From: an uncultured Pelagibacteraceae bacterium
Lineage (GTDB): Bacteria; Pseudomonadota; Alphaproteobacteria; Pelagibacterales; Pelagibacteraceae
Assembly (NCBI GenBank): GCA_902529105.1
Contig: CABZUW010000004.1
Span: 1-64,000 of the forward strand
Length of the DNA stretch: 64,000 bases
Direction: 5' to 3'
Under the pieces are notes generated by a model, which had not been told where the DNA came from, made no database searches, and saw only the letters and a program-made list of their open reading frames with translations. The position numbers and the translations under genes were made by a program. Below are positions 1-64,000 of the stretch, piece after piece (positions within the stretch are counted from its first letter, which is position 1; each line of letters starts with the position of its first letter).

Positions 1-16
1 AAGTAAATAAAATACT

Positions 17-2092
17 ATGCCAAAAAAAAAGAAAAAAAAATCTAATAAAAAAAGAAAAAATAAAAAAAAAAATAAATCAAAAAAAAGAAAAAAAATTCTT
101 AAATCAAAAAGAAAAAAGAAAATTAAATTAAAAAAAATAGAAGATACTGAGAGTCCAAAAGAACTTATTTATAAAGTTAAAACAGATTGGGTTAAAAAAG
201 CTACAGTAAATAAGTCTGAGTACGAAAAGAAGTATAGACAATCATTGAAAGATAACGACGGATTTTGGAAAAAGGAAGGTAAGCGAATTACGTGGATTAA
301 ACCTTACACGAAAATTAAAGATGTTAAATATAGTAAATCAGATGTACACATTAAATGGTTTTATGATGGAACTTTAAATGCCTCAGCAAATTGTATCGAT
401 AGACATTTAAAAAGAAATAAAGATAAAACCGCAATTATTTGGGTCGGTGATGATCCTAAGGTTCAAAAAAAAATTACATACAAACAGTTACATCAAGAAG
501 TTTCTAAAGCAGCAAATGGGTTAAAAGAGTTAGGAGTTAAAAAGGGAGATAGGGTTACAATATATTTAACTATGATACCCGAACTTGCTTACACGATGCT
601 GGCATGCGCAAGAATAGGTGCCATTCATTCTATAATTTTTGGTGGCTTCTCGCCTGATAGTATATCTGGAAGAATAAATGATTGTGAGTCTGATTACGTA
701 ATAACTGCGGATGAGGGCATAAGAGGCGGTAAGACTATTCATTTAAAATCAATAACAGACGAGGCATTAGTTGAATGTCCTAAAGTAAAAAAATGTATAG
801 TTATTAAAAGAACTGGAAATAGAATTAATTGGGATGAAAGTAGAGATGTTTGGTATCACGATATGATTAAAAATGTTTCTTCAAATTGCGAACCAGAAGA
901 AATGTGCGCAGAGGATCCGTTGTTTATACTTTATACATCTGGTTCGACGGGCAAACCTAAAGGCGTATTACATACAACTGGGGGCTATATGGTTTATGCG
1001 TCTATGACACACCAATATATTTTCAATTATAAGTCTAAAGATATTTATTGGTGTAGCGCGGATATCGGTTGGGTTACAGGACATAGTTATATAATTTACG
1101 GACCTCTATCTAATGGAGCTACTACTATTATGTTTGAGGGAATACCAACATATCCAGATAGTTCGAGATGGTGGCAAATTATCGATAAATACAAAGTAAA
1201 TATTTTTTATACTGCTCCAACTGCAATTAGAGCATTAATGAGAGAGGGAGATAAACCAGTTAAAAAAACCTCAAGAAAATCACTTAAATTGCTAGGAACT
1301 GTTGGTGAACCAATAAATCCTGAGGCTTGGCAATGGTATTTTAAAACTGTAGGAGACTCTAGATGCCCAATAGTTGACACTTGGTGGCAAACTGAAACTG
1401 GTGGAATTTTGATAAGCCCTCAAACTGGAGCCATAGATTTAAAACCTGGCTCAGCGACAAAGCCTTTTTATGGAATTAAGCCTGTATTAGTTGATAAAAA
1501 TGGAAAAGTTCTTAAAGGTGAAGCTCAAGGCAGATTGTGTATTGCACAATCGTGGCCAGGACAAATGAGAACTGTTTATGGTGATCATCAAAGATTTATA
1601 GACACTTACTTTTCACAGTTTGATGGTAAATATTTTACAGGAGATGGATGTAGGAGAGATAAAGATGGATATTATTGGATCACAGGCAGAGTTGATGATG
1701 TAATAATTGTCTCTGGCCATAACCTAGGTACAGCTGAAATAGAAAGTGCATTTGTAGCTCACCCTAAAGTGGCAGAAGCCGCAGTAGTTGGATATCCTCA
1801 TGATATTAAAGGTAACGGTTTATATTGCTACGTAACTCTTAATGTAGGTGAAGAACCAAATGGAGAACTTGAAAGAGATTTAAAATTATGGGTAAGAAAG
1901 CAAATTGGACCTATAGCTACACCAGATCTAATCCATTTTTCACCCGGACTTCCTAAAACAAGATCTGGAAAAATAATGAGAAGGATATTGAGAAAAATTG
2001 CAGCAAACGAGCATGATCAACTCGGTGATACAACTACACTTGCAGATCCTTCGGTAGTAAAGAGCTTGGTTAGCGAAAGAAAAAATATTTAA
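17..2092 (+). CDS. acs: Acetyl-CoA synthetase with lysine-rich N-terminal tail
   Basis: AMP-forming acetate-CoA ligase (acetate + ATP + CoA to acetyl-CoA), cytosolic. The adenylate-forming P-loop [11 protein letters not shown] lies near residues 306-316, the WWQTETGG motif near 457, and the C-terminal catalytic-lysine motif SGKIMRR puts the lysine at about residue 652, equivalent to Lys609 of the 652-residue E. coli enzyme by family knowledge. The 43-residue offset is an extra N-terminus: residues 3-40 are almost all Lys, Arg, Asn and Ser, and the normal Acs start resembles the region from about residue 58. No later ATG fits, so the ATG at 17 is kept. The end overlaps the convergent next gene by 4 bases. 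The acetate-type symporter downstream supports an acetate-scavenging role. Confidence 0.95.
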
Positions 2093-2715
2093 AAATTTAT
2101 AAGCTTTTGAAATTCTTCTTTTATGTTATCCCATTTAAGTATCATAGAATTTAAAACTATTTTTCTGTCTAATGTTTTTAATTCCTCTGCTATTGGAGCC
2201 CATTCGTAAAGCGCTAATGCACTTTTATTAAAAGGTAAATCATTAGAGTATTTTTTCCAATCAATATTATGATATCTTTCTTCAAATAATTTTCTTGCTT
2301 TTTCAATTACTTCTTCTGGCATCCCATTTAATTTTTCTCTTTCTAAAATAGAATTATAAATTTTTTTTGCGTGTCCACCTTCTTGAAAATTTATTGTAAT
2401 GTTTAAGTAAGAGAACGAATAAAATATCATATCCTGTAAAGCCACATAGTAAATATTCCATTTTGATTTGTTTATAGATCCTAGAAATTTTTCATTATCA
2501 AAATGCAAAACATATTTAGTTCCCATTCTAGTTTTTAAATATCCATAAAGGGTAACTTGAGTAACCCATGCAGATTTCTTTTGTACAAAATCCTCTAAAT
2601 CATCCAAATTGTTGATTTTTTTCTTTGGTAAAATAGCTTTGAACATTGCAAGCAAATAAACTTTGAAATCCTCAAGTTTGATGTCTTTTAGATTAAATCT
2701 GTATTTTAGAACCAT
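2089..2715 (-). CDS. Conserved-looking hypothetical protein
   Basis: I do not recognise this family. From the ATG at 2715 it is 208 residues; a TTG start at 2781 would add 22 residues, but the ATG is preferred. It looks soluble, with no signal peptide or clear membrane span. It has many aromatic residues in the middle ([13 protein letters not shown] near residue 115), a GGHAKK segment, and a mixed-charge helical C-terminus. It sits between acs and the sodium symporter pair, convergent with acs and divergent from the symporter, so a link to acetate metabolism is possible but only by position. Confidence 0.6.
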
Positions 2716-2820
2716 TTGACTACTTAAGGTTGTTTTATAAGCTAAAAATACCACAATTTGTAGCTTTTTTAGGGGTTCCAATAAATTTGATAATGAGTAT
2801 GGTAATTTCTTTTAACCTAT

Positions 2821-2828
2821 AGGGAGGG
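2821..2828 (+). promoter_or_regulatory. Strong Shine-Dalgarno site for the symporter small subunit
   Basis: The sequence agggaggg lies seven bases before the ATG at 2835. Most genes in this window have little or no recognisable ribosome site, so this points to efficient translation of the symporter pair. It also fixes the start of the small subunit. Confidence 0.7.
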
Positions 2829-2834
2829 AAAAAA

Positions 2835-3098
2835 ATGTCAAAACAAGCACAACATTGGGAAAAAACCAGAAATTTGCTTTTTGTAACATTAGCAATTTGG
2901 TTTGTTTTCTCGATTGGCATCTTTTTCTTCGCGACTGAAATGAACGCTTCTGGCATTAAACCATTTGGATATCCTTTAACGTATTGGTTTACATGTCAAG
3001 GTTCTCTTGGAATTTTTGTAATCTTAATTTTTTGGTTTGCAGGCAGACAAGAGAAAATCGATGAAGAGTTTGGTTTCACCGAGAGAGAGGATGACTAA
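2835..3098 (+). CDS. DUF4212 sodium:substrate symporter small subunit
   Basis: An 87-residue inner-membrane protein with two predicted membrane segments (about residues 15-35 and 47-67) and an acidic tail. The N-terminal HWEKTRNL and the GYPLTYWF segment are characteristic of the DUF4212 small subunit that accompanies large solute:sodium symporters of the VC_2705 type. Its last base is the first base of the large-subunit ATG (TAATG), so the two are translationally coupled. The pair probably imports acetate or another small organic acid, judging from nearby acs; the substrate is inferred. Confidence 0.9.
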   Translation: MSKQAQHWEKTRNLLFVTLAIWFVFSIGIFFFATEMNASGIKPFGYPLTYWFTCQGSLGIFVILIFWFAGRQEKIDEEFGFTEREDD

Positions 3099-4918
3099 TG
3101 ATTAAAGGTAAATTTATAGACAACTTGCCAAAAGTTTATGGAATTTATACAGGGGGTTTCCTTGGTTTCATAATTCTCATGGCAATTGCGGAACAAGCTG
3201 GGATGTCTGCGAAGATGATAGGAATTTTCTTCGTTGCATTTACAGTTTTAATCTATGCGCTAATCGGATACTTATCAAGAACACTTCAAGTAGACGCTTA
3301 TTACGTAGCCGGAAGGCAGGTTCCAACTGTATTTAATGGAATGGCGACTGCAGCAGACTGGATGTCTGGTGCTTCATTTGTTGCTATGGCAGGTGGAATA
3401 TACTTCAAAGGCTATGGTTATATGGCTCTGCTAGTTGGATGGACTGGTGGATACGTTTTAGTTGCATCTTTATTAGCACCATACTTAAGAAAATTTGGAT
3501 GTTACACAGTTCCAGATTTTATCGGAACTAGATATGGTGGAAACATGGCAAGATTATCTGCAGTGATCGTTTTAACGGTTGCTTCATTCACATACGTGAC
3601 AGCTCAGATTAATGCTACAGGAACTATTGCATCAGTTGCACTAGATATTCCTTTTAATATTGCTGTATACGTCGGTTTAGCAAGTATATTGATGTGTTCA
3701 ATGCTTGGTGGAATGAGAGCAGTTACTTGGACCCAAGTTGCTCAGTACATTGTATTAATTATTGCATATTTAATACCGGTGTTCTGGATTAGTAACAAAA
3801 TAGGCGCTGGTTTCTTCCCGCACTTTATGTTAGCGGATGAAGTTGCTAGAATTGCTGAACTTGAAAATCAATTTGGTCTAGGTACTATCAAAAACTCAGC
3901 AGCTGATTTAGCTACAGTACCAAAAGGTTTAGCTGGAATAACTAAAGCTCACTCTGATGTTAACACAACACCTTGGAAATTTATTTCATTGGCAGTTTGT
4001 ATGATGGCTGGAACAGCTTCATTACCTCACGTAATGATGAGATACTTTACAACTCCAAGTGTGAAAGCAGCTAGAAGATCAGTAGGTTGGTCTTTATTCT
4101 TTATATTCCTACTATATTCTTCTGCACCTATGTTAGCGACTTTATCAAAACTTTCTTTGATGGATCCAAATCTATCAACAGGAATTATTGGTAAATCGAT
4201 TGCAGATGTACAGGCTATAGACTGGTATCAAAACTGGAACCAAGCTAATCTAATGTTCGTAAGCGACTTTAATGGAAATGGAACACTTGAATTAAACGAG
4301 TTTTTCATGGGTGGTAAAGCCGTTGTATTAGCGACACCAGAAGTTGCTGGATTACCATATGTAATTTCAGGTCTAGTTGCTGCTGGAGGTATGGCTGCTG
4401 CCATGTCAACTGCAGACGGATTAGTGCTTGCAATTTCAAATGCTTTATCGCACGACATTTACTACAAGATGATTAATCCGAAAGCTGAAACAGCTAAAAG
4501 ATTAATTGTAGCAAGGGTATTACTTGTAATAATTGGTTTTGCTGGAGCAACAATTGCAGCTCTTGAAATTCAAGGTATTCTTGGTTCGGTAATTTGGGCA
4601 TTTGACTTTGCGATGTCTGGATTATTCTTCCCACTAGTACTGGGAGTATGGTGGAAGAGAGCGAATGCACAAGGTGCTGTTGCAGGAATGTTGTTAGGTC
4701 TAATATCAGGTTCTGCTTACTTAATTTGGGTAAGAAACGGTGGAGCTGGCTTCTGGGGAGTTACACAGTTAACTTTCGGTATAGTCGGATCACTTGTAAG
4801 CTTAGTTTCAATGATTGTAGTAAGCTTGATAACTAAAGCGCCAGATTCTGCTACGCAGAAAATGGTTGACGAAGTTAGAGTACCTAGCGGTAAAACTGTA
4901 CTAGGAAAACAACACTAA
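3098..4918 (+). CDS. Sodium:solute symporter large subunit (ActP/VC_2705-like)
   Basis: A 606-residue polytopic inner-membrane transporter of the solute:sodium symporter family. It shows the family's early core (YYVAGRQVPTVFNGMATAADWMSG near residues 68-91), many hydrophobic helices and the PHVMMRYFTTPS motif near residue 311. A loop at residues 390-401 reads D-F-N-G-N-G-T-L-E-L-N-E, which fits the 12-residue EF-hand calcium loop (Asp1, Asn3, Asn5, Gly6, hydrophobic 8, Glu12). It overlaps the small subunit by one base. It most resembles acetate/organic-acid permeases; substrate is inferred from family and from acs. Confidence 0.9.
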   Translation: MIKGKFIDNLPKVYGIYTGGFLGFIILMAIAEQAGMSAKMIGIFFVAFTVLIYALIGYLSRTLQVDAYYVAGRQVPTVFNGMATAADWMSGASFVAMAGGIYFKGYGYMALLVGWTGGYVLVASLLAPYLRKFGCYTVPDFIGTRYGGNMARLSAVIVLTVASFTYVTAQINATGTIASVALDIPFNIAVYVGLASILMCSMLGGMRAVTWTQVAQYIVLIIAYLIPVFWISNKIGAGFFPHFMLADEVARIAELENQFGLGTIKNSAADLATVPKGLAGITKAHSDVNTTPWKFISLAVCMMAGTASLPHVMMRYFTTPSVKAARRSVGWSLFFIFLLYSSAPMLATLSKLSLMDPNLSTGIIGKSIADVQAIDWYQNWNQANLMFVSDFNGNGTLELNEFFMGGKAVVLATPEVAGLPYVISGLVAAGGMAAAMSTADGLVLAISNALSHDIYYKMINPKAETAKRLIVARVLLVIIGFAGATIAALEIQGILGSVIWAFDFAMSGLFFPLVLGVWWKRANAQGAVAGMLLGLISGSAYLIWVRNGGAGFWGVTQLTFGIVGSLVSLVSMIVVSLITKAPDSATQKMVDEVRVPSGKTVLGKQH

Positions 4919-4933
4919 ATTATATAGTATAAA

Positions 4934-4958
4934 AAGGGGCGAGTTTATTTCGCCCCTT
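4934..4958. other. GC-rich hairpin after the symporter gene
   Basis: A perfect 9-bp stem (aaggggcga / tcgcccctt) with a 7-base loop lies between the symporter stop and the next ATG. On the plus strand it is followed by A residues rather than T. The T tract follows the stem only when read on the minus strand, where no gene ends. It may stabilise the symporter mRNA 3' end or act as a non-canonical terminator. Confidence 0.6.
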
Positions 4959-4967
4959 AAAAAATTC

Positions 4968-5318
4968 ATGAGTGCAAATTTTCATCCTCTAATTTATTTA
5001 ATTGATTATATATTAGGCGTCATTATGTGGACTCTTATTGGAAGGGTTGCGATGAATATCTTTCAAAGACAGGATTCAGAATTTTTTTTTATGAAAGTAT
5101 TTGTTAAAATGACTGATCCGTTTATAAGAATGTTTAGATTTATAACTCCGTCTTTTATTGTTGCTCCGCTAGTTCCCCTCTATGTTGCATGGTTTTTTTA
5201 TATGTTCCGTTTTTACCTAATGCCTTACTTAATGGGTTATTCTGTAATGGGGATGTTGTCTTTTCCACTCGAGAGTGAGATAGCAACACAAATATACCAA
5301 ATATTTGGTAAAAATTAA
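4968..5318 (+). CDS. YggT-like small integral membrane protein
   Basis: A 116-residue membrane protein. A first hydrophobic segment (about residues 9-28) is followed by a loop with the TDPFIRMFRFITPSF stretch, then two more hydrophobic stretches near 63-95. This layout, and the 'T/S-DP-hydrophobic-R...I-P' segment, resemble YggT-family proteins, whose molecular role is poorly defined (osmotic tolerance and envelope roles have been suggested). The ATG is only ten bases after the hairpin at 4934-4958. The similarity is moderate; it could be another small membrane family. Confidence 0.6.
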   Translation: MSANFHPLIYLIDYILGVIMWTLIGRVAMNIFQRQDSEFFFMKVFVKMTDPFIRMFRFITPSFIVAPLVPLYVAWFFYMFRFYLMPYLMGYSVMGMLSFPLESEIATQIYQIFGKN

Positions 5319-5361
5319 TTCAAAAAAAAAACAAATATTGATACTAGTGTAGTAGTAATCA

Positions 5362-6021
5362 ATGAAAAAAATAAAAATATCTCCATCTATATTGTCTGCT
5401 GATTTTAGTGAGCTGGGAAAGGAAATAAAAAGACTTGATGAGGCAGGTGCTGATCTAATTCATGTAGATGTGATGGATGGTCATTTTGTTCCTAATTTAA
5501 CAATTGGTCCGCCTGTAATAAAAGCCTTGAGAAAGTTTACTAATATTCCATTTGATGTTCATCTTATGATTTCACCAGTTCACAAGTACATAAAGGATTT
5601 TGCTGATGCAGGATCAGACATAATAACCATACACCCTGAGGCTACAGATAATCTAAAAAGTTCAATAAATCATATTAAAGATATGAAAAAAAAAGTCGGT
5701 ATCTCTTTAAATCCAGATAAGCCGATAAGTCTGATTAAAAATTATCTAAAAGACATTGATTTAGTTTTAATCATGAGTGTTTATCCTGGATTTGGAGGTC
5801 AGAAATTTATTCCTGAAGTGGTAAATAAAATCAGTGAATTAGAGAACGTAAGAAAAACAAATAATTTTAAATTTGAGATAGAAGTGGATGGTGGCATAGA
5901 CTTTACAAATTCAAAAGAGGTTATAAATGCCGGTGCAAATATTCTAGTATCAGGCACTACAATATTTAAAGAAAATAATGGAGATTTAAAAAAAAATATC
6001 GAAACTTTAAAGAAAATCTAG
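5362..6021 (+). CDS. rpe: Ribulose-phosphate 3-epimerase
   Basis: Interconverts ribulose 5-phosphate and xylulose 5-phosphate in the pentose phosphate pathway; cytosolic TIM barrel of usual length (219 residues). Diagnostic stretches are SPSILSADF at the start, HVDVMDGHFVPN near residues 34-45 (metal-binding His and catalytic Asp), DVHLMI near 68, MSVYPGFGGQKF near 139-150 and EVDGGID near 174. The heparinase-like gene begins one base after its stop, so the two are probably cotranscribed. The order rpe-heparinase-purH is familiar from alphaproteobacteria. Confidence 0.97.
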   Translation: MKKIKISPSILSADFSELGKEIKRLDEAGADLIHVDVMDGHFVPNLTIGPPVIKALRKFTNIPFDVHLMISPVHKYIKDFADAGSDIITIHPEATDNLKSSINHIKDMKKKVGISLNPDKPISLIKNYLKDIDLVLIMSVYPGFGGQKFIPEVVNKISELENVRKTNNFKFEIEVDGGIDFTNSKEVINAGANILVSGTTIFKENNGDLKKNIETLKKI

Positions 6022-6022
6022 A

Positions 6023-7651
6023 ATGAGATTAAAAAATTCTATAAATTTTTTTAAATATTTTAAAAATATAATTAATTTAGAGTTAAGAAAGTTTTATCTA
6101 AATACATCTTATTATGACGGTAAAATATCTAAATTAGACATAAAAAATTTAATTTACAGACCAAATCCATCTACATTCGACAGCATAATTAAATACAATA
6201 AAGAAAAAATAAATATTGAAACCTTAAATACAAATATAATTTGGAAAAATTATAACATAAATGATAGATCATATAAAAAGTTACATAATTTCTTTTGGCT
6301 TTTTTCAGTAGATTTAAAATCTTCAAATGAGATTATTCAATCAATAATTAAAAGCTGGATCGATAAAAATTCTAAATATAATGATCAAGTATGGGAAATA
6401 GATGTTTTATCAAAAAGAGTTATTTCCTGGTTGAGTAATTCTAAATTAACATATGAAGATGGTAATGATGATTTTAAAATTCAATTTAACTTTATTATAA
6501 GAAAGCAATTAAAGCATCTTATTAACCAAATTAATAAATCTGACACAATAGATGATAAAATTATATCCTGCACCGCAATAATTTTAGGCGGATTGTGTTA
6601 TCAAGATGAATATTTGAGAAATTATGGTTTTAATTTATTAAGAAAAATAATTAATAAATGTTTAGATAAAAATCTATTCCCAAAATCAAGAAGTTTGAGA
6701 CAGTTAGCATTTTACCTTAAGTACCTAATTTTAATTAGAGAATTACTTAAAGACTCACAACACGAGATACCAGATTATTTAGATGAAACTATTTATTACT
6801 TAGGGCGTGGTTATAGTTATTTAATTGGTAATTCAAATACCTCTTTTCTATTTAATGGAAACAACGAGACAAAAAATAGTGACTTTGATTTATATTTAAA
6901 AAGTAATGGTTATAAATTTAAGTGTGATGAAAACATAATAGGTGATTACGGATTTTTAAAAGGGAAAAAAATGTCCATAATTATGGACTTAGGTAAAGCA
7001 CCTGAAAACCAATTTTCTCAAAATTATCAGTCTGGTCCCTTATCTTTTGAATTGGATTATTTAGGTGAGAAGTTAATATGTAACTCTGGTTATTTTCAGA
7101 AAATAGATCATCAACTTAACAATATATCTAGATCTTCAGCTTCACATTCAACTTTGACACTTGATAATAGCTCGGTTTCTCAATTTCTTTTTGAAAATAA
7201 CAGTAAAAAACTTGTAAATAAAAATTTTAAAATTATTTCAAAAAAAGTCGTATCTGATAACAATAAATGGATATTAGAGGGATCACACGATGGTTATTTA
7301 AAAAGATATGGTGTAATACATAGTAGAAAAATTGAAATATCCAATAAAGATTTTGTAATTAATGGTTTAGACAGACTTTTAAAAAAAAAAAATCACAAGT
7401 CAGTAACTTTTGAGATCAGATTTCATATGTATCCAGGGACTAAGGTTACCAAAACCATTGATGGTAATACTATTTTGATAGACATGAAAAATGCAGGATG
7501 GAAATTTACTTGTAAAAATCAAAAAATAAATTTTGAAACTGGTTTATTTTTTGGAAAAAAAAATAATTATTCAGAAAATCAAAATATTTATATATATGGT
7601 AAAACCTCTGAGAATGATGAAAATATAAATTGGATATTCCAGAAAATATGA
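6023..7651 (+). CDS. Heparinase II/III family protein
   Basis: A 542-residue protein of the heparinase II/III-like polysaccharide lyase family. The N-terminal half is an alpha-helical toroid region (WEIDVLSKRVISWL near 123-136, RSLRQLAFYLKYL near 224-236). The C-terminal half is beta-rich, with SGPLSFELDYLGEKLICNSG near 337-356 and SRSSASHSTLTLDN near 370-383, the region that carries the family histidine. There is no signal peptide, as in the standard alphaproteobacterial neighbour of purH. The true substrate is unknown for this branch, and a role in cell-envelope polysaccharide turnover is only inferred. The stop overlaps the preferred purH ATG (ATGA). Confidence 0.85.
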   Translation: MRLKNSINFFKYFKNIINLELRKFYLNTSYYDGKISKLDIKNLIYRPNPSTFDSIIKYNKEKINIETLNTNIIWKNYNINDRSYKKLHNFFWLFSVDLKSSNEIIQSIIKSWIDKNSKYNDQVWEIDVLSKRVISWLSNSKLTYEDGNDDFKIQFNFIIRKQLKHLINQINKSDTIDDKIISCTAIILGGLCYQDEYLRNYGFNLLRKIINKCLDKNLFPKSRSLRQLAFYLKYLILIRELLKDSQHEIPDYLDETIYYLGRGYSYLIGNSNTSFLFNGNNETKNSDFDLYLKSNGYKFKCDENIIGDYGFLKGKKMSIIMDLGKAPENQFSQNYQSGPLSFELDYLGEKLICNSGYFQKIDHQLNNISRSSASHSTLTLDNSSVSQFLFENNSKKLVNKNFKIISKKVVSDNNKWILEGSHDGYLKRYGVIHSRKIEISNKDFVINGLDRLLKKKNHKSVTFEIRFHMYPGTKVTKTIDGNTILIDMKNAGWKFTCKNQKINFETGLFFGKKNNYSENQNIYIYGKTSENDENINWIFQKI

Positions 7652-9192
7652 ATAAAAGAATTAAAACAGCACTAATATCAGTAAGCAACAAATCAATATT
7701 AAAAATTTTAATTAAAAATTTATCTAAATATAAAATTAAAATTATAAGTTCGGGGGGAACATATAAAACAATAAAGAGTTATGGTTATAAATGTACGGAA
7801 GTATCAAAATTTACGAATTTTCCAGAATTGCTAGACGGAAGAGTAAAAACACTTCACCCTAAGATACATGCTGGAATTTTAAGTGATAGAGATAATAAAA
7901 AACATATGAAAGATCTTAAGAATCAAAATTTTGAGGAAATAGATTTGGTAATTTGTAACTTTTATCCTTTCGATAAAGTTTTAAAAATAACGAATAATAA
8001 CAACAAAATAATAGAGAATATCGATATAGGTGGGCCCGCTATGGTTAGAGCTGCTGCAAAAAATTATAAAAATGTGACTGTAATAACATCTTGTGATGAT
8101 TATGAAAATTTATTAAATGAATTAAAATTGAGGAAAGGATCGACCTCATTAACTTTTAGAAGAAACATGTCTGAGAAAGCTTTCATGGAAACTGGAAGCT
8201 ATGATGCTTCGATTTTTAATTATTTCTCTAAAGTTTCAAAAAATATTTATCCTGAAAAGAAATTAATTGTATCAACTAAAGTTAAAGAATTAAGATACGG
8301 AGAAAATCCACACCAAACTGGGGCGATTTATTCATTGAATGAAAATCAGAAGATTAAACAATTACATGGCAAAATGTTAAGCTATAATAATTATAATGAT
8401 ATTTATTCTGCTCTTCTTATATCAAAATCACTTCCAAATAACTTGGGGACTGTAATAGTTAAACATGCAAATCCATGCGGAGTATCAATTAACAAAGGTA
8501 AAATTAATAGTTTCAAATCTGCTTTATCCTGTGATCCAACAAGTGCTTTTGGGGGAATAGTTTCTTGTAACTTTAAGTTAGATGAAAAAACTGCAAAAGA
8601 AATTAACAAAATTTTTTTTGAGGTTGTTTTAGCAGATGGTTTTGATTTTAAAGCTTTGAAGGAATTAAAAAAAAAGAAGAATTTACGTATTATTGACTCA
8701 AGGAGTTTTAGAATTAAGGATTTCTCAAATTTTACTAACAACTTTAATAATCTACTCACTCAATCAACGGACTTAAAACCTTTTAATTTAAATAATTTTA
8801 AAGTCGTTTCTAAAATAAAACCTTCAAAAAAAATTATGGATAATCTTATGTTCGCATTTAACGTATGCAGATTTGTCAAATCTAATGCGATTGTAATTAC
8901 CAAAGATTTTTCTACAGTTGGAATAGGGTCTGGGCAGGCAAGTAGAGTCGATAGTTGCAGAATTGCTATAAATAAACTTAGAAGTCAAAATAAAAATTAT
9001 AAGCGAGATGAACTATATGCCGCCTCTGATGCCTTTTTTCCATTTACAGACGGCATTGAGGAACTTGTTTTATCTGGTGTTAAAGCTATTATTCAACCCT
9101 CTGGATCTATTAATGACAAAGAAATTATTAAGTTTGCTAATAAACTTGGAATAATTTTAGTTTTTTCTAAAACAAGACATTTTAGACATTAG
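7648..9192 (+). CDS. purH: Bifunctional AICAR formyltransferase / IMP cyclohydrolase
   Basis: Catalyses the last two steps of IMP synthesis. The N-terminal MGS-like cyclohydrolase domain starts with KTALISVSNKS and has SSGGTYK near residue 37 and DGRVKTLHPKIHAG near 64-77. The C-terminal transformylase domain shows KELRYGENPHQ near 214, VKHANPCG near 272-279, DPTSAFGG near 300, and ends in the typical RHFRH. The start at 7648 is preferred because it forms an ATGA overlap with the upstream stop; an in-frame ATG at 7630 would add six residues. The length (514) is normal. Confidence 0.97.
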   Translation: MNKRIKTALISVSNKSILKILIKNLSKYKIKIISSGGTYKTIKSYGYKCTEVSKFTNFPELLDGRVKTLHPKIHAGILSDRDNKKHMKDLKNQNFEEIDLVICNFYPFDKVLKITNNNNKIIENIDIGGPAMVRAAAKNYKNVTVITSCDDYENLLNELKLRKGSTSLTFRRNMSEKAFMETGSYDASIFNYFSKVSKNIYPEKKLIVSTKVKELRYGENPHQTGAIYSLNENQKIKQLHGKMLSYNNYNDIYSALLISKSLPNNLGTVIVKHANPCGVSINKGKINSFKSALSCDPTSAFGGIVSCNFKLDEKTAKEINKIFFEVVLADGFDFKALKELKKKKNLRIIDSRSFRIKDFSNFTNNFNNLLTQSTDLKPFNLNNFKVVSKIKPSKKIMDNLMFAFNVCRFVKSNAIVITKDFSTVGIGSGQASRVDSCRIAINKLRSQNKNYKRDELYAASDAFFPFTDGIEELVLSGVKAIIQPSGSINDKEIIKFANKLGIILVFSKTRHFRH

Positions 9193-9527
9193 TTTATTTT
9201 ATCAATTTTTGCGGCAAGAACAAAATCACTTTCATGTAATCCATTGATAGCATGAGTAAATATTTTTATTTTAGCGTATCCCCATCCAAACCAAATATCG
9301 GGATGATGTCCTTCCTTTTCAGCTAAGTTTCCTACTTTATTTATAAAAGATTGACTCTCTAAAAAATCATTAAATTTAAATTCTTTTATTAAAAAGTAAC
9401 TTTCGTTATTTTCGGATTTTACATCCCACCCGTCCACCTTTTTTAAATATTTATGGATTTCATTTAAATCAAAGCTAGGTATTCCACCTTCACAAGGTAT
9501 ACATTTTTTTTCTGATAAATCAGTCAT
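9189..9527 (-). CDS. phhB: Pterin-4a-carbinolamine dehydratase
   Basis: A 112-residue protein that dehydrates 4a-hydroxytetrahydrobiopterin; related proteins also act as partners of other pteridine reactions. The family motif EKEGHHPDI is near residues 70-78 with the two active-site histidines, followed by the strand-helix segment KIKIFTHAINGLHESDF. Two cysteines (CIPC) near residues 9-12 belong to an N-terminal arm seen in many bacterial copies. The start codon is preceded by a strong aggagg site and lies 13 bases behind the tRNA-Gly 3' end, so both are probably transcribed together. It is convergent with purH, overlapping 4 bases. Confidence 0.93.
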   Translation of the reverse strand: MTDLSEKKCIPCEGGIPSFDLNEIHKYLKKVDGWDVKSENNESYFLIKEFKFNDFLESQSFINKVGNLAEKEGHHPDIWFGWGYAKIKIFTHAINGLHESDFVLAAKIDKIN

Positions 9528-9530
9528 TTT

Positions 9531-9536
9531 CCTCCT
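9531..9536 (-). promoter_or_regulatory. Shine-Dalgarno site of phhB next to the tRNA 3' end
   Basis: Read on the minus strand, an aggagg core sits a few bases before the phhB ATG and directly behind the encoded CCA of tRNA-Gly. It supports the chosen phhB start and the tRNA-phhB dicistron. Confidence 0.7.
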
Positions 9537-9540
9537 ATAA

Positions 9541-9615
9541 TGGAGCGGGCAATGGGACTTGAACCCACGACCTTCTCGTTGGCAACGAGACGCTCTACCA
9601 CTGAGCTATGCCCGC
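9541..9615 (-). tRNA. tRNA-Gly (GCC anticodon)
   Basis: A 75-base gene read on the minus strand with a 7-bp acceptor stem (gcgggca / tgcccgc), a D arm containing agctcagtggtagagc, an anticodon arm ctcgttgccaacgag with anticodon GCC, a T arm with gggttcaagtccc, a T discriminator and an encoded CCA. All stems pair. phhB follows 13 bases downstream, so the tRNA 3' end must be cut from a precursor that also carries the phhB message, unless phhB has a promoter inside the tRNA. Confidence 0.97.
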
Positions 9616-9712
9616 ATTTTTATTTATAGTTTATCATAGTTGAAAAAATAATTTAGGTAAAATAATATTTTTCATCACTAGATGAATTCCATAAAATTTG
9701 TTAAATTTAAAC

Positions 9713-10357
9713 ATGAACAAAAATAAAGATTTACCAAAAATTATACCAGTTTTCCCTCTATCAAATTTTATAATTTTTCCTGAAACTACAGTACCTCTTA
9801 ACATATTTGAACCTAGATATATTCAGATGATTGATGATGCAATGAAAAGCGATAGAATTATTGGAATGATACAGCCAAGAAAAACTGGAAACAAAGATAA
9901 ACCAGATCTTTATAAAACAGGATGTGCTGGTAAAATTACCAGTTTTAATGAAACCGAAGATGGCCGATACTTAATAATCATTAATGGAATTTCTAGATTT
10001 AACATTGTAAGTGAAGTTGATCACGAAAGACTTTACAGGAAATGTCAGGTAGATTTTAATTATTATAGTCAGGATGTGAGTGAGGTAAAAGAAAAAATGA
10101 ATTTTTCTGATCTAGATAAAATACTTAAAAACTTAAAAACTTTATTTAAAAGACAAGGTTATGTTATAAATTGGAAGGATCTTCAAAAACAAAGTTTAGA
10201 TCAAACAATTAATACTTTATCAATGGCATCACCATTTTCTCTTGAGGAAAAACAAATACTATTAGAGGCCACAAACTTAAATAAAAGAAGAGAAAAACTA
10301 GAAGAAATATTACACACTTATATACTAGACAAATTTAGCAATACCACTATTCAATAA
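9713..10357 (+). CDS. Stand-alone LON substrate-binding domain protein
   Basis: A 214-residue protein consisting only of the Lon N-terminal (PUA-like) domain, without AAA or protease parts. Typical stretches are KIIPVFPLSNFIIFPE, VPLNIFEPRYIQMI near residue 30, GMIQPR near 55, GCAGKITSF near 70 and RYLIIINGISRF near 88, followed by a helical C-terminus. The function of the isolated domain is not well established. The ATG at 9713 matches the usual N-terminus; a TTG five codons upstream is the alternative. It converges on the next minus-strand gene. Confidence 0.9.
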   Translation: MNKNKDLPKIIPVFPLSNFIIFPETTVPLNIFEPRYIQMIDDAMKSDRIIGMIQPRKTGNKDKPDLYKTGCAGKITSFNETEDGRYLIIINGISRFNIVSEVDHERLYRKCQVDFNYYSQDVSEVKEKMNFSDLDKILKNLKTLFKRQGYVINWKDLQKQSLDQTINTLSMASPFSLEEKQILLEATNLNKRREKLEEILHTYILDKFSNTTIQ

Positions 10358-10364
10358 TTTTGAA

Positions 10365-11456
10365 TTAAAAACCTCTATCAGCTAAAATAGAAATATATTT
10401 TTTAATCGCACTGTTTTTATTAAAGTAAAGAAATAATTTTTCAGACAATCCCTCTGGCAATTTTTTTTCAAATTTAAAAAATTCATGAATGAAATCAATT
10501 GAATTAGCGAAGATTACATTTTTATATTTATTATTTTTTTCAAATTCTTCAAGCATCGAACTATCTAAATTTAAACCATATTTGATCTTCTCATCTATTA
10601 ACTTTAAAAAATACTTTATGTCTCTTAATGTCATATTGAAACCTTGGCCAGCTAAAGGGTGTATAGTGTGTACTTGGTCTCCAAAGGCTAAAACATTTTG
10701 TTTAAAATAATTTCTAAGTAAAGAAAATTGTAGTTTAAAACTCTCAAATTTCTCAAAACTAGTAATTTTATATTTGGTATTATAATTTTTAATCAATTCA
10801 ATTACTTTTTCCTCACTCATTTTTGAACTATTGTTATCAAAAATTGAGTACACTAATGAAGTTTTATTGTTCGAAATTGGCAAAAATGCTAATGGTCCAG
10901 AGGATGAGAATATTTGTTTTGCAATATTATTTTTAATTTGCTTATGATTTATAATAGTTACGTATGCCCTACTAAAATAATCTTTTTTAATTTTTCTCGA
11001 AAAGAATTTTTTTGATAAAGTATTTCTTAAATTTATATCAATAATTAAGTCGTAGGATAATAAATATTTTTTTTGGATTAATTTTTTGTCAAATTTAGTC
11101 TTAATACTTTTAAAATTTTTTTCTTTCTTTAAAGAGGACTTAACAAATTTATAAATATTTTCATATTTAAATACTGCAAATTTAAAATTACTGTTGTTTT
11201 CAAAATTTAATAAATCTTTTTTCTGACGTTCAGTTGAAATTAAAATTTTATCAATCTTGTGACCTATTTTTTCTATACCTTTGAAATATTTGTTTAAAAA
11301 TAATACATTAGATTGCGTTATACCAATAGTTCTTACGGATTTTTGATTTTTTGTTGTATTTTCCTCATAAAATAAATCAACATGTATTTTTTTTTTAAGT
11401 AGTACTTTTGCTAAAACTAACGCAGTTAAATTATTTCCTATTATAGATATTTTCAT
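10365..11456 (-). CDS. UbiH/UbiF/COQ6-family FAD hydroxylase
   Basis: A flavin-dependent aromatic hydroxylase of the kind that hydroxylates the ubiquinone ring. The N-terminal Rossmann segment is KISIIGNNLTALVLAKVL. The family FAD/ribityl motif appears as AFGDQVHTIHPLAGQGFNMTLRD near residues 256-278, and the C-terminus ends in ADRGF as is usual. At 363 residues it is a little short, and the middle is highly diverged and lysine-rich. Which ring position it hydroxylates cannot be told. It is alone on the minus strand between the LON-domain gene and ftsK. Confidence 0.88.
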   Translation of the reverse strand: MKISIIGNNLTALVLAKVLLKKKIHVDLFYEENTTKNQKSVRTIGITQSNVLFLNKYFKGIEKIGHKIDKILISTERQKKDLLNFENNSNFKFAVFKYENIYKFVKSSLKKEKNFKSIKTKFDKKLIQKKYLLSYDLIIDINLRNTLSKKFFSRKIKKDYFSRAYVTIINHKQIKNNIAKQIFSSSGPLAFLPISNNKTSLVYSIFDNNSSKMSEEKVIELIKNYNTKYKITSFEKFESFKLQFSLLRNYFKQNVLAFGDQVHTIHPLAGQGFNMTLRDIKYFLKLIDEKIKYGLNLDSSMLEEFEKNNKYKNVIFANSIDFIHEFFKFEKKLPEGLSEKLFLYFNKNSAIKKYISILADRGF

Positions 11457-11518
11457 AAATTAATTTAATTTTATCAGTAAAAATTAAATGATACAAAGTG
11501 ACATTCTGAGTCGAAAAT

Positions 11519-13603
11519 ATGAATATAAAAAAAATATTTGAAAAAAGTGCAGATTTTACAATAAAAAGAATTATAGAAATATTTGGAATAGTTTTAATTA
11601 TTTTTTCCATTTTTTTGTTAATTTCTTTTGCTTCGTACTCTCCGGAAGATCCGAATTTTATTTTTAATAGCGAAAAAGAAATTGAAAATTTATTAGGTTT
11701 TAGAGGCAGTTATACATCTGACATTTTTTTTCAATCTTTTGGCGTTATTTCTTATTTGATACCTGTAACGCTAATTTTTACTGGTATATATATATTTAGA
11801 TCCAAAAAAATATTTATTATATTGCAAAACTTATTCTATACAATCTTGTATATAATTCTAGGATCATTCTTTTTTTCTTTTTTCTATAAAGAGACATTTT
11901 GGTTAACAATAAATGGTAATGGTGGGTTTGTTGGTAGCTACCTAAGTAACTCATTTTTATATAATTTTGCTAAAATAAATCAAATAGCTGCTTATTATTT
12001 TTTAATTATAATAATATTGTATATATTTTTAGTCTCTATTAATTTCAAATTAAAATTCTTACCAACATTCATGAGTAAATTGGTAAAACTTTTTAAAAAA
12101 AATGAAAAGGAAATAATCAATATAGACATTGAGAAAAATACAAATAAAGAACAAGTTTTTGATAAGGATGAAAATAGAACACAAGAGAATTTTACTTTTA
12201 ATGAAAAAATTAGAAATAAAAAAATAATATTTAAGTTGCCAAAAGACGATATTCTAAATGAACCAGAAAAAAATTTAAATAAATCTAAAAATGAACTAGA
12301 TATAAGTGAAGATTTTTTAGAAAAAATATTGTTAGATTTTGGTGTTGAGGGAAAAATTAAAAAAATTAATAAAGGACCAGTTGTTACATTAAATGAATTT
12401 GAACCAGCTGCTGGGGTTAAAGTATCAAAAATAATAAATCTATCTGAGGATATTGCAAGAAACACAAGTTCAGAATCGGCTAGAATTTCAACAATCCCAG
12501 GAAGTAACACAATAGGTATAGAGTTGCCCAATGTTTCAAGAGAAGATGTTTATTTAAAAGAGATAATTTCTAATCCTAACTTTTTAAGAAAAGAGTATAA
12601 ATTACCAATTGCGCTTGGAAAAAGCATTTCAGGAGTTCCTATAGTTGGCGATTTAAGCTCAATGCCTCATCTTTTAATAGCTGGCACAACAGGATCTGGT
12701 AAATCAGTTTGTATAAATACTATAATACTGTCTTTACTTTATAAACACCCTCCTGAAAAATGTAAATTTATTTTAATAGATCCTAAGATGCTTGAACTTT
12801 CTACGTATGAAGGACTACCACATCTATTGTGTCCGGTAATAACTGAAGCAAAAAAAGCTGCTTCAGTTTTAGGTTGGGTTGTAAAAGAAATGGAAAGTAG
12901 ATACAGATTAATGACGCGCGAGGGTGTTAGAAATATTGATGGCTACAACAAAAAACATAAATTACCAATGCCTTACATTGTTGTAGTTGTAGATGAAATG
13001 TCTGATTTAATGCACGTAGCTGGTAAAGAAATTGAGGGATATATTCAAAAACTTTCTCAAATGGCAAGGGCATCTGGAATTCATATAATAATGGCTACAC
13101 AGAGACCTAGTGTGGATGTAATAACTGGAACTATAAAAGCAAATTTTCCTACGAGAATATCATTTCAAGTCAGTTCAAAAATTGATAGTCGGACTATTCT
13201 TGGTGAGCAGGGTGCTGAACAGTTATTAGGAAAAGGTGACATGCTGTATATGTCCTCTGCAAATAAAATTATTAGAATACACGCTCCTTTTGTATCAGAT
13301 GAAGAAATCAACAAAGTGAATGATTTTGTAAGATCTCAAGCTGAACCAGATTATATTGACGAAATTTTAAATTTTGCAGATCAAAGAGAGAGAAAAGATA
13401 TTGATAAAGAAGAGGAAAACCATGACGAATTATACGACCAAGCTCTTGAAATCATAAAATCTGAGAGAAAAGCATCTACATCTTTTCTACAGAGAAAATT
13501 GCAAATTGGATACAATAGAGCAGCAAGAATTATAGATACCATGGAAGCAAGGGGTGAGGTAAGTAAGGCAAATCATGTAGGCAAAAGAGAAGTGCTAAAG
13601 TGA
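11519..13603 (+). CDS. ftsK: DNA translocase FtsK
   Basis: Septum-anchored double-stranded DNA pump that clears chromosomes during division. About four membrane segments occupy residues 18-175, followed by a short charged linker (about 185-265) instead of the long Pro/Gln linker of E. coli. The motor has Walker A GTTGSGKS at 389-396, a VVVVDEMSDLM Walker B near 490-500 and a winged-helix gamma domain at the C-terminus (LQRKLQIGYNRAARIIDTME). Length 694 fits compact alphaproteobacterial forms. The TGA stop overlaps the GTG start of the next gene (GTGA). Confidence 0.97.
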   Translation: MNIKKIFEKSADFTIKRIIEIFGIVLIIFSIFLLISFASYSPEDPNFIFNSEKEIENLLGFRGSYTSDIFFQSFGVISYLIPVTLIFTGIYIFRSKKIFIILQNLFYTILYIILGSFFFSFFYKETFWLTINGNGGFVGSYLSNSFLYNFAKINQIAAYYFLIIIILYIFLVSINFKLKFLPTFMSKLVKLFKKNEKEIINIDIEKNTNKEQVFDKDENRTQENFTFNEKIRNKKIIFKLPKDDILNEPEKNLNKSKNELDISEDFLEKILLDFGVEGKIKKINKGPVVTLNEFEPAAGVKVSKIINLSEDIARNTSSESARISTIPGSNTIGIELPNVSREDVYLKEIISNPNFLRKEYKLPIALGKSISGVPIVGDLSSMPHLLIAGTTGSGKSVCINTIILSLLYKHPPEKCKFILIDPKMLELSTYEGLPHLLCPVITEAKKAASVLGWVVKEMESRYRLMTREGVRNIDGYNKKHKLPMPYIVVVVDEMSDLMHVAGKEIEGYIQKLSQMARASGIHIIMATQRPSVDVITGTIKANFPTRISFQVSSKIDSRTILGEQGAEQLLGKGDMLYMSSANKIIRIHAPFVSDEEINKVNDFVRSQAEPDYIDEILNFADQRERKDIDKEEENHDELYDQALEIIKSERKASTSFLQRKLQIGYNRAARIIDTMEARGEVSKANHVGKREVLK

Positions 13604-14154
13604 AAAAAAATTTATTATTAATTTTTTTAATACTATTTTCAACAAAATCTCTTGCTTCTATTAAAAATGAAATAATTAAAAGTTTTAGTGAGATAAAAAA
13701 CTTAAACTTTAAATTTACCCAAACTATAAATGGTAAGGACGAAACAGGCAATTGTTCAATAGAGTTTCCAAAAAAAATTTATTGTAAGTATAATTTTCGA
13801 TTTAATAAGGTTTTAGTATCAAATGGAAATTCATTAGTCATTAAAAGCGATAAAAATAATCAATATTATAGATACTCATTAAAAGATACTGCATTAAACC
13901 TGCTATTAGACAAAAAATACATTTTAGAAAAAATGAGTACTTTAAAAGGAAGTTTAATTGACGAAAAATTTTTTTTGTTTTCTATTGAAGAGAGTAATCA
14001 AAAGTTAAATATTTTTTTTAATAAAGATAATTATAATTTAATAGGATGGCAAACTGAGGACATTTACCAGAATTTAACCATCACTTATATTTATGATTTA
14101 AAAGTTAATCAAAATATTGAAGATGAAATTTTCAAGCTACCTAAAAACAACTAA
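13600..14154 (+). CDS. lolA: LolA-like outer-membrane lipoprotein carrier
   Basis: A 184-residue periplasmic protein with a signal peptide (LLLIFLILFSTKSLAS, cut near residue 19). It has the LolA-type start of the mature domain (IKSFSEIKNLNFKFTQT), repeated short beta strands such as GNCSIEFPKKIYCKYNF and the LNIFFNKDNYNLIGW strand near residue 140. It would shuttle lipoproteins from LolCDE to the outer membrane. The start is a GTG overlapping the ftsK stop; ftsK followed by lolA is a common proteobacterial order. It is convergent with the GNAT gene, with a 4-base overlap. Confidence 0.85.
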   Translation: MKKNLLLIFLILFSTKSLASIKNEIIKSFSEIKNLNFKFTQTINGKDETGNCSIEFPKKIYCKYNFRFNKVLVSNGNSLVIKSDKNNQYYRYSLKDTALNLLLDKKYILEKMSTLKGSLIDEKFFLFSIEESNQKLNIFFNKDNYNLIGWQTEDIYQNLTITYIYDLKVNQNIEDEIFKLPKNN

Positions 14155-14657
14155 GCAGAAATTTTAATAATATCTTTTTTAAAAACTTTCATTCCTCTTG
14201 ACAAATAATTGGAAATTGCATTTTTGTGATCCAATGAGCACGTATGAACCCAAACTCTATTAATATGTTTTTTAAAACATGATTTAATTGCATAAGCTAA
14301 TAAATACGATCCATATTTTTTATTTCTATATTCAGTCAAAATTCCAAAATAAGCTATTTCATATTCATTTTTTTCAGTGTTAAAAATTTGCTCAAAGTAA
14401 CCAGCTAATTCTTTATCATGCTTTAATACAAATGTTTTTACATTTTTGTTGTCCAGATAGCTTTTCCAATTTTGATCAGTCCACGACAATCTATCAATCC
14501 ATCTGTGATTTTTACCAATTTGTTTATAAAAAAATTTATTTAACTGAAAGTTTGGTTTTTTTAAAATTTCAATTTTGCATTTTTCATCAGGTTTATTTAC
14601 ATCATTTAATTCGTTTAAGCTTTTTATCTCAAGGTATTGTCTGAATATTTCTATCAT
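14151..14657 (-). CDS. GNAT-family N-acetyltransferase
   Basis: A 168-residue GCN5-type acetyltransferase. The acetyl-CoA-binding segment is IAYFGILTEYRNKKYGSYLL near residues 99-118, where the usual Q/RxxGxG/A reads RNKKYG. The later strand-helix VWVHTCSLDHKNAISNYLSRGMKVFK is typical of the fold's C-terminal half. The substrate is unknown. It follows the HIT gene by one base and is the last gene of the mcl-mtkA-mtkB-hit run, probably by cotranscription rather than by shared pathway. Confidence 0.82.
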   Translation of the reverse strand: MIEIFRQYLEIKSLNELNDVNKPDEKCKIEILKKPNFQLNKFFYKQIGKNHRWIDRLSWTDQNWKSYLDNKNVKTFVLKHDKELAGYFEQIFNTEKNEYEIAYFGILTEYRNKKYGSYLLAYAIKSCFKKHINRVWVHTCSLDHKNAISNYLSRGMKVFKKDIIKISA

Positions 14658-14658
14658 T

Positions 14659-15024
14659 TCAAGATACCATTTTACCTATTTTTTCTCCTCCAAATAGATG
14701 AAAATGCAAATGAGGAACTTCTTGCCCCCCATTTTCAGCGATATTTGCTAAAGTTCTATATCCGTCTCCATTTTCTACAGAAATATTTAATTTTTTTGCA
14801 ACTATTGTTACTCCCTTAATTAAACCAACAATTTCTTCATCAGAGGCGTTTTGATTGAAGTCGTCTAGATTCACATATTTACCTTTGGGAATTACTAATG
14901 CATGTACTTTTTTTTGAGGGTTAACATCGTGAAAAGATAAAACATATTTATCCTCGTAAATTTTTTTACATGGTATTTCACCTCTTAAGATCTTTGCAAA
15001 AATGTTATTATCATCATATTTCAT
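14659..15024 (-). CDS. hinT: HIT family protein (HinT-like nucleotide hydrolase)
   Basis: A 121-residue histidine-triad protein of the branch that hydrolyses nucleoside phosphoramidates. It starts with NIFAKILRGEIPCKKIYED, has ALVIPKGKYVNL near residues 42-53, NGDGYRTLANIAENGGQEVPHLHFHLFGG near 85-113 and the triad HLHFH. Length and motifs are standard. It lies 10 bases downstream of mtkB and one base ahead of the GNAT gene. I know of no functional reason for it to sit with malyl-CoA enzymes. Confidence 0.93.
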   Translation of the reverse strand: MKYDDNNIFAKILRGEIPCKKIYEDKYVLSFHDVNPQKKVHALVIPKGKYVNLDDFNQNASDEEIVGLIKGVTIVAKKLNISVENGDGYRTLANIAENGGQEVPHLHFHLFGGEKIGKMVS

Positions 15025-15034
15025 TGAAACTCAT

Positions 15035-15922
15035 TTATTTTCTGCTTAAAACATCCTTTACTGTTTCTCCCATCACTGAAGGATTCTTAGAGATGGTTAC
15101 TCCAAATTCTCTCAAAATCTCAACTTTCTCAACCGCACTTTCTCCATAAGCAGAGACTATCGCTCCAGCATGACCCATTACCCTGCCTTTTGGAGCGGTT
15201 AAACCTGCTATGTAAGCTATAACAGGTTTTTTCATATTTTGTTTTGCAAATTCTCCAGCTGCAACTTCTTGAGGACCTCCTATTTCTCCAATCATTAGTA
15301 TTGCATCAGTTTCATCATCTTCCTCAAATTTACCAATTATATCTTTAAAAGAACTTCCATTTATTGGATCTCCACCAATCCCAACACTTGTTGAAATACC
15401 AATATTAAGATCTTTTAATTGTTGTGCAGCTTCATATCCAAGGGTTCCAGATCTGCTAATTATTCCAACTCTTCCTTCTTTATAAATATGTCCAGGCATA
15501 ATACCTAACATTGATTTGCCAGGACTTATTATTCCTGCGCAGTTGGGTCCTACTAAGCTCATTTTCTCAGATTTGGAATACCTTCTCATGTATCTTTTAA
15601 TTTTTATCATGTCATGGGACGGGATGCCATCAACTATTGCAACACATGTCCTTATACCTGCATCAGCAGCTTCCATAGCAGAGTCAGCTGCAAATGCTGG
15701 AGGCACAAATAAAATTGAGGCAGTAGCATTTGTACTATCAACAGCCTCTTTTACAGTATTAAAAACTGGAAGATTTAAATGTTTTGTTCCTCCTTTACCT
15801 GGGGTTACTCCTCCAACAACATTTGATCCATATTTAATCATTTCATCAGCATGAAATGTACCCATTTTACCTGTGAACCCTTGGATTATAATTTTGGTAT
15901 TTTTATCTATTATAACTGCCAT
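15035..15922 (-). CDS. mtkB: Malate-CoA ligase alpha subunit (MtkB-like; SucD paralogue)
   Basis: CoA-binding, phosphohistidine subunit of an ADP-forming acyl-CoA ligase. It has VGGVTPGKGG near residues 36-45, SRSGTLGYEAA near 155-165 and the active-site GHAGAIVSAYGES near 250. Several stretches follow malate thiokinase rather than SucD as I remember them: RYMRRYSKSEK, GPNCAGIISPGKSMLGIMPGHIY, and GISTSVGIGGDPINGSSF. With MtkA it would make malyl-CoA from malate, CoA and ATP, which the lyase two genes upstream splits to acetyl-CoA and glyoxylate. An annotation as succinyl-CoA synthetase alpha is the alternative. Confidence 0.78.
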   Translation of the reverse strand: MAVIIDKNTKIIIQGFTGKMGTFHADEMIKYGSNVVGGVTPGKGGTKHLNLPVFNTVKEAVDSTNATASILFVPPAFAADSAMEAADAGIRTCVAIVDGIPSHDMIKIKRYMRRYSKSEKMSLVGPNCAGIISPGKSMLGIMPGHIYKEGRVGIISRSGTLGYEAAQQLKDLNIGISTSVGIGGDPINGSSFKDIIGKFEEDDETDAILMIGEIGGPQEVAAGEFAKQNMKKPVIAYIAGLTAPKGRVMGHAGAIVSAYGESAVEKVEILREFGVTISKNPSVMGETVKDVLSRK

Positions 15923-15927
15923 GATTA

Positions 15928-17088
15928 TTATTTTAAAATTTTAACAGCTTTATTCGCTGCATCCTCAAGTGAATTTGCCTCAATATATTTAATTTTACTC
16001 TCTCTTAAAATTTTATTTCCTTTGTCTACATTTGTACCTGCTAGTCTAATCACTAGTGGAACTTTTATTTCAATTTTATCTAAAGCTTGAACTATTCCCT
16101 CTGCTACCCAATCACATCTGTTAATACCAGCAAATATATTAACTAATATAACTTTAACCTTTTCGTCCATTGAAATTAATTTAAATGCTTTTACTATTTT
16201 TTCTGGTGTGGCTCCTCCTCCAACATCTAAGAAGTTTGCGGGTTCACCGCCTGCTAATTTAATCATGTCCATAGACGCCATAGCAAGACCTGCACCGTTA
16301 ATTATATTTCCTATGTTTCCCTCTAAACTTACGTAATTTAAACCTCTATCTGATGCATAAACCTCGCTAGGGTTTTCTTGTGTTTTATCTCTTAGTTCAG
16401 ATATTTGGTTTCTTCTAAATAATGCATTATTGTCAAAACTCATCTTACAATCTAGGGCAAGTATTTGTCCTTGGCCAGAAACTGCTAAAGGATTAATCTC
16501 AACCATGGTTGCATCTAGCTCACTAAATGCCCTGTAACAACCAATAATCGTATCTGCTGTTCGATTTATTAATTCTGGAGCAACCCCTAAACCAAAAGCT
16601 ATTTCTCTAGCTTGAAATTTTTGCATACCAACAGCAACTTCAATTTTTGATCTTATAATACTCTCTGGCTTTTCTTTTGATATTTCTTCAACACTCATCC
16701 CTCCTTCTGTGGAAGCTACGACCATTATACTTTCAGAACTTCTGTCAAAAACTAAACCTAAATAAAACTCCTTTTTAATATCTGTTGCCTCTTCAACATA
16801 AATTCTATTTACTATTTTTCCTTGAGGTCCAGTCTGATTTGTAACTAATTTTTTTCCTAAAAGCTTATCAGTTGCTTGAGCAACCTCTAAAGGAGAGTTG
16901 CATAAAATAATTCCACCAGCCTTACCTCTTGCTCCTGAATGTATTTGTGCTTTAACAACCCATTTAGATCCACCAATTTCTCGAGCTTTATTTTCAGCGT
17001 TTTCTGGACTATAGGCAATTCCACCTCTTGGAATAACAACTCCAAATTCAGCTAATAGTTTTTTTGCTTGGTATTCGTGAATATCCAT
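15928..17088 (-). CDS. mtkA: Malate-CoA ligase beta subunit (MtkA-like; SucC paralogue)
   Basis: ATP-grasp subunit of an ADP-forming acyl-CoA ligase, 386 residues. The start MDIHEYQAKKLL and KAQIHSGARGKAGG are shared with SucC. However, LDCKMSFDNNALFRR, NIFAGINRCDWVAEGIV near residue 317 and VIRLAGTNVDKGNKIL near 345 agree with malate thiokinase; SucC usually reads NIFGGI-RCD and RLEGTN at these places. It starts one base after mcl ends and is followed five bases later by mtkB. The gene order and sequence together favour MtkA, but succinate activity cannot be excluded without assay. Confidence 0.78.
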   Translation of the reverse strand: MDIHEYQAKKLLAEFGVVIPRGGIAYSPENAENKAREIGGSKWVVKAQIHSGARGKAGGIILCNSPLEVAQATDKLLGKKLVTNQTGPQGKIVNRIYVEEATDIKKEFYLGLVFDRSSESIMVVASTEGGMSVEEISKEKPESIIRSKIEVAVGMQKFQAREIAFGLGVAPELINRTADTIIGCYRAFSELDATMVEINPLAVSGQGQILALDCKMSFDNNALFRRNQISELRDKTQENPSEVYASDRGLNYVSLEGNIGNIINGAGLAMASMDMIKLAGGEPANFLDVGGGATPEKIVKAFKLISMDEKVKVILVNIFAGINRCDWVAEGIVQALDKIEIKVPLVIRLAGTNVDKGNKILRESKIKYIEANSLEDAANKAVKILK

Positions 17089-17089
17089 A

Positions 17090-18028
17090 TTACTTTTTTT
17101 GAATTAGTTTATCTATGTTAACTATATTTTCAGCCATACGAGCTGACGCAGCATCTATCATTCTACCATCTAATTGGGCAGCACCTTTACCTTCCTTAGC
17201 AGCTTTATCGAGTTCATCTATAATTCTTTTTGCTTTTTTCACTTCTGCCTCTGGAGGTGTGAAAACTTGGTTTGCTAATTCAATTTGAGAAGGATGTATT
17301 GCCCATTTTCCCTCTATTCCAATCGCTGCAGCCCTTTTTGCAGACAGAATATATCCATCAGGATCATTAAAATCTCCAAATGGTCCATCTATTGCTCTTA
17401 ATCCATAAGCTCTACAAGTCATAACCATTTGAGATAACCCATGATGCCATTGATCTCCAGGATAGTCTGGATTTAGTCCTCCAATTACAACAGTTCTTGC
17501 TCTCAAACTTGCTGCATAATCTGCAACGCCAAAATGGAGTGCTTCTAATCTTTCGCTAGAAGTTGCGATTTCTTTTATATTCGACATTCCGAGTGCTGTT
17601 TCTATCAGGCATTCTAAACCGATTTTATTTTTAATTTTTTTACTCTCTTCAATCTGTGTCAACAAACAATCAACCATATAAACATCGCTTGCAGTTCCTG
17701 CTTTAGGAATTAATATTGTATCTACTTTATCTCCAACTTGTTCTACAATGTCTATTACATCACGATACATATAATGAGTATCTAATCCATTTATTCTTAC
17801 TGATATTGTTTTTCCTTTTTCTTTCCAATTGATATCTTTTAGAGCTTTGATCGTATTTTCTCTTGCAGCTATTTTATCATTTGGTGAGACAGCATCCTCT
17901 AAATCTAAAAAAACGTAATCAGCATCTGAATTAAGTGCTTTTTCGAACATTTTAGGAGCAGAACCTGGTACTGCTAATTCACTTCTATGTAATCTAGACT
18001 TTGCGGGTTTATAATATTTATGACTCAT
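17090..18028 (-). CDS. mcl: L-malyl-CoA / beta-methylmalyl-CoA lyase
   Basis: CitE-like TIM-barrel lyase (HpcH/HpaI superfamily) that cleaves malyl-CoA to acetyl-CoA and glyoxylate, and can run in reverse. Visible motifs are RSELAVPGSAPKMFEKAL, DYVFLDLEDAVSPNDK near residues 37-52 (metal-binding Glu and Asp), VRINGLDTHYMYRD near 77-90, CLIETALGM near 141, DGPFGDFNDPDGY near 217-229, and GKWAIHPSQIELAN near 242. These match the malyl-CoA lyase branch well, including the helical tail. It is first in the mcl-mtkA-mtkB-hit-GNAT run. Confidence 0.88.
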   Translation of the reverse strand: MSHKYYKPAKSRLHRSELAVPGSAPKMFEKALNSDADYVFLDLEDAVSPNDKIAARENTIKALKDINWKEKGKTISVRINGLDTHYMYRDVIDIVEQVGDKVDTILIPKAGTASDVYMVDCLLTQIEESKKIKNKIGLECLIETALGMSNIKEIATSSERLEALHFGVADYAASLRARTVVIGGLNPDYPGDQWHHGLSQMVMTCRAYGLRAIDGPFGDFNDPDGYILSAKRAAAIGIEGKWAIHPSQIELANQVFTPPEAEVKKAKRIIDELDKAAKEGKGAAQLDGRMIDAASARMAENIVNIDKLIQKK

Positions 18029-18116
18029 AATTTTATTATAGATTTATTTAATCAGGCAATCCGCAATAAACCTAATTTTTATTAGACTTGTAGCAAATAA
18101 TATTAATTTAATGAAG

Positions 18117-18389
18117 TTATTTCTTACGTTTATTTAATTCGGCCATAACATCTTCTATATTTATGTTATTTGCCTCTAGATATACCATCAAATGGTATAA
18201 AACATCTGCAGCCTCGTGAACAGTATTAGTATTTTTATCAACTGCCTCTATAAGTTCACCAACTTCTTCTTTCACTTTCTCTAAGCTAAGATTTTTATCA
18301 TGAAGTAGTTTTTTAGTGTATGAACTCTCATCAGAGCTTTTTTTCCTCTCTCTAATTAGTTCTATCAATGCCTCTAAAGTTTTTAACAT
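18117..18389 (-). CDS. hisE: Phosphoribosyl-ATP pyrophosphatase
   Basis: Second step of histidine synthesis, removing pyrophosphate from phosphoribosyl-ATP. This 90-residue all-alpha MazG-like protein has the metal-binding pattern KVKEEVGELIEAV near residues 38-50 and HEAADVLYHLMVYL near 58-71. The ATG at 18389 shares one base with the hisF stop (TGATG), which decides the start; a TTG one codon upstream is possible. It is the last gene of the hisB-H-A-F-E run. Confidence 0.95.
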   Translation of the reverse strand: MLKTLEALIELIRERKKSSDESSYTKKLLHDKNLSLEKVKEEVGELIEAVDKNTNTVHEAADVLYHLMVYLEANNINIEDVMAELNKRKK

Positions 18390-19144
18390 CAAATTCTTAC
18401 TGGTATTCCTTTGCTATTTAAATATTCTTTTGCTTCTATAACAGAATGCGTTCCATAATGAAATATTGAAGCTGCAAGAACAGCGTTGGCGTTTCCCTCT
18501 CTTATGCCCTCAACCATATGATCAAGATTACCTACACCGCCCGATGCTATCAATGGAATATTAACCTTCTTTGATATCTTTTTCATTAGGTTAATATCAT
18601 ACCCAATTTGAGTTCCGTCTCTATCCATAGAAGTAACTAATAGTTCTCCTGCTCCACTATCTTCCATTTTTTTGGCAAACTCTAAAGCATCTAATCCTGA
18701 ATTATTTCTTCCGCCATGAGTGTATACATCCCATTTGTCTCCATTTTTTTTAGCATCAATAGCGATAACAATACATTGCGATCCAAATTTTTTTGAACTT
18801 TCAACTACCACATTTGCATCTTGTACTGCTGCGGTATTTATAGATACCTTATCTGCACCACAGTTTAGTAGTTTATTTATATCTTCAACATTTCTTACGC
18901 CTCCCCCTACTGTTAAAGGCACAAAGCATTTTTTTGAAGTTTCTTTCACAACCTCGTAGATTGTATCTCGATTTTCATTAGAAGCAGTAATATCTAAGAA
19001 ACAAATTTCATCTGCACCACCATCACTATAAATTTTAGCTTGCTCAACAGGATCTCCTGCATCTTGTAAATCAACAAAGTTTATTCCTTTAACAACCCTG
19101 CCATTCTTAACATCTAAGCAAGGTATTATTCTATTTTTAAGCAT
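18389..19144 (-). CDS. hisF: Imidazole glycerol phosphate synthase cyclase subunit
   Basis: TIM-barrel cyclase that combines PRFAR with ammonia delivered by HisH to give IGP and AICAR. The half-barrel motifs are [16 protein letters not shown] at the start (catalytic Asp), LTVGGGVR near residue 80, [18 protein letters not shown] near 129, [16 protein letters not shown] near 170 (second catalytic Asp) and IASGGVG near 201. The ATG at 19144 is preferred over a TTG one codon earlier; it overlaps the hisA end by 8 bases. The length of 251 is normal. Confidence 0.97.
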
Positions 19145-19862
19145 CAATCTCCTTTGCTAAATCTTCTAGTTTTATATCTCCATCATAAATTGCTTTTCCC
19201 ACTATTATGCCTTCTATTTTTTTGTTGTTTAGCTCCTTTGCTTTTTTTATATCTTCTATCGATGAAACACCTCCTGAAATTATTACAGGAAAGTTTGAAG
19301 TATTGGCTATTTTTTCAGTCCCTTCAAAATTTGGGCTTGTTTTCATTCCATCTTTATTAATATCTGTATAAATTAATCTTGATACTCCATATTCGTTTAC
19401 TTCTTTTAAAAAATCTAAAGTTTTAAAATTAGAATTTTTTTTCCAACCAGAAACAGCCAAATATCCATCTTTAGCATCTAAACCTAAAGCAATTTTATTT
19501 GGAAATTTGTTGCAGGCATTCTCTAAAAATTCTCTATCATTGATCGCAGCACTTCCTAATATAACTTTTTCAACACCAATATCAGTATATTTTTGAATGC
19601 TATCGAAGTTTCTTACACCACCACCCACTTCTATATTAATGTCAAATTTTTTAACTATATCTTCAATAACATCTAAATTTACAGTTTCGCCAGTTAAAGC
19701 TCCATCAAGATCTATAATATGCAAATTTTTAAAACCACTATCCTTATACTTACCAGCTTGTTCAACAGGGGACATTTCATACTCAGTTTTGTTATCAAAG
19801 TTTCCTTTAACTAATCTTACACATTTTTTGTCTTTAATATCTATCGCGGGAAAAATTTTCAT
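19137..19862 (-). CDS. hisA: ProFAR isomerase
   Basis: Converts ProFAR to PRFAR in histidine synthesis. Shares the two-fold half-barrel design with HisF. It begins with [20 protein letters not shown] (catalytic Asp8), then [13 protein letters not shown] near residue 47, [11 protein letters not shown] near 80, [15 protein letters not shown] near 125, YTDINKDGM near 163 and ISGGVSS near 198. Its start directly abuts the hisH stop and its end overlaps hisF, consistent with one transcript. Confidence 0.97.
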
Positions 19863-20489
19863 TTACAAATTTATAAAATTATTAACTAATTTTAGACCAG
19901 TTTTATCACTTTTTTCTGGGTGAAATTGTGTTCCAAATATATTTTCTTTCTCGACTGAACAAACTATTTTTGTTGAATAATCAATAGTTGCCGAAATAAC
20001 TTTATTATCAGAAGGTATAAACTCATAACTATGAACAAAGTACATATGAGAATTGTTTTCTATACTTTTAAAAATCTTACTATCTTTTACAATATTAATT
20101 TCATTCCAACCAATATGAGGAAGTTTATATTTTCCGTTTTGATTATCGATTTTTGACACTTTTCCTGATATCCAGCCTAAACCTTTTGTTTCTGTTTCCT
20201 CATAGCCTACATCAGCAAACATTTGTAAACCTACGCAAATACCTAGCAATGGTTTTTTTTTATTAATTACAAATTCATTCAGTTCATCCACTAAACCAGT
20301 GATATTGTTTAAAGCCTCAATACAACTTTTAAAAGAACCCTGTCCTGGCAAAACTACTTTATCGCTTGAACCTATTTTTTTAATGTCAGATGTGACTTCA
20401 ATATTTACTTTATCTTTTGCTACTTCTTTAAACGAATTGATAACAGAACTTATGTTACCTGATTTGTAATCAACAATAGATAGTTTCAT
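19863..20489 (-). CDS. hisH: Imidazole glycerol phosphate synthase glutaminase subunit
   Basis: Class I glutamine amidotransferase that feeds ammonia to HisF. The nucleophile motif LLGICVGLQMFA places the cysteine near residue 85, with the oxyanion segment LPGQGSFK near 48, and the catalytic His-Glu pair in FGTQFHPEKS near 185-194. The length of 208 is usual. hisA begins immediately after its stop, and hisB ends 13 bases upstream. Confidence 0.97.
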   Translation of the reverse strand: MKLSIVDYKSGNISSVINSFKEVAKDKVNIEVTSDIKKIGSSDKVVLPGQGSFKSCIEALNNITGLVDELNEFVINKKKPLLGICVGLQMFADVGYEETETKGLGWISGKVSKIDNQNGKYKLPHIGWNEINIVKDSKIFKSIENNSHMYFVHSYEFIPSDNKVISATIDYSTKIVCSVEKENIFGTQFHPEKSDKTGLKLVNNFINL

Positions 20490-20502
20490 TAATTCTTTAG
20501 TT

Positions 20503-21093
20503 TTATAAAGAACCTTTTGTGGATGGAATAGCTTTTTTATTTCTTGGATCTATCTCCATTGCAGTTCTTAATGATCTAGCTAGGCCTTTAAAGCATGACT
20601 CTATAATGTGATGACTGTTGTCACCATAAATATTTTCTACGTGTAAAGTAATTCCTGCCGACTGAGAGAATGCCTGAAACCACTCCTTAAAAAGCTCAGT
20701 ATCCATCTCTCCTAATTTCTCAACCTTTAATTTTACATTCCATATTAAGTAAGGTCTATTTGAAACATCTATTACTACTCTTGTTAAAGCTTCATCCATG
20801 GGGATTAAAGCGTGGGAGTAACGTCTAATTCCCTTGAATTTATTAGATGCTTTTTTTAAACATTCGCCAATAGCAATACCAGAATCTTCTGTTGTATGAT
20901 GAAGATCAATATGAGTATCTCCTTTAGCTTTTATATTCATATCAATTGAAGAGTGTTTTGATAATTGTTCAAGCATGTGATTAAGAAAACCTATTCCAGT
21001 ATCAATTTTATATTTACCCTTACCATCAATATTCATATCTACAGATATGCTAGTTTCTTTTGTTTTTCTATTTATTTTAGCTTTTCTCTTCAT
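20503..21093 (-). CDS. hisB: Imidazoleglycerol-phosphate dehydratase
   Basis: Monofunctional IGP dehydratase (196 residues, no phosphatase domain). The two manganese-binding histidine clusters are visible as [13 protein letters not shown] near residues 36-48 with [15 protein letters not shown] near 67-81, and the later repeat [25 protein letters not shown] near 150-174. It is the first gene of the minus-strand his run. A 23-base inverted repeat sits 13 bases upstream of its start, in the gap shared with hslV. Confidence 0.97.
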
Positions 21094-21106
21094 TTTTAAA
21101 CAACAT

Positions 21107-21129
21107 ATATAGCGATTATCTCGCTATAT
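21107..21129. promoter_or_regulatory. Perfect inverted repeat between hisB and hslV
   Basis: The 9-base arms atatagcga and tcgctatat are separated by the 5-base spacer ttatc. It lies in the 89-base gap between the divergent hisB and hslV starts, close to hisB. It could be an operator for a dimeric regulator or a hairpin in the hisB leader. No T tract follows, so it is not a simple terminator. Confidence 0.5.
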
Positions 21130-21182
21130 CAATAATAGTCTCAACCTCTTGAAGTATATAAAATAATCTCCATTTAATAGTT

Positions 21183-21698
21183 ATGACAACAATTGTATTA
21201 GTAAGAAAAAATAATGACGTAGTTGTGGCGGGCGATGGACAAGTTAGTATGGGGAATACTGTTATAAAAAGCACAGCTAAAAAAGTTAGAAGAATTGAAA
21301 AAAGAGATGTAGTAGCTGGATTTGCAGGATCGACAGCTGACGCACTAACTTTATTTGAGAGATTAGAATCAAAGTTAGAAAAACATGCAGGTAATCTTTC
21401 GAGATCTGCTGTGGAATTAGCAAAAGATTGGAGAACTGATAAATATTTAAGAAGATTAGAAGCATTAATGGCTGTGGCAGATAAAGAAAATAGTTTTATA
21501 ATCTCTGGTACAGGAGATGTTTTAGAACCAGAAGGTGATGTTATTGGAATAGGTTCTGGTGGAAATTATGCATTAGCAGCTGCAAAGGTTTTAATGGATA
21601 CCGATATGTCTGCAGAAGAAGTTGCAAAAAAAGCAATTAAAGTAGCTTCTGATATATGCGTATTTACAAATAATAATTTAAATATTGAAAAAGTATAA
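21183..21698 (+). CDS. hslV: HslV protease subunit of HslUV
   Basis: Proteasome-like N-terminal threonine peptidase. The start [11 protein letters not shown] exposes Thr2 as nucleophile after methionine removal; GDGQVSMG near residues 17-24, the [20 protein letters not shown] segment near 35-54 and SGTGDVLEP near 118 are conserved. Its 171 residues are normal. The last base of its TAA is the first base of the hslU ATG, so synthesis of the two subunits is coupled. It is divergent from the his genes, the usual alphaproteobacterial arrangement. Confidence 0.97.
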
Positions 21699-23065
21699 TG
21701 GAAAAATCAAACGTAACTACTTTAAAAACTAAAGATAAAAAAGAGGAAAAAGAAAATTTAACCACTTCTCTTTCACCAAGAGAAATAGTCTCAGAACTAG
21801 ATAGATTTGTGGTAGGACAAAATAAAGCCAAAAGAGCAGTTGCAATAGCTTTAAGAAATAGATGGAGAAGACAAGCACTAACTGGGGATATGAAAGATGA
21901 GGTTTTACCTAAAAATATCTTAATGATAGGCCCAACAGGCGTAGGTAAAACAGAAATTTCAAGAAGACTATCAAAACTTGCTGAAGCTCCTTTTGTAAAA
22001 GTAGAAGCTACAAGATTTACCGAAGTAGGTTATGTAGGTAGAGATGTTGAACAAATAGTTAGAGATTTATTAGAAATAGCAATCTCAATGGAGAAAGTTA
22101 AAAAAAGGAAAGAAGTTAAAGCACAAGTGCAAAAATTAGCAGAGGAAAGAGTTCTAGACGCATTAGTTGGTCCAAAAGCAAGCGTTGCTACAAGAGAAAG
22201 CTTCCGTAAGAGATTACGAAGTGGCGATTTAGATGATAACGAGATTGAAATTGCTGTGAGTGAAAGCGGAGGTATGCCTTCATTTGAAATTCCAGGAATG
22301 CCAGGAGCAAATGTTGGGATGATTAATATTTCAGATATGCTTGGGAAATCTATGGGTAGTAAGCCAAAAAGAAAAAAAATGACAGTAAAAGAGTCCTATG
22401 AAATTTTAATGAATGAGGAGTCTGATAAGTTAATAGAGCAAGATAAAATAATTAAGTCAGCAAAAAATACCACAGAGAACAATGGAATTGTTTTTCTAGA
22501 TGAGATAGACAAAATTTCTGCGAGAACAGATAGAGTTGGTGGTGACGTTTCAAGAGAAGGTGTTCAAAGGGATTTATTGCCGTTAATAGAAGGTACAACT
22601 GTTAGCACTAAATATGGACCTGTTAAAACTGACCATATTTTGTTTATAGCGTCTGGTGCTTTTCAACTAGCAAAACCGTCAGATCTGTTACCAGAATTGC
22701 AAGGGAGACTACCTATTCGAGTTGAGCTTGATCCACTAACAAGTGAAGATTTCAAAAGAATACTTAAAGAGCCTGATAACAGTTTAATAAAGCAATACAA
22801 AGCTCTCCTTCAAACTGAAAAAGTCGAATTGGAATTTACAGAAGACGGTATAAATACAATTGCCGATATTGCCATGGAGGTAAACTCAACAGTAGAGAAT
22901 ATAGGTGCGAGAAGATTACATACTATTATTGAAAGAGTATTAGATGAAATTAGTTTTACAGCAACTGATAAGGCTGGAGAAAGAATTGTAGTAGACTCAG
23001 AGTATATAAACAAAAATTTAGGTGAATTAACTAAAGATACTGATTTATCTAAGTTTATTTTATAA
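21698..23065 (+). CDS. hslU: HslU ATPase subunit of HslUV
   Basis: AAA+ unfoldase that feeds Hsl[28 protein letters not shown] lies at the start of the domain, Walker [10 protein letters not shown] at 78-86, the pore motif GYVGRDV near 110, an inserted I domain around 125-250, Walker [13 protein letters not shown] near 265-276, sensor residues in [26 protein letters not shown], and [16 protein letters not shown] near 405. It ends in DLSKFIL, the C-terminal tail that docks into HslV. The 3' end overlaps the convergent gene by 11 bases. Confidence 0.97.
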
Positions 23066-23654
23066 CTTTATATTCAAAGTTTTGAGTTTGATCATTCACT
23101 TGTAACTCAACTGCACCATTTCTAAGATGAAATTTCCGAGCCATTTCAGTTAATGGTGAAAGTGTAACTAATCTATTTAAATGATTTGACTTTTTAATCA
23201 TTTTATAAACTTCTTTTACAATAAGTTTACCTCCACCTTTTTTTTTTGACCAAACGGTATAGGCGATAGCAATTTTACCCACATTTTGATCTCTATGTGT
23301 ACTTTGCAAAAATGCGTCTTTACTTAATAGATCTAATTCATCTACGGTTTTGGGAATATTATTTGTAAAAGCAAAACACATTACAGCATGGATTTCACCT
23401 TGATATTTCACGCCATAAATTTTTCTTCCAAAACTTGTTCTAAATTCGTTGCTTAGCTCAGGTCTTACAGGATCATCGCTTGTATCACATTTTTCAAGTT
23501 CAACTAGTTCGGCACCTTTAACCCAATCAAAAAAGTTTTTTATCTTTTTTTCTAAATTTTCTTTAACTTTAAATAAGTTTTCTTTATTTTTTGAAATATT
23601 TTTTTTTATTTTTTCGTTAAGATCATTTGTTTTATTTTTTATATCTATTTTCAT
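23055..23654 (-). CDS. GNAT-like protein with lysine-rich N-terminal helix
   Basis: I do not recognise the exact family. The first 45 residues are a charged, probably coiled-coil helix ([21 protein letters not shown]). The remaining 150 look like a GNAT fold: a strand AVMCFAFT near residue 90, [20 protein letters not shown] near 133-152 as a possible acetyl-CoA loop, and [20 protein letters not shown] near 160-179, similar to the end of GNAT domains. The ATG shares one base with the Smr stop, so it belongs to the timA-smr run. Enzymatic activity is uncertain. Confidence 0.65.
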
Positions 23655-24067
23655 TATTTTTTTGCTTTTAAGTAAATAGAAAAATCACCACTATTTAAAT
23701 TTTGGATATCATCGTGGTTTATTTTTTTTATCATATCAACTAATTCTTTTTCTCCCTGAATAAACTCAGGTACTGAATATTTTAAAATACCTAATTTATT
23801 TGATTTATAAGGGTCTTTTATATTATTTGAACGGTTTCCTTTCCCGGTTATAATTTTTAATTTTTTAATACCATTATTGTAAGAGTTTATTATCAAATTC
23901 TTGACTGCAATATTTGCATCTCTGAGCCCATAACCATGCAAATCTAAAGTCTCTTCATATTTTGGTATTTTTTTATAAATTTTATTATCTTTGTCTTCCA
24001 ATCTCTCATTGCTTTTGATAAAATTTTCCCAGTCTTTTTTATCTTTGTCTGAAATTTTATTGTTCAA
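23654..24067 (-). CDS. Smr domain protein
   Basis: A 137-residue protein with a single Smr (MutS2 C-terminal-like) domain. The diagnostic LDLHGYGLRDANIAVKNLI is near residues 42-60 and KKLKIITGKGNRS near 73-85, where the usual H-G-x-G reads TGKGN. Smr domains have nuclease or nucleic-acid-binding activity. The start is a TTG immediately after the timA stop; no early ATG exists. In many alphaproteobacteria this gene follows timA and mltA; mltA is missing here. Confidence 0.85.
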   Translation of the reverse strand: MNNKISDKDKKDWENFIKSNERLEDKDNKIYKKIPKYEETLDLHGYGLRDANIAVKNLIINSYNNGIKKLKIITGKGNRSNNIKDPYKSNKLGILKYSVPEFIQGEKELVDMIKKINHDDIQNLNSGDFSIYLKAKK

Positions 24068-24655
24068 TTAAACTTGAGTGTCTATTAATAACCAATTTGG
24101 ATTATTAGTTGTTACATCTTTTTGAAATTTCCACGTATCATAAACCTTTTTAATTTTATCAGGATCGCCAGAAATTACTTTTTTTTCTTTATCTTTTATA
24201 GATGAAATTATTTCACTAACAAAATCAACTGTTACTTCTAGAAAATTATTTTTTTGTTCGTGATCTTTTATATTTGATGAATTGATACCAATAAAGGTTG
24301 TATCAGAAGTATAGCCTTTAGAATCTCTCTCCTTTATTGCATCATTAAATTCGTCATAAACTTTTTTGTTTAGTAGATTTTTAATATCTTTAAGGTTTCC
24401 CTTAGAAAAATTTGTTATAATTGTTTCGTATGCAATATTAGCGCCTTTTAAAAACTCCTTTTTTTGTGCATCATCGAAAGAATTTATATCAACTTTTTTT
24501 TCGGCTTTTTTAGGCTGGAAATCATGAGGAAAGCTTGTTGAAATATCCTCTTCATATCCTGTTTTTTTTCCTAAAATCCCTCTTAGCCTCAAAAATATGA
24601 AGCCAGCAATCATTGCTAAAAGTATAATATCAATGTATTCAAAACTATAACTCAT
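24068..24655 (-). CDS. Tim44/TimA family membrane-anchored protein
   Basis: A 195-residue protein with an N-terminal membrane anchor (YIDIILLAMIAGFIFLRLRGILG) and a C-terminal Tim44-like domain of the NTF2-like fold: GANIAYETIITNFSKGNLKDIKNLLNKKVYDEF near residues 71-103, then FLEVTVDFVSEIIS and DTWKFQKDVTTNNPNWLLIDTQ at the end. The bacterial homologue of the mitochondrial import protein; suggested as an adaptor at the inner membrane. It is divergent from fxsA and secB, the usual alphaproteobacterial order. Confidence 0.9.
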   Translation of the reverse strand: MSYSFEYIDIILLAMIAGFIFLRLRGILGKKTGYEEDISTSFPHDFQPKKAEKKVDINSFDDAQKKEFLKGANIAYETIITNFSKGNLKDIKNLLNKKVYDEFNDAIKERDSKGYTSDTTFIGINSSNIKDHEQKNNFLEVTVDFVSEIISSIKDKEKKVISGDPDKIKKVYDTWKFQKDVTTNNPNWLLIDTQV

Positions 24656-24713
24656 ACAAATATAATATTTATTATGTTAGACAATTTCAACTGACAATTT
24701 ACATTAAAGACAA

Positions 24714-25127
24714 ATGAACACAGCGCTTATTCTAATTATTTTAATACCAATTATTGAAATTTATCTATTTATTAAGATCGGATCGCAAATAGGAGCTTTC
24801 AATACCATTTCTCTAATATTTATAACTGCTATACTTGGTGTATGGTACGCCCGATATGAAGGTTTTAACACTTTAAAATCTGGGTTAAGCCAACTAATTA
24901 AAAACGAATTACCGCTTTATGAGATAATTTCTGGTGCTGCTCTAGCTGTTGCAGCTATTCTTTTAATAATCCCAGGTTTTGCTACTGATTTCTTGGGTTT
25001 AATAATGATATTCCCTCCTACAAGAAAGTTGTTATTTGGGAAAATATCAAAAAATTATTCCAAAAGAAAAAATTATAATGATAAAGTTATTGAGGGAGAG
25101 TCTGAAGATTTGGATGATAAGAAATAA
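24714..25127 (+). CDS. fxsA: FxsA family membrane protein
   Basis: A 137-residue inner-membrane protein. It shows the FxsA pattern IPIIEIYLFIKIGSQIGAFNTI at residues 11-32, a strand or helix ILGVWYARYEG near 43-53, and LLIIPGFATDFLGLIMIFPPTR near 84-105, followed by a hydrophilic tail. FxsA was named for suppressing F-plasmid exclusion of phage T7; its normal role is unclear. secB starts two bases after its stop. Confidence 0.92.
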   Translation: MNTALILIILIPIIEIYLFIKIGSQIGAFNTISLIFITAILGVWYARYEGFNTLKSGLSQLIKNELPLYEIISGAALAVAAILLIIPGFATDFLGLIMIFPPTRKLLFGKISKNYSKRKNYNDKVIEGESEDLDDKK

Positions 25128-25129
25128 TA

Positions 25130-25552
25130 ATGGATAAAAAATTTGAAGTCATACTAAATTATATAAAAGATCTGTCGATTGAAACTCCTAATGCTGAGAC
25201 TCTTTTATTTGTACGTGAGAATATTAATAAATATCAGCTTGGTATAGATATTAATTCTAAGCCTTTAAAAAATAAAATGGTAGAAGTAAGCACAAAACTT
25301 TCATTTAAAGATAATAGTACAAATGAAAAAAAGTCTGTATTTGAAATAGATTATGCGTCTGTTGTCAAAATCGATGAAGGAGTGAATGATAAAAAAGAAC
25401 TTGGTAAAATATTACTCTGTGATGTACAAAAAGAAGTCTATCCAGAATTAGAAACCATATTTGTAAATCTAATAAATAAATCTGGTTATCCAAATATTAA
25501 GTTCGAAAAAAAAGTAGATTTTGAGAAATTATATAGTGAAAAATTAAACTAG
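25130..25552 (+). CDS. secB: Protein-export chaperone SecB
   Basis: Tetrameric cytosolic chaperone that keeps preproteins unfolded and hands them to SecA. The 140-residue sequence has DLSIETPNAETLL near residues 14-26, the repeated beta strands KMVEVSTKLSF and KSVFEIDYASVVKI, CDVQKEVYPELETIFVNLINKSGYPNI near 104-130 and a C-terminal acidic helix (DFEKLYSEKLN). Divergent from most SecB but with the family's landmarks in place. It is convergent with dnaQ, overlapping 4 bases. Confidence 0.92.
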   Translation: MDKKFEVILNYIKDLSIETPNAETLLFVRENINKYQLGIDINSKPLKNKMVEVSTKLSFKDNSTNEKKSVFEIDYASVVKIDEGVNDKKELGKILLCDVQKEVYPELETIFVNLINKSGYPNIKFEKKVDFEKLYSEKLN

Positions 25553-26217
25553 AAATAATTTTTTTTCATTTTACTTTTAATAAAACTTTTATGTAGTTCG
25601 AATTCTTCTTTAGAGATTGGTATAACTCTTTTTGAATAATCTTGATTGCTAATATTTTTTAAATTTTCTTCTACAATGTTTTGTGTTGAAAAATCTAAAG
25701 ATGGCTCTTTTTGATCTAATAAATTTATATAAACTTTTGATAACAATTCGCAGTCGATTAAGGCATTGTGTTTTTCTCTTCTTGAATTATCAATACGAAA
25801 TCTCTTACACAGTGCGTCTAGACTTGCATTTGATCCAGGATATTTTTCTCTTGCTAAGGTTAAAGTATCTACAACATTACTATTTTCTAGTTCTTTTTTC
25901 CCAATTAATTTTAACTCATTATTAATATGAGAAATATCAAATTCTGCATTGTGAATTATAATCTTTTTTCCATCAATAAATTTTAGAAAGTCTTCAGATA
26001 CTTGTTTAAAACTTTTTTTATCAGATAAGAATTCATCAGTGTAGCCATGTACCTTAAATGCACTTTCTGAAACTTTTCTTCCCGGATTTAGAAAACAGTG
26101 AAAAATTTTTTTTGTTGGAATTAAATTATCCAATTCTATACATCCTATCTCAACAATTCTATGACCTTCCTTTACAGATAAGCCTGTAGTTTCTGTATCT
26201 AAGATAACTTCTTTCAT
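25549..26217 (-). CDS. dnaQ: DNA polymerase III epsilon subunit
   Basis: Proofreading 3'-5' exonuclease of the replicative polymerase (DEDDh class). Exo I is LDTETTGL at residues 6-13 (Asp7, Glu9), exo II HNAEFDISHINNEL near 94-107, and exo III HNALIDCELLSKVY near 155-168 with the catalytic His. Its 222 residues match short alphaproteobacterial forms. Its ATG shares one base with the coaE stop. It is the last gene of the ppsR-maf-aroE-coaE-dnaQ operon that points away from the proposed origin. Confidence 0.95.
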   Translation of the reverse strand: MKEVILDTETTGLSVKEGHRIVEIGCIELDNLIPTKKIFHCFLNPGRKVSESAFKVHGYTDEFLSDKKSFKQVSEDFLKFIDGKKIIIHNAEFDISHINNELKLIGKKELENSNVVDTLTLAREKYPGSNASLDALCKRFRIDNSRREKHNALIDCELLSKVYINLLDQKEPSLDFSTQNIVEENLKNISNQDYSKRVIPISKEEFELHKSFIKSKMKKNYF

Positions 26218-26789
26218 TATATTCCTAGTTCTACTTTTAACTCATTTAATTGTTTGATAACAAATTCTTTTTTAAAGTTATTTCTAATTACAAAATTGCA
26301 TCTTCTCTTCTTATACACAGGAGGTAGCTGATTTTTAGCCATTATCTTATAAGTTTTTTTATTAAAATTTTTTCTACTCTTTAGTTTATTAATTATTTCA
26401 TTCGTTTTTGCATCAACATAAACTAAAAATATATTTTTTATTTTGATATTATTTTCGAGCAATAGAGGGATATCTAGTACTATTACTTTTTTCTTAGAAT
26501 ATTTTTTCAAAAATTTTTTTAATTCCACTCTAACAATTGGATGGACTATTTTACCTAATTTTTTTAAATTATTTTTATTTTTGTTTACAATTCTTTGCAA
26601 TTCTTTTTTATCTATTGGAAATTTTGTGATCTGATTAGGAAATACTTTTTTAATCCTATTATAAAACTTTTTATTTTTTTTATAAATTTTATTTACTTCT
26701 TTATCAGCGTTAAAGTTAAATTTAGTAATTTTATTAGCAATATACGTTTTTCCTGATCCAATTTTTCCTATAATACCTATGATTATCAT
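26217..26789 (-). CDS. coaE: Dephospho-CoA kinase
   Basis: Last step of coenzyme A synthesis, phosphorylating the ribose 3'-OH of dephospho-CoA. P-loop GKIGSGKT lies at residues 8-15, a short FNADKEVNKIY segment replaces the usual DADxxxH near 28, and VIVLDIPLLLENN is visible near 105-117. The sequence is exceptionally lysine- and asparagine-rich. The start overlaps the end of aroE by 4 bases (ATGA). Length 190 is normal. Confidence 0.92.
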   Translation of the reverse strand: MIIIGIIGKIGSGKTYIANKITKFNFNADKEVNKIYKKNKKFYNRIKKVFPNQITKFPIDKKELQRIVNKNKNNLKKLGKIVHPIVRVELKKFLKKYSKKKVIVLDIPLLLENNIKIKNIFLVYVDAKTNEIINKLKSRKNFNKKTYKIMAKNQLPPVYKKRRCNFVIRNNFKKEFVIKQLNELKVELGI

Positions 26790-27580
26790 TCGCTTACAAT
26801 TGTTATTGTTTCTTTATCAATATTAGGCATAACTTTATGCCACAATGTGAAAGATTGGTGAGCTTGATAAATAAACATCATTTTACCATTTTCTACAATA
26901 TGCATCATTTGTCTTGCACTCTTAAGAAATTTGGTTTCTTTAGGATTGTAAATCAAATCATAAAAAAGAATTTTTTTCTTTATACTTTCAAAATTTAAAC
27001 CTAAGTCATCTTCTTTATTAAGCCCGAGACTGGTTGCATTAATTATCATATCAAAATCTCTAATATCCCCCCAATCAACGATCTCTATATATTCCAATTT
27101 TTCTCTGATTTTTTGGGCTTTTTCTTTGGTTCTATTCATTAAGAAAATATTTTTAGTATTTAAATTTTTTAAAGCACTTATTACAGAAGGAACGACTCCA
27201 CCAGCACCCAGAATTAAAACATTTTTATTTGATGTATCAAATTTAATATGTCTAATAGCTAATTCAAAACCTGCTATATCTGTATTATGACCCACTAATT
27301 TATTATTTTCTAAATATACTGTATTCACTGATTGTGTATTTTGTGCCTCAGGACTTAATTTTTCTAAACAAGGGATTATCAACTGTTTGAATGGAACTGT
27401 TACATTCAAACCAGATATTTCGCCAGTTTTAACTTTTTGAACTATTTTGTTTAGGTTGTCTTTTTCTAAGAGTAATTTTTCATATTTCGCATTTAAATTA
27501 TGTTTTCTAAACCAAAAATTATGCAGCTTTGGTGAAAGAGAATGACTTATTGGATTGCCAATAACAAAATATTTTTTCAT
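26786..27580 (-). CDS. aroE: Shikimate dehydrogenase
   Basis: NADPH-dependent reduction of 3-dehydroshikimate in aromatic amino acid synthesis. The substrate site is IGNPISHSLSPKLHNFWF at 7-24 and SGLNVTVPFKQ near 56-66 (catalytic Lys65), with HNTDIAGF near 98 and the NADP-binding glycine-rich loop LGAGGVVPS near 123. NATSLGL near 182 and YQAHQSFTLWH near 234 complete the fold. Its ATG overlaps the stop of the small membrane-protein gene upstream (ATGA), indicating coupled translation. Confidence 0.96.
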   Translation of the reverse strand: MKKYFVIGNPISHSLSPKLHNFWFRKHNLNAKYEKLLLEKDNLNKIVQKVKTGEISGLNVTVPFKQLIIPCLEKLSPEAQNTQSVNTVYLENNKLVGHNTDIAGFELAIRHIKFDTSNKNVLILGAGGVVPSVISALKNLNTKNIFLMNRTKEKAQKIREKLEYIEIVDWGDIRDFDMIINATSLGLNKEDDLGLNFESIKKKILFYDLIYNPKETKFLKSARQMMHIVENGKMMFIYQAHQSFTLWHKVMPNIDKETITIVSE

Positions 27581-27735
27581 TTTTGTATTCGAATTTTGCC
27601 TTTTAACTTATGTATTATAAATAAAGCTATTGCAGTTAATACTGCAAATACTTCTAAAGCATGGCCTGAGCTTCCCAAAATTAATTGGACGAAAGCAAAT
27701 ATTATACAAACGACGAACCAAATTAATACTAGCAT
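27577..27735 (-). CDS. Small two-helix membrane protein between maf and aroE
   Basis: A 52-residue ORF that I translated by hand: it begins MLVLIWFVVCIIFAFVQLIL and ends KLKGKIRIQK. It holds two hydrophobic segments (about residues 2-20 and 28-41) around a short GSSGHA turn, with a basic C-terminal tail. Its ATG shares one base with the maf stop (TAATG) and its TGA overlaps the aroE ATG (ATGA), exactly the coupling seen elsewhere in this operon. Without it there would be a 154-base hole in an otherwise gapless operon. No function is recognised. Confidence 0.75.
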   Translation of the reverse strand: MLVLIWFVVCIIFAFVQLILGSSGHALEVFAVLTAIALFIIHKLKGKIRIQK

Positions 27736-28316
27736 TATAAATTATTTAAATAGTTTTTTAATTCACGAATCGGCAAACCCATAATCGTATCTTTATCTCC
27801 TTCTATATTGCTAAATAAATTTTTACCCTCTCCTTCAACTTGATACACATTATAAGAATATAGATTTTCATCCGTTATTTTTGAAAGATATTCAGATAAC
27901 TCTTTATCACTAAATTTTTTCATAGTTAACAATGCTTTATCTGTGTGGTTCCAGATCATTGATCCGTTCTTTGAAATGCACAGCGAGCTTATTAAATAAT
28001 GCTGATTATTATTGAGTTTTTTTAAAATTCCCATTGCCTCTAGTCTATCCTTTGGTTTAGAAATTATATTATTTTGTAGATCTATTACACTGTCCGCTCC
28101 TAGAACTATTTTTTCTGGGTTGTTGTTACTAACTTTATTAGCTTTTAATTCTGCTAAGTTTTTTGAAACTATTTCCGGAGAAGCTCCTTCTTTAATAAGA
28201 CTTTCTTTTACAGGCTCTTCGTCTACATTTGATGGTTGGACCTCACAAAATATACCATTGTTTTCCAAGATATTTTTTCTTACTTTGCTTTTCGAGGCTA
28301 AGATAATTTTATTCAT
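27735..28316 (-). CDS. maf: Maf-family nucleotide pyrophosphatase
   Basis: House-cleaning nucleoside triphosphate pyrophosphatase of the Maf/YceF type. It starts KIILASKSKVRKNILENN, with VDEEPVKESL near residue 37, KIVLGADSVID near 72-82 (catalytic Asp), SKPKDRLEAMGIL near 89 and the late YQVEGEGKNLFSNIEGD. The ATG at 28316 begins the family's canonical start and overlaps the ppsR end by 8 bases; a longer start at 28334 would add six residues. Which nucleotides it prefers is not clear. Confidence 0.93.
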   Translation of the reverse strand: MNKIILASKSKVRKNILENNGIFCEVQPSNVDEEPVKESLIKEGASPEIVSKNLAELKANKVSNNNPEKIVLGADSVIDLQNNIISKPKDRLEAMGILKKLNNNQHYLISSLCISKNGSMIWNHTDKALLTMKKFSDKELSEYLSKITDENLYSYNVYQVEGEGKNLFSNIEGDKDTIMGLPIRELKNYLNNL

Positions 28317-29133
28317 TTCTACTATTAATCTCATGTATCTTAATTATAGATGCTGCCGTTTCTTCTACAGACTTTCTTGTAACATCAATGACTGGCCATT
28401 TATATTTTTTAAATGTTTTTCTAGCAGCTTTTACTTCTTCAGATATTTTTTTTAAGTTCGTGTAATCTGTTTTCTCATTTTCTTTTAAAGATCTCAATCT
28501 GTTTTTTCTAAGATCAATCAAACGTTCTGGATCGGTTGTTAACCCAACAACACAAATTTTTCTTTTATTTTTTTTTATTTTTTCTGGTATAGAGTTTTCG
28601 TTTACTAAGGGAATATTTGAAGTCTTATAACCTCTATTAGCTAAATATATTGATGTAGGTGTTTTACTTGTTCTACTTACGCCAAGTAAGATTATGTCGG
28701 ATTCCTCTATATCTTTAACATCGTTTCCATCGTCATGTCTCATGGTAAATTGTATTGCTTCTACTCGTTCATAATATTCTTCATTTAATTTATGCTGTCT
28801 GCTTGGAATATTTAAAGATTGTTTATTTAGTATTTTTGAGAAATTTTTTATTAATTCTCCTAAAACACCAAAGCACGGAATGTTATTTTTTTTTGATAAT
28901 TCATTTAAAAATAGTGCAAGCTTTTGATCTACCAAAGTATAAAGAATAATTGTATTTTCTTTTGTCTTGGCCTCTTTTAATATTTCTGAAATTTGATTCT
29001 CTGTTCTAGTAAATGAAAACTGCTGAGTTTTGTAAGAAAAATCTTTGAATTGAGCCCTTAAAGCTGTAAAGATTCTATCTATAGTTTCGCCAGTTGAGTC
29101 GGATATTAGGAATATTTCATGTGTATTCTTCAT
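28309..29133 (-). CDS. ppsR: PEP synthase / PPDK regulatory kinase-phosphorylase (DUF299)
   Basis: Bifunctional ADP-dependent kinase and phosphate-dependent phosphorylase that switches phosphoenolpyruvate synthase or pyruvate phosphate dikinase off and on. Family signatures are IFLISDSTGETI near the start, QFTMRHDDG near residue 127, LLGVSRTSKTPTSIYLANRGYKTSNIPLV near 148-176 (P-loop-like) and VGLTTDPERLIDLRKNRL near 193-210. Length 274 is usual. It is the first gene of the leftward operon and lies next to the proposed origin. Confidence 0.95.
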   Translation of the reverse strand: MKNTHEIFLISDSTGETIDRIFTALRAQFKDFSYKTQQFSFTRTENQISEILKEAKTKENTIILYTLVDQKLALFLNELSKKNNIPCFGVLGELIKNFSKILNKQSLNIPSRQHKLNEEYYERVEAIQFTMRHDDGNDVKDIEESDIILLGVSRTSKTPTSIYLANRGYKTSNIPLVNENSIPEKIKKNKRKICVVGLTTDPERLIDLRKNRLRSLKENEKTDYTNLKKISEEVKAARKTFKKYKWPVIDVTRKSVEETAASIIKIHEINSRNE

Positions 29134-29296
29134 GTATAAAATTTAATAAAATTACCTAAATTTTGCTTTTAGCGCCATTTAATAGATTTTATTATAATTA
29201 GCACCTTCTTATTAACAATGTTTTAGATATTGTATAAAACAATACATAATATTTGATAAGATTTAATATTGTCTTATAAACCTTAAAAAACAACAT

Positions 29297-29305
29297 TTTT
29301 TCACA
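29297..29305 (+). promoter_or_regulatory. DnaA box-like site 1
   Basis: TTTTTCACA fits TTWTNCACA exactly. It is paired with an inverted copy 29 bases downstream, together forming a symmetrical arrangement (ttttttcaca ... tgtgaaaaaa) that could also be read as a long hairpin. Confidence 0.6.
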
Positions 29306-29334
29306 TTTGTTTATTTTATAAAGAGTTTATAACT

Positions 29335-29343
29335 TGTGAAAAA
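29335..29343 (-). promoter_or_regulatory. DnaA box-like site 2 (inverted)
   Basis: TGTGAAAAA on the plus strand is TTTTTCACA on the minus strand, again an exact fit to TTWTNCACA. It lies 65 bases before the hemE start. Confidence 0.6.
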
Positions 29344-29408
29344 ATAATAATTAAACTAATTCACAATACATAATACTAATAAAGTTAAATACTTATATAT
29401 ATTTATTA

Positions 29409-30407
29409 ATGGAGAAAATTAAACAAGTTATTGAAAATAAAGTCGTCAATATCAAACCTATATGGTTGATGAGACAGGCAGGAAGGTATCTACCTGAATT
29501 CAGAGAAATTAGATCAAAAAATCAAGACTTTATAAAGTTGTGCTTAAACGAAACTTTAGTTCCTGAAATAACCCTTCAACCTTTAAAAAGGTTTGATCTA
29601 GATGCTGCCATTATATTTTCAGATATTTTAATGCTACATTATGGTTTAGGTCAGTCGGTTAAATTTAAAAAAGATTTTGGTCCTATGTTGGGAGATATTG
29701 ATGATGTAAATCTAAATAATGTTACTGAGAAAGATTTTATAAAAAATCTTGAACCTGTTTATATATCTATGAATAAGCTGTCTAATTCCTTAAAGGGTCT
29801 AGATAAAAGTCTTATCGGCTTTGTAGGGGCACCGTGGACAACCTTAATTTATATGCTAAACCGCCAGTCACCAAAAAAACAGTTATCAAGTGATCTTCAT
29901 AATATTGATAAAAAAAAATCATTATCTAAAATAATAACGAATTATTTAAAAATTCACATTAGAGAACAAGTTAAATCTGGAGCAACAATTATACAAATAT
30001 TTGATAGTTGGGCAGGTCTTGCAGTTAAAGATGATATTAAAACTCTAATATATAATTGTTCAGCTGATTTAGTCGAATTTACAAAGTCTCTTGGCGTTCC
30101 AGCGATATGTTTCCCAAGAGAAATAGTAGACTATAAAGAATATATATCTGAAGTTAACCCTAGTGCTGTAAACATTGATTATAATGTAGATATAGATTAT
30201 ATCTCAAAAAATATAGACATTCCTGTTCAAGGAGGATTAGATCCAAAATTCCTATTATCAGATAAAGAAACTCTGAAATCTGAAAGTTTGAAAATACTAG
30301 ATATTTTTAAAGACCATCCTTATATTTTTAATTTAGGTCATGGTGTCCTTCCTAAGACAGATCCAAATATGGTAGATTACTTAGTAAACATTGTAAAAGA
30401 TTATTAA
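29409..30407 (+). CDS. hemE: Uroporphyrinogen decarboxylase
   Basis: Decarboxylates uroporphyrinogen III to coproporphyrinogen III in haem synthesis. PIWLMRQAGRYLPEFR near residues 17-32 is the family signature, with the conserved arginines, AAIIFSDILM near 66-75 carrying the catalytic Asp, GFVGAPWTTLIYML near 137-150, and FNLGHGVLPKTDP near 309. Length 332 is normal. It is followed directly by hemH (stop and ATG abut) and hemJ. There is no evident ribosome site. Confidence 0.97.
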   Translation: MEKIKQVIENKVVNIKPIWLMRQAGRYLPEFREIRSKNQDFIKLCLNETLVPEITLQPLKRFDLDAAIIFSDILMLHYGLGQSVKFKKDFGPMLGDIDDVNLNNVTEKDFIKNLEPVYISMNKLSNSLKGLDKSLIGFVGAPWTTLIYMLNRQSPKKQLSSDLHNIDKKKSLSKIITNYLKIHIREQVKSGATIIQIFDSWAGLAVKDDIKTLIYNCSADLVEFTKSLGVPAICFPREIVDYKEYISEVNPSAVNIDYNVDIDYISKNIDIPVQGGLDPKFLLSDKETLKSESLKILDIFKDHPYIFNLGHGVLPKTDPNMVDYLVNIVKDY

Positions 30408-31403
30408 ATGAAAAACGATCATCCAAAAGTTAAGTTTGGAAAGACAGGAGTATTGCTCATAAACTTGGGAACACCAGATTCAACTAATTGGTGGGATATA
30501 AGAAAATATCTAAAAGAGTTTTTATCTGATAGAAGAGTGATAGAAGTAAATCCCTTTCTTTGGCAAATAATCTTAAATCTTTTTATTTTAACCTTTAGAC
30601 CATCAAAAACTGCAAAGGCTTATAGAAAAATATGGATGAAAGATAAAAACATGTCTCCTTTAAGATATTATACTGAAATGCAATCCTCTAAATTACATAA
30701 CAAAATTTCAAATGAAAATATTATTGTAGATTTCGCTATGAGGTATGGTAATCCAAGCATAAAATCAAAGATAAATTCTTTAAAAGATTTAGGGTGCGAG
30801 AATTTAATTGTGCTACCTCTTTACCCGCAGTATGCAGCAGCGACGACAGCAACAGTGTGTGATGAAGTTTATAGATCGTTATCAAAAATGAGATGGCAAC
30901 CTAGTCTTCAAATAATACCGCATTATGAGTCTGAACCTTTGTACATTAAAGCAATATGTAAATCTATCGAGGATAGAATTAGTGAAATTAATTGGAAGCC
31001 AGATATTATCATGGCCTCTTATCATGGAATCCCAAAAAAATATTTTGACAAAGGAGACCCGTATCATTGCTATTGTCATAAAACGACAAGACTAATTTCT
31101 GAAAACATAAAGACCAGTATTCCAATTATGACGACTTTTCAGTCAAGATTTGGACCACAGGAATGGTTACAACCTTACACTGATAAAACTCTAGAAAAGT
31201 TACCTAAAGAGGATAAGAAAAATATATTAGTTATTTGTCCAGGTTTTGCCTCTGATTGTGTTGAAACACTAGAAGAAATATCAATGGAAGGAAAAGAGAG
31301 CTTTTTAGGGTCTGGCGGAAAGAACTTTGACTTTGTTCCATGTTTGAATGATAATGATGACCATATAAACTTATTTGCTAATTTAGTAAAAAAATACTTA
31401 TAA
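30408..31403 (+). CDS. hemH: Ferrochelatase
   Basis: Inserts ferrous iron into protoporphyrin IX. GVLLINLGTPDS lies at residues 14-25, FLSDRRVIE near 40, VLPLYPQYAAATTATV near 134-149, ASYHGIPKKYFDKGDPYHCYC near 203-223 with the catalytic His, TTFQSRFGPQEWLQPYTD near 241-258 and VICPGFASDCVETLEEI near 276-292. All expected positions are present, and 331 residues is normal. It abuts hemE upstream and hemJ downstream without spacing, so the three form one operon. Confidence 0.97.
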   Translation: MKNDHPKVKFGKTGVLLINLGTPDSTNWWDIRKYLKEFLSDRRVIEVNPFLWQIILNLFILTFRPSKTAKAYRKIWMKDKNMSPLRYYTEMQSSKLHNKISNENIIVDFAMRYGNPSIKSKINSLKDLGCENLIVLPLYPQYAAATTATVCDEVYRSLSKMRWQPSLQIIPHYESEPLYIKAICKSIEDRISEINWKPDIIMASYHGIPKKYFDKGDPYHCYCHKTTRLISENIKTSIPIMTTFQSRFGPQEWLQPYTDKTLEKLPKEDKKNILVICPGFASDCVETLEEISMEGKESFLGSGGKNFDFVPCLNDNDDHINLFANLVKKYL

Positions 31404-31838
31404 ATGATAGATTCCTACTTAGTTTTAAAGTCATTACATTTAATTGCGGTTATTTCTTGGATGGCAGGCCTTTTGTATCTTCCAAGGATCTATGTTTATC
31501 ACGTTGAGAATATGGAAAATCTCAGTGTTTCACAAATATTTAAAACAATGGAGAGAAAACTTTATTTTTTTATAATGTATCCTGCAATGGTACTTTCTTG
31601 GATTTTTGCTTTGATAATGTTTCATAAAAATTCATCACTCTTAAGCGCAGGATGGATGCATATGAAGCTGTTGCTTGTTATATTCTTAACAATATATCAT
31701 TTTTATTTAGGCTTGTGCTTGAAAAGGTTCAAAAACGATAATAACAACAAAAGTTCAAAATTTTTTAGAATTGCCAATGAAATACCCACAGTTCTACTAA
31801 TATTGATTGTTTTTTTGGCTATTTTAAAGCCCTTCTAG
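31404..31838 (+). CDS. hemJ: Protoporphyrinogen IX oxidase HemJ
   Basis: Haem-containing inner-membrane oxidase that makes protoporphyrin IX, used by many alphaproteobacteria instead of HemG or HemY. The 144 residues form about four membrane helices. Family landmarks are LKSLHLIAVISWMAGLLYLPRIYVYH at residues 8-33 (His12 is a likely haem ligand), MERKLYFFIMYPAM near 49, GWMHMKLLLV near 81 and FFRIANEIPTVLLI near 117. It completes the hemE-hemH-hemJ run, which then passes to rho after 60 bases. Confidence 0.95.
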   Translation: MIDSYLVLKSLHLIAVISWMAGLLYLPRIYVYHVENMENLSVSQIFKTMERKLYFFIMYPAMVLSWIFALIMFHKNSSLLSAGWMHMKLLLVIFLTIYHFYLGLCLKRFKNDNNNKSSKFFRIANEIPTVLLILIVFLAILKPF

Positions 31839-31898
31839 GGTTGAAAATTTTGTAACTGTATATATATTAGTTGTATCTAACAATAACAATCCCACAAT

Positions 31899-33170
31899 AT
31901 GAATATACAAGAACTTAAAAGTAAATCATCTGAGAGCCTTATTTCTGAAGCTGAAAAGCTTGGAATAGAAAATGCTAGTACTTTAAGAAGACAAGAAATT
32001 TATTTTGCGATTCTAAAAAAATTAGCAGAAAAAGGAGAGGAAATAACAGGCGGAGGTGTCTTGCAATTGTTACAGGACGGTTTTGGTTTCCTTAGAGCAA
32101 TGGAGTCTAATTATCTACCCGGCGCTGATGATATTTACGTTAGCCCAAGTCAAATAAGAAGATTTGGTTTAAGAACAGGAGATACTGTAGAAGGACCTAT
32201 TAGAGCTCCAAAAGAAGGAGAAAGGTATTTTGCATTATTGCAGGTAAACAACATCAATTTTGGTGCGCCTGAAAACGTTAGACATAAGATTGCATTTGAT
32301 AACTTAACACCACTATATCCAAATAAACAATTAGTAATGGAAGTTGAGACTACTAAGATTGAAAAAAAACCAGATTTGACTCCTAGATTAATTGATTTAG
32401 TAAGCCCAATTGGAAAGGGACAAAGATCACTTATAATTTCCCCACCAAAAGCTGGAAAGACAATGATACTGCAAAGTATAGCTAACTCCATTACAGCAAA
32501 CCACCCCGAGTGTTACCTAATGGTTTTACTTATAGATGAAAGACCTGAGGAAGTTACAGATATGCAAAGAACTGTAAAAGGTGAAGTTATAAGTTCAACT
32601 TTTGACGAACCAGCTCAGAGACATGTAGCGGTTGCTGAAATGGTCATAGAAAAAGCAAAAAGATTAACGGAACATAAAAAAGATGTTGTAATTTTGCTAG
32701 ATTCTATAACACGACTCGGAAGAGCTTATAATGCTGTTGTTCCTAGCTCTGGTAAAGTTCTAACTGGAGGTGTAGATGCCAATGCGCTTCAAAGACCTAA
32801 AAGATTTTTTGGTGCTGCAAGAAATATTGAAGAGGGTGGCTCTTTAACGATAATTGCAACTGCACTAATTGATACAGGTAGCAGAATGGATGAAGTTATA
32901 TTTGAGGAATTTAAAGGGACAGGAAATAGTGAAACTATACTTGATAGAAAAATTTCAGAGAAAAGAATCTTTCCTGCTATGGATATAACAAAATCGGGGA
33001 CAAGAAGAGAAGAGTTGCTTTTTAGTAAAAATGATTTGCAAAAAATGAATGTGTTAAGAAGAATAATAGCTCCTATGGGCTCAATGGATGCAGTTGAATT
33101 TATAAATTCCAAATTAAAGAACACAAAAAATAATGCTGAATTTTTCAATTCAATGAATAAACCCGCCTAA
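31899..33170 (+). CDS. rho: Transcription termination factor Rho
   Basis: Hexameric RNA-dependent ATPase that terminates transcription. The N-terminal helical part starts [15 protein letters not shown]. The RNA-binding cold-shock-like domain has [35 protein letters not shown] at about 65-99. Walker A is in SPPKAGKTM near 181-189 and Walker B in [16 protein letters not shown] near 263-278, with the secondary RNA-site loop segment [22 protein letters not shown] near 288-309. Length 423 is usual. The hem genes followed by rho and mnmE is a familiar alphaproteobacterial arrangement around the origin. Confidence 0.98.
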
Positions 33171-33211
33171 ATTTATTTTGTATTTCATCGTTTTTTGATT
33201 AAATTATTTAA

Positions 33212-34759
33212 ATGGATTTAAACAAAGAAATACAAAAAATTCAGAACAATATTCAGTCAAAAAATATTGAACTAGCAATTTCACAATGCAACAAATTAAT
33301 ACAAAAGTATCCTAATAATTCATTCCTACACAATCTCGGAGGTTTGGCGCTTCAACAATTTAAGAAAATTAAATTGTCGGTAAATTATTTCCAAAAAGCA
33401 ATCGATTTAGATCCAAAAAATCTAGCTGCAAAAAATAATCTTGCAAATTCTCTGAAAGTATTAGGAAAATTAGATTTAGCAGAAAAACTTTATAATGATA
33501 TTCTTAAAATTAATCCTAATAATGTTAAATGTCTTAATAATTATGGTAACTTAAAACAACAGTTTAATGACTATGATGGTGCTATAGAATTTTATACTAA
33601 GGCATTATCTCAGGATCAAACAAATACAACAATTTTATTAAGCTTAGCGAGCTCTTATCAGGGCATTGGCAACTTCGATAAAGCAAAAGAGACTGTAAAT
33701 ATTATCATAAAAATTAACCCCAATATGATGTCAGCCCATAAATTATTAAGTGGCATTATAAATTACCAAGACGACCAAACACACCTAAATGACATGTTAG
33801 AGCTTTCTAAATCAAGATCTCTAACAGATAGTCAACATATTGATTTGTTTTTTGCGATTGGCAAAGCATATGAAGATTTAAAACAATATGAAAAATCTTT
33901 TGAATACATTAGAAAAGCAAATGAAATTAAAAATACAATTATAAATTACGATTTTGAACAAGAAATAAATAAATTTAAAAGCATTAAAAATACTTTTAAA
34001 AAAGTTGATTTTAAAAACACTATAAATAAAAATAGAGATTCAAATATCATATTTATTTGTGGTATGCCTAGATCGGGCACAACACTAGTCGAACAAATTA
34101 TTGCTTCTCATAAAAAAGTATCTGGCGCTGGTGAATTAATATATTTACAAAAATCGATCGAAAAAAATTTTTTTAATAACGATATGCTAAATGAACAAAC
34201 TGTCAGGGAGGATATTTTTGCTGAAAGAACAAAACTGAATGATGATTATTACGAATTACTTAATTTACACAATGTAAATTCTAATTATATTACAGATAAA
34301 GCGCCACAAAATTTTAGATGGATAGGTTTTATTAAAATTTTTTTTCCAAACTCTAAAATTATTCATTGCACTAGAAATTCAAGAGATATTTGCTTATCCA
34401 TTTATAAAAATAGTTTTGCATCAACAGATATGAACTGGAGTTATACACAAGAAAATATAGCTAAGTACTATAATTTATATAAGGATATAATGAATTTTTG
34501 GAATGAAACTATCGGTGAATTCATTTACGAAATAAAATATGAAAAACTAATAAAAAATAAAGACAATGAAATTAAGAATTTATTAGATTTTTGTAATCTC
34601 GAGTTTGACCCTGCTTGTCTTAATCATCATGAGAAAACAAAAACCCCTATAAAGACGGTTAGTGTGGCACAAGCTAGAAAACCGATATATTCTTCATCAG
34701 TAGATAAAAATAAATTTTATGAAAACAATCTAAGCAAAATGTTTTCTATGCTAGAATAA
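33212..34759 (+). CDS. TPR-repeat sulfotransferase
   Basis: A two-part 515-residue protein. Residues 1-235 hold about six tetratricopeptide repeats (for example LAAKNNLANSLKVLGKLDLAEKLYNDILKINP split over consecutive repeats). From about 270 a PAPS-type sulfotransferase domain begins with FICGMPRSGTTLVEQIIASH (5'-phosphosulfate loop), then TDKAPQNFRWIG and HCTRNSRDICLSIYKNSF (3'-phosphate site). The acceptor is unknown; homologues sulfate or modify proteins and glycans. No signal peptide is seen. It is placed between rho and mnmE, unusual cargo in a core cluster. Confidence 0.87.
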   Translation: MDLNKEIQKIQNNIQSKNIELAISQCNKLIQKYPNNSFLHNLGGLALQQFKKIKLSVNYFQKAIDLDPKNLAAKNNLANSLKVLGKLDLAEKLYNDILKINPNNVKCLNNYGNLKQQFNDYDGAIEFYTKALSQDQTNTTILLSLASSYQGIGNFDKAKETVNIIIKINPNMMSAHKLLSGIINYQDDQTHLNDMLELSKSRSLTDSQHIDLFFAIGKAYEDLKQYEKSFEYIRKANEIKNTIINYDFEQEINKFKSIKNTFKKVDFKNTINKNRDSNIIFICGMPRSGTTLVEQIIASHKKVSGAGELIYLQKSIEKNFFNNDMLNEQTVREDIFAERTKLNDDYYELLNLHNVNSNYITDKAPQNFRWIGFIKIFFPNSKIIHCTRNSRDICLSIYKNSFASTDMNWSYTQENIAKYYNLYKDIMNFWNETIGEFIYEIKYEKLIKNKDNEIKNLLDFCNLEFDPACLNHHEKTKTPIKTVSVAQARKPIYSSSVDKNKFYENNLSKMFSMLE

Positions 34760-34786
34760 TAAACATATATATATTAGTTTATTTTT

Positions 34787-36121
34787 ATGACGATTTATGC
34801 TTTGTCCTCTGGTCCAGGACTATCCGGTTTAGCAGTTATTAGAGTTTCTGGTGAAGGAGCTCTTAATATTATACAGAAGATAACAAATGAGAAAATCCCT
34901 ACCCCTAGAGTTGCAACATTAAGAAATATAAGAAAATTCGGTAGTGATGAAATAATAGATAGGGGTATTATATTATGGTTTCCTGGACCTAGGAGCTACA
35001 CAGGTGAAGATCTTATCGAATTGCATATTCACGGAAGCCTAGCAGTAATTAATGAAATTCAGAATACTCTGTCAAAATTTGAAAATTGTAGACTAGCTGA
35101 ACCTGGCGAATTTACAAAATTGGCGTTTCAAAATGGTAAAATTAATTTGCTTGAGGCAGAAAGTATTGGAGATTTAATTTCAGCAGAAACCGAGATTCAG
35201 AGAAGACAAGCTATTGATATTATGTCAGGTCTTCAAGGAAAAAAATTTGAAAGTTGGAGATCAAGATTAGTAAAAATATTATCAAACTTGGAAGCAAAAA
35301 TAGATTTTCCTGAAGAAGATTTGCCAAAAGATATACTAAGTGAAATTCACAAAACATCTAATGATGTAAAAAACGAAATTAAAAAAGCTCTAGATGATCA
35401 AAAGGTTGGCGAGAGGATTAGAGAAGGATTTAAAATAGCTATATTAGGTCCTGCTAATGCAGGAAAATCTTCATTACTGAATTACTTATCTAAGAGGGAA
35501 GTGGCAATTGTTTCAGAAATTGCAGGCACTACGAGAGATGTAATTGAAACACATCTTAATATAGACGGATATCCAGTTATAATGTCGGACACGGCTGGTA
35601 TACGAGATGCACAAGATGAAATAGAAAAAAAGGGTGTTAAACTTGCATTAAAAAAAGCTGAAAACGCTGATTTAAATATTGTAGTTATAGAGCCCAAAAG
35701 TGGTTATTTTACAGGTGTTTTGAAAGGTTTAGTTAATTCTGATAAAACTATTTTAATCGTAAATAAATCAGACCTTGGAACAAAAAATATAGAGAAAGAG
35801 TTAAGTAAATTTGATCCAATATATATCTCTATAATGAAAGAGACTAATGTTGATAAATTAATTTCAGAAATAAGAAATAAATTAAAAAATAAGTTTGTTA
35901 CAACGGACGATACAATAATTACTCGTGAACGGCATAGGCAACATTTAATTCAATGTTATGAAAATTTGGACAATTTTGAAAATAAAAAAAAAGAAGAGGA
36001 ATTTGATAAAGCTGCTGAAGATTTAAGATTAGCTATAAGGCACCTAGGAATGATAGTTGGTAAAGTAGATGTTGAGGAGATATTAGGCTCAATATTTAAT
36101 GACTTTTGCATAGGTAAATAG
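34787..36121 (+). CDS. mnmE: tRNA modification GTPase MnmE
   Basis: With MnmG it installs the cmnm5 group on U34 of several tRNAs. It starts with TIYALSSGPGLSGLAVIRVSG and the formyl-THF-binding domain (RSYTGEDLIELHIHGS near residues 70-85), then a helical domain with an inserted G domain: G1 GPANAGKSSLL near 221-231, G2 around AGTTRDVIE near 246, G3 DTAG near 268, G4 NKSD near 327. It ends in FCIGK, the conserved cysteine motif. Length 444 is normal. mnmG follows after 76 bases. Confidence 0.97.
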   Translation: MTIYALSSGPGLSGLAVIRVSGEGALNIIQKITNEKIPTPRVATLRNIRKFGSDEIIDRGIILWFPGPRSYTGEDLIELHIHGSLAVINEIQNTLSKFENCRLAEPGEFTKLAFQNGKINLLEAESIGDLISAETEIQRRQAIDIMSGLQGKKFESWRSRLVKILSNLEAKIDFPEEDLPKDILSEIHKTSNDVKNEIKKALDDQKVGERIREGFKIAILGPANAGKSSLLNYLSKREVAIVSEIAGTTRDVIETHLNIDGYPVIMSDTAGIRDAQDEIEKKGVKLALKKAENADLNIVVIEPKSGYFTGVLKGLVNSDKTILIVNKSDLGTKNIEKELSKFDPIYISIMKETNVDKLISEIRNKLKNKFVTTDDTIITRERHRQHLIQCYENLDNFENKKKEEEFDKAAEDLRLAIRHLGMIVGKVDVEEILGSIFNDFCIGK

Positions 36122-36197
36122 TTGTTAAAAATTAAGGATTTATAAAATAATTCCACTGTTTTCTTGTAATATTTAAGATCGATAATAAATTACTTAT

Positions 36198-38069
36198 ATG
36201 AAAAACGATTTATCATTTGATGTAGTAGTTATTGGTGGTGGACATGCTGGTTGCGAAGCTGCTGCAGCTTCAGCAAGACTTGGTGTTAATACAGCATTAT
36301 TTACTCATAAGTTTGATACAATTGGAGAGATGTCATGTAATCCTGCAATAGGCGGTCTTGGCAAAGGTCATTTAGTAAGAGAAATAGATGCATTAGATGG
36401 TGTTATGGGAGTGGTTGCCGACAAATCTGGTATTCAATTTAGATTACTTAATAGAAGTAGAGGGCCAGCTGTAAGAGGACCACGTACGCAAAGCGATAGA
36501 TCATTATATAAAAAATATATGCAGGAAATCCTAGTAAACTATTGTAATTTATGTATTTTTTCAGACTCTGTAATTGAGTTTATTTTTAATAATAATGAGA
36601 TAAATGGGTTTAAAACTCTTTCTGGCAAAGAAGTAAGATCTGCTAAGATAATTCTAACTACTGGTACTTTTTTAAACGGTCTCATACATATAGGCGATGA
36701 AAAGACCCCGGCGGGTAGGTATGATGAAAAACCTACTACAGGATTAAGTGAGCAATTAAAAAAATATCAATTTAAAATTGGTCGACTTAAAACAGGAACA
36801 CCACCTAGGCTTGATGCCAGAACGATTAATTTTGAAAATTTAGAGGAACAGAAGGCAGATGATGATCCATATTTTTTTTCTTTCTTAACTTCAAAAATTA
36901 TTAACAAGCAAGTTTCGTGTCGAATGACTTACACTAACGAACTGGTTCATAAAATAATTTCCAAAAATATTAATCGGAGTGCAATGTATTCTGGAAACAT
37001 AAAAGGAGTTGGTCCCAGATATTGTCCTTCTATAGAGGATAAAGTAATAAAATTTTCTGATAAACAAAGACATCAAATATTTTTAGAGCCAGAAGGTTTA
37101 GATGATAATACTATTTACCCAAATGGCATTTCAACATCCCTACCATCTGATGTACAAGCTGAAATATGCAGTAAAATCAGTGGTTTAGAGAATGTTTCAA
37201 TATTAAGACCTGGTTATGCTATAGAATATGATTTTATTGATCCTAGAGAGCTATTTCTAACATTAGAGACAAAAAAAATAAAAAATTTGTACTTAGCAGG
37301 TCAAATTAATGGAACGACAGGTTATGAAGAAGCAGCTGCTCAAGGTTTAATTGCAGGAATAAATGCTGCTCTGTCCTTTAAAAAGGAGGAACCATTTATA
37401 CTGGATAGATCTGAGGCTTATATTGGGGTTATGATTGATGATCTAGTAACAAAAGGTGTTGCTGAGCCATATAGAATGTTTACATCAAGGGCAGAGTATA
37501 GACTTTCTCTTAGATCAGATAATGCTGATTTAAGATTAACAGAAAAAGGGATAAATTTAGGAATTGTAGATAAAAAAAGGAAAGAAATATTCTTAGACAA
37601 AAATAAAAGACTCTCTGAAATCCAAGAAAAAATGGATAATTTAAAAATTTCACCTACAAAAGTGGAAAAATACGGAGTTAATATAGCTAAAGATGGAGTT
37701 AATCGAAGTGCTACACAAATTCTCAGTCAAATATCGGTCAATATGGATAAAATCAGACAAATTTGGCCTGAAATACAGTATATTTCACGTGAAATTGATG
37801 AACAAATAGAAATTAGCTCACATTATAAAGGTTACTTAAAAAAACAGAAAGCCGATATTCTGGCATTTAAAAGGGATGAAAACTTAATAATTCCAGAAAA
37901 TTTGAATTATGACGATTTTTCAGGTCTATCTAATGAAATTAAATCAAAATTAAAAAAAATAAAACCAAAAACTATGGGTCAAGCTCTGAGAATTGATGGA
38001 GTAACGCCTGCAGCAGTATATATTTTGTTGTCTCACCTTAAAAGAAAGTCTATTAAGCATATAGCTTGA
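36198..38069 (+). CDS. mnmG: tRNA U34 carboxymethylaminomethyl-modifying enzyme MnmG
   Basis: FAD-dependent partner of Mnm[24 protein letters not shown] at residues 6-28 is the FAD dinucleotide fold; [25 protein letters not shown] near 43-67, [14 protein letters not shown] near 88-101, TGTFLNG near 155, [16 protein letters not shown] near 194 and [24 protein letters not shown] near 366-389 are all conserved. Length 623 is normal. A degenerate parS-like palindrome lies within the coding sequence at 37782-37795. The TGA overlaps a TTG start for rsmG. Confidence 0.98.
37782..37795. promoter_or_regulatory. Degenerate parS-like palindrome inside mnmG
   Basis: ATTTCACGTGAAAT is a perfect 14-bp palindrome sharing the TTTCACGTGAAA core of parS; the next outer positions differ from the TGTTTCACGTGAAACA consensus. 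It lies about 330 bases before the perfect parS in rsmG and could be a weaker ParB-binding site. Confidence 0.5.
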
Positions 38070-38713
38070 TTGATTCGCAAATTATAAAAAAAAATTTAAA
38101 AAATATTGGATATGATGTTTCACGTGAAACATTAAGGGAATTAGATATGTTTAGTTCCTCAATATTGCTAAAAAATTCGCATATAAATTTAATCAGTAAA
38201 AATAGCGAAAAAGACATAATTAACAGACATATATTAGATAGCGCGCAAATAATTGATTATGTTGATAAAAATGATATATTATCATGTACAGATTTAGGCT
38301 CTGGTGCCGGCTTACCTGGTATAGTTATTGGTATTTTAATGAAATCTAAAAAACCACTATTTAAGTTAATTTTTTACGAAAAGAGCTTTCATAAAAGTAA
38401 TTTTCTAAAACAAATGAATGAAAAATTTAAATTAAATGCAGAAGTCTATCAAAAAAATGTCTTCAATGAAAAAAATATACAAACAGATATAATAGTTTCA
38501 AGAGCATTTAAGCCTCTACCAGTAATATTTGAACTAGCAATTAAAAATTTTAAAAAGTTTAAATATATAATTTTATTTCTAGGCAAAAGTGGAAATCAAA
38601 TATTAGATGAGGCTAGCAGAGAATGGATTTTTAATTATGAAAAAAGGAAAAGTTTAACCAATAAAGAGTCATTAATAATTAAAATTTTTAATCTTAGAAA
38701 AAAAAATGCATAA
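38066..38713 (+). CDS. rsmG: 16S rRNA m7G527 methyltransferase RsmG
   Basis: SAM-dependent methyltransferase (GidB) acting on 16S rRNA G527. [28 protein letters not shown] is near residues 35-62, the SAM motif [17 protein letters not shown] near 74-90, and [15 protein letters not shown] near 148-162. The probable start is a TTG at 38066 overlapping the mnmG stop (TTGA); no nearby ATG is available. The first 30 residues include VSRET, encoded by a perfect parS palindrome. Its end overlaps parA by 8 bases. Confidence 0.95.
38116..38131. promoter_or_regulatory. parS: Perfect parS centromere site inside rsmG
   Basis: TGTTTCACGTGAAACA is a 16-bp perfect palindrome identical to the classic bacterial parS consensus. 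It lies about 575 bases upstream of parA and 1.4 kb upstream of parB, within 9 kb of the origin candidate, as expected for the ParB loading site. It encodes the residues V-S-R-E-T in rsmG. Confidence 0.93.
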
Positions 38714-39506
38714 CAAAATTATTTCGATCATAAATCAAAAAGGTGGTGTAGGAAAAACAACAACGGTTATAAATTTGGCTGCAGGACTTTCAATGAAAGG
38801 AAAAAAAATCCTTGTCATTGACTTAGACCCACAAGGAAATGCAACAACAGGATTAGGTTTGTCTAATATTGAAAATTCCGATCAAACAATTTATTCCGTA
38901 CTGAATGGCACAAAAAAAATCTTTGAGGTAATCCAAAAAACTAAATTTGAGAATCTTGATTTAGTAACTTCAAATGTAGATTTGTCAGGACTGGAGGTTG
39001 AGACTGCAGGGGACAGTCGTAGAGCCTTTAAATTAAAGGATGAATTAGCCTCTATTTTAAATGATTCTAGAGCATTTTATGATTATATCCTTATTGATTG
39101 TCCTCCATCACTTAGTCTTTTAACAATTATGGCACTAGTATCATCAAATTCATTGATTGTGCCTTTGCAAACAGAATTCTTTGCTCTTGAAGGTTTAACT
39201 CAGCTAATGAAAACAATTGAGAGAATTAAATCTAATCTAAACCCAACTCTAGAGATAAAAGGAATACTCTTAACGATGTATGATAAGAGAAACAAGCTTT
39301 CAAGCGAAGTCGAGCAAGAAGCGAGAAATTTTTTTAGAGAAAAAGTTTACTCAACTATAGTCCCAAGAAATGTTAGACTATCAGAAGCACCCTCACATGG
39401 TGTTCCAGTATTGATATATGATAAGGCTTGCCCCGGGAGCAAAGCATACTTTAGCTTAACAGATGAGTTTTTAAATAAAGACAAATTAGTTGAAAGTGCT
39501 GCATGA
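38706..39506 (+). CDS. parA: Chromosome partitioning ATPase ParA
   Basis: Deviant Walker-A ATPase that moves ParB-parS complexes. IISIINQKGGVGKTTTVINLAAGL is at residues 5-28, IDLDPQGNATTGLG near 40-53, DYILIDCPPSLSLLTIMAL near 120-138 and VPRNVRLSEAPSHGVPVLIYD near 219-239. Length 266 is usual. It overlaps rsmG by 8 bases and parB by 4, so all of mnmG-rsmG-parA-parB is probably one transcript. Confidence 0.97.
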   Translation: MHNKIISIINQKGGVGKTTTVINLAAGLSMKGKKILVIDLDPQGNATTGLGLSNIENSDQTIYSVLNGTKKIFEVIQKTKFENLDLVTSNVDLSGLEVETAGDSRRAFKLKDELASILNDSRAFYDYILIDCPPSLSLLTIMALVSSNSLIVPLQTEFFALEGLTQLMKTIERIKSNLNPTLEIKGILLTMYDKRNKLSSEVEQEARNFFREKVYSTIVPRNVRLSEAPSHGVPVLIYDKACPGSKAYFSLTDEFLNKDKLVESAA

Positions 39507-40351
39507 TGAATCCCTTTAAAAATAGAAAAGGTTTAGGTAGAGGTCTATCATCTCTAATTGGTGATAATGAAATTAAGATTGAAAAAAATAAGATTTCTAT
39601 AGGTTCCATATTGCCAAATAAATTTCAACCGCGAAAAAATTTTGATAAAGAAAGATTATCAGAGTTAACAAATTCCATAAAAGAAAGTGGTATAATCCAA
39701 CCTTTAATTGTCAGAAAGTCTAAAGAGCAGAATAAATATGAATTGATAGCTGGAGAGCGTAGGTGGCAAGCAGCACAAAATGCTGGATTGCATGAGGTTC
39801 CAATTGTTGAGATTGTGGCTGATGATTTAAAATCATTAGAATTTGCTATTGTAGAGAATGTACAAAGATCAGACTTAAATGCAATTGAAGAAGCTGAAGG
39901 TTATAAAAAATTAATAGACGATTTTAATTATGATCAGGAAAAGGTAGCGAAATTCATAGGCAAAAGTAGATCACATGTATCTAATTCTTTGAGACTTTTG
40001 ACTTTACCAAAACAGATAAAAGATATGATCACAGAATATAAGCTTTCACAAGGTCATTGTAAAATATTAGTAGGTTTGGAAAATAATTTATTTATAGCTA
40101 AGACAATAATTAAGAAAAAGTTGTCTGTAAGACAAACAGAGAGCTTAATAAGATCAATTCGAAATAGTGGCAAGATTTCAAAAAAATCAAAAGATCCTAA
40201 CTTATCAAGCTTAGAGGACTCTTTAAAAGATAAGATTGGTATAAATGTACGTATTAATAATAAAAAAAATAATAATGGAAATTTAATATTTGATTATAAA
40301 GATTTAGATCAACTAAATAGATTAATCATGGTCGTTAAAGCAAACTACTAA
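39503..40351 (+). CDS. parB: Chromosome partitioning CTPase ParB
   Basis: DNA clamp that loads at parS and slides on CTP binding. GLGRGLSSLIGDN near residue 10 is the ParA-contact region, PNKFQPRKNFDKERLSELTNSIKESGIIQPLIVR near 38-71 starts the N-domain, and GERRWQAAQNAG near 82-93 is the CTP-binding box. FAIVENVQRSDLNAIEEA near 113-130 and the helix-turn-helix KFIGKSRSHVSNSLRLL near 151-167 follow. A second ATG overlaps the parA stop and would shorten it by one residue. It converges on holA with a 4-base overlap. Confidence 0.97.
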   Translation: MMNPFKNRKGLGRGLSSLIGDNEIKIEKNKISIGSILPNKFQPRKNFDKERLSELTNSIKESGIIQPLIVRKSKEQNKYELIAGERRWQAAQNAGLHEVPIVEIVADDLKSLEFAIVENVQRSDLNAIEEAEGYKKLIDDFNYDQEKVAKFIGKSRSHVSNSLRLLTLPKQIKDMITEYKLSQGHCKILVGLENNLFIAKTIIKKKLSVRQTESLIRSIRNSGKISKKSKDPNLSSLEDSLKDKIGINVRINNKKNNNGNLIFDYKDLDQLNRLIMVVKANY

Positions 40352-41337
40352 ATTTTTGCTTGAGCAGTATCTATTAAAAAATCGTATAGAATATTTAAGG
40401 ATCTAGATGAATTCTTTTTAATTAATAATTCAAGATCATTTATTTTAAAAATTAAATCATCAATTTTTATTGAATTCCATGCTTTGACCTGCGTTTTGAC
40501 AGCATTTTTATCTTTCCAAAAAATTGGAGGTCTGTAGGTTGATATAATTTGGTCTAGATTTTCATTTTTTTCGTAATCTTTTAATATTTTGCTTAGTCTT
40601 TTAGATTTTGAGATTAATGTTCTTATTATTAATATACAATCTTCCGTCGAATAGTTGTTTTCATTCAAAATTTTAATTGTCTTATTTAAATTTTTGCCTA
40701 AACAATTATCAACTAATTCACTAACACTGTAATTTTCAGATAAATTTACAATTTTATAAATTTCGTCAATTTTGATAATTTTATTTTTATCTAAGTAAGA
40801 AATAATTTTAACTATTTCATTTTTTAAATTATTTCTATCCCCACTAGATTTTTGAACAATCATGTCTATGCATTCTCTGGAAATAGATATTTGGTTTTCT
40901 TTGAAATACGAAGTTGCAATTTTTGATAAAGTATTATTGTCGTCGGGATAAACAGGTACACATCCAGTATTTTTGTTTTTTTCAAAAAAGGTTCTAATTT
41001 TAGATTTTTTGTCTAGTCTTTCTGAAAGCAAAACTATTTTTGTATCGGTTATTTTCTTTTCTAAAATATCTTGAATGAATCCGAGCGATCTATCGGTAGA
41101 TCTAAATATTACAAATGCTTTATTTTCCTCGAAAAAAGATTGATTTAAAAGACTTGATAGAACTTCATTTTTGTTTTCTAATAATTCTCTTTCGTCGTAT
41201 TTTGTTGTTAATCCTTTAAAGTTTTTTAATATACTTTTTAAAACCTCTTTTTTCTGGCCCTCATTATCACCATAAACCAAATAAAAATCTAACCCAATTT
41301 TATCAATTTTTTCTTTTTCGAAAAATTTAATAATCAT
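40348..41337 (-). CDS. holA: DNA polymerase III delta subunit
   Basis: Clamp-loader subunit that opens the sliding clamp. The sequence is diverged but shows the expected organisation: N-terminal FYLVYGDNEGQKKEVLKSIL near residues 17-36, FEENKAFVIFRSTD near 73 as the clamp-interacting region, SGDRNNLKNEIVKIISYLDKNKIIKIDEIYKIVN near 168-200, and a helical collar domain. The ATG at 41337 is preferred, one base past the lptE stop; an upstream start would add five residues inside lptE. It is last in the run DUF3576-leuS-lptE-holA, the usual alphaproteobacterial order. Confidence 0.92.
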   Translation of the reverse strand: MIIKFFEKEKIDKIGLDFYLVYGDNEGQKKEVLKSILKNFKGLTTKYDERELLENKNEVLSSLLNQSFFEENKAFVIFRSTDRSLGFIQDILEKKITDTKIVLLSERLDKKSKIRTFFEKNKNTGCVPVYPDDNNTLSKIATSYFKENQISISRECIDMIVQKSSGDRNNLKNEIVKIISYLDKNKIIKIDEIYKIVNLSENYSVSELVDNCLGKNLNKTIKILNENNYSTEDCILIIRTLISKSKRLSKILKDYEKNENLDQIISTYRPPIFWKDKNAVKTQVKAWNSIKIDDLIFKINDLELLIKKNSSRSLNILYDFLIDTAQAKI

Positions 41338-41338
41338 A

Positions 41339-41782
41339 TTAAATCGAACCAAGATAAATCAAGATATCTCGAGTTATCTTTTCAATCAAATTAGATTTCA
41401 AATTATTTTCGTACTGTTTAAGTTCAAATTTACTTTTCAAGTTATTATAACTTAATGTTTCAACAAATCTATTTCTTAAGATTTCATCATCTTTTTTAAG
41501 TGTCAAATTAACATCTAAACTCATATCAAATACTTCAGGATCTCCTTTCTTATTTTTCGAAGAAACATCCTTCTTAAAGTTTGACTCAATTATTAATTCA
41601 TATTCTCCTGATGCATTTTTAAGACTATTTAAATTGTTTATAATATTATTTGATATTTTAATATCTCCAACTGCGCTACTTTTTTTAAAATTAAAATCAG
41701 ATTTCTCGCTTATGTAAATTGATTGAAAACCACAAGATGCCAGAAGCAAGAATATAATTGAGAATTTTGTAAATTTAATCAT
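41339..41782 (-). CDS. lptE: LPS-assembly lipoprotein LptE
   Basis: Outer-membrane lipoprotein that plugs LptD and helps insert lipopolysaccharide. A lipoprotein signal peptide ends in the lipobox LLASC with the modified Cys17, followed by GFQSIY, the typical LptE start. [15 protein letters not shown] and [26 protein letters not shown] near residues 104-129 fit the fold. At 147 residues it is short but within range. Its ATG overlaps the leuS stop by 4 bases, and leuS-lptE-holA is a widely conserved order, which raises confidence. Confidence 0.9.
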
Positions 41783-44325
41783 TTTAATAGTATATTTATT
41801 AATCTATTTTTAACAAAAAAACTTTTTTCTATTTTTTTTCCATAAATTAATTTACTAAAATTTTTGTCATTTGTAAGTTGATCTAGAAGATCTTTCTCTT
41901 TAATATTAAATTTTGATGAGATTGTAGCTTTTTTCTTACCATTTATTTGAATTACGAAATCTATATACTCTAATTTTATCTTATTTTTATCAACCTTTGG
42001 CCAACTCGGTATTTTACTCACGCCCAAAGTTTCAAAACATTCAGTGGCGAAGTGAGGCATTATAGGAGAAATAATTGTTAGTATTTTTAAGTAATTTTTT
42101 AGTAATATTTCACCATTTATCTCTTGTTCAATAACCTCGCAGAAAAAATTGTAAGTTTCATACAGACTTGCAATTAAAACATTGTAATTAAATTTTTCTA
42201 GATTGTAATCGAATTTGTTAATTGTCTCGTTAACAAATTTTTCAAACCTATTTTGAACTTCAGGATTTATTATTTTATTATTTATTTTTTCCTTAATTTT
42301 TTTATGTAATGTCCATAGTTTCTGTACAAACTTATAAGATGCGACCATGCCTTGCTCCGACCATTGAATATCTTTTTCTGGCGGACTATCAGATAAAATA
42401 AACAACCTTACTGCATCTGCACCATAATTCTTTATCATTTGTTCGGGGTCAATTGTATTTTTTTTTGATTTAGACATTGATTCTGATGGTCCAACTTTAA
42501 CTGGATTATTTAGATTATTTTTTAAAAAATAATTTTTACCATCATTGGTATCAACTTCGTCTGGACTGAGCCAATTTCCCGTTTTATCTTTATATGTTTC
42601 ATGACAAACCATTCCCTGTGTAAATAAGCCCTCAAATGGCTCTACAAATTTAAAATAGTCTTTTTTATATCCTATAGCTCTCATAAAAAATCTAGAATAA
42701 AGTAAGTGTAGGATCGCGTGTTCCACTCCACCAATGTACTGATCTACAGGCATCCAATAATCTATTTCGTCCTTCTTGTAGGCATAACTTGTTTCATTTG
42801 GTGAACAAAATCTTAGAAAATACCATGATGAGTCTACAAATGTGTCTAGAGTATCTGTTTCTCTAATATAATTTTCACCTTTATATTTTAAGAATTTCCA
42901 TTCCTTTATGCTGTCTAATGGGTTACCCTTAGCCTCTAAATTAATGTTCTCTGGCAATTTTACTGGCAAAAGTTCATTAGGAACTGGATGAGGATTTCCA
43001 GAAATATCATACATTATAGGAATTGGACATCCCCAGTATCGTTGTCTAGAAACTCCCCAGTCTTTTAATCTAAAATTTATTTTTTTTTTGCCAATATTTC
43101 TTTTTTCTAAAATTTTTATAGTTTCTATTATAGACTCTTTTGGAACTTTTAACCCATTTAAAAAATCTGAATTAATAAGCTCACCGCCTTCAATATATGC
43201 TTTATCTTTTACTTTAAAAGAAACGTCTTCATCATGAGGTTTTACTACAGTCTTTATTTCAAGCTTATACTTGATTGCAAAATCCATATCTCTTTGATCG
43301 TGAGCAGGGCAACCAAAAACTGCACCAAATCCATAATCCATCAAAACGAAGTTTGCAAAATATACTGGAACTTCTTTTTTTTCATCAAACGGATTTATTG
43401 CAGTAAGATTTGTTTTAAATCCAATTTTTTCACCTTGAGCAATTGACTCCTCTGTAGTTCCTGTTTTTGCACACTCTCTTTTAAAAACTTTAAATTTTTC
43501 ATCATTTTCAAAATATTTTGACACTGGGTGATCTACAGATAAAGCTAAAAATGAAAAACCGAAAAGGGTATCTGGTCTTGTAGTGAAACACCTTATTGTC
43601 TTTATATCCCTGTTACCTTGAATTTTAAAATCAATCTCACAACCAAAAGATTTTCCAATCCAATTTTTTTGCATTGTTTTAACCTTTTTTGGCCAGTTTG
43701 GTAAATTATCTAACTCATTTAGTAAGTTTTCAGAAAATTTTGAGATATTAAAAAACCATTGATTAAGTTTTTTTCTCTGTACTATTGCTCCAGATCTCCA
43801 TCCCCTACCATCAATAACTTGCTCATTTGCTAAAACTGTTTCATCAATTGGGTCCCAATTAACATAATTTTCTTTTCTATAAACTAATCCGTTCTTATAC
43901 ATTTCTAAAAAAAAGTTTTGTTGATGTTTATAATAATCCTCAGAGCAAGTTGAAATTTCTCTATCCCAATCTATTGATAAACCAAGCATCTGTAGCTGGC
44001 TTTTCATTACTGAAATATTTTTTTCAGTCCAGGTTTTTGGATCTAATTTATTTTCTCTAGCTGCATTCTCAGCAGGCATTCCAAAAGAGTCCCACCCCAT
44101 TGGATGCAAAACATTAAAATTTTGAAGAATTTTGTGTCTAGATAGTACATCACCAATCGTATAATTTCTAACATGTCCCATATGAATTTTTCCAGAGGGG
44201 TATGGAAACATTTCTAAACAGTAAAATTTTTTTTTATCTTTATTTATTGTGGATTTGTATATTTTGTTTGCTTTCCAGAAATCTTGCCATTTCTTTTCTA
44301 CAACCTTAAAATTATATCTATTCAC
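41779..44325 (-). CDS. leuS: Leucyl-tRNA synthetase
   Basis: Class I aminoacyl-tRNA synthetase, 848 residues. The HIGH motif appears as [25 protein letters not shown] near residues 39-63. The editing domain has TTRPDTLFG near 250 and [28 protein letters not shown] near 320-347. [13 protein letters not shown] is near 435, [14 protein letters not shown] near 498 and the KMSKS loop [17 protein letters not shown] near 610-626. Length and domain order are standard. The DUF3576 lipoprotein gene ends 14 bases upstream. Confidence 0.98.
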
Positions 44326-44339
44326 TTGAACAAAATTTT

Positions 44340-44921
44340 TTAATTGAATAGACCACCACCGTCTTTACCTTTTCCTTCGAAGGTTGGTCCTTTATATTTC
44401 TTAATATTTTTTTTCTTATCTTTTTCGTATAATGCTGCTTTTTTTAGTATACTTTTTTTAATCTCTAAATTTATATCTCCTCTTTCTTCATACATGCTAC
44501 AATTTTGATTACTATTGCAATCTTTTTTAAAAATTTTAATATCTAAAGCATCTGAGCGAATCTCATTCGTTAAGAATCTTATTGTAATTTTTATAGACTC
44601 ATTCGTATTATTGTCGTCGCTGTACCAATCAGTTATAATAATTCCACCACTATAATTTGCAGATGCTAAAGGCATAAAATCTATAGTATCTAAACTTGCT
44701 CTCCATAATTCATTTGAGCTAGCAAAATCAAATGTTCCACCCTTTTTATCACCGCCCATAAGTCTAAAGCCACGACCTTCCTCTATATTTTTAGCAACTC
44801 TTTTTTCTGGTTCAGGCGGATAGTCTTTAGCGCTAACTGGTCGATAAATTCCACAAGAGTTTAATAGGTAAAATAGTGACAATAATAAAATTGAACTTAA
44901 TAGTGTAGTTATGTATTTCAT
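44340..44921 (-). CDS. DUF3576 lipoprotein
   Basis: A 193-residue outer-membrane or periplasmic lipoprotein. From the ATG at 44921 the signal peptide ends in the lipobox LLNSC (Cys23), followed by [18 protein letters not shown]. The DUF3576 core follows: [31 protein letters not shown] near residues 72-102 and [25 protein letters not shown] near 110-134. An upstream start at 44969 would bury the signal peptide and is less likely. In alphaproteobacteria this family sits immediately before leuS; its role is unknown, though placement by lptE suggests envelope assembly. Confidence 0.9.
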
Positions 44922-45109
44922 ATAGCTAAATAATGAAAATTGTTCTAATATTTTTTCAATAATATGCAATTATTAATAAACTATCAAAAAAAACCTCGTA
45001 TTTATTAGTTATTTTATATGATGTATTTTTGCAACAATATTTAAATTTTTAGACAAAAAGACAAAAAAAAACTCATATTTTATATATGTTTTGCTAAAAA
45101 AGGCCTGTT

Positions 45110-45115
45110 TATAAT
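45110..45115 (+). promoter_or_regulatory. Probable -10 element of the porin promoter
   Basis: A perfect TATAAT lies 27 bases before the porin ATG in a very AT-rich 173-base gap. I could not find a convincing -35 hexamer at the usual 16-18 base spacing; TTGCTA at 45091 is only 13 bases away. The 173-base gap holds nothing else I can name. Confidence 0.5.
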
Positions 45116-45142
45116 TAATTATTAACAATTAGGAGTAAATTT

Positions 45143-46054
45143 ATGAACAACTTAAAAAAACTAGGATTAACTGCTTTAGCAGGATCTTTAGTTACTTCTG
45201 CTGCATATGCAGGTGCACTTGATGTATCTGGTTCAGCGAAGATGACTTACAAGTCGCAAGATGAAGATGAAGTTACTGGAAACAGTTTCAGTACATCTAA
45301 AGGGATTACATTCTCTGGATCTGGTGACTTAGATAATGGTATGACTATGTCATACGTGTATACTATGACTGATGCTGCGTTTTCATCTACTTCAGTAATG
45401 ATTGATATGGGTGATATGGGTTCAATTGGTATTGGTAACAGTGCAGGTGGAGCTGGTATTCCAGCATACGACTCTGTAATTCCTACAGCTGGTGAAGAGG
45501 TATGGGATGATGTTGACACAGTCGACAACGGTGTTGTAATGCACTCAAAAGCTAACGCTATAGAGTATAACGGAACTTTCGGTGGTTTTGGTGTTAGTGC
45601 TGCATACGTAAATGACGGATCAGGTGCATCATCTGACTCATCTATGGTATTAACATACGATGGTTTAATGGATGGTTTATCACTTGGTTATGGTCTAGGA
45701 GAAGACTCAGTTGATGAAGACCTAGAAACAATCTTTGTTAAATACACAGTTGGTGGAATTACTGCTGCGTTCCAAAGATCTGAACTAGACTCAGCTGGTG
45801 TATCAAGCGACCAAGACTCAGATGCAATGGGTGTTTCATTTGCGATAAATGAAAACCTATCAATATCATATGGTACTCACGATGTTGACTTTGGATCTTC
45901 AGGAAGTGCTGACGAGGAATCAGCAGGTGTTTCTGCTTCTTACACAATGGGCGGAATGACTATCACAGGTATTTCTAACACTACTGATAACGTAGGTGGA
46001 TCAGACGCAAGTAACGACTCTTACAGAGAAGTTACAATTGCATTTGCTTTCTAA
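45143..46054 (+). CDS. Outer-membrane porin
   Basis: A 303-residue beta-barrel porin. The signal peptide (KKLGLTALAGSLVTSAAYA) is cut after residue 22 before GALDVSGSAKMTYKS, the usual first strand. Alternating Gly/Ser/aromatic strands follow, with acidic loops (EDEVTGN, DDVDTVDN), and the chain ends in the strand REVTIAFAF with C-terminal Phe, the barrel-assembly signal. It is shorter than the roughly 350-400 residues of most proteobacterial porins. Higher GC than its surroundings, a good aggag ribosome site nine bases upstream and a strong terminator suggest heavy expression. Confidence 0.9.
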   Translation: MNNLKKLGLTALAGSLVTSAAYAGALDVSGSAKMTYKSQDEDEVTGNSFSTSKGITFSGSGDLDNGMTMSYVYTMTDAAFSSTSVMIDMGDMGSIGIGNSAGGAGIPAYDSVIPTAGEEVWDDVDTVDNGVVMHSKANAIEYNGTFGGFGVSAAYVNDGSGASSDSSMVLTYDGLMDGLSLGYGLGEDSVDEDLETIFVKYTVGGITAAFQRSELDSAGVSSDQDSDAMGVSFAINENLSISYGTHDVDFGSSGSADEESAGVSASYTMGGMTITGISNTTDNVGGSDASNDSYREVTIAFAF

Positions 46055-46076
46055 GTTATAGATACTTAAAACAAAT

Positions 46077-46634
46077 TTAAGGCCCCTTTAAAAAAAGGGG
46101 CCTTTTTTTTTGGAAGTAATTAATAGCAGCAAAACCTTCTGCATTCAGGAAACTTATCATATTCATTTTTTCTTTCGTTACACCGCCCAAAATAATTAAG
46201 TTTCTATTAGTAAAATTTTTTAACTTTAAGAAACCATAAATACCAAGCTTATATCTTTTTTTTTTGAATACAGGCGCAATAAAAATACTTTTTACTTTTT
46301 GTCTTATCTTAGTATTTAATTCTGTAACATTGTGAGCTGAACCTATAACATCAAAATTTTTCTTAAATTTAAAACAATTGTATCTTGTGCTTTTATTGAA
46401 TGAAGGTAAATAAACACCGTCCAGTTGAAGCTTAAGAGCTAACTTAAAATTATTGGATAAATATAACTTTACTCCTTTTTTTTTGCAAAAATTTCTCAAA
46501 TTTATTAATATTTTTATATTAAGTGGATTTTTGTAATTTCTGTAAATAATATGAACACCATTGTCCAATTTTTCTAAATGATTTTTATCGAATTTGTTAA
46601 TAAAGTAATATTTTTTTAGAAATTTATTATGCAT
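46077..46634 (-). CDS. TenI/thiamine-phosphate-synthase-like protein
   Basis: A 185-residue TIM-barrel-like protein with partial resemblance to ThiE and TenI: LYLSNNFKLALKLQLDGVYLP near residues 57-77, DVIGSAHNVTEL near 92-103, SIFIAPVF near 112 and NLIILGGV near 145. The ThiE pyrophosphate/magnesium motif GQxD is not present after DGVYLP, so it may be a TenI-like or inactive relative. The ATG at 46634 lies in an ATGCAT palindrome that also contains the yggS ATG; an earlier in-frame ATG at 46658 would overlap yggS more. Its C-terminal residues are read from the porin terminator. Confidence 0.65.
   Translation of the reverse strand: MHNKFLKKYYFINKFDKNHLEKLDNGVHIIYRNYKNPLNIKILINLRNFCKKKGVKLYLSNNFKLALKLQLDGVYLPSFNKSTRYNCFKFKKNFDVIGSAHNVTELNTKIRQKVKSIFIAPVFKKKRYKLGIYGFLKLKNFTNRNLIILGGVTKEKMNMISFLNAEGFAAINYFQKKRPLFLKGP
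46079..46111 (+). terminator. Rho-independent terminator of the porin gene
   Basis: An 11-bp stem (aaggccccttt / aaaggggcctt) with a four-A loop is followed by a run of nine T's, starting 24 bases after the porin stop. It is the clearest intrinsic terminator in the window. The same bases encode the last residues of the minus-strand TenI-like gene. Confidence 0.93.
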
Positions 46635-47291
46635 CAAACTGTTCAAAATCTTATTCAAATCAAGGAAGAAATTAAAGAGGAAATACTTAAAAATAATATA
46701 GGTGATTATGAACCAAATGTTATCGCAGTATCAAAAACATTCAAAATTGAACACATTTCTCACTTAATAGATTATGGTCATTTTCATTATGGAGAGAATA
46801 AAGTTCAAGAGGCACTAGAAAAGTGGTCAAATATTAAACAAAATAATAAAAATATTAAATTACATATGTTAGGTAAGCTGCAATCTAATAAAGTTAAGTA
46901 TGCTGTGAAAATCTTTGATTATATCCATTCTGTAGATAGCAAAAAAGTTGCTCAAAAAATTTCTGACGAGGAAGCGAAAGTTAATAAAAAAATAAAAATT
47001 TTTATACAAGTTAATTTAGGAAATGAAATACAAAAATCAGGTATTAACATAGACCGTACTAGAGAATTATTAGATTTTTGTAAAAGTAAGAAATTAGAAG
47101 TTCTCGGCTTAATGTGCTTACCGCCATTTGATGAAGACCCAGAGGATTATTTTAAGGAATTAAAAAAATTAAATGATAGCCTAGAGTTAAAAGAGATAAG
47201 TATGGGAATGTCAAACGATTATATGAAAGCAATAAAATATTGTTCTACCTTTTTAAGAATCGGCTCTAGCATTTTTGGTAAAAGAAACTAA
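46629..47291 (+). CDS. yggS: YggS/PROSC-type pyridoxal phosphate homeostasis protein
   Basis: PLP-binding protein of alanine-racemase-like fold that balances vitamin B6. The N-terminal helix is followed by NVIAVSKTFKIEHISHLIDYGHFHYGENKVQEALEKW near residues 31-67 (the PLP lysine is in AVSKTF), KLHMLGKLQSNKVKYAVKIFDYIHSVDS near 76-103, VNLGNEIQKSG near 128, LEVLGLMCLPPF near 155 and LKEISMGMSNDYMKAIKYCSTFLRIGSSIFG near 187-217. Length 220 is normal. Its ATG overlaps that of the divergent TenI-like gene. Confidence 0.95.
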   Translation: MHQTVQNLIQIKEEIKEEILKNNIGDYEPNVIAVSKTFKIEHISHLIDYGHFHYGENKVQEALEKWSNIKQNNKNIKLHMLGKLQSNKVKYAVKIFDYIHSVDSKKVAQKISDEEAKVNKKIKIFIQVNLGNEIQKSGINIDRTRELLDFCKSKKLEVLGLMCLPPFDEDPEDYFKELKKLNDSLELKEISMGMSNDYMKAIKYCSTFLRIGSSIFGKRN

Positions 47292-47773
47292 ATTACAATT
47301 TTACTTTTTTTAGTTAATATTTTAGCTATTATCAAAAAATCTTTTTTATTCACTGCTATACATCCAGCAGTTTTTTTATAGTCCTTTGTCAAATGCAGAA
47401 ATATTGCACTGCCCCTGTTTTTAATTGGTCTTTTGTAATTATATTTAATTAAAATAAAGCAATCATATTTGTTGTCCTTTCTGAATAATTTTTCAGATTT
47501 AATTCTACTACTAGTAATCTCTTTATTGTAATTTGAATTATTTATATCATTACACCAGTACATATTTTTTCTTATTATTTTTTTATTAAGACTTGTCTCT
47601 ACTTTGTTTATTCTATCTTTTCTCCAATATAGAGTTCCTAACTCAAACTTGCCTCTTGGTGTTCCTTTATCGCCCTCTATCTTGTTGATTTTTAAACCAT
47701 TTTTACCAATGCAACACTTAAATTTAAATTCATCAATTATTAAGGTATCTTTATTTATTAACTTTAATATCAT
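47288..47773 (-). CDS. L,D-transpeptidase (YkuD) family protein
   Basis: A 161-residue YkuD-fold protein that by family would cross-link peptidoglycan or attach proteins to it. CCIGKNGLKINKIEGDKGTPRGKFELG near residues 20-46 is the first half, and the catalytic region near 125-140 reads FLHLTKDYKKTAGCIAVNKKDF, with the His and Cys of the HxxSxGC-type motif. No signal peptide is visible, so export is uncertain. It lies 12 bases from the divergent pseudo-receiver regulator, suggesting they may be functionally linked. Confidence 0.85.
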   Translation of the reverse strand: MILKLINKDTLIIDEFKFKCCIGKNGLKINKIEGDKGTPRGKFELGTLYWRKDRINKVETSLNKKIIRKNMYWCNDINNSNYNKEITSSRIKSEKLFRKDNKYDCFILIKYNYKRPIKNRGSAIFLHLTKDYKKTAGCIAVNKKDFLIIAKILTKKSKIVI

Positions 47774-47785
47774 AATGTTTAAACA

Positions 47786-48355
47786 ATGAGTAAAACAATT
47801 GTATTAATATACAAACTTCCGACATTATATGAAATTTTACATGAAATAAATGATATATTAAATTTTGAGCTTCAAAGCTCATTAGATGAAATCGAACTAA
47901 TTAATATTATAAGTGATAAAAAAAAAACTTTCGTCGTAATTTCTGAATCTAAAATAAGTGAGATACAAGAAGATAACAATATTATTTTACCTAAATTTCC
48001 TATTAAAGTTTTTAATCTTATTGAAAAGATTAATATATTTCTTCTTAAAAAGAATTTTGTTACACAATCCAAAATTAACATAAATGATTATCAATTAGAC
48101 TTGAATTCTAGGGCTTTAAAAATAGGTAAGAAAAAACTTAAACTTACACAAAAAGAAACTGAAATTATATTTTTTATAAAAAATTCAAACAAAGAAGTAT
48201 CTATTTCAAGTTTAAAGAAAAATGTTTGGGGACATTCTTCTGAACTTGAAACACACACAGTCGAGACACATGTTTATAGACTTAGAAAAAAAATTAAGGA
48301 TTATTTTAATGACAGTAGGTTTATAAAAAGCACTGATAATGGCTATAAAATTTAA
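47786..48355 (+). CDS. OmpR/PhoB-type transcription factor with degenerate receiver
   Basis: A 189-residue protein. The C-terminal half is a winged helix of the OmpR class: LTQKETEIIFFIKNSNKEVSISSLKKNVWG near residues 113-142 and THTVETHVYRLRKKI near 149-163, ending with FIKSTDNGYKI. The N-terminal half resembles a receiver fold, but where a phospho-accepting Asp should follow the third strand it reads FVVISES, so phosphorylation is unlikely. It is divergent from the L,D-transpeptidase gene, a plausible target. The 40-residue ArfA-like gene starts inside its 3' end. Confidence 0.82.
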   Translation: MSKTIVLIYKLPTLYEILHEINDILNFELQSSLDEIELINIISDKKKTFVVISESKISEIQEDNNIILPKFPIKVFNLIEKINIFLLKKNFVTQSKININDYQLDLNSRALKIGKKKLKLTQKETEIIFFIKNSNKEVSISSLKKNVWGHSSELETHTVETHVYRLRKKIKDYFNDSRFIKSTDNGYKI

Positions 48356-48461
48356 AAAAAGAAGGAATTTTACTGCTAAGAAATTAATTTCAAGAAAATT
48401 TAGTCAAAAGGTTATAAAACCAAAAAAAGGGAAAGGAAGTTTCAAAAGAATAAAAAAATAA
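48339..48461 (+). CDS. arfA: Short ArfA-like alternative ribosome-rescue protein
   Basis: A 40-residue very basic ORF found by hand translation, overlapping the end of the regulator gene by 17 bases. The C-terminal half includes KFSQKVIKPKKGKGSFKRIKK (split: KFSQKVIKP then KKGKGSFKRIKK). It aligns with E. coli ArfA FRQRVEKNKKGKGSYMRK, where the KGKGS region recruits RF2 to stalled ribosomes. It lacks the hydrophobic tail that E. coli ArfA must lose to become active. Short length makes the call uncertain, but the KKGKGS[YF] match in a basic small protein is specific. ArfA works as a backup to tmRNA. Confidence 0.65.
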   Translation: MAIKFKKRRNFTAKKLISRKFSQKVIKPKKGKGSFKRIKK

Positions 48462-48467
48462 AATTAT

Positions 48468-49397
48468 CTATAGTCTGGCCCCAATCTGTTGGATTACTTT
48501 TGCAGACATTTCTGTCCCTTTTTCTAAACTATCCTTTAAAGATAAGTTATTTATGTAGCCATGGAGAAAACCTGCTGCAAAAAGATCTCCAGCTCCTGTT
48601 AAATCCACAACCTTTAAACCTTCTTGAATTCCACATTCAGCAACCTCATTACCTTTTATAGCTATTGCCCCTTTGTCCCCTCTAGTCACTACAATAATTT
48701 TTCCAAGTTCTTTACCAAAACTAATCACATCATCGAAGTTCTTAGCGTCAATCAAAGATAATATTTCCTGCTCATTAGCAAATGTTATATCAAGTTTGTT
48801 TTTTACTAGATCAAGAAAATGAGGTTTATGTCTATCAACGCAAAATTGATCAGATAAAGACATAGCAACTTTTTTCGCACTATTGATAGCTTTATCAAAA
48901 GCTTTTTTAGGGTCACCTTCGTCCCAAAGATACCCTTCTAAAAGAATTACTTCACTATTTGTAATAATATCTGAATTAATATCATTTTCATTTATTTTAC
49001 CTGCCGTTCCTAAAAATGTGCACATTGTTCTTTCTGAGTCAGGTGTTACAAGTATCAGACAAGTGCCAGTAGGCAATTCCTCTTTTTTTTTTGAGTAAAA
49101 ATACTCAACATTTTCTTTTTTTAAACCTTCGTCATATTTAGCCCCAAGCTCGTCATCGCAAACTTTGCCAATAAAACCAACTTTATTTCCGAGTTGAGAT
49201 AAACCTACTATAGAATTGGCTACAGAACCACCAGACACAGTCTTCTCAATTTTTAAATTTGATAACAAATTTTTGAATTCTTTTTCATCAAAAATTAATT
49301 TCATAGTGCTTTTTGTAAGTTTATTCTTATCTAAGAAATCTTCATCAACTCGACAAATTACATCTACTATAGCATTACCTATACCTAAAATTTTCAT
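48468..49397 (-). CDS. PfkB-family kinase, probably adenosine kinase
   Basis: A 309-residue ribokinase-fold sugar kinase. KILGIGNAIVDVICRVD at the start, SGGSVANSIVGLSQLG near residues 55-70, and the anion-hole motif VVDLTGAGDLFAAGFLHGYIN near 264-284 with the catalytic Asp are visible. The GNAIVD start and TVSGGSVANS pattern are closest to bacterial adenosine kinases. The substrate is inferred from sequence type only. It ends six bases from the ArfA-like stop (convergent) and starts one base after nth. Confidence 0.85.
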   Translation of the reverse strand: MKILGIGNAIVDVICRVDEDFLDKNKLTKSTMKLIFDEKEFKNLLSNLKIEKTVSGGSVANSIVGLSQLGNKVGFIGKVCDDELGAKYDEGLKKENVEYFYSKKKEELPTGTCLILVTPDSERTMCTFLGTAGKINENDINSDIITNSEVILLEGYLWDEGDPKKAFDKAINSAKKVAMSLSDQFCVDRHKPHFLDLVKNKLDITFANEQEILSLIDAKNFDDVISFGKELGKIIVVTRGDKGAIAIKGNEVAECGIQEGLKVVDLTGAGDLFAAGFLHGYINNLSLKDSLEKGTEMSAKVIQQIGARL

Positions 49398-49398
49398 A

Positions 49399-50052
49399 TT
49401 ATGCTTTCTTTGTTATAATTGGTTTTTTTCTTGTAGGATAACAAGTGGTACAAATTTTACAAGTTATTCCATAACAATCTCTGGCTTTACAATACTCTCT
49501 TCCATAATAAATGATTTGTAAATGTAATTTATTCCAATTTTTTTTGGGGAATAATCTTTTTAAATCCTTTTCAGTTTGAATAACATTTTTTCCATTTGTA
49601 AGTCCCCATCTTTGAGCTAATCGGTGTATATGAGTATCTACTGGAAATGCAGGGTAGCCAAACCCTTGAGACATCACAACACTAGCAGTTTTATGTCCAA
49701 CTCCTGGCAACTCCTCAAGTTGCTCAAACGTTTTAGGTACCTTACCACCATACTTTTCAACTAATGTTTTTGACAAATTGTAAACGCTTTTTGCTTTAAT
49801 TCTAAATATTCCAATACTTTTTATCAGTCTCTCAATTTTTTTTCTACCAAGTTTAACAAAGTGCTCTGGTTTATTGTATTTTGGATAAATATTTTTTGTA
49901 ACATTATTTACATTCACATCAGTACATTGTGCCGACAGAAGCACAGATAAAAGAAGTGTAAAAATATTTCTATGTTTTAAAGGAACAGGTGTTTTAGGAT
50001 AAATTTTATTTAAAATTTTTAGTATTAATTTTGCTTTTTGAACATTATTCAT
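49399..50052 (-). CDS. nth: Endonuclease III with unusual cysteine spacing
   Basis: Base-excision repair glycosylase/AP lyase for oxidised pyrimidines. The helix-hairpin-helix ELPGVGHKTASVVM near residues 113-126 carries the catalytic Lys, FPVDTHIHRLAQRWGL near 135-150 the catalytic Asp, and FTLLLSVLLSAQCTDVNVN near 28-46 is typical. The C-terminal iron-sulfur loop reads C-KARD-C-YGIT-C-KI-C-TT-C, five cysteines rather than the family's C-X6-C-X2-C-X5-C. Its ATG overlaps the dapB gene's neighbour junction (TAATG). Length 217 is normal. Confidence 0.93.
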   Translation of the reverse strand: MNNVQKAKLILKILNKIYPKTPVPLKHRNIFTLLLSVLLSAQCTDVNVNNVTKNIYPKYNKPEHFVKLGRKKIERLIKSIGIFRIKAKSVYNLSKTLVEKYGGKVPKTFEQLEELPGVGHKTASVVMSQGFGYPAFPVDTHIHRLAQRWGLTNGKNVIQTEKDLKRLFPKKNWNKLHLQIIYYGREYCKARDCYGITCKICTTCYPTRKKPIITKKA

Positions 50053-50828
50053 TATTTAAAGTTCAAAAGATCTCTCATTGAATATAGTCCTGTTTTTTTA
50101 GAGCTTATCCATTTTGCGGCCTCTAAAGCTCCCTCCGAATATAAGGATCTATCAAAAGCTTCGTGATTTAAAGTAATTATTTCTTTGCCACTTGAAAATC
50201 TAACTTCGTGTTCTCCTATAATCTCACCTTTTCTTAATGAATTAAAATTAATTTTTTTTCCATAAGGAAAAGACTTTTTGTTTAAATATTTTTTTCCAAT
50301 AATTTTATAAAAATCTTTGCCTTTTCCATTAGCTATTCCCTTTCCTAACATCAATGCTGTTCCAGAGGGATGATCTTTTTTATGTTTATGATGTACCTCA
50401 AATACCTTACTTAAATAGTTTTTTCCAAGAGTTTTCGAAGTTATTTCTGTCAAAAACATTAATAAGTTTATACCCAAACTCATGTTTCCTGCTTTTAAAA
50501 TTGGTATCTTCTTAGAAAATTTTTTTATTTGATTTTCCTCTGTTTTGCTAAAACCAGTAGTACCAATTACAACCTTTTTTTTTAATTTACTTGCGATTTT
50601 TAAAACCTCAAATGTGCATTTAGGACTCGTGAAATCGATTATCACATGAGCTTTTTGGAATGCTTTTTCACTATTTTTTTTAAGATAGATGCCCGAAATC
50701 TTTTTGTTTAATAATGTGTTTTCCGTTAGTGAAACTATTTTCACAGATCTATCTTTAACCGCTGTTTTAATAAGTTGCCTACCCATTCTGCCAAGGCAAC
50801 CTGTTATTGCTAGATTAATTTTGCCCAT
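50052..50828 (-). CDS. dapB: 4-hydroxy-tetrahydrodipicolinate reductase
   Basis: NAD(P)H-dependent step in lysine and diaminopimelate synthesis. The nucleotide-binding start INLAITGCLGRMGRQLIKTA at residues 3-22, VIDFTSPKCTFEVL near 66, VIGTTGFS near 91, the proton-donor region EVHHKHKKDHPSGTALMLG near 142-160 and GEIIGEHEVRFSSGKEIITLNHEAFDRS near 200-227 are conserved. At 258 residues it is slightly short. It overlaps both neighbours by one base (TAATG junctions), giving a run sulfotransferase-dapB-nth-kinase. Confidence 0.96.
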   Translation of the reverse strand: MGKINLAITGCLGRMGRQLIKTAVKDRSVKIVSLTENTLLNKKISGIYLKKNSEKAFQKAHVIIDFTSPKCTFEVLKIASKLKKKVVIGTTGFSKTEENQIKKFSKKIPILKAGNMSLGINLLMFLTEITSKTLGKNYLSKVFEVHHKHKKDHPSGTALMLGKGIANGKGKDFYKIIGKKYLNKKSFPYGKKINFNSLRKGEIIGEHEVRFSSGKEIITLNHEAFDRSLYSEGALEAAKWISSKKTGLYSMRDLLNFK

Positions 50829-51670
50829 TAATAATCTTCATATCCTAAATTTTTTAAATCTTCTTTATAATAATCATTCATTTTTATCTGAATATCTTTC
50901 GGTAATACAGTTTTCCAATTATTTTTTGGTCCCATATTAAAAAACTTTACTTTTTTTTCATTTCTAATGACATTTTCGTTAAATTTCCCCTCCTCCTCAC
51001 CTTTTTGTAAAATATCGAATTTTGTTGAATTCAAAGATTTTATAAACTTATCTTTATTTAAACCTACTTTAATATTTAAAAGGGCATCAACAAATTCTAC
51101 AACTTTAGAAAACTCTTTTTCAGGAGAATTTACTAAATCTTCATATCTAATTGATATTCTTCTTAAAGATTGATTTTTCATCCATGATATAAAATGAGTT
51201 TTCCAAGAATCTACAATTGCATATCTAGCATTATCTTCTCCTTCCATGTAAGCACCCTCAGTTTGCATATATTTTAATGCCATTTCGTAATCACTAAATC
51301 CAAAATGGTTTTTAATTGAAGTTATAACATTTCTTGGATCTCTAACAATATGAACCACCCCAAGAGTATTTTTGCTTTTAGTAAAAGGAATATTATTTAT
51401 CGGTTTTAAAGAGTTGTGAGTTTTTAAAAATTTAGCTTTATTTTTTTTGCGTATATTATTTTGTGTACTTTCCCAATAGTTATATATTTCACCTTTTTTG
51501 ATATTATTAATATCAAGATTTTCATCAAAGAAAATCTTGTTTGGATAGTCAGGAATTCTACTTAAATCTTCAAAACGAAAATTACCATCACTTGAAAAAT
51601 AGTACGAAACTAAAAAAGATCTCAACCAAGTGTTACCACTTTTTGGATATGAAGCTAACCAAATTATCAT
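50828..51670 (-). CDS. Sulfotransferase domain protein
   Basis: A 280-residue PAPS-dependent sulfotransferase of the aryl/alkyl type. WLASYPKSGNTWLRSFLVSY near residues 4-23 is the 5'-phosphosulfate loop, FLKTHNSL near 83 holds the likely catalytic His, and HIVRDPRNVITSIKNHFGF near 107-125 is the 3'-phosphate site. ISIRYEDLVNSPEKEFSKVVEFV near 172-194 matches the later helix, and NWKTVLPKDIQIKMNDYYKEDLKNLGYE ends it. The acceptor is unknown. It starts an operon with dapB, apparently by position only. Confidence 0.9.
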   Translation of the reverse strand: MIIWLASYPKSGNTWLRSFLVSYYFSSDGNFRFEDLSRIPDYPNKIFFDENLDINNIKKGEIYNYWESTQNNIRKKNKAKFLKTHNSLKPINNIPFTKSKNTLGVVHIVRDPRNVITSIKNHFGFSDYEMALKYMQTEGAYMEGEDNARYAIVDSWKTHFISWMKNQSLRRISIRYEDLVNSPEKEFSKVVEFVDALLNIKVGLNKDKFIKSLNSTKFDILQKGEEEGKFNENVIRNEKKVKFFNMGPKNNWKTVLPKDIQIKMNDYYKEDLKNLGYEDY

Positions 51671-51682
51671 ATAATTATAATT

Positions 51683-51711
51683 AAAAAATTGTTAGGTAAT
51701 ATATACAATTT
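51683..51711 (-). terminator. Weak AT-only hairpin after dnaJ
   Basis: On the minus strand the arms AAATTGT and ACAATTT (7 bp, 12-base loop) are followed by a short T run, between the dnaJ stop and the sulfotransferase start. The stem is weak, so it may be chance in AT-rich sequence. Confidence 0.3.
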
Positions 51712-51750
51712 AATTAGTTAAAATTAATTAACTTTTTTATTTATATGTAA

Positions 51751-52878
51751 TTAATTGCTCCAAAAATTTTTAGCCTTATTGAAAAATTGTTTAATACTAG
51801 GATTTGACTTATCATTTTCAATTTCTCTAAATTTTTCTAGTAACTCTTTTTGTTCTTTATTAAGGGATATTGGAACCTCTGTGTTGACTTGAACATACAA
51901 GTCTCCAACGCCACTTCCTCTCATATATGGCATTCCTTTACCTTTTAATCTAAATTGTTTACCGCTTTGTGTGCCTGCTGGTATTTTAATTTTCGCTCTT
52001 CCTCCATCTATAGTGGGAATTTCTATTGATGATCCTAATGCAGCATCAGTTATTGATATTGGACACTCAAAAAATAAGTTTTCGTCTGATCTTTTAAATA
52101 GATCGTGTGAGTTTACGTTAATGAAAAGATATAAGTCTCCATTACCTGCGCCTCTGGATCCAGCCTCACCTTTGCCTGCGAGCCTTATTCTTGTTCCATC
52201 GTCAACACCCTTAGGAATAGTAACAGATAGTCTCTTACTAGCCTGTTTTTTCCCTTGCCCACTACATGAGGAACATGGGTGTGTAATTTCCTCTCCAGAA
52301 CCAGTGCATTGAGGACAAGTTTGTTGAACTGTGAAAAATCCTTGACTAGATCTAACCTGACCATGACCCCCGCACATAGAACAAGATCCTGCATTATATC
52401 CTGGTTTTGAGCCTGTACCGCTACATGTTTCACATTTGTCAGAAGTGGTAAATTTTATATCTTGTTTTTTTCCTGAATATGCTTCTTCGAGACTAATTGT
52501 TAAATCGTATCTTAAATCTGATCCACGGTAACTTGACTTTCTAGATCTTCTGCCACCTCCACCAAATCCTTCTCCAAAAAAATCCTCAAATATATCTGAA
52601 AAACTTCCTGAAAAATCGAAATTACTAAACCCACCTCTTCCACCTCCTCCGTTTTCAAAAGCTGCGTGACCAAAATTATCGTAATTTTGTTTTCTTTCAG
52701 AATTGGAGAGAACGTGATAAGCCTCAGATGCTTCTTTAAATTTTTCTTCGGCGGCTTTATCACCTTTATTTTTGTCTGGGTGGTATTTGACTGCTAATTT
52801 CCTGTAAGCTGATTTTATTTGATCCGCACTTGAACTTTTACCAACACCTAAGACGTCGTAGTAATCTCTTTTTGCCAT
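51751..52878 (-). CDS. dnaJ: Chaperone protein DnaJ
   Basis: Hsp40 co-chaperone stimulating DnaK. The J domain has DYYDVLGVGKSSSADQIKSAYRKLAVKYHPDKN at residues 4-36, followed by a Gly/Phe-rich linker (GGGGRGGFSNFDFSGSF). The zinc-binding part has four CxxCxGxG repeats (CETCSGTG, CSMCGGHG, CPQCTGSG, CSSCSGQG) near 145-210. C-terminal client-binding domains include IPKGVDDGTRIRLAGKGEAG. Length 375 is normal. It follows dnaK by 28 bases on the same strand. Confidence 0.98.
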   Translation of the reverse strand: MAKRDYYDVLGVGKSSSADQIKSAYRKLAVKYHPDKNKGDKAAEEKFKEASEAYHVLSNSERKQNYDNFGHAAFENGGGGRGGFSNFDFSGSFSDIFEDFFGEGFGGGGRRSRKSSYRGSDLRYDLTISLEEAYSGKKQDIKFTTSDKCETCSGTGSKPGYNAGSCSMCGGHGQVRSSQGFFTVQQTCPQCTGSGEEITHPCSSCSGQGKKQASKRLSVTIPKGVDDGTRIRLAGKGEAGSRGAGNGDLYLFINVNSHDLFKRSDENLFFECPISITDAALGSSIEIPTIDGGRAKIKIPAGTQSGKQFRLKGKGMPYMRGSGVGDLYVQVNTEVPISLNKEQKELLEKFREIENDKSNPSIKQFFNKAKNFWSN

Positions 52879-52906
52879 AACTAATTACAGACAAATTGTT
52901 GCTAGC

Positions 52907-54829
52907 TTAGGCGCTTTTTTCTTTATTCTCGTCTTTTACTTCCTCAAAGTCTGCATCAACAACATTTTCGTCTTTTTTATCCTCTTTTTTTGCTTCCTTA
53001 GGTGTATCTCCTGGCTTTGTATTCTGTTGCGACTTATAAATTGCTTCACCTAATTTCATAGAAGCTTGAACCAAATCTTGTGTTTTTTTCTTAATATCTT
53101 CAACGTCAGTACCCTTTAGAGAATTTCTTAGATTTGCAGATGCTGTTTCAATAGCTTTCTTATCAGCATCAGAAACTTTCGAACCGTGATCTTTTAAATT
53201 TTTTTCAGTTGAGTGCAATAATGTATCAGCTTGGTTTCTCGCATCAACAGCTTCTCTTTTCTTTTTGTCTGCCTCTTTATTAGACTCTGCTTCTTTAACC
53301 ATCTTATTGATTTCTTCATCGCTAAGTCCCCCTGAAGCTTGAATTTGAATTTTTTGTTCTTTACCTGTTCCTTTATCTTTTGCTGATACATTAACAATAC
53401 CATTTGCATCTATATCAAAAGTTACTTCTATTTGTGGAACACCTCTCGGAGCAGGTGCAATTCCAACTAATTCAAAATTACCTAAAATTTTGTTGTCTGA
53501 AGCCATCTCTCTTTCACCTTGTAAAACTCTTATCGAAACAGCTGGCTGATTATCCTCAGCTGTAGAAAATACCTGACTTTTTTTTGTTGGTATAGTCGTA
53601 TTTTTTTCAATTAATTTTGTAGATATACCACCTAGTGTTTCAATACCAAGCGAGAGTGGAGTTACGTCAAGTAACAACACATCTTTCACATCACCTTGAA
53701 GAACTCCTGCTTGAATAGCAGCTCCCATGGCAACTACTTCATCTGGATTAACGCTTTTGTTTGGTTCTTTGCCAAAGAAATTTTTAACTTCTTCGATTAC
53801 TTTCGGCATTCTGGTCATACCACCAACTAATATTACTTCGTTTATATCTGATGCTGATAAGCCAGCATCTTTAAGTGCAGTTTGACATGGTGGAATAGTT
53901 CTTGTAATTAAATCTTCAACTAAAGCCTCTAATTTTGCTCTAGTCATTTTTAAGTTTATATGCTTTGGACCTGTTTTGTCAGCAGTTATAAATGGTAAAT
54001 TAATCTCTGTTTGAGCAGCTGAAGATAATTCAATTTTTGCTTTTTCTGCTGCTTCCTTCAATCTTTGTAATGCTAATTTGTCTGATTTTAAATCAATACC
54101 ATTTTCTTTTTTAAATTCAGATAATAAATATTCAACAATTGCATTATCAAAATCTTCACCACCTAGAAATGTATCTCCATTTGTAGATTTAACCTCAAAT
54201 ACACCGTCTCCAAGTTCTAGAATTGAAACATCAAATGTTCCACCACCTAAGTCGTAAACAGCAATTTTTTTATTTGTTTTTTTATCAAGTCCATAAGCTA
54301 ACGATGCAGCAGTTGGTTCATTGATAATTCTAAGCACTTCCAAACCTGCAATCTTTCCAGCATCTTTTGTTGCCTGCCTCTGCGCGTCATTAAAGTACGC
54401 AGGCACAGTTATTACTGCCTTACTTACTTCTTGACCTAAATATTTTTCTGCAGTCTCTTTCATTTTTTGAAGAACAAAAGCAGAAATTTGTGAGGGAGAA
54501 TATTTTTGTCCTTTTGCCTCTATCCAAGCATCACCTTTTTCAGAATTAATTATCTTAAAGGGTGATGTCTCAACATCTTTCTTAACTGAAGCATCATTGA
54601 AATTTCTTCCAATTAATCTTTTAACAGCAAAAATTGTATTTTCTGGATTTGTAACAGCCTGTCTTTTTGCTGGTTGTCCAATTAACTTTTCATCATTGTC
54701 AGTAAATGCTACTACTGAAGGTGTCGTTCTCGCACCTTCGGCGTTTTCCAAAACTTTAGCCTGTGAACCTTCCATAACGGCTACGCAAGAATTTGTTGTT
54801 CCTAAATCTATTCCAATTACTTTGCTCAT
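52907..54829 (-). CDS. dnaK: Chaperone protein DnaK (Hsp70)
   Basis: ATP-driven chaperone. [18 protein letters not shown] at residues 4-21 (phosphate 1), [21 protein letters not shown] near 191-211 (phosphate 2), [22 protein letters not shown] near 336-357, and the interdomain linker in [19 protein letters not shown] near 386-404 are all present. The C-terminal lid is followed by an acidic, lysine-rich tail. Length 640 is standard. It lies in the order grpE-dnaK-dnaJ on the minus strand, 70 bases after grpE. Confidence 0.99.
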
Positions 54830-54899
54830 ATAATATTGTGTATGATGTTCATATAAGTGTTAATTTTTGCAGTACAAGATATTCTAAAAATTAAATTTT

Positions 54900-55532
54900 T
54901 CATTGTTTTTCCTCGTTTTTTTGAGGATTTTCTGCTTTCTTAAGATCCTCTCGGACTTCTTTTTTTGATACTCCAACCAAAGATGGTCTTAAAAGTCTAT
55001 CTTTCATTAAAAATCCTTTTTGTATTTCTTGCACAATAATACCCGGTTCTTTTGAATTATCTTCAATTTCCATCATTGCTTGATGTAAATTTGGATCAAG
55101 TTTTTGATCTATAGATTTTATGGGTTCAATATTATTTTTCTTGAATATTGAAAGCATATCTTTGTAAATAATATCTAAATGGCTAATTACTTTTTTTAAA
55201 ATATCTTTATCTTTTATAGTCTCATCATTGTTAAGTGATTCTTTCGCTCGTTCTAGGTTATCTAATAAATTTAATGCCTCTTTTGCAAAAGAAAAACCAC
55301 CGTATTCAAAGGCCTCATCTTTTTCTTTATCATACCGTCTCCTTTGGTTTTCCATTTCCGCGTAAAGTCTAACAGTTTTCTCCTCTAACTCTTTTATTTT
55401 TTCATCTAAAGAGAGTTCTTTAACTTCCTCTGTGTTTTCTTTCTCCGATTGGTCTATGTTATTTTTATCAGTTTGATTATTTTTGGTATCGTTAGACTTA
55501 TCATCTTTTTTTGAGGTTTCTTCTTTGTTCAT
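54900..55532 (-). CDS. grpE: Nucleotide exchange factor GrpE
   Basis: Releases ADP from DnaK. The first 45 residues are highly charged (EETSKKDDKSNDTKNNQTDKN), followed by the long coiled-coil helix (LDEKIKELEEKTVRLYAEMENQRRRYDKEKDEAFEYG near residues 43-79), a helical hairpin, and the beta domain with IDQKLDPNLHQAMMEIED near 140-157 and GIIVQEIQKGFLMKDRLLRPSLVGVSK near 163-189. Length 210 is usual. It opens the grpE-dnaK-dnaJ run and is divergent from rdgB over 36 bases. Confidence 0.96.
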   Translation of the reverse strand: MNKEETSKKDDKSNDTKNNQTDKNNIDQSEKENTEEVKELSLDEKIKELEEKTVRLYAEMENQRRRYDKEKDEAFEYGGFSFAKEALNLLDNLERAKESLNNDETIKDKDILKKVISHLDIIYKDMLSIFKKNNIEPIKSIDQKLDPNLHQAMMEIEDNSKEPGIIVQEIQKGFLMKDRLLRPSLVGVSKKEVREDLKKAENPQKNEEKQ

Positions 55533-55568
55533 AGTAATCTATATGGTAAGTAAATTATTAATTTCTAG

Positions 55569-56171
55569 ATGCAAAGACAAAAAATTAGAGAAATAGTAAT
55601 TGGTACAAATAATAAGGGAAAATTAAGGGAAATTAGAGATCTTATTCCTAAAAAAGTAAAAGTTTTGAGTTTAAAAAACATAACAGCCAAAAGTCCTAAG
55701 GAGACCAGTAAAACATTTAAAGGTAATGCATTATTAAAAGCAAAATATTACTCTAAATTGACAGGTAAGATCTGCTTAGCCGATGACTCTGGTCTCGAAA
55801 TCGATTTGTTAAATAAAGCACCTGGGATTTATTCAGCAAGATGGTCTGGAAAAAAAAATGATTTTAATTCAGCTATAAAAAAAGTGTTTAAAAAAATTAA
55901 CCTCAAAGATAAAAATTGGAAAAAGAGAAATATAAAAGCTAGGTTTAAATGTGCATTATCAATCTATGGGCCTCGTTTCAAAACTGTAAGTGTAATTGGT
56001 AAAATTGAAGGAACGATTTCTAAAAAAAAATTGGGTAGTAGGGGATTTGGATATGATCCAATATTTATTCCAATAGGAAAAAAAATTACATTCGGACAAA
56101 TGAGACCCGAAATGAAACATAAGATTGACCATAGATTTAAAGCATTTAAAAAAATCAGAAAATTTTTTTAA
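55569..56171 (+). CDS. rdgB: Non-canonical purine NTP pyrophosphatase (RdgB/HAM1)
   Basis: Cleans ITP, dITP and XTP from the nucleotide pool. EIVIGTNNKGKLREIRDLI near residues 8-26 has the substrate-binding Thr-Asn, TFKGNALLKAKYYSKLTGKICLADDSGLEID near 49-79 carries the catalytic Asp, APGIYSARWSGKKNDF near 84, and GSRGFGYDPIFIPIGKKITFGQM near 157-179 the recognition loop. EMKHKIDHRFKAF ends the domain, where E-K-x-x-x-SHR is usual and here reads KHKIDHR. It converges on the LpoA-like gene with a 17-base overlap. Confidence 0.95.
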   Translation: MQRQKIREIVIGTNNKGKLREIRDLIPKKVKVLSLKNITAKSPKETSKTFKGNALLKAKYYSKLTGKICLADDSGLEIDLLNKAPGIYSARWSGKKNDFNSAIKKVFKKINLKDKNWKKRNIKARFKCALSIYGPRFKTVSVIGKIEGTISKKKLGSRGFGYDPIFIPIGKKITFGQMRPEMKHKIDHRFKAFKKIRKFF

Positions 56172-57306
56172 ATTTTTTATTTTCAACAGAATAAAAACTT
56201 AGATCATGAGTAATATTATTTTTGTTAATTTTAAAAATTCCAATTTTACCCTTAAATTTATTTTTTTTTGTAAAAATTTTATTGTCTACTTCAAAATTAT
56301 TTTGTATGAGCAAATAATATATAAGTCCTAATATATCATAACTTAAAAATGAAATTTGATTGGGAGTATCATCAAATTCTTTTTTATATTCTTCAATAAA
56401 ACTATCGTAGTTTGATTTATTAACAGATGGAAAAAACATTGGTTGCAGAGACGTTTCCTCCAATAAACTTCTATCAAACCATTGATTGAGACTAATATAA
56501 TTAACTCTTTTTGAGGAAACATCGGTATAAAGCAAAGATGTAGCTACACTTTTTAAATTCTCATCAAAGTCAGCTATTATGATTGAATCAAAATTAATAC
56601 CACCCAATGTATCTTTTTTTTCTAATTTTTCGATTTTAACTTCTTTGTTTGGATCATTTGATTTTTCCAATCTCTTAATTTCATCAATTAAATTTTGTTT
56701 TCTTTGGGGATATCTTGTAATTTTTTCGATTTGAGCAGTTAATTTTGTTGGGTCAGAATCATAAAAAAATTTATCTTTTAATTTTATTTTTGTTTTTGAA
56801 ATTGCATTTTCAATTTCTAATTTAAAATCATTATTGGGGACTAAGAAAAAAGTTCTTTCTAAATTATTTATTTCTTGAAATCTTTTTATAGCGTCGATTT
56901 GTGAGACTGCGTTTACACCTGTGCTTATTACATTGGATTTATTATTTGTTAATTTATTTGTAAAAGAAAGAAAGGTTACTTCCGGTAAATTAATTAAGAA
57001 TTTTGTACTAGAATTAAAGATGGGTCCAATAACAATTTTTGTATCATAGTTTGTGTATAATTCTTTAGCAACTTTCAAAGTCTCAGTCGGGTCTGATTTT
57101 GTATCTCTTGGCAATATTCTAATTCTTTTATTATCTATAGAGTTTAGCGCAAGTCTTATGGAGTTAACGATAGAATTTCCGATATTTTTATATTCCCCTG
57201 AAAGAGGAACAAGAAGTCCAATATTTATTGTTTCAGATGAAAAAACTTGTTTGTTAAATCCAAAAATGACAAAAAAAATTAAAATTATTTTTTTAAAAGT
57301 TTTCAT
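56155..57306 (-). CDS. LpoA-like penicillin-binding protein activator (periplasmic-binding type 1 fold)
   Basis: A 383-residue exported protein. From the ATG at 57306 it has a signal peptide (MKTFKKIILIFFVIFGFNKQVFSS), then TINIGLLVPLSGEYKNIGNSIVNSIRLAL near 25-53, a type 1 periplasmic-binding start, VIGPIFNSSTKFLI near 100, and SLNQWFDRSLLEET near 275. The relationship is to the C-terminal domain of LpoA, which stimulates PBP1A; an amino-acid-binding protein is the alternative. Position next to rsmI and a dolP-like gene matches the E. coli rsmI-lpoA-yraN-diaA-dolP neighbourhood and favours LpoA. No lipobox is seen. Confidence 0.82.
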   Translation of the reverse strand: MKTFKKIILIFFVIFGFNKQVFSSETINIGLLVPLSGEYKNIGNSIVNSIRLALNSIDNKRIRILPRDTKSDPTETLKVAKELYTNYDTKIVIGPIFNSSTKFLINLPEVTFLSFTNKLTNNKSNVISTGVNAVSQIDAIKRFQEINNLERTFFLVPNNDFKLEIENAISKTKIKLKDKFFYDSDPTKLTAQIEKITRYPQRKQNLIDEIKRLEKSNDPNKEVKIEKLEKKDTLGGINFDSIIIADFDENLKSVATSLLYTDVSSKRVNYISLNQWFDRSLLEETSLQPMFFPSVNKSNYDSFIEEYKKEFDDTPNQISFLSYDILGLIYYLLIQNNFEVDNKIFTKKNKFKGKIGIFKINKNNITHDLSFYSVENKKFKKIF

Positions 57307-57327
57307 GACTAATCTAATAATATATTG

Positions 57328-58194
57328 ATGATTATTATGCACCCAGAAATAGACAAAAATAAGTTTAAAAATGGTTTATATATCGTATCTACTCCTATTG
57401 GAAATCTTGGAGATATTACTTTTAGAGCAATAGAGGTATTAAAAAATTCCAAACATATTTTTTGTGAGGATACCAGAGTAACAAAAAAATTAACAAGCCA
57501 TTTTAATATCAAATCAACACTTATTTCAAACCATAAGTTTAACGAGAGCAAAAACATAAAAAAAATAATTGAATTACTTAATTCTGGTCAAATTGTTTCA
57601 TTAGTATCAGATGCAGGCACACCTGCGTTATCTGATCCAGGCAGGCTAATAGTCGAGGAGTGTGTTAAAAAAAAAATAAATATATTTCCAATTCCTGGAC
57701 CCTCTTCAGTTACAGCAGCAGTGTCTGTAAGTGGTTTTTCAAGTAATTTTTTCTTTAATGGTTTCATATCTGACAAAAAGAGTGAAATCGAAAAAGATTT
57801 TAAATTTTTATCAAGCATATCTTCTACAATTGTATTTTTTATATCATCAAAAAAATTCAATAAAATTTGTAAGTTAATTCAGAAATATTTTTACTCTAGA
57901 AAAATAGTTATTTGTAAAGAAATTACCAAGTATTATGAGGAATACTTCAGATGCGATGTTAAAGATTTAAATGAGAACGATTATACCTTAAAGGGTGAAA
58001 TAACAATTGTAATTTCTGAAGAAAAAAAAATTAAAAATTACTCAGGAAATCTCTCCGAATCTGATAAAAACAAAATAAAAATATTAATAAAAAAATTAAG
58101 TATAAAAGATATTTTAAAAATTTTAGATAATGATAATAAAATATCAAAATCAGAAATATACAAATACTGCCTCAAAATAAAAAATGAAAAATAA
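57328..58194 (+). CDS. rsmI: 16S rRNA 2'-O-ribose C1402 methyltransferase
   Basis: SAM-dependent enzyme of the tetrapyrrole-methylase fold. GLYIVSTPIGNLGDITFRAIEVL near residues 17-39, IFCEDTRVTKKLTSHF near 45-60, LVSDAGTPALSDPGRLIVEEC near 92-112, and IPIPGPSSVTAAVSVSGF near 122-139 are diagnostic. The start could be the ATG at 57328 or the one at 57337; a TTG at 57325 is also possible. Only about 21 bases separate it from the divergent LpoA-like start. Its end overlaps the BON lipoprotein gene by 11 bases. yraN, often next in this cluster, is absent. Confidence 0.95.
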   Translation: MIIMHPEIDKNKFKNGLYIVSTPIGNLGDITFRAIEVLKNSKHIFCEDTRVTKKLTSHFNIKSTLISNHKFNESKNIKKIIELLNSGQIVSLVSDAGTPALSDPGRLIVEECVKKKINIFPIPGPSSVTAAVSVSGFSSNFFFNGFISDKKSEIEKDFKFLSSISSTIVFFISSKKFNKICKLIQKYFYSRKIVICKEITKYYEEYFRCDVKDLNENDYTLKGEITIVISEEKKIKNYSGNLSESDKNKIKILIKKLSIKDILKILDNDNKISKSEIYKYCLKIKNEK

Positions 58195-58777
58195 ATATAT
58201 TTTAAATTTAATTATTCTATTTTTATTATCAGGATGTATAGGGGCCTCTTCTACTGGAGTTTTTGGAACCGGTGTATCTATAGCTATGGATCCTAGAACT
58301 TTAGGAACACAAATTGATGACTCTATTATGGACAAAAGTCTAGATGCAAGGTTAGTTGCAATGAACAAAAACTATCTACTTAATGTTAAGACAAAAGTCC
58401 TAGATGGAAGAATTTTTCTAACAGGAAAGATTGATACCCCTGAGGAAAAATTACAAATAACAAAACTTGCTTGGGAAACAAAGGGAGCAAGATCTGTTAA
58501 AAACGATTTAAAAATTAAAGAGGAATTTAATTTTCAGCAATCAGCAAAAGATATTTTAATTACGTCTCAACTTAGATCTGCAATGATATTTAATAAAAAA
58601 ATCAAAGCAGTTAACTATAATATAGATACTTTTAAAAAAGTTATCTATGTATATGGAATAGCCCAATCTAAAGACGAAAAAGATGAGATTGTTAAGGAAG
58701 CTAAAGAAATCTTAGACGTTAAAGATGTAATAACTAGTATTCTATTAGTCGAAGACTTAAGAATTAAAAAAGATTAA
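58184..58777 (+). CDS. DolP-like BON-domain lipoprotein
   Basis: A 197-residue lipoprotein with signal peptide and lipobox LLSGC (Cys18). Two BON domains follow, each about 65 residues: SIMDKSLDARLVAMNKNYLLNVKTKVLDGRIFLTGKIDTPEE split over about 47-88, and SAKDILITSQLRSAMIFNKKIKAVNYNID near 119-147 with VIYVYGIAQSKDEKDEIVKEA. DolP (YraP) maintains outer-membrane integrity. The neighbourhood with rsmI and lpoA matches E. coli. The end converges on maeB with a 4-base overlap. Confidence 0.88.
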   Translation: MKNKYILNLIILFLLSGCIGASSTGVFGTGVSIAMDPRTLGTQIDDSIMDKSLDARLVAMNKNYLLNVKTKVLDGRIFLTGKIDTPEEKLQITKLAWETKGARSVKNDLKIKEEFNFQQSAKDILITSQLRSAMIFNKKIKAVNYNIDTFKKVIYVYGIAQSKDEKDEIVKEAKEILDVKDVITSILLVEDLRIKKD

Positions 58778-61062
58778 TTTTTTTTGTTATAATCAATGAC
58801 ACCTGCCGAGTATGCAGCCACTGAAGCTAGATTTAAAATTTCCGAGGTTGAACATCTTAAAGGTGCAATTTCAATTGCAGCACCTAAACCAATTAAGAGT
58901 GGTCCAATTACTTTTGCGCTGCTCATTGATTTCATAATTTTGTAAGATATAGCAGCACTATGTTGACCAGGCATAATTAATACGTTAGCGTTTCCAACAA
59001 TATCGGATAAAGGATATAATTCTTTGTACTCATCATTAAGGGCCACATCAGGTTGCATGTCCCCATCAAATTTGAAATCTACTTTCATTTTTTTCAAAAT
59101 TTCTACAGCATCTCTTATATGTTTAGTACGACTAGTCATAGGTTGACCGAATGTAGAATGAGATAAAAATGCTACTTTAGGAGTGAAACCGAAGAGTCTA
59201 ATAACTCTAGCAGATGAAATTGCTATTTCAGCCAATTGTTTTGACGTAGGGTATTCATGAACACTTGTATCTCCAATGAAAACAGTTCTACCTTTATTCA
59301 CAACCATATTTAAACCAAACATAATTTCTCCAGGTCTAGGATCCACTACCTTGATAATTTTTTGCAAAGATTGTCCATATCTTCTCGTGTTTCCAGTTAC
59401 CATTGCATCTGCATCACCACATGCGACCATGCATGAACCCCATATAACCCTATCATTTCTAATCAGACGATCGCAGTCTCTTTCCAAAAGTCCCTGAGAT
59501 CTATGTAGTTTTTTAAATATATAATTAGAATATTTTTCTCTTAGGTTTTTCTTTGTGGAATTTATAATTTCGATATTAAAGTTTTCACTATAACCTATAT
59601 CTTTAAGTCTCTCTTTCACAACTTTTTCTTTTGCAACTAATATAGGTATACCTAATCCACTATTTTTAAAAGCAATCGCTGCTTTCAATGTATTTTCATC
59701 TTCTCCATCTGCGAAAACAACTTTCTTTTGTGTTTTTTTGATTTGTGAATTAATCCCCTGCATAATTGTAACAGAAGGGTCTAGCCTTTGTTTAAGTTGT
59801 TCAGAATAAAAATCAAAATTATCTATTCTTTTTCTAGCTACACCAGTTTTGATTGCAGCTTTTGCGACAGCAACCGGAATTACATTAATAAGTCTAGGGT
59901 CAAAAGTTGATGGAATTATATATTCTTTTCCATATTTTGGCCTTTCACCACCCATTGCTGCAACAACTTCATCTGGAACTCTTTCTCTAGCAAGTGATGC
60001 AATTGCATTTGCTGCTGCTATTTTCATTTCATCATTAATTGTTTTAGCCCTAACATCTAAGGCACCCCTAAAAATGTAAGGAAAACCTATTAAGTTATTT
60101 ACTTGATTTGGATAATCAGATCTTCCTGTTGCTATAATAGCATCTTTTCTTACATCCTCTACTTCCTCAGGAGTAATCTCAGGATCAGGATTAGCGCAAG
60201 CAAAAATAATTGGATTTTTTGACATGCTAACGACATTTTCTTTACTTAATACGCCGGCAGAGGATAAACCTAAAAAAACATCTGCGTCTTTTATTGCCTC
60301 TTTTAAATTTTTAGCTTTAGTGTTGGATGCGTAGAAAGACTTCCATTTATTAAGATTTTTTCTTTTCTTGTTAATTACACCTTTACTATCCAACATTATT
60401 ATATTTGATTTTTTAACACCCGACTTAAGGAGTAAATTCGTACAAGCCATTGCTGAAGCTCCCGCACCATTTACAACAATTCTTATTTTTTTTTTATCTT
60501 TTTTTTGAATATCTAAGGCGTTCATTAATGCAGCATATGTAATAATTGCAGTACCATGCTGATCATCATGGAAGACTGGGATGTCTAATAATTTTTTTAA
60601 TTTATCCTCTATAATAAAGCACGCAGGAGCAGCTATATCTTCAAGATTTATCCCACCAAAGCTTTTTGCAAAGTTTTTTATAGAATTAATAATCTCATCT
60701 GTGTCGTTTGAATCTATTTCAAGATCAATAGCATCTATATCTGCAAATCTTTTAAATAATACCGCCTTTCCTTCCATTACAGGTTTTGAGGCAATAGCAC
60801 CTAAATTACCTAATCCAAGTATCGCAGAACCATTACTTATTACAGCCACAAGGTTTCCTTTTGTCGTATAATCATAAGCTAGCTCAGGATTTGCGGATAT
60901 AGCTTTTACAGGTGCTGCAACTCCTGGCGAATATGCTAACGCCAAATCTCTTTTGGTGGTCATTGGTTTCGACGATATGATCTCAATCTTGCCAGATTTA
61001 TTACTATTATGAAAATCTAATGCTTCCTTATCTGAATAATGCTCAATATTTTTTTTCTTCAT
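58774..61062 (-). CDS. maeB: NADP-type malic enzyme fused to a phosphotransacetylase-like domain
   Basis: Oxidative decarboxylation of malate to pyruvate. The first 430 residues are the malic enzyme: EALDFHNSNKSGKIEI, LALAYSPGVAAPVKAI near 42-57, VAVISNGSAILGLGNLGAIASKPVMEGKA near 72-100, PVFHDDQHGTAI near 160-171, VVNGAGASAMAC near 195 (nucleotide binding). From about 435 a PTA-like domain follows (VFADGEDENTLKAAI, GLNMVVNKGRTVFIGD), which in such large MaeB proteins is regulatory, sensing acetyl-CoA. Length 762 is typical of alphaproteobacteria. It is alone on the minus strand. Confidence 0.96.
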   Translation of the reverse strand: MKKKNIEHYSDKEALDFHNSNKSGKIEIISSKPMTTKRDLALAYSPGVAAPVKAISANPELAYDYTTKGNLVAVISNGSAILGLGNLGAIASKPVMEGKAVLFKRFADIDAIDLEIDSNDTDEIINSIKNFAKSFGGINLEDIAAPACFIIEDKLKKLLDIPVFHDDQHGTAIITYAALMNALDIQKKDKKKIRIVVNGAGASAMACTNLLLKSGVKKSNIIMLDSKGVINKKRKNLNKWKSFYASNTKAKNLKEAIKDADVFLGLSSAGVLSKENVVSMSKNPIIFACANPDPEITPEEVEDVRKDAIIATGRSDYPNQVNNLIGFPYIFRGALDVRAKTINDEMKIAAANAIASLARERVPDEVVAAMGGERPKYGKEYIIPSTFDPRLINVIPVAVAKAAIKTGVARKRIDNFDFYSEQLKQRLDPSVTIMQGINSQIKKTQKKVVFADGEDENTLKAAIAFKNSGLGIPILVAKEKVVKERLKDIGYSENFNIEIINSTKKNLREKYSNYIFKKLHRSQGLLERDCDRLIRNDRVIWGSCMVACGDADAMVTGNTRRYGQSLQKIIKVVDPRPGEIMFGLNMVVNKGRTVFIGDTSVHEYPTSKQLAEIAISSARVIRLFGFTPKVAFLSHSTFGQPMTSRTKHIRDAVEILKKMKVDFKFDGDMQPDVALNDEYKELYPLSDIVGNANVLIMPGQHSAAISYKIMKSMSSAKVIGPLLIGLGAAIEIAPLRCSTSEILNLASVAAYSAGVIDYNKKN

Positions 61063-61110
61063 TTTTTTATTAGATATAAAAATAGAACTAAGTTATCACT
61101 AATATGATTT

Positions 61111-62640
61111 ATGAATCTAATTAAGTCAACCGGCACCTTTAGTTTTTATACTATATTGAGTAGGATTTTGGGTTATCTAAGGGATTTTCTGATAGCTATA
61201 AACTTGGGATCGGGTCCAATTGCTGACGCTTTTTTTGTTGCATTTAGAATTCCAAACACATTTAGAAGGTTATTTTCAGAGGGAACATTTAATGCTGCGT
61301 TCGTCCCAATTTATTCATCAGAAATGGTCAGATCAAAAAAAAATGCTGACGATTTCTCTAACGATATTTTTAAATTTTTATTACTAGGTCTTTTGTTGAT
61401 AACTTTAGTTATAGAGCTATTGATGCCTTTATTTATATTTGTAATTGCTCCAGGATTTAATGAAAGTAGTGATAAACTTGAGTTAACTATACTACTTACT
61501 AGAATCACATTTCCCTTTTTATTGTTTATTAGTTTAGCATCTTTCTTTTCTGCTATATTAAACTCTCATAATAGATTTGGGATAGCTGCAGCAACTCCGA
61601 TAGTATTGAATATAATATTAATATTTATCTTGTTTTTTTTAAAATACGAAAATGATACTCTAGTAATTTATTTAGCATATGGAGTTTCTTTAGCTGGTAT
61701 TGTTCAACTTATTATTCTTTTTCATGTTGTTAAAAAATATTTTTTACCAAAATTAAAATTAGATTTTAAGATCACTAAACAAGTTAAAATATTTTTTAAT
61801 AAACTAATACCAAGTATATTTTCCTCTGGTGTTACCCAAATAAATATATTAGTAGGGACTATTATAGCATCATTTCAGGCTAATGCTGTTTCATATTTGT
61901 ATTATGCTGACAGAATTTACCAAATAAATTTAGCAATTGCAGGCATAGCAATTGGTACTGTGGTGTTACCTAGTCTCAGTAAATATATTCAATCTAAAGA
62001 TAAAATTAAAATTGAGTTTATACAAAATAAATCAGTTGAATTGAGCTTATTCTTAAGTTTACCAGCAATGTTTGCTTTAATAATTGCATCTGAAGAAATT
62101 ACCTCAAGTCTATTTGGATATGGTTCATTTGATGAGGCAAGTGTAAAAAATTCTGCTAGAGCTTTATATTATTTTGCTTTTGGATTGCCAGCATTTGCCT
62201 TGATAAAAATTTTTTCATCTTTTTTATTTGCACGACAAAATACAAAAATACCTTTTTACTATTCTTTGGTTTCTGTAATATTTAACATCGTTATAAGTGT
62301 CTTTTTCTTTAAAGAAGTTGGATTTATAATAATTCCTATTGCTACAACAATATCTTCTTGGATTAATGTATTATTATTATTTTATCATTTAAACAAAAAA
62401 AGTTTTTATAATGTAAAATTAAACTTAATTTTATCATTACTTAAAATCATGTGTATAGTATTCATATCCTCTTATTTCTTTTATTTTATGATAAGTAACT
62501 TTTCAGACAGCTTAATCTATAAAAGTAATTATAAACTTCTCAGCATGATAATTATTGTAATAATAACTTTATTCTCATACATTTTGTTATCAATTTTTAC
62601 AAAAGCTTTCAAATTGTCTGATATTAAATTAAAGTATTAA
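61111..62640 (+). CDS. murJ: Lipid II flippase MurJ
   Basis: Polytopic inner-membrane MOP-superfamily flippase (MviN), about 14 membrane helices in 509 residues. NLIKSTGTFSFYTILSRILGYLRDFLIAINLGSGPIADAFFVAFRIPNTFRRLFSEGTFNAAFVPIYSSE is the signature start (read in pieces: GSGPIADAFF, RIPNTFRRLFSEG, FNAAFVPIY). LSPARALYYFAFGLPAF-like (KNSARALYYFAFGLPAFALIKIFSSFLFA near 345-373) is the later conserved region. It moves lipid II across the membrane for cell-wall synthesis. trpS begins three bases after its stop. Confidence 0.96.
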   Translation: MNLIKSTGTFSFYTILSRILGYLRDFLIAINLGSGPIADAFFVAFRIPNTFRRLFSEGTFNAAFVPIYSSEMVRSKKNADDFSNDIFKFLLLGLLLITLVIELLMPLFIFVIAPGFNESSDKLELTILLTRITFPFLLFISLASFFSAILNSHNRFGIAAATPIVLNIILIFILFFLKYENDTLVIYLAYGVSLAGIVQLIILFHVVKKYFLPKLKLDFKITKQVKIFFNKLIPSIFSSGVTQINILVGTIIASFQANAVSYLYYADRIYQINLAIAGIAIGTVVLPSLSKYIQSKDKIKIEFIQNKSVELSLFLSLPAMFALIIASEEITSSLFGYGSFDEASVKNSARALYYFAFGLPAFALIKIFSSFLFARQNTKIPFYYSLVSVIFNIVISVFFFKEVGFIIIPIATTISSWINVLLLFYHLNKKSFYNVKLNLILSLLKIMCIVFISSYFFYFMISNFSDSLIYKSNYKLLSMIIIVIITLFSYILLSIFTKAFKLSDIKLKY

Positions 62641-62643
62641 ATT

Positions 62644-63645
62644 ATGAGTAAAAAAATTTTTTCTGGAGTTCAGCCTACCGGAAATCTTCACCTTGGAAAC
62701 TACCTTGGCGCCATAAAAAATTTTGTAAATTTTCAAAATCAAACCAATACAGATTGTATTTATTGTGTGGTAGACCTGCACGCAATCACAGTAAAACAAG
62801 ACCCAAGTAAATTAAAAGCTAACATTAGAGAAACTACAGCAGCATTTATTGCAAGCGGTCTAGATCACAAAAAAAGTATAATTTTTCAACAATCAATGGT
62901 CGCTTCACATTCTGAATTTTCTTGGATTTTAGGATGTTCTGCCAGAATGGGTTGGTTAAATAGGATGACGCAATTTAAAGAAAAAGCTGGAAAAGATAAA
63001 GAAAAAGCGAGCGTTGGATTATATGTTTATCCTGTTCTAATGGCTGCAGATATATTGCTGTATGATACAACACATGTTCCAGTTGGTGAAGATCAAAAAC
63101 AGCATTTAGAATTGACAAGAGACATTGCTCAGAAATTTAATTTGGACTTCAACTCAAATGATTTCTTAAAAATACCAGAACCCATGATTCAAAAGGAATT
63201 TGCTAGAATTATGAGTTTAAAGGATGGAACCAAAAAAATGAGCAAATCCGATCCCTCTGAAATGAGCAGGATAAATTTAAATGATTCAAAAGAGGAAATT
63301 GAGAATAAAATAAAAAAAGCTAAAACTGATACTTTGGCTTTGCCAGATAACACTAACGAATTAGAAAATAGGCCTGAGGCTAAAAATTTACTTGGAATTT
63401 ATTCTTCATTAAATAATCAAGAAATTAACAAAACAATCAAAGAATTTTCAGGAAAGAGTTTTTCTGAATTTAAAAAAAAACTCTCAGAAATAGCAATTGA
63501 AAAAATTTACCCAATATCTCTTGAAATGAGCAAGCTAAAAAAAGATTTTACTTTTATTGATAGTGTATTAACAGATGGAAATGCTAAAGCTGATACAATT
63601 TCATCAAAAAAAGTTAGTGAGATAAAGAAAATTATTGGTTTTTAA
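62644..63645 (+). CDS. trpS: Tryptophanyl-tRNA synthetase
   Basis: Class I synthetase, 333 residues. FSGVQPTGNLHLGNYLGAIKNFV at 5-27 contains the HIGH-type motif, CIYCVVDLHAIT near 40, GCSARMGWLNRMTQFKEKAG near 97-116 the tryptophan-pocket region, YPVLMAADILLYDTTHVPVGEDQKQHLELTRDIA near 128-161, and KKMSKSDPSEMSR near 199-211 the KMSKS loop. All parts are standard. murJ-trpS followed by an Nfu gene is a common alphaproteobacterial order. Confidence 0.98.
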   Translation: MSKKIFSGVQPTGNLHLGNYLGAIKNFVNFQNQTNTDCIYCVVDLHAITVKQDPSKLKANIRETTAAFIASGLDHKKSIIFQQSMVASHSEFSWILGCSARMGWLNRMTQFKEKAGKDKEKASVGLYVYPVLMAADILLYDTTHVPVGEDQKQHLELTRDIAQKFNLDFNSNDFLKIPEPMIQKEFARIMSLKDGTKKMSKSDPSEMSRINLNDSKEEIENKIKKAKTDTLALPDNTNELENRPEAKNLLGIYSSLNNQEINKTIKEFSGKSFSEFKKKLSEIAIEKIYPISLEMSKLKKDFTFIDSVLTDGNAKADTISSKKVSEIKKIIGF

Positions 63646-63692
63646 CAACAATTAGATCTTTAATTTTAGAAAATAACGTCTATATAAGTTTC

Positions 63693-64000
63693 ATGTTTGT
63701 ACAGACTCAAAATACACCGAACCCAAATTCTTTAAAATTTGTTCCTGGAAAAAAAGTTTCAAAGATTGGTCCTGTCGAGGTTCTAGATTTAAAAGATACA
63801 AATAATGAGCTTATAAGAAATATACTTTCAATTAATGGGATTTTAAGTGTATTTCTTTATGAAGATTTTTTATCTGTTAATAAAAAGAATAATATAGAAT
63901 GGTCTGAGGCAAAACATATTATTATTTCTTATATAAATGATTATTATTCTAAAGGTAATGACTGTGTAATTCAGGATAAGGACTCTCAAAATGTATCTGA
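63693..64000 (+). CDS. NifU-family iron-sulfur scaffold (Nfu), partial
   Basis: The reading frame from ATG 63693 stays open to the window end, giving about 102 residues. It starts FVQTQNTPNPNSLKFVPGKKV, matching the Nfu N-terminal domain, and continues with ILSINGILSVFLYEDFLSVNKK and WSEAKHIIISYINDYYSKG. The C-terminal NifU domain with its CxxC is beyond the window. Nfu proteins carry 4Fe-4S clusters to target enzymes. The start follows trpS by 47 bases. Confidence 0.9.
   Translation, partial: MFVQTQNTPNPNSLKFVPGKKVSKIGPVEVLDLKDTNNELIRNILSINGILSVFLYEDFLSVNKKNNIEWSEAKHIIISYINDYYSKGNDCVIQDKDSQNVS

Follow-up and report, generated by a model that had tools for sequence, protein, structure and literature searches.

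Chromosomal origins linked to hemE are a known group among the alphaproteobacteria. The mapped origin of Caulobacter lies between hemE and a COG1806 (DUF299) gene, and the region is arranged alike in Rickettsia (PMC1914354). CtrA sites are a regulatory add-on in Caulobacter and are missing from some other alphaproteobacterial origins described in the same study (PMC1914354). The events of origin opening have been cast into a BUS rule, which asks for a DnaA box with at most two mismatches, a spacer of no more than 16 bases and at least three DnaA-trios (PMC8287927). In E. coli oriC, low-affinity arrays are built of 9-mers spaced by 2 bases (PMC6727663), while in Cyanothece the DnaA footprint covers the word TTATCAACA (PMC4674748). 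For Pelagibacter, the origin has been placed by a GC-skew script (PMC9516812); among the titles and abstract openings of the open-licence literature no description of a SAR11 origin sequence was found, and DoriC may hold automatic predictions.

The stretch analysed here, called the window, comprises 64,000 nucleotides of a genome of this group. On sequence evidence, its ppsR-hemE gap is very probably the chromosomal origin (oriC) of a SAR11 bacterium, a reading to which a probability of about 0.93 can be given. The gap, 275 bases at 29134-29408, is the widest between the chosen non-overlapping ORFs of the window (the runners-up measure 173 and 170 bases) and has an AT content of 83.6%, compared with 70.5% window-wide. 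The sequence-only reading of this DNA was correct in calling it the largest gap and AT-rich, and its length, its composition and the counterpart gaps in relatives make the entire interval the putative oriC. On its left lies ppsR (28309-29133, minus strand), a regulator of pyruvate, phosphate dikinase/PEP synthase that matches NF003742 with 314.7 bits for a cut-off of 225; on its right lies hemE (29409-30407, plus strand), whose match to TIGR01464 reaches 284.6 bits, under the cut-off of 302.95. NF003742 is presumably equivalent to COG1806/DUF299. The two genes are divergent across the gap, as in the alphaproteobacterial hemE/COG1806 placement of oriC, and the AT content exceeds that of its surroundings, another property looked for in such origins and judged here on the window. 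The position matches the hemE-adjacent origins of Caulobacter and Rickettsia that had been invoked from the sequence (PMC1914354).

To the left of ppsR follow maf-like, aroE, coaE and dnaQ genes, and to the right of hemE come hemH, hemJ, rho, a TPR-like ORF, mnmE, mnmG, an rsmG-like gene, parA and parB. Ten ORFs point rightward up to 40351, while five point leftward down to 25549 and are followed by two rightward ones; of the proposed switch of transcription at the gap, the divergence stands and the long runs on both sides are only half right. An exact parS, TGTTTCACGTGAAACA, is found at 38116-38131 (0.13 expected at up to two mismatches), 8.7 kb to the right of the gap, and is followed by parA (38706-39506, plus strand), identified by ParA-type NCBIfam matches of which 0 of the 25 listed lie above their own cut-off, and by parB (39503-40351, plus strand; TIGR00180, 176.5 bits, cut-off 58.45). 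The partition locus announced at about 9 kb is thus indeed in place. The parS is retained with at most one mismatch in 60 of the 65 loci of sufficient length, and its conservation near the gap fits an origin-proximal partition locus. As a separate observation, this parS sits within the coding frame of rsmG (gidB) and is not intergenic. The closest named loci, titled Pelagibacteraceae, encode a hemE 92-94% identical to that of the window, and the SAR11 assignment stands.

The gap contains two exact DnaA words (TTWTNCACA) in inverted orientation, at 29297-29305 (plus) and 29335-29343 (minus), and three words with one mismatch, TTATTAACA at 29209-29217, TAATTCACA at 29357-29365 and TTTTATACA at 29231-29239 (minus). 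All four words listed from the sequence alone are therefore present, with the one at 29231-29239 as a third one-mismatch word. TTWTNCACA is not enriched over the 64-kb window (8 observed, 11.06 expected) and shows a mild excess in the genome (163 words, where the reversed pattern gives 128). Of 2000 dinucleotide shuffles of the gap, none reached two exact words (mean 0.06), and 1.4% reached five words at up to one mismatch. Given this absence of enrichment in the window and mild excess in the genome, it is the clustering and the conservation of the words that carry the case; the two exact words on their own are modest evidence, and the comparison with relatives is much stronger. What the sequence-only reading overlooked is the better evidence, namely an array with 11-base spacing and a DnaA-trio module beside hemE.

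Relatives were collected by a hemE scan. It yielded 80 named loci, almost all of which bear the title Pelagibacteraceae or Pelagibacter; within the genus, hemE was matched in 84 of the 101 genomes. The divergent ppsR-hemE pair is present in 78 of the 80 named loci, with gaps of 260-287 bases; the other two (L060 and L071) stop short of ppsR. Once duplicate gaps and further copies of the window had been merged, 110 gaps came down to 96 distinct ones (77 from named loci, 18 from genomes of the genus and that of the window), which were aligned. In most aligned loci hemE is about 60% identical to that of the window, and across the 96 gaps conservation is poor over much of the length, whereas a core some 75 bases long next to hemE is retained, with the box, the reverse 9-mers, a 4-base spacer and about four trios described below. 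The alignment was anchored on the hemE-proximal box, picked solely for its similarity to TTATTCACA, A, C and T being allowed at position 6. This register could be set for 93 of the 96 gaps; three were left unanchored by it, and six by another anchoring rule.

In this register the box at position 0 reads TTATTCACA in 42 of 93 gaps; in the window it is TAATTCACA (29357-29365, plus strand). Reverse words TGTKNAWAA with at most one mismatch are found in 72 (-22), 66 (-33) and 68 (-44) of the 93 gaps, whereas other offsets average 1.18 reverse words and the highest of them, 33 of 93 at -96, lies outside the row. Since the offsets are exactly -22, -33 and -44, the sites are 9-mers separated by 2-base gaps. 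The window carries the exact box TTTTTCACA at -22 (29335-29343, minus strand), a weak one-mismatch site at -33 that reads AGTTTATAA on the plus strand (29324-29332, minus strand) and a poor site with two mismatches at -44. Of its two exact boxes, only that at 29335-29343 belongs to the conserved register; the other TTTTTCACA, found by the word scan at 29297-29305 on the plus strand, falls outside it, and a forward TTTTNCACA occupies that position bin four times in 96 gaps (in the window and in L010-L012). Further left, the DnaA-box-like word TTATTAACA (29209-29217, plus strand), with A at position 6, stands at register -148; forward boxes group at -148 (35) and -147 (14) relative to the hemE-proximal box, and forward TTATTAACA accounts for 67 words across the 96 gaps.

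On the other side of the hemE-proximal box, a spacer of 4 bases (29366-29369, plus strand) leads to four DnaA-trios, ATA-ATA-CTA-ATA on the box strand (29370-29381, plus strand) and 3'-NAN-5' on the other strand, and an AT-rich tract then extends to the hemE start (29382-29408) and is presumed to be the DNA unwinding element. In the window, TAATTCACA with its two mismatches to TTATCCACA, its 4-base spacer and its four trios conforms to the BUS rule. The phase is sharply conserved: four NTA triplets counted from +13 are filled to 0.80, compared with 0.02 when counted from +14 and from +15, and in the same phase the figures are 56% from +10 and 69% from +16. This trio phase in 93 gaps fits the published rule (PMC8287927). 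Columns of the box, the array and the trios are sharp, while columns -62 to -45 are mostly of low information, as computed at an effective number of about 35 with clusters down-weighted and relatedness partly remaining.

A leave-clade-out matrix was derived from 85 sequences outside the clade of the window (effective number 11.7). On the 64-kb window, its best site is the 74-base conserved core (29311-29384, plus strand) with 42.7 bits, followed by a site of 12.3 bits. With near sequences excluded, the core was scored by the script as top site in 70 of 72 loci; in the other two (L025 and L033), the top matches, of 52.2 and 56.5 bits, are the true core in the gap, the script anchor having taken a neighbouring box-like word. 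The core is also the top site in the sampled sequence of two complete relatives, with 43.1 versus 15.5 bits in G012 and 52.4 versus 14.8 bits in G082, where the second score is the other strand of the same core. Among other genera, the register is absent from g6 and present in part in g5 and g7. An exact double site, TGTKNAWAA-NN-TGTKNAWAA, was tried as a genome-wide finder and rejected as too strict, with matches in three of nine complete or near-complete genomes; the match in G113 adjoins ppsR. Boxes and layout are kept in most of the close relatives examined, and the DnaA-box cluster conserved in relatives that is expected of a hemE/COG1806 oriC is found; the comparison that the sequence-only reading had proposed came out in its favour.

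The IHF consensus, used for a scan of the gaps, is not found in the window gap and is present in 22 of the 96 gaps. Across the same 96 gaps the CtrA-type motif TTAAN7TTAA shows no clear enrichment (38 versus 28.8 expected); both kinds of site are seen in Caulobacter. Pelagibacter has been reported to be without ctrA, and the absent enrichment is in line with that report (PMC2877005). GANTC, reported to be methylated in Pelagibacter (PMC9516812), occurs by raw count 0 times in the window gap and in 2 of 96 gaps; avoidance of GANTC at the origin is possible.

The unusual feature of these gaps is the A at position 6 that dominates the weak boxes. Over the 96 gaps, TTATNCACA is observed 73 times against 3.5 expected, and TTATNAACA, with A in place of the usual C at position 6, 207 times against 16.2; in the flanks (1.27 Mb from 63 loci) the corresponding figures are 43 versus 76 and 136 versus 196. 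The change from C to A at position 6 is by far the commonest single change from TTATNCACA. Other single-change words, among them ATATNCACA, CTATNCACA, TAATNCACA, TTTTNCACA and TTATNCAGA, are enriched at lower counts, as expected of a loose box. The exchange follows the register: at position 0 the sixth base is C in 74 and A in 6 of the 93 gaps, at -22 it is C in 10, A in 42 and T in 8, and at -44 it is C in 13, A in 54, T in 2 and G in 1. Because A and C exchange at the same register, and given the Cyanothece footprint, the A6 words can most probably be read as weak DnaA boxes.

A change in DnaA itself was considered as the cause of the A6 boxes and rejected. The contact residues of helix 5 look unchanged, relative to the E. 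coli DnaA row, apart from one isoleucine in place of E. coli L438, a residue that family f2 has as well. The residues preceding the helix-5 motif vary, with GGRDHTT in f2, SNRDHTT or ANRDHTT in g1 and g5-g7, and TG/SG in g2-g4. Regions upstream of hemE in f2 (four stretches of 600 bases, partly coding) also hold A6 words, 8 against 0.8 expected. Since f2 has A6 words too and the contact residues look unchanged, no coevolution is claimed.

The alternative that survives best, itself unlikely and compatible with the gap being an origin, is that the TTATNAACA words bind another protein, such as a nucleoid protein. The A at position 6 does depart from the consensus, the nearly unchanged helix-5 contacts offer no explanation for it on the protein side, and T at position 6 also exceeds expectation in the small sets of g5 (10 versus 1.6) and g6 (6 versus 1.3), for which reason the alphabet of these two genera is perhaps looser. 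Against this, A and C swap at an identical register in 93 gaps, TTATN-T-ACA and TTATN-G-ACA remain at chance level in the 96 gaps (15 versus 17 and 1 versus 2 expected), and TTATCAACA lies inside the DnaA footprint of Cyanothece (PMC4674748). Recognition of the A6 words by DnaA remains the preferred reading. Words of the same kind are also seen outside the origin candidate: the second-largest gap of the window, 44970-45142, has three TTATNAACA words (45106, 45119 and 45141) within 44 bases and is followed by an ORF of 303 aa without an NCBIfam match at 1e-5; these three words may mark a DnaA-regulated promoter, or be chance.

GC skew was examined in two complete single-contig relatives, G082 and G012, because the window's own genome is a draft in 35 contigs. 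The sample covered about 30% of each relative (420 of 1,343 kb and 400 of 1,438 kb) and was denser near hemE. The cumulative minimum of this sample lies at 907-937 kb in G082, where the gap is at 910.4-910.7 kb, and at 1,282-1,307 kb in G012, where it misses the gap (1,262 kb) by 20-46 kb, so that over both sampled genomes the minima fall 3 to 46 kb from the gap. Relative to the antipode of hemE, the maxima of the same samples are displaced by 14-34 kb in G082 and by 102-127 kb in G012. Since about 30% was read, more densely near hemE and with a largest unread stretch of 228 kb in G082, the skew supports the origin reading and does not decide it; the minimum that had been predicted to fall at the gap is near it, in these two sampled relatives, and not exactly on it. 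That replication begins elsewhere, for example at dnaA, 60-63 kb from hemE in both genomes, or 20-46 kb toward the ppsR side, is very improbable. The displaced minimum of G012 speaks for it, as does a best-fit origin at 1,310 kb in that genome (SS 0.0876 versus 0.0923 at 1,260 kb), and in G082 the dnaA position (971 kb) fits almost as well as the gap (SS 0.0847 versus 0.0828 at 910 kb). Yet dnaA fits worse in G012 (0.1052 at 1,200 kb), no core-like site was found with the matrix in 32 dnaA loci (best 10.4 bits), and the gap holds the sole strong core within the sampled sequence of both genomes. The origin reading is supported jointly by the conserved boxes and layout, the hemE/COG1806 position and the sampled skew minima near the gap.

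The core is also independent of the genes that border it. Neither the five genomes of family f2 that were listed nor four loci of that family (L203-L206) gave a ppsR match, and at these loci maf faces hemE across the gap; a core-like element, recognised by eye, is kept despite this loss, for example TTCACAGGTACAACTACTACTACTATT in L206. Conversely, at a locus of genus g2 (L235) hemE is absent and ppsR faces rho, and TTATAAACATGACCTAATAACAAAAC, again recognised by eye, is kept; ppsR faces rho at a second locus of the class search as well (L255). In two single-contig g2 genomes (G101 and G107), the best hemE match is 31-32% identical and, in G101, located elsewhere; the heme genes beside the g2 origin look lost or moved. 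Because the element outlasts the loss of either gene, the core is not merely a promoter of ppsR or hemE, and its retention in f2 and g2 indicates that it tracks a chromosome position and neither gene. A mere divergent promoter region serving ppsR and hemE, at which DnaA would regulate transcription, is accordingly a most improbable account of the gap: both genes do start outward from the gap and DnaA regulates promoters, but the core-like element persists without ppsR (maf-hemE in f2) and without hemE (ppsR-rho in g2), a phased array with trios is not a lone regulator site, and the skew turns nearby in two relatives (about 30% sampled).

Across the class, ppsR was matched in 99 of 143 genomes, and a divergent hemE lies beside it in 28 of the 30 loci fetched, the window's own included, with gaps of 275 to 1067 bases. 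Elsewhere among the alphaproteobacteria, the part of the gap nearest hemE holds words such as TTATTCACAGGGATAAACAACTACTACC and ATATTCACAGGGATCCACTAACAACTACTATT. A strict BUS-like word is present there in 9 of 27 other gaps (shuffled mean 0.05; reverse strand 0) and was not matched in the other 18, which makes the class-wide layout a lead and not proof. One contig titled as a Flavobacteriaceae MAG (L050, CAJPUR010000031.1) carries a SAR11-like ppsR-hemE locus with a hemE 61% identical and is probably misbinned.

Taken as an origin, the gap would work as follows. DnaA would bind cooperatively, in a row, to the box next to hemE and to the weak sites, the A6 words (TTATNAACA) being weak sites that would fill later. 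From this row DnaA would be loaded onto the trio strand, and the adjacent AT-rich DNA would melt, allowing helicase loading and the departure of forks both ways, while parS and ParAB, 9 kb away, would segregate the new origins. Beyond this scheme, we tentatively propose, at somewhat less than even odds, that SAR11 origins share an unusual box alphabet, with A6 weak sites in a strict 11-base row that forms a near-minimal orisome, some 75 bases long and free of IHF and CtrA sites, and in which the choice of A or C sets site strength and perhaps timing.

SAR11 bacteria are among the most abundant cells of the ocean. A defined core, recognisable in draft genomes, supplies an origin anchor for growth estimates, and peak-to-trough estimates from metagenomes depend on the position of the origin (PMC7852909). 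The array, being compact, is also a natural setting in which to test the cooperation of trios and weak DnaA sites where IHF and CtrA sites are lacking; the A/C exchange at position 6 makes a direct, testable prediction on DnaA specificity.

Compared with the origins described so far, the gap resembles Cori of Caulobacter crescentus and the Rickettsia origin in its hemE/COG1806 position, its AT-richness and its DnaA boxes (PMC1914354), and differs from them in its 275 bases, in its A6 weak sites, in the IHF consensus that is missing from the window gap and in showing no clear CtrA enrichment. With the BUS systems it shares the box, the spacer and trios with a central A on the other strand; unlike theirs, the trios of the window mix ATA with CTA (3'-GAT-5' on the other strand), and the main text of the BUS paper names neither Pelagibacter nor Caulobacter nor "alphaproteobacteria" (PMC8287927). 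The 2-base-spaced 9-mers, with a stronger box close by at the edge of the unwinding element, recall E. coli oriC (PMC6727663), but where E. coli has two arrays of four, SAR11 has a single row of three lying close to its unwinding box, in a much shorter layout without IHF spacing. In the origin of the linear Cyanothece chromosome, domain IV of DnaA protects a region with the A6 box TTATCAACA; that origin has one such box, whereas A6 is the commonest form in the SAR11 gaps (PMC4674748). The SAR11 gap is a very compact member of the known hemE-linked alphaproteobacterial origins, in which a BUS module is joined to an E. coli-like array.
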